Shown here in pieces: positions 1 through 11,891 of a DNA stretch of 11,891 nucleotides (position 1 is the stretch's first letter; every line of letters starts with the position of its first letter). The notes below the pieces were generated by a model. That model ran no database searches. It saw only the letters and a list, made by a program, of their open reading frames with translations, and was not told the DNA's origin. Source of the stretch: Defluviitaleaceae bacterium (GTDB taxonomy: Bacteria > Bacillota > Clostridia > Lachnospirales > WQUN01); contig WRHA01000352.1 of NCBI GenBank assembly GCA_009783395.1, positions 1-11,891 on the forward strand, written 5' to 3'. Both the position numbers and the translations under genes were made by a program.

Positions 1-2
1 TA

Positions 3-212
3 ACGTACCGCATTGGGTACGCGTCGTCGCCGACGAAAAGCTGTGAAAACGCCATTCTATGCCGGGGCAACGTGAAATTATTGAATACAGCTTCTAAAGG
101 TGAAACCGGAATTGTTACAGTATTCAACAGAAATTTTGGCATCTTATATTCTGAACAATTGTATGGTTCGCCAACTCTTGAGGGTGCGAAATTATCATTT
201 TCGTCGCTGTAA
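3..212 (+). CDS. 3' end of an unidentified protein (partial)
   Basis: An open frame enters from the left edge and runs 69 codons to a TAA at 210-212, ending only 8 bp before the stop of the converging phospholipase gene. The translated piece is rich in beta-type residues (for example NVKLLNTASKGETGIVTVF and GAKLSFSSL) and carries two cysteines close together, which would suit the C-terminal beta domain of an exported protein, but I do not recognise a family. The frame is open simply from the window edge, so coding is likely but not certain; no start is visible. Confidence 0.4.
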   Translation, partial: TYRIGYASSPTKSCENAILCRGNVKLLNTASKGETGIVTVFNRNFGILYSEQLYGSPTLEGAKLSFSSL

Positions 213-220
213 TGGCTTAT

Positions 221-1132
221 TTATTTGATATTTGGTGCGAGAGCTGTAACATCACGATAAAACTTGTACAATATCCCCGCGACGTTTCTTTGGGCCGCCA
301 TAAGAGGATTTATTATTGCCTCCGCATATTGAGGAATGGCGAGAGCTCCTTCGAGAGATGCCAGCCTAAACAAGGGCGGCATTCGGGTTGTTGAATAATA
401 TTTGTGAGAATACTGCGCGGCTTCTTTTCCGATTTGTTGCAATTCACTTGTTGTCCAATCGAAATGCCCTCCGCCTTCGGCAACAGCAAGATTCTTAACT
501 TGATTTGCGAATAGTTCATATCGAACATGGTCTCTTGCCTGAGCAAGCAATTCAATGACGGATTCTCTCGGTGGATGGTCAAAATTCCATTCGGCAGGAA
601 TCCTGTCGCCGGTGTGTGGTGGAGACCCCAAATCTGCAAGATAGTGGATTGCTTTTCCTAAATCGCATAACGCTTCCTCACGATGTCCTGCACGATATTG
701 CGCAAGGGACTGATTGTACCAATATTCAAACCTTGTTACTGCATTGAAATTTTTAGGTTCGCGCATGAAATTTGTGCCGGTTTCGACGTGGTAATAATGC
801 CAATTGTTAAGCCATATTTTATGATTTCCGATTTTAATGAACGGGTATCTTTCGCCCGACCCGGAATAATCGGGCCAGTCGGAATATTTTATAACTGTGA
901 TTTGGTCGTTGGGATAAAACCATTTCCATGCCTCCTGCTGTTCATTTCGCAAGATACGAAAAGCATTTGATGTAATCCATTGATGCGTTCCGGTGTTTAT
1001 ATCCGGACTTTTGTGGTGAGCGCGAGAGGCTGACCAAACAAGCTGTGTAATTGGAGCAAGATTAACTGTAAATTCTTCTCCGTTTTGTAATCTTTCTATC
1101 GCATCATCCAAAATGGCGTCGGTTAATTTCAT
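221..1132 (-). CDS. Zinc-dependent phospholipase C family protein
   Basis: This 303-residue protein belongs to the alpha-toxin/PC-PLC family of tri-zinc phosphodiesterases that hydrolyse phospholipid headgroups. By eye all nine metal ligands of the family can be placed: W33, H50 (GTHQW), D89 (WPDY), H112 (WHYYH), H163, D167 and H173 (IHYLADLGSPPH), H186 and E190 (HPPRE). It is a single alpha-helical domain, without the lipid-binding beta domain of Clostridium perfringens alpha-toxin. Family members are normally secreted, but no hydrophobic signal peptide is seen; instead a polar 32-residue leader precedes the Trp that is the mature N-terminus in classical enzymes. The ATG at 1132 is chosen over a TTG seven codons earlier because AAAGGA lies about 9 bp upstream of it. 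Substrate is inferred from family only. Confidence 0.8.
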   Translation of the reverse strand: MKLTDAILDDAIERLQNGEEFTVNLAPITQLVWSASRAHHKSPDINTGTHQWITSNAFRILRNEQQEAWKWFYPNDQITVIKYSDWPDYSGSGERYPFIKIGNHKIWLNNWHYYHVETGTNFMREPKNFNAVTRFEYWYNQSLAQYRAGHREEALCDLGKAIHYLADLGSPPHTGDRIPAEWNFDHPPRESVIELLAQARDHVRYELFANQVKNLAVAEGGGHFDWTTSELQQIGKEAAQYSHKYYSTTRMPPLFRLASLEGALAIPQYAEAIINPLMAAQRNVAGILYKFYRDVTALAPNIK

Positions 1133-1273
1133 GCAATTGTGTCCTTTTAGCAAGTGTAATTCATCATATGCTGTAATACGCCAATCGGTTATGCGCCATA
1201 AACAGTGGGAACCCCGATGGACACAATGCCACTGTACGGCTTAATTTTCGGATTTTTTGCAGAGAACAGGGCG

Positions 1274-2251
1274 TTAATAATCCTGAAGATAAAAACTTTT
1301 TGGATGCAAATCGGGATGCATCTGCTCGTGGTGGGTGATTAAATATTTTCGTATGCTGAAACACAATTCGCATTTGGAAAAATAGCCTGTCGGTTCCGTT
1401 TCATATCCTAGATTTTGCGCATATTCAAGCAGTGCGCTTGTCCCTCCCTCGAAAAGTTTTGGCAGCGCGGGATATTGCGAAGGGTCGAGTTCTGCCCCGA
1501 CATCTTCGATGCGAATTCCCACGCCGATACATCCGGGCGGGACATATCGTCCGAATAAGTCTGCGTGAAAATGGCTTGTGTCGCGAAGCTCCGGGCATGG
1601 CGCAAGCAAATCTTCGACAGGCTTTTTACTCCCGAATTTCCGCAACAAATTAAAGGCCCGACCGTTAAATTTCATGCCGTATTCTTGCGCGCATTTTTTT
1701 ATCACATCGTAGCCAAGCGCGTCTTGCAACTCTTTCGGGTTGTATTTTTTTTGCGGGTCGAGCTTTTCAAGTAGGGGGAAATACCGATCCTGCCATATAA
1801 AATGCGGTATTCCCATGCTTCGCAGAAGATTAACCAGCTTTTGCGGCTTCCAAAACGGGATGAATTCGACGTGAAACGGGTCGGCGGAAACCATGATATG
1901 TTCGCCGCCGGCGTTTACAACGGCGGTTAAAATTTGGCGGTTGCGGTCGTCGTCGTCGGTAATCCATGCGGCGTTTGTTTCGATGTAATCGAGATGTAAT
2001 CCGCTTTTGATGATTGTTTTCGCAAGGGTAATCAAGCCGTCTGTGCTTAAAAACGGCTCGCCTCCGCCGATATGTAAACTTCGACAGCCAAGACGACGCA
2101 AATGCTTGCAAATATTTGCGGCTGTGCCTTCATCTATATAGCCCGCATCCGAATCGGGCGAACAGCCATACAAACAATGCCCGCAAGCGGCCGGGCATTT
2201 GTAATTGGCGATAATTCCGCCGGAGGATAGATTTTTTATCGGATTTTTCAT
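1274..2251 (-). CDS. Radical SAM protein
   Basis: This 325-residue radical SAM enzyme carries the [4Fe-4S] motif CxxxCxxC at C19, C23 and C26 (KCPAACGHC) and the SAM-binding glycine motif GGGEPF at residues 62-67. Further cysteines (C30, C219, C241, C294, C297, the last two as CELC) could hold an auxiliary cluster, but they do not form a clean SPASM motif that I can confirm. It begins at ATG 2251, 8 bp after the stop of the phosphatase gene with GAGAG just upstream, so the two are translated together; an upstream extension of the open frame overlaps the phosphatase and is not used. The substrate is unknown. The gene is last in a leftward operon with the phosphatase and a small basic protein. 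Confidence 0.85.
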   Translation of the reverse strand: MKNPIKNLSSGGIIANYKCPAACGHCLYGCSPDSDAGYIDEGTAANICKHLRRLGCRSLHIGGGEPFLSTDGLITLAKTIIKSGLHLDYIETNAAWITDDDDRNRQILTAVVNAGGEHIMVSADPFHVEFIPFWKPQKLVNLLRSMGIPHFIWQDRYFPLLEKLDPQKKYNPKELQDALGYDVIKKCAQEYGMKFNGRAFNLLRKFGSKKPVEDLLAPCPELRDTSHFHADLFGRYVPPGCIGVGIRIEDVGAELDPSQYPALPKLFEGGTSALLEYAQNLGYETEPTGYFSKCELCFSIRKYLITHHEQMHPDLHPKSFYLQDY

Positions 2252-2259
2252 TTCAACTC

Positions 2260-2703
2260 TCAGCCTGTGATATTTTGGAGCAAGCCTTCGCAGGCTTCCG
2301 TGACAAGCTCGTATGTTTGCTCGAAATCTCCCGTATACCACGGGTCGGGAACGGACACCCAGTTGCCGTCCGAAAAATCGGAAAGCAATTTGACCCACGC
2401 CGTTGAGTTTTTATTTTTGAGGCGGATAATATCGGACAAATTTTCTTCGTCCATTGCAACAATTCCGTCGTATTCCTGCAAATGTCGCCTTTCGAGCGTC
2501 GAGGCTTTTATCCCGTCATGGGAAATGCCGTGCGAATTCAAAATCGCCATCGTTCCCGAGTGCGGCGATTTTCCTGTGTGATAATTTGCTGTGCCGCACG
2601 AGCTTGCGAAAATTTTATCGTCAAGCCCCTCCCGCTTAACCATGTGGCGAAAAACCGCTTCCGCCATCGGCGAGCGGCAAATGTTGCCCAAACATACGAA
2701 CAT
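2260..2703 (-). CDS. Low-molecular-weight protein-tyrosine/arginine phosphatase family
   Basis: A 147-residue LMW-PTP. The catalytic P-loop C-X5-R is at the very N-terminus (CLGNICRS, nucleophile C4, R10), and the general-acid loop is DPWYTG with D120. Length is as expected for the family. In the cytosol such enzymes dephosphorylate phosphotyrosine or phosphoarginine proteins; which one cannot be read here. The ATG at 2703 leaves only three residues before the P-loop, shorter than usual (commonly 6-8), and its usual Shine-Dalgarno window is AT-rich; a G-run (AGGGGG) sits about 17 bp upstream. In-frame ATT and ATA codons lie between, so a non-ATG start adding about five residues (IKIKI) is possible. 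It is followed directly by the radical SAM gene. Confidence 0.85.
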   Translation of the reverse strand: MFVCLGNICRSPMAEAVFRHMVKREGLDDKIFASSCGTANYHTGKSPHSGTMAILNSHGISHDGIKASTLERRHLQEYDGIVAMDEENLSDIIRLKNKNSTAWVKLLSDFSDGNWVSVPDPWYTGDFEQTYELVTEACEGLLQNITG

Positions 2704-2740
2704 TATTTTTATTTTAATCGCCCCCTATGTAAAATTTTTG

Positions 2741-2953
2741 CTACGCCGATTGTACATGATTCCAATAAAAAAATCCAAACCCGGGTTCGTGTTCAAGCCA
2801 CCGTTGTTTGGATTTTTTGCGATTGTAGGCTTTTGCGTTTTCGGATTTTTGCGTTGCGGGGTCGATTATGCCCCAATCTCTGCGCTGTGTTGCGTGGTAC
2901 TCCTTTTGTTCCCGCTTCGAGCGTTTATCGAGCGGGATAAATTTATGATTCAT
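2741..2953 (-). CDS. Small basic protein, clostridial type, function unknown
   Basis: A 70-residue, strongly basic, lysine/arginine-rich protein (for example LDKRSKREQKEYHATQRRDW and NRKKSKQRWLEHEP) with no membrane segment. The start at ATG 2953 is set by a near-perfect ribosome binding site, GGAGGTG six bases upstream. I recognise the general pattern KRSKR.Q..YHA..R..W...P.T....N.KAYNRKK from small uncharacterised Bacillota proteins but know no function. It is the first gene of the operon with the phosphatase (37 bp gap) and the radical SAM protein. The charge suggests nucleic acid or ribosome contact, which is inference only. Confidence 0.7.
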   Translation of the reverse strand: MNHKFIPLDKRSKREQKEYHATQRRDWGIIDPATQKSENAKAYNRKKSKQRWLEHEPGFGFFYWNHVQSA

Positions 2954-3011
2954 TCGAAACACCTCCGACGCTAACATATCATACTTTTGCGGTCGAAGCT
3001 ATCGTAAATGC

Positions 3012-3050
3012 AAAATTGAGTCGGCGAGTGACACTAGACGACTCAATTTT
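3012..3050 (-). terminator. Hairpin terminator after ridA, possibly bidirectional
   Basis: A perfect 12-bp inverted repeat, AAAATTGAGTCG (3012-3023) and CGACTCAATTTT (3039-3050), with a 15-nt loop that itself contains AGTG/CACT. On the minus strand it follows the ridA stop by about 55 bp and ends in TTTT. On the plus strand it is followed by a longer run of seven T, but no plus-strand gene precedes it. Confidence 0.75.
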
Positions 3051-3104
3051 TTTGTGCGGCCGAGATTGAACAAAAAGTGGCTACACGCCCCGGAAGACGT
3101 GCAA

Positions 3105-3482
3105 TCATACCGCCGCAATGCAGTCAATTTCAACGCTCGCGCCTTTTGGCAGGGCGGTTACTTGATAGCAAATTCTCGCGGGCGGTTCGCTCGGAAAGAA
3201 TTTTGCATACTCTTCGTTCATTTGTGCAAAATGCACCATGTCCGTAAGCAAAATCGTGCATTTCAAGACTTTGTCCATGCCGCTGCCTGCGGCCTCGACG
3301 ATGGCCTCCAAATTGCTCATTGCAAGCCTCGTTTGCTCCGAAATATCACCGACGGACAGTTCTCCCGTTGTGGGGTCGATGGGAAGTTGCCCGGAAACAT
3401 AAGCCACGCCGTTATGTACGGTCGCTTGGGAATACGGGCCGATTGCCGCAGGTGCTTTGTTTGTTGAGATAATTTTTTTCAT
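3105..3482 (-). CDS. ridA: RidA family reactive intermediate deaminase
   Basis: A 125-residue RidA/YjgF/UK114 protein, which hydrolyses reactive enamine/imine intermediates formed by PLP enzymes such as threonine dehydratase. The family signatures are present: GPYSQA (Y17), YVSGQLP, and the C-terminal R-x5-VTALPKGASVEID with the carboxylate-binding arginine R103 and E118. Length matches the family (about 125-130). The start is ATG 3482, five bases after GGAGG; an ATG four codons earlier lies inside that ribosome binding site and is rejected. It starts 19 bp downstream of the rtcB stop, so the two are most likely co-transcribed. Confidence 0.93.
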   Translation of the reverse strand: MKKIISTNKAPAAIGPYSQATVHNGVAYVSGQLPIDPTTGELSVGDISEQTRLAMSNLEAIVEAAGSGMDKVLKCTILLTDMVHFAQMNEEYAKFFPSEPPARICYQVTALPKGASVEIDCIAAV

Positions 3483-3501
3483 GTGCGCCTCCATAAAATT
3501 T

Positions 3502-4716
3502 TTAGTCCGCCGCTTTAAAATTATACAACGGTCTGATTATTTTTTTAATTTCCGCCGTATCGCCGATGTGCGCGATAATTTCATCCATAGGTTTATACGC
3601 AAATGGGGCTTCGTCGAGAGTGCTACGGTTTACAGTTGACGAAAAAATGCCTTTCATAGATTTTTCAAAGTCCGAAAAATTGATGCTGTTTTTCGCAACA
3701 GTGCGGCTCATTATACGGCCTGCGCCGTGGGGTGCGGAAAAATTCCAATCGGAGTTGCCCTTGCCGACGCAAATTAAACTACCGTCGCGCATGTTCATGG
3801 GAATTAAAATGCGCTCGCCCTTTCGTGCCGACACCGCGCCTTTTCTTAAAATAAGACTTTCAATGTCAATGTAATTGTGGATGGTTTCAAAGCTATCCTT
3901 CGGCTTGATTTGCATTTTTTCCAAAATGATGTCGGCGATAGTTTCACGATTAATAATCGCATATTCTTGGCAAATCATCATGTCCTGCATATAGTCGTCT
4001 TTGTATTTTCCCGTCAAATACGCGAGGTCTTTTGGAACATCGGTCTTGTGAGTTTTGTGACTCACACGTAATTTTTTTATTGCTTCGGTTAGTTCAGATT
4101 TGCGCCCGGCGGCTTTATATTCGGCAATCAATTTTTCTTGCGCTTCCAAAAGTTTATCTTTTCCGCAAAACAGTGCGTAGGCAAATTTTTGATAATATTC
4201 CGCAACCTGTTTGCCGAGATTCCGGCTGCCCGAGTGAATAACAAGATAAATGCTCTCATCTTCATCACGACCAAGCTCAATAAAATGATTTCCGCCGCCG
4301 AGTGTTCCGATGCTTCTCTCCAAACGTCTTGCGTCGGAAAGCTCACGGTAACAATTCAATTCTTTTATTTTATCAAAGCGACGAACCCTGCCTTCGTGTG
4401 TATTTCTACCGCTCGGAACATACTTCTTGATAACATCGTCCAGTTTTTCCAAATCAATATTCACCCGTCCGAGTTCGACAGTTCTCATACCGCAGCCAAT
4501 GTCCACGCCCACAAGATTCGGCACGATTTTATCGGTAATCGTCATCGTCGTGCCGATTGTGCAACCCATACCAAAGTGTACATCGGGCATTATGCGGATT
4601 TTACTGCCCGCGATAAATTCTTGGTCAAGCAAATGCTCGATTTGCTGAATCGCGCTTGGTTCAATGTTATCGGTGAAGACCTTTGCTGTGTTGTGTTTTC
4701 CTTTGAGTTCAATCAT
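3502..4716 (-). CDS. rtcB: RtcB family RNA-splicing ligase
   Basis: A 404-residue RtcB, close to the usual length of about 400 for bacterial forms. RtcB joins 2',3'-cyclic phosphate (or 3'-phosphate) ends to 5'-OH ends using GTP and Mn2+, and acts in tRNA splicing or RNA repair. Metal ligands can be placed at C75 (GVDIGCGM), H144 (GGGNHF), H161 (HSGSR) and H280; the guanylylated histidine is H330 in SAPHGAGR. ATG 4716 has GAGGTG six bases upstream. No RtcA cyclase or RtcR regulator is present, so the partner and inducer are unknown. It lies immediately downstream of a GNAT gene remnant whose stop codon overlaps its ribosome binding site. Confidence 0.95.
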   Translation of the reverse strand: MIELKGKHNTAKVFTDNIEPSAIQQIEHLLDQEFIAGSKIRIMPDVHFGMGCTIGTTMTITDKIVPNLVGVDIGCGMRTVELGRVNIDLEKLDDVIKKYVPSGRNTHEGRVRRFDKIKELNCYRELSDARRLERSIGTLGGGNHFIELGRDEDESIYLVIHSGSRNLGKQVAEYYQKFAYALFCGKDKLLEAQEKLIAEYKAAGRKSELTEAIKKLRVSHKTHKTDVPKDLAYLTGKYKDDYMQDMMICQEYAIINRETIADIILEKMQIKPKDSFETIHNYIDIESLILRKGAVSARKGERILIPMNMRDGSLICVGKGNSDWNFSAPHGAGRIMSRTVAKNSINFSDFEKSMKGIFSSTVNRSTLDEAPFAYKPMDEIIAHIGDTAEIKKIIRPLYNFKAAD

Positions 4717-4720
4717 TTTT

Positions 4721-4942
4721 TCACCTCACGTCCAAGAATAAATCATCCATGAAATATAGTCCAACATTTTCTGTCAAACCGGGTTCACGTTTTATTGAAC
4801 ACACACCTATTTTTGACCCTTGGATGGTTCTTGTGAAAAATTCGGTTATCTTAAATCCGTATTTTTTATAAATATGGATGGCCCTAAAATTGTTTGCTCG
4901 TGTGGTTAGATGAAAAGTTTTATCACCGAATATATTTAAAAA
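4721..4942 (-). pseudogene. C-terminal fragment of a GNAT N-acetyltransferase
   Basis: An open minus-strand frame of 73 codons, with no start codon of its own at the 5' end (a TAA precedes it), encodes the last part of a GNAT domain: LTTRANNFRAIHIYKKYGFK matches the motif where the family has N..A...Y.K.GF, and the tail FMDDLFLDV matches the usual closing MDD.x.M strand. The acetyl-CoA-binding motif A (Q/RxxGxG/A) and everything before it is missing. The stop (TGA, 4721-4723) overlaps the rtcB ribosome binding site. At its 5' edge it runs straight into the DNA ligase fragment, so this looks like a deletion scar and not a working gene. Confidence 0.7.
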
Positions 4943-5217
4943 TTAGTATGATGGACAAATTTACGTAGCAATTGACCTTCGCAGAACTCATTATCGCAAC
5001 GAAGTACGCGGATAATCCGCCCTTTATCTGCGGTTGTTTCCTTTATAAATGTTTGCGCAAGACACGACGGGCAGTGTGCGGGGAAAATTTCTTTTGCGTC
5101 AAAGCCACCGCGGCCGAGGTTTTCTTCGACGTGCGGGATAATCATATTGCGTTTGCTGATGAGGATTCGGCAACCCGTCATAAGTTCAAGCTGCATTGCG
5201 AAAAGGCAAGGAGAGTG
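4936..5217 (-). pseudogene. Internal fragment of NAD-dependent DNA ligase (OB end and zinc finger)
   Basis: The minus frame open from 5217 to the TAA at 4936-4938 encodes a piece typical of LigA: the end of the OB fold (GCRILISKRNMIIPHVEE, compare the family pattern GD.V...RA.DVIP.V) followed by the four-cysteine zinc finger (CPSC ... CDNEFC) and the start of the helix-hairpin-helix region (GQLLRKFVHH). The adenylation domain with the catalytic lysine upstream and the HhH and BRCT domains downstream are absent. A stop codon sits just upstream at 5218-5220. The first internal ATG (5196) would give 86 residues, but a free-standing functional product is unlikely. The 3' end lies against the GNAT fragment. 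Confidence 0.7.
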
Positions 5218-5220
5218 TTA

Positions 5221-5490
5221 TGCATAGTCTGCAGGAAATGCCGGGTGCCTGCGGAGAAGCTATACAAATCCTGAATAATTTGCGATGCAAACCCTCAAGT
5301 TATCGGCGTTTCCGACATGCAATCCCGTGCGAAACCTGCTGTGATGACTCAGGACTGGGACCCGCAGCTTCCGGGGAGGCCTTCCCTCGCTTTTACTTTT
5401 TATTACTTCAGCGAACCGCTTGAAGCGTCTGTTTTTAACAAACTATCCATTACAAAGGGAATTGTGCGGACAAATCCGCGATTATTGCGA
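5221..5490. other. Region without a convincing gene
   Basis: Between the DNA ligase fragment and the next terminator I see no gene that I can support. A plus-strand frame of 67 codons (ATG 5220, stop 5421-5423) has a good AAGGAG six bases upstream, but its translation looks unlike a folded protein and matches nothing I know. The stretch around 5340-5395 is more GC-rich than its surroundings and holds several short inverted repeats (for example GCAGG 5231-5235 with CCTGC 5248-5252, and the near-palindrome GGGGAGGCCTTCCC at about 5373-5386), so a structured RNA or decayed DNA are both possible. Confidence 0.35.
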
Positions 5491-5537
5491 AACAATAAAA
5501 GACCCCGCCGATTGTCGTTGGGACAATTTGCGGGGTC
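5491..5537 (-). terminator. Rho-independent terminator of the Rpn operon
   Basis: Inverted repeat GACCCCGC (5501-5508) and GCGGGGTC (5530-5537), extended inside by ATTGTC (5511-5516) and GACAAT (5522-5527). On the minus strand the hairpin follows the small tail gene by about 21 bp and is followed by TTTTATTGTT, as expected for an intrinsic terminator. A second small hairpin (TTATTG/CAATAA, 5482-5498) lies just beyond. Confidence 0.85.
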
Positions 5538-5558
5538 TGATTTGGTTGGATTTAATTT

Positions 5559-5714
5559 TTATGCGGCTGCTAATTCTGCCTGTAGGTTTAAGATGGTGGG
5601 TTCATCTAAGCCCGTTGTTTCCAGTACAACATCAGTGGATAAACCTTTCTTCAGCATGTTTTTAGCGATTTCAACAGCTTTGTCGTTTGCAATCATTTGA
5701 TTAATTTTGCTCAT
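5559..5714 (-). CDS. Stand-alone C-terminal tail of the Rpn nuclease (possible antitoxin)
   Basis: This 51-residue protein starts at ATG 5714, preceded nine bases upstream by a strong ribosome binding site (AAAGGAG, 5724-5730). An ATG nine codons earlier (5741) lies inside the tandem repeat and is less likely. The helical sequence MIANDKAVEIAKNMLKKG then LSTDVVLETTGLDEPTI matches the tail seen at the C-terminus of many Rpn-family nucleases (A..IAK.ML..G.S......TGL). It is therefore the missing end of the upstream nuclease, now in another frame. In E. coli the rpn genes are known to make small C-terminal proteins from internal starts that inhibit the full-length nuclease; an equivalent inhibitory role here is inference. 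Confidence 0.7.
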   Translation of the reverse strand: MSKINQMIANDKAVEIAKNMLKKGLSTDVVLETTGLDEPTILNLQAELAAA

Positions 5715-5732
5715 GTCAATCATCTCCTTTAA

Positions 5733-5756
5733 TTTTTTCATTTTTTCATTTTTTCA
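5733..5756. repeat. Three tandem copies of an 8-bp repeat at the nuclease/tail junction
   Basis: TTTTTTCA occurs three times without interruption (5733-5740, 5741-5748, 5749-5756); on the coding strand this is TGAAAAAA x3. The nuclease stop codon (5746-5748) lies in the second unit. Because 8 is not a multiple of 3, copy-number change alters the frame. With a single unit the coding strand would read CTG AAA AAA TTA AAG GAG ATG, joining the nuclease to the tail without a stop. Confidence 0.9.
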
Positions 5757-6387
5757 GCTTTTCTGTATCTTTTACGAATTTATCTGCAAGCGATTTAATC
5801 ATTTCTTGCATCTGTACTCGCTCGTCTTTGGTTGGTACATCTTTTGAAAGTTGGATGGATTGCTCAAATCGGGTGAATTTATCCACGCTGTTTTGCATCA
5901 TTGGCAATAGCACGATAGACATTAAATCCTGCTTGGTCAGAGATTCCCCTGCATCCAGCCGTGCCTTTATATCGGCATAAGTTTTGTCGCCGTCAAGTGC
6001 GGACATATAGAACGCTTTCACGTTATACTTTATCACACCGGCATCGAGTGTCGTTATTGTTTCCTTGATGTCCGCCGAATAAACCACGATTGTTCGCACA
6101 GGCGTTCCTGTGTTGTAATGAAGAATTGCGCCGGAAACCATAAAGCGAGCGATGTATTTTTTGTCGTAATCGGGCTGAAACTCAAAGTGCAGAAATGAGT
6201 CATCATCCGTTTTCCGTAGCCAGTCATCGGTTTTGCGCTGTATCGGAATGTTCGACAATTCCGTTCTCGCAGATGCAACAACTCGCGCATCTATTCCGAA
6301 AAATTTAACGGCGTCACCCTTGAGCAGCTCCATTATGGATTTCATTATAGTATCTTCCGATACTATTGCCGGAGGAATCCCACTCAC
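5746..6387 (-). CDS. Rpn family PD-(D/E)XK nuclease, lacking its C-terminal tail
   Basis: A 213-residue protein of the Rpn (recombination-promoting nuclease / transposase_31-like) group, magnesium-dependent DNA endonucleases, some of which act in phage defence. The catalytic core is visible: an acidic pair at D54-D55 and the FLHFEFQ strand with E69 and Q71, in place of the usual E-x-K. The GTG start at 6387 overlaps the TGA of the PIN toxin gene (GTGA), with AAAGGAG three bases upstream; an ATG at 6345 (MKSIMELL) is an alternative that keeps the whole core. The protein stops inside a tandem 8-bp repeat, and its usual tail is encoded separately downstream. Co-translation with the toxin-antitoxin pair upstream suggests one operon. 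Confidence 0.75.
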   Translation of the reverse strand: MSGIPPAIVSEDTIMKSIMELLKGDAVKFFGIDARVVASARTELSNIPIQRKTDDWLRKTDDDSFLHFEFQPDYDKKYIARFMVSGAILHYNTGTPVRTIVVYSADIKETITTLDAGVIKYNVKAFYMSALDGDKTYADIKARLDAGESLTKQDLMSIVLLPMMQNSVDKFTRFEQSIQLSKDVPTKDERVQMQEMIKSLADKFVKDTEKLKK

Positions 6388-6812
6388 TGTCTCCTTTGGG
6401 AATAAATTGTGATAAAATTCTGCGCACTGATTATTTTTGCGAACTTTAAATCGACTTGAGAAAACTCTTTGTCATTAGTAACAATGTACTCTACATCCTC
6501 TTTTTCGGCACATGTTACAACTAAAGCATCTTCAAAATCAACCATTGGCAGATTCAAGGCATTCGCGCAATCGTTGCCGTCAACAGCAATGACACCAAAC
6601 ATTTTAAGCAATTGCCTTATTGCTTGCCGCGCCGCATTGTCACCCAACCGCTTTGCCGTAACGTAATAAATGTCAGTAATGCTGCTTGCCGTGGTAAAAG
6701 CGGAAATTTCTTCTTTGGAAATCATCGCAAATATTTTTTCGGCATCCGTTGCGTTGGGTTCTCGGGAGAGGAGGAAATCCAAAATGACATTTGTATCAAC
6801 CAACACCTTCAT
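6384..6812 (-). CDS. PIN-domain toxin (VapC-like ribonuclease)
   Basis: A 142-residue PIN-domain protein, a Mg2+-dependent ribonuclease fold common in toxin-antitoxin systems. The acidic active-site residues can be placed at D6 (VDTNVI), D47 (TDIYY), D95 within DFEDAL and D114 in the TND motif. The ATG overlaps the antitoxin stop by 4 bp (ATGA type), so the pair is translationally coupled. The partner is of RelB/DinJ type and not one of the AbrB, Phd or RHH proteins most often paired with VapC. RNA target unknown. The downstream Rpn gene also overlaps it by a few bases. Confidence 0.85.
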   Translation of the reverse strand: MKVLVDTNVILDFLLSREPNATDAEKIFAMISKEEISAFTTASSITDIYYVTAKRLGDNAARQAIRQLLKMFGVIAVDGNDCANALNLPMVDFEDALVVTCAEKEDVEYIVTNDKEFSQVDLKFAKIISAQNFITIYSQRRQ

Positions 6813-7099
6813 TTTGACAAAATCCTTTCCTCGCGCTCTTTGTCCAAATCAACTTCGTGTCCGGCTAAAATGCCGCTTAATGCGATAAATGCGTCTTCTT
6901 TTTCCGCTCGCGAATTTTTTGGTGTTGCCATAGCGGGTTCATTCAACGCCAAGTCAAAAGGGATTCGCAACTGACGGCCAACTGTTTTTATATAAACATT
7001 TATCCCGGTTGAGAAAGTCATGCCCAGCTCTTTGAATACCTGTTCCGCATTTTGCTTATCGCTTTCATCTATCCGCAGAGTGTAATTCACGGTTGCCAT
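6809..7099 (-). CDS. RelB/DinJ family antitoxin
   Basis: A 96-residue antitoxin with an N-terminal ribbon-helix-helix of RelB/DinJ type: TLRIDESDKQNAEQVFKELG followed by MTFSTGINVYIKTVGRQLRIPF. The remaining about 45 residues are charged and probably wrap the toxin. It starts at ATG 7099 with an AAGGGG seven to eight bases upstream, and its stop overlaps the start of the PIN toxin. It should bind and neutralise that toxin and repress the operon, by family analogy. The gene lies 25 bp after the end of an unknown gene on the same strand, so it may share that gene's promoter. Confidence 0.85.
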   Translation of the reverse strand: MATVNYTLRIDESDKQNAEQVFKELGMTFSTGINVYIKTVGRQLRIPFDLALNEPAMATPKNSRAEKEDAFIALSGILAGHEVDLDKEREERILSK

Positions 7100-7124
7100 T
7101 AAAACGCCCCTTTTCGATACAAGT

Positions 7125-7928
7125 TTACCTCACACAATACACCATTTGCACATCGCTTGCAATGATATTTTCAAAGTGAAGTGCGTATTCGTTTTGGCAA
7201 ATGGCAATTTCATTTCGGAGTTCGTCGGCTTTTACGCGCTCGAAGCCTGTTTCAAAGCCCGCCAACTTGCTGCGGATAATTTCCGCACGTATATCAAGCT
7301 CGCGGGCGAAATCCTCAATCAGCCGCTCGTATTCGTCAGCGGACCGGTTTCCGGTGCTTTTAAGTAAATTTATCTCCGTTTCGGTTAGCGGGCTATCGGT
7401 AAACAATTGCGGCAGATATTTCGGAATCATCATTTGCAGGGCGTGGAAATGTTTTAGTTCCAACTTCTCTGCGAAGATTACCGTATTTTTTTCCGCATCG
7501 TCTGTGTAAAACAGTGCTTTGACTTTGCGAGCATAGAAAACCTGCAAATCGTCACGTCGCGTAAAATTGCTCAAATAACGAATGCCTGCATTGGCACGCA
7601 CAATCTCCAGCATTTTCTCACCCGCCTCGGGACCTGCTGTATGGACTATGTGAATGCCATGTTCCAACGAATTCGAATGACGAAGTGCATCGGGCAGAAT
7701 CCAACTGAAACAATCGGCAGTCGTTCCGTAGGAAAATTCCTGCACAGAGCGACGTACTTTTGTACAAGTAATTTGCACTGTTTCGTTTTGAGAGAGCCGC
7801 CTATGAAGCATTGCGCGCAGGGTCGTAAGGAAAGATTGGTCCGGCGCGTTCACGGCGATTATATTTGAAAACAGTCTGTCCGCCACATCGGATGTCAGCA
7901 TGGTCGAGTGGATTGCTTTGTTAAACAA
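7125..7928 (-). CDS. Protein of unknown function, 267 residues
   Basis: I do not recognise this protein. It has no signal peptide or membrane segment. The N-terminal half is mixed alpha/beta (for example HGIHIVHTAGPEAGEKMLEI and DLQVFYARKVKALFYTD), and residues from about 195 to 255 look like a long charged helix or coiled coil. A TTG start at 7928 is chosen because AAAGGGGG lies about eight bases upstream; the next ATG would remove nine residues. The gene is divergent from the YefM-RelE pair (84 bp between starts) and is first in a leftward series with the DinJ-PIN pair and the Rpn nuclease, so it may belong to the same mobile or defence unit. Confidence 0.65.
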   Translation of the reverse strand: MFNKAIHSTMLTSDVADRLFSNIIAVNAPDQSFLTTLRAMLHRRLSQNETVQITCTKVRRSVQEFSYGTTADCFSWILPDALRHSNSLEHGIHIVHTAGPEAGEKMLEIVRANAGIRYLSNFTRRDDLQVFYARKVKALFYTDDAEKNTVIFAEKLELKHFHALQMMIPKYLPQLFTDSPLTETEINLLKSTGNRSADEYERLIEDFARELDIRAEIIRSKLAGFETGFERVKADELRNEIAICQNEYALHFENIIASDVQMVYCVR

Positions 7929-7953
7929 GGTTTGAACCCCCTTTCCGAATGCA

Positions 7954-7982
7954 TTGATTGATTATCAGAATTTTGATATTAT
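7954..7982 (+). promoter_or_regulatory. Promoter of the YefM-RelE operon
   Basis: TTGATT (7954-7959), 17-bp spacer, TATTAT (7977-7982), about 30 bp before the antitoxin ATG. The spacer holds the palindrome TGATTATCA (7959-7967), which could be the antitoxin's operator; that part is a guess. Confidence 0.55.
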
Positions 7983-8012
7983 TTGCGTATCACAAAAACC
8001 GAGGCGATTTTT

Positions 8013-8285
8013 ATGGCAAAGATTCTTCCAAGTTCAGATTTGCGAAACAAGTACAATGAAATTTCAACTTTTTGTAACACATATAACGAGCCTGTTTTCA
8101 TTACGAAAAACGGCACGGGCGACCTTGTTTTACTGTCAAACACCGCTTATGAGGAATTATCGGGCCGCAGGGAACTGCATCGGTTGCTTGACGAGGGGCT
8201 TTCCGCAATGAAGGCAGGCGGCGGTCGTCCGGCCAAAGAAGTTTTCGACACCATCCAAAAGGAGTACGGATTCGATGGAGCGTAA
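8013..8285 (+). CDS. Phd/YefM family antitoxin
   Basis: A 90-residue antitoxin. The N-terminal Phd/YefM fold is clear in LPSSDLRNKYNEISTFCNTY followed by EPVFITKNGTGDLVLLSNTAYEEL. The C-terminal third, rich in charged residues up to KEYGFDGA, is the part that would bind the toxin. ATG 8013 is preferred over an upstream TTG because the family begins close to the SSDLRN segment and a GAGGCG lies just upstream. Its last codons overlap the toxin start by 11 bp. By analogy it binds the toxin and represses the shared promoter. Confidence 0.88.
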   Translation: MAKILPSSDLRNKYNEISTFCNTYNEPVFITKNGTGDLVLLSNTAYEELSGRRELHRLLDEGLSAMKAGGGRPAKEVFDTIQKEYGFDGA

Positions 8286-8598
8286 CTCGGCGTACGAAGT
8301 CATCCTCGAAACCACCGCCGTTCTTGACTTGTACGGCATTTTTGATTACATCAACGATGTTTTCAAAGCACCCGAATCGGCACAGCGTGTCTTTTCTTCA
8401 ATCAAGAAGCAAGTGCTGTCGCTTGACGTTATGCCCGCGCGCCATGCCGTCGTTAGAGATGACCCATATGCTTCCCTTGGTGTGCGGCTGATGCCGGCGG
8501 AAAATTACAATGTTTTTTACATAATTGATGATGCAAAACGCGAAGTTCGTGTAATCCGCATACTCTATAATCGCCGCGAATGGCAAAGGCTTTTGTGA
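8275..8598 (+). CDS. RelE/ParE family toxin
   Basis: A 107-residue RelE/ParE-superfamily protein. Recognisable are the N-terminal helical hairpin (DLYGIFDYINDVFKAPESAQ), the beta-sheet core (GVRLMPAENYNVFYIID) and the C-terminal RVIRILYNRREWQRLL strand-plus-helix typical of the family. RelE members cleave ribosome-bound mRNA, ParE members poison gyrase; the basic and aromatic C-terminus is compatible with an mRNA interferase, but I cannot decide. ATG 8275 has AAAAGGAG about ten bases upstream, inside the antitoxin gene. Confidence 0.85.
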   Translation: MERNSAYEVILETTAVLDLYGIFDYINDVFKAPESAQRVFSSIKKQVLSLDVMPARHAVVRDDPYASLGVRLMPAENYNVFYIIDDAKREVRVIRILYNRREWQRLL

Positions 8599-8612
8599 TT
8601 CGACGGCAGGAT

Positions 8613-8652
8613 GCAATCGGGGTAGCAAGTGCGAACCCACCGCCCCGGTTGC
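8613..8652. repeat. Strong imperfect hairpin between the toxin gene and the recombinase relic
   Basis: GCAATCGGGG (8613-8622) pairs with CCCCGGTTGC (8643-8652), ten pairs with one G-T, around a 20-nt loop that contains GTG/CAC. No T-run follows on either strand, so it is not a standard terminator. It lies just where homology to the recombinase starts and may mark the edge of an insertion. Confidence 0.55.
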
Positions 8653-8683
8653 ATGGGCGAGCAGTTTCCAAAGCAAACGACCA

Positions 8684-9660
8684 GCTATTTTTCGTTTGTA
8701 CGTTGGCGGGCATGGCTACAAGTATATTGTCGAGGAACTCCGGGAAAAAGGATATAAGAGCAAGTATGGCGGAGACATCGGCGCGAACGCCATTAAAACC
8801 CTGTTAGAAAACGAGCGGTACATCGGCGTATACACTTGGAACAAGAAACGAACAAAATATTACGGCGAGTGGGCCGGCGGTGCAGACAACCCAAACTGCG
8901 TCCGGCGGGAGTATATGTTAAGCGGTCTTATCCGTTGCGAGAAGTGCGGAGCGGCTTTCCACGGCGTTACCCGGACAAGCGGGAAAGGCTACAAGACCCC
9001 ATACTATGTATGCACAGCCAAGCACAACAAAAAATCATGTGACGCTCAAAATATTAACGCGAACGAATTGGAAACCTTAGTGGTTACGATTTTGAAGCAT
9101 GAACTTCTCAATCCCGAATTTATCGAGCGGACAGCGACAGGATTATTGAAACGGCTTCGGCCGCCGCCGGCGACAAAAACGAAAAAACCAACTCCATAAA
9201 TAAAGAGTTGGTAGATGTTACCACTAAGGCAAATAATTTATTGAACGCCCTTATGGCCGGGCTTGATTCTGAAATGGCACGCGAAAAATTAAAGGAATTG
9301 GAAAACCAAAAACAAGCCTTGACTGAAACCCTGCGGACGCTCGAACGCTCCGCCGACAAAGAAATCAACCGCGAGGAACTTATCGCCCTGCTCAACAAGG
9401 ACACGGAAGCGTTTATCAACGAACCCGAGAGAACCCGCGAAATCGTGCAAAAATATGTATCCAAAATAACATTGTCCGACACAACCGTAGAAATTACGGA
9501 TATGTCGGACAAGTACGTCAGTAATTCAACTTGCGGAGGCACGCAATACCTCTTGTTTACGCTCTGGTTCTCCGATGAAAACGGCTGTCGCGTCATTTCG
9601 CAGACGGCAATCACCATTCAAAATCCTATCGTGCCAATTTGTAAAGGCAATATTGATTAA
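8684..9660 (+). pseudogene. Decayed large serine recombinase (integrase) relic
   Basis: The C-terminal two thirds of a large serine recombinase. From about 8684 the frame reads AIFRLYVGGHGYKYIVEELR and on to LLENERYIGVYTWNK, the family's recombinase domain, then the zinc ribbon (CEKCGAAFHG ... CTAKHNKKSCDA), in one frame up to 9199. The coiled-coil and C-terminal beta part (from about IIETASAAAG, then KLKELENQKQALTETLRTLE) is in another frame and ends at 9660. The frame changes near 9140-9150, equivalent to one base lost or two gained. The N-terminal resolvase domain with the catalytic serine is absent: upstream is the toxin gene. It is therefore not functional. Its tail overlaps the converging antitoxin gene by 35 bp. 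Confidence 0.85.
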
Positions 9661-9886
9661 GGCTTACGCCCTGTTCCTTTGCAATTTGCACTAATGTCTT
9701 ATGCAAGTCCTTTGGTATACGCAACGAAATATTGCCGCTGTAAACGCGCTCGGATTTGTATTCTTCCCATGAAGTGGATTCGTCCGAGCCTTCTTCTTCG
9801 TATTCGGCTATCATTTGTATATCAATTTCATCGGGCGCGACTTCGGGAATGTTTTGAATTTTTGCTTGTAATTGTTCTGCTGTCAT
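9626..9886 (-). CDS. Ribbon-helix-helix antitoxin (HicB C-terminal-like)
   Basis: An 86-residue protein with an acidic N-terminal half (EEEGSDESTSWEE region, residues 30-42) and a C-terminal ribbon-helix-helix: GNISLRIPKDLHKTLVQIAK then SLNQYCLYKLAR. This is the DNA-binding segment found at the end of HicB-type antitoxins, here without the HicB RNase-H-like part; the acidic half probably contacts the toxin. ATG 9886 has AAAGGGTG about seven bases upstream. It starts 5 bp after the stop of the RelE-type toxin, so the order is toxin first, antitoxin second, the reverse of most type II pairs. Confidence 0.78.
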   Translation of the reverse strand: MTAEQLQAKIQNIPEVAPDEIDIQMIAEYEEEGSDESTSWEEYKSERVYSGNISLRIPKDLHKTLVQIAKEQGVSLNQYCLYKLAR

Positions 9887-9891
9887 AAAAA

Positions 9892-10143
9892 TCACCCTTT
9901 CTTGTAAGCGTCCCCGCGTGGATAAATATTTTTAACATGAATATTGTTTGTCCCCGGCGTATGAATGAAAATTATTCTGTATGGCGGTTTTTTGAGTCTG
10001 TATTCGTCTTTGCGACCTTGCAATTTAACAATATCGCCGTCAAAGGTTGCCAATCCGTCAATGGCGGCTTTTAGACGGCTATACGTTTTCTTGTCGCATT
10101 TATCCAAATACTTTTTGGCTTGCTTGCTTATCGTGATGTTCAT
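9892..10143 (-). CDS. RelE family toxin
   Basis: An 83-residue RelE-superfamily protein, short as usual for the family. Visible are the helix KYLDKCDKKTYSRLKAAIDG, the strand KLQGRKDEYRLKKPPYRIIF with its conserved arginines, and the closing HVKNIYPRGDAYKKG, where PRGDAYK is typical. By family it would be a ribosome-dependent mRNA endonuclease, but this is inferred. ATG 10143 has AGGTGGAG close upstream; the longer open frame toward 10323 crosses the promoter and operator and is rejected. It is the first gene of a two-gene operon with the ribbon-helix-helix antitoxin. Confidence 0.85.
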   Translation of the reverse strand: MNITISKQAKKYLDKCDKKTYSRLKAAIDGLATFDGDIVKLQGRKDEYRLKKPPYRIIFIHTPGTNNIHVKNIYPRGDAYKKG

Positions 10144-10163
10144 TTGCTCCACCTCATGCGAAT

Positions 10164-10198
10164 ATGGTAGCATATGCAATAGCATATGGCAATGTAAA
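10164..10198 (-). promoter_or_regulatory. Promoter with repeated operator of the RelE-RHH operon
   Basis: On the minus strand TTTACA (10193-10198), an 18-bp spacer and TATGCT (10169-10174) form a plausible promoter. The direct repeat TAGCATATG occurs at 10168-10176 and 10180-10188, twelve bases apart, each with a CATATG palindrome, covering the -10 and the spacer. This is where a ribbon-helix-helix antitoxin would be expected to bind. Confidence 0.55.
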
Positions 10199-10222
10199 AA
10201 ATGAAAGCTATCTGCGATTTCC

Positions 10223-10250
10223 TTGATTTTTGCTATATTTCGAGTATAAT
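10223..10250 (+). promoter_or_regulatory. Promoter of the type IIG gene
   Basis: TTGATT (10223-10228), 16-bp spacer, consensus TATAAT (10245-10250), about 38 bp before the ATG at 10289. A GGGGGA ribosome binding site (about 10278-10283) follows. It is divergent from the RelE operon promoter. Confidence 0.6.
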
Positions 10251-10288
10251 TACAATACGATAACAAATTTCGGCAGTGGGGGAATAAA

Positions 10289-11473
10289 ATGCTTTCGTGG
10301 GACACCATACAAGCCAATGCCATTGCATTTTCAAAGAAATGGCAGAAAGCAAAAAACGAGGAAGCCGAAGCGCAAGGGTTTCAGCTTGATTTTTTGTGCG
10401 TTTTTGGTGTGGACGAGCCTATGGAAGTCGGAAATTTTGAATACAAAGTACCGCTTCTGGGGGGAAGAACGGGCTATATTGATTACGTTTGGAAAAGCAA
10501 AATCGCCATCGAAATGAAAAGTCGCGGAAAAAGCCTTGATGAAGCGTTCGCACAACTCAAAAATTATATGCAGAACCTACCGAGTGATGAAATTCCCGAT
10601 TTATGGATGGTATGTGATTTTGAAAGTATTCGTCTTTGCCGACGCTCCACCAATGAAATCTGGAATTTCAAAACAAAGGATTTGCGAAAACATATCAAAC
10701 GCTTTGCAGACATCGCGGGTTACGAAACCGAGCGTGACGCGGGCGTACAAATTGAGGTAAACGTAAAAGCCGCCGAAAAAATGGCGAAACTCTATGACGC
10801 ACTGAAAGACCACGGCTATGAAGGTCAAGATTTAGAGGTCTATTTGGTGCGTTTATTATTTTGCTTGTTTGCGGGCGATACAGGCATTTTCCCAAAGGGC
10901 AATTTCTACAATTACATAAAAAATTCAAAAGAGGACGGTAGCGACCTTTCGCACCGCTTGTCCGATTTATTTGAAGTGCTGAATATGCCGGACGAAATCC
11001 GCGCAAAGAAAAAATTGCTTTCTGATGAGTTGAAAAAGTTCCGCTATATAAATGGTGGGCTGTTCGAGCGGCACTTGCCTCGCGCCGACTTTGACGCAAA
11101 AACACGCAAAATATTGTTAGAGTGCCGCGAAAATTTCGATTGGTCTACAATCAGCCCGGCGATTTTCGGTGCGATGTTCCAAGGGGTTATGGATAAAACC
11201 AAGCGTAGGGAACTTGGGGCGCATTACACAAGCGAGGACAACATCGAAAAACTGATTAACCCTCTTTTCATGGACGGGCTTTGGAAGGAATTTGACCGTG
11301 CAAAAACAGACCCTGTCGCGCTTGACCGTTTTCACGATAAAATAGCGCGGTTAAAATTTTTAGAAATAACTCGACCGAGATGGATACAATTTAAGGAAAC
11401 CTCGCCTTTGCCGCGTAAGGGGTGTGCAAATTACCCAAACTGCCGTATAATAAGGACATTCCTTTGGGATTGA
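10289..11473 (+). pseudogene. Truncated MmeI-like type IIG restriction-modification enzyme
   Basis: The first about 358 residues match the N-terminal half of MmeI-type enzymes, single polypeptides that cut DNA and methylate one strand. The nuclease motif D-X9-E-X-K is intact: D65, E75, K77 (YIDYVWKS and IAIEMKSRGK). The helical connector follows (DLEVYLVRLLFCLFAGDTGI, NGGLFERHLPRADFD), then RRELGAHYTSEDNIEKLINP, which in the family leads to LKFLDPACGxGNF, the first SAM-binding motif. Here LKFL is present at residues 355-358 or so, then the sequence switches to an unrelated 36-residue tail (EITRPRWIQF on) and stops at 11473. The methyltransferase and target-recognition domains are absent from all three plus frames. 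The start ATG 10289 has a GGGGGA six bases upstream. Without the SAM domain it should not work as a normal type IIG enzyme. Confidence 0.8.
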
Positions 11474-11505
11474 ATTCTCCCACGGATATTCACAAGGGGG
11501 TAATG
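11360..11505. other. Junction region between the truncated enzyme and the last gene
   Basis: From about 11360 the DNA no longer resembles the methyltransferase. It encodes the foreign tail up to 11473, contains a TATAAT at 11446-11451 that may be the -10 of the downstream gene (no good -35; TGTGCA at 17 bp), and ends in an AAGGGGG ribosome binding site at 11494-11500. I see no inverted repeats or target duplication that would show an insertion sequence end. Confidence 0.4.
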
Positions 11506-11891
11506 ATGAAACAAAATTATCAGACTGAGGAATTATACAGAGTTGTTAAAAAAGAAGGAACGCACCTTGCGCCTTCGAAAAATACAACTGGTGCCGTTAG
11601 AGGTTCTTTATTAGATGGTAATAATCAACTTGCTGGGCAGGCGGAGTTTATTAAAGTGGAAAGAGAAGATGATTATCCACCACAACATGATGACTACCCT
11701 TTGCCCGAAAATAAAAGTTTTAAAGAGCAAATGGCAGATGAACTGATAAAATCGGTAGGTGAAACACTGCGGGAAGTAATCCCATTATTAATAGATGCCG
11801 CTACTCCACATATTAAAAATTGGTGGACTAACACCGCCACTCCATATGTGAAAGCCGTCTGGAATGGGTTTACTGGTAAAAAAACTAAAGC
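11506..11891 (+). CDS. N-terminal part of an unidentified protein (runs off the window)
   Basis: An open frame of 128 codons continues past the right edge. ATG 11506 is chosen over the adjacent in-frame ATG at 11503 because AAGGGGG ends five bases upstream. The N-terminus (ELYRVVKKEGTHLAPSKNTTGAVRGSLLD) looks like a folded domain, followed by an acidic, proline-rich linker (EREDDYPPQHDDYPLPENK) and a helical stretch with several tryptophans (IKNWWTNTATPYVKAVWNGF). No signal peptide is seen. I do not recognise the family. Base use is more AT-rich than the truncated enzyme upstream, consistent with different origin. Confidence 0.65.
   Translation, partial: MKQNYQTEELYRVVKKEGTHLAPSKNTTGAVRGSLLDGNNQLAGQAEFIKVEREDDYPPQHDDYPLPENKSFKEQMADELIKSVGETLREVIPLLIDAATPHIKNWWTNTATPYVKAVWNGFTGKKTK

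Follow-up and report, generated by a model that had tools for sequence, protein, structure and literature searches.

The closest described systems are the rpn genes of E. coli. RpnA-E each combine a nuclease with a small C-terminal domain that has an internal Shine-Dalgarno sequence (SD) and start of its own (Zhong et al. 2023, PMC10327210). According to the accessible part of that source, translation from the internal start yields RpnS, the C-terminal domain alone, which binds and blocks the toxic full-length protein RpnL. Mutating K240, E241 and M244 of RpnA abolishes RpnS, and in an rpn gene of C. difficile RpnS is likewise translated from an internal start. The tail carries the oligomerisation helices of Rpn. 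Full-length Rpn is toxic, and phage protection has been found for one Rpn. Some E. coli strains also have separate rpnS genes (ypaA/rpnES downstream of rpnE, and a second rpnCS downstream of rpnC), and the separate copy has been gained and lost, including by fusion (PMC10327210).

A comparison of another kind is offered by mutL of Salmonella, which is alike in having a few short tandem units inside the gene, the number of which sets function. A change in the number of its 6-bp repeats converts the allele both ways; as described in the accessible part of the source, conversion was shown in a mutator strain and went undetected in two non-mutator strains (PMC2955026).

The locus reported here lies in a stretch of 11,891 nucleotides (contig WRHA01000352.1; the window) from a Defluviitaleaceae bacterium, the genome of which is metagenome-assembled, consists of 360 contigs and is 71.5% complete. 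Like E. coli RpnA-E, it has a nuclease and a small C-terminal domain with an internal SD and start. In contrast to them, an 8-bp array that is out of frame interrupts full-length RpnL at the hinge. Where RpnA has K240, E241 and M244, the window reads K-E-M-I-D-M; the SD lies on the K-E codons in both, and the start in the window follows five residues after K. As with the separate rpnS genes, the tail is a small protein of its own, but the separate genes described are second copies beside an rpn gene, whereas the only tail beside the nuclease in the window is the original one (PMC10327210). And whereas conversion has been demonstrated for mutL, our locus is known in one state alone. The features that we refer to below are these:

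6809..7099, minus strand: RelB/DinJ antitoxin; its stop overlaps the start of the PIN gene
6384..6812, minus strand: PIN-domain toxin, ending in a stop that overlaps the GTG start of the nuclease (GTGA)
5746..6387, minus strand: Rpn-family nuclease ORF, 213 aa, GTG start at 6387, TGA in unit 2 of the array; shorter than the fused homologues
5733..5756, minus strand: (TGAAAAAA)x3 array at the RpnL/RpnS hinge (direct read, TRF, shuffles)
5715..5735, minus strand: ribosome-binding site of the tail, AAATTAAAGGAGATGATTGAC, with an anti-SD duplex energy of -9.3
5559..5714, minus strand: C-terminal tail, RpnS-like, 51 aa, conserved internal start ATG 5714
5559..5741, minus strand: longer tail ORF of 60 aa, ATG 5741 overlapping a TGA of the array, weak SD (-0.8)

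The nuclease, the tail and its internal start

The nuclease ORF is closed by a TGA at 5748-5746, where unit 2 of the array starts. Because of this in-frame stop the full-length L protein is not encoded. Neither the nuclease piece nor the tail piece contains a second stop or a frameshift, and the nuclease keeps D55, E69 and Q71, which match the presumed catalytic D...ExQ of the PD-(D/E)XK nuclease core. Hence, the nuclease is no gross wreck.

Model TIGR01784 did not match the window pieces alone; it matched 30 of 44 aligned family members (E no higher than 0.1, the best being 2.9e-8), and the RpnA model NF007361 matched 9 of the same 44 (best 0.0021). Pfam scans of the nuclease, the tail and members of the family returned no useful family, although many relatives carry the precomputed label PF27070 in a protein collection. 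PADLOC returned nothing for the nuclease and two fused relatives. A profile of the fused family gave a weak match to the RpnA chain 7th0_A in the tail part (E 0.024). An NCBIfam match of the tail ORF to Wmk, also seen for 28 of the 44 members, was rejected, as it covers 28 residues only and lies far below the cut-off.

The 51-aa tail starts at ATG 5714 behind AAAGGAG. The initial annotation of this DNA had mentioned neither this start nor the overlapping stop and start codons in the array. A mark of Rpn L/S genes, a ribosome-binding site and a start inside the gene ahead of the C-terminal domain, is present in the window. In 89 relatives the column of ATG 5714 holds Met 73 times, Val 15 times and Leu once (78 were matched by pattern, giving 63 Met, 14 Val and 1 Leu, and 11 by eye, giving 10 Met and 1 Val); the sole Val start codon seen as DNA is GTG (L005/L041). 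From 37 loci we recovered nine junctions, seven of them distinct since two pairs have identical upstream bases, and at all nine the native SD pairs better than synonymous recodings do on average (200 recodings). Depending on the junction, a fraction of 0.01 to 0.285 of the recodings reaches the strength of the native SD, and the SD of the window tail lies within their range of -5.9 to -13.9.

Since the internal SD and start are conserved in relatives, the array did not create the tail ORF; the tail is older. With a conserved ribosome-binding site and start of its own, the tail is expected at any unit number, and a free RpnS-like protein should still be made from ATG 5714. The 60-aa ORF would be translated only by reinitiation. 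There is also a record of a separate 51-residue protein with the very sequence of the tail, placed on a second contig (12,760 bases); this suggests that the tail is split there too, although the contig may be a repeat assembly of the same sample or the same reads. When stand-alone tails of about this length were sought, a single protein turned up, identical to the window tail, a weak result given that small ORFs often go uncalled.

The octamer array

The array consists of three perfect units of TGAAAAAA, identical to one another, at 5756-5733 of the minus strand; they lie where the nuclease ends, as the initial annotation had it, with the stop TGA in unit 2. TRF reports a period of 8 and 3.6 copies. 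The claim that two or more units always bring a TGA is right as well: by direct read, every unit after the first gives a TGA in the frame of the nuclease. The array is at the same time a chain of stop/start overlaps (ATGA at 5749-5746 and at 5741-5738), and it contains three A6 runs. It is an out-of-frame tandem repeat inside coding sequence, one of the features by which phase-variable (contingency) loci are recognised.

An array of this kind is beyond chance. In 200 dinucleotide shuffles of the window there was no match to it, even with up to 3 mismatches allowed. We scanned 61 contigs of the same genome for repeats: the window, the 20 smallest contigs and, apart from the window, the 40 largest, together 457 kb of 1.72 Mb (27%). 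An 8-bp unit repeated at least three times occurs in them only once, namely at the hinge, compared with none in five simulations of the same 457 kb under an order-4 Markov model. Within this 27% of the genome, units of 5-12 bp form no other array that shifts the frame. The remaining exact arrays of such units keep it, their units being 9 bp long in one array and 12 bp long in two. Arrays of 4-bp units number five, against 6.8 expected.

Outside the window the array was sought at two levels. As an exact 24-mer it occurs once in 61 genomes (its own, 9 of the genus, 27 of the family and 24 of the order), in the window, and is absent from the 60 others. Among relatives read as DNA, which come no closer to the window than about 60% protein identity, seven have a readable hinge (L036-L039, L041, L042, L045); none of the seven has the array, and their hinges are plain coding sequence. 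Where related rpn genes read as DNA are broken, the breaks lie elsewhere, with no 5-12 bp unit repeated three times at them. No one-unit allele of the locus was seen either. The working copy-number switch that the initial annotation had proposed does not find support in these results. Its further statement that phase-variable control of an Rpn nuclease is undescribed agrees with our literature search, which was poor in subscription journals and found no report of phase-variable Rpn or of an on-off switch at the L/S boundary.

The exact 24-mer is also found in seven stretches of a viral collection. Some further arrays lie near other rpn-like genes. In the relative L011 (1037-1060) the 8-bp unit ATCAAAAT stands three times, apparently outside coding sequence; some 120 bases separate it from the matched part of another rpn-like gene downstream. 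An 8-bp array is present at the orphan-tail locus L153. In-frame 12-bp units, three in each case, lie in or near the tails of rpn-like genes in L011 (from 103) and L024 (from 2288). They are similar to the repeats described for Rpn in the accessible part of PMC10327210, which are in-frame 12-bp units, that is, four-residue repeats, inside the tail helix.

Fusion and constraint across the family

A search with the nuclease alone gave 116 proteins, 97 of them at least 240 aa long, and a profile built from 44 of these gave 423, of which the best 120 were used. From the matches listed we assembled a comparison set of 146 distinct proteins that includes the window and excludes the stand-alone tail. 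By alignment, 134 of the 146 continue for 30 residues or more beyond the hinge. In P0068 and P0116 this continuation is unrelated sequence, so that a related tail is fused across the hinge in 132 of the 146 family proteins among the matches listed. Fused homologues, on which the idea of a fused form in the initial annotation depends, therefore do exist. Ten of the 146 stop before the hinge or are fragments, some of them perhaps cut by contig ends, and P0094 diverges or ends about ten residues beyond it. The window protein is the only one among the 146 matches listed to end exactly at the hinge. The hinge residues LKKLKE occur without a stop in P0006, P0008, P0012 and P0017, and the window has these residues on either side of its break. 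The genome of the window carries a second rpn-like gene, on contig 97, where the contig end cuts it; this gene too is open across the hinge. Because fusion is the rule in the family, the split in the window is a derived state of its lineage.

According to the initial annotation, copy number decides whether nuclease and tail are fused. One part of this stands: the array does separate the nuclease from a usually fused tail, as a derived condition. Copy number does not decide the set of products in the way that was implied, since the tail has its own conserved start and is expected in both states; only full-length RpnL would change.

Several relatives are broken by other means, judged by eye. L160 (contig 59 of genome G018) has a frameshift in mid-gene that leaves the nuclease and the C-terminal half in different frames, L162 (the same gene as L041) is broken near its 5' end, L043 is a fragment of an rpn gene, and in L040 the tail has been replaced. 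Free-standing Rpn tail ORFs occur as well (L143, L146 and L147, with no nuclease seen directly upstream); L143 and L146 come from the same genus as the window, and all three are possible orphan RpnS antitoxins. With both broken relatives and stand-alone tails at hand, rpn breakage and free tails are not unusual here. One open fused relative of the window gene, L045, lies on an IMG/VR contig of 98.8 kb that is classed as viral; it is the sole family relative in the viral collection.

For constraint on the nuclease and the tail we compared 84 sequences, namely the window and 83 proteins of at least 240 aa from the nuclease search, leaving out P0068, with its replaced tail, and more distant or short proteins. 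The tests are modest, draw on overlapping data and use protein sequences only. The window departs from 4 of 47 near-invariant columns and P0087 from 4 of 48, the highest values against a median of 1. With 10 residues unique to one member the window takes third rank among the 84 sequences. On the tree, 4 of the 27 changes on its terminal branch fall in columns at least 93% conserved, compared with 52 of 1603 on the other tips (Fisher p 0.012), and it ranks second of 64 tips (each with at least 12 changes) for changes in conserved columns. The BLOSUM severity of its changes is ordinary (rank 18 of 64). Conservation of the tail relative to the nuclease is the highest of 40 in the window, the other 39 being the fused relatives P0002-P0040. 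These are mild signs that the nuclease of the window may be under weaker constraint while the tail is still constrained.

Interpretation and neighbouring genes

We think that the locus is probably an Rpn gene-within-gene that has lost full-length RpnL in one lineage and still expresses RpnS. Its ancestor was fused, like most of its relatives. Lysine codons and a ribosome-binding site make the hinge rich in A, and at this place an 8-bp unit would have been multiplied in tandem, for which strand slippage is the simplest route. The array stop at the end of the nuclease prevents full-length RpnL from being made by normal decoding. The tail, in contrast, keeps a strong SD and an ATG, a start that is conserved among relatives, and would presumably supply a free RpnS-like protein. 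The outcome would be an "off" allele: a nuclease without the C-terminal oligomerisation helices, together with surplus antitoxin. Loss of units could restore the fusion, which is physically possible, although nothing shows that this route is used. That the units are identical is compatible with a dead array and no less with one that is recent or still moves. Suppose the array does not move. In that case, a gene-within-gene would fail safely, since breaking it at the hinge abolishes the toxin without harming the antitoxin, which is a tolerable route to losing the system.

One could also argue that the array is a phase-variable switch, where slippage of the octamer toggles full-length RpnL while RpnS is always made, so that cells differ in a toxic defence nuclease. 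The three units are indeed perfect and out of frame, and they sit precisely where nuclease and tail meet. Salmonella mutL, with its 6-bp repeats, is a precedent: short tandem arrays convert alleles there, which makes switching conceivable here too (PMC2955026). Given the toxicity of full-length Rpn and the phage protection by one Rpn, an off state could pay (PMC10327210). Nevertheless, we hold a switch to be rather unlikely. Three units make a short array, and even for mutL conversion went undetected in the two non-mutator strains described (PMC2955026). The array is found in 0 of 60 other genomes and 0 of 7 hinges of relatives, the genome sample (27%) holds no other frame-shifting 5-12 bp array, constraint on the nuclease seems relaxed, and the separate 51-aa tail record on the 12,760-base contig suggests a split there too. 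A more far-reaching version, in which the A-rich hinge with its RpnS start is a slip-prone site that now serves as an octamer contingency switch, turning toxic Rpn off and leaving the antitoxin on, strikes us as quite improbable. If the array does move, the L/S boundary of an anti-phage toxin-antitoxin gene would carry a genetic on/off switch.

The pieces might instead work as two genes, a truncated nuclease that is active without its tail and a separate antitoxin tail, coupled by the stop/start overlaps. That both pieces are open, the ATGA overlaps and the strong SD would suit such a pair, as would the separate rpnS genes of E. coli strains (PMC10327210) and stand-alone tail ORFs such as those of L143 and L146, relatives within the genus. 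However, in both E. coli examples described the separate rpnS lies downstream of an rpn that has its own RpnS, and the oligomerisation helices reside in the tail and are missing from the truncated nuclease (PMC10327210). The nuclease also departs from the family at conserved columns, and its exact end at the hinge is unique among the 146 matches listed, with P0094 ending about ten residues later. Two working genes are a minor possibility, not a negligible one. Far less probable is that some full-length protein arises from the three-unit allele after all, through recoding or through slippage of the transcript in the A-runs. The array does offer three A6 runs, but A6 is a short run for efficient slippage, and the site is not a conserved slippery one because the relatives read as DNA have no array. 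Equally remote, in our judgement, is an assembly artefact. The genome is fragmented and incomplete, and assemblers err at repeats, but the 24 bp of the array are shorter than a usual sequencing read, and the tail is separate on the second, longer contig too, though this may be the same reads reassembled. An alternative code in which TGA is read as a residue was rejected, as the tail lies in another frame and the pieces would not be fused.

Upstream of the nuclease, relB, pin and rpn look like one operon because each ORF overlaps the next by a few bases. By eye, the genes upstream of rpn in six relatives (L036-L039, L041, L045) are not evidently RelB-PIN, so the operon with that pair looks local.

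Further toxin-antitoxin-like pairs lie in the window. One, at 7983-8598, comprises Phd/YefM (just below the Pfam cut-off) and ParE; in the other, at 9626-10323, a HicB-like protein stands beside an ORF (9892-10323) that has no Pfam match and is RelE-like by eye. At 8696-9660 a serine recombinase is represented by its C-terminal part, with matches to the recombinase and zinc ribbon domains at 8696-9199, and is seemingly continued in another frame; lacking the catalytic N-terminus, it looks by eye like a decayed mobile-element gene. The N-terminal part of an MmeI-like restriction-modification protein, at 10289-11473, seemingly ends in unrelated sequence and is apparently truncated.
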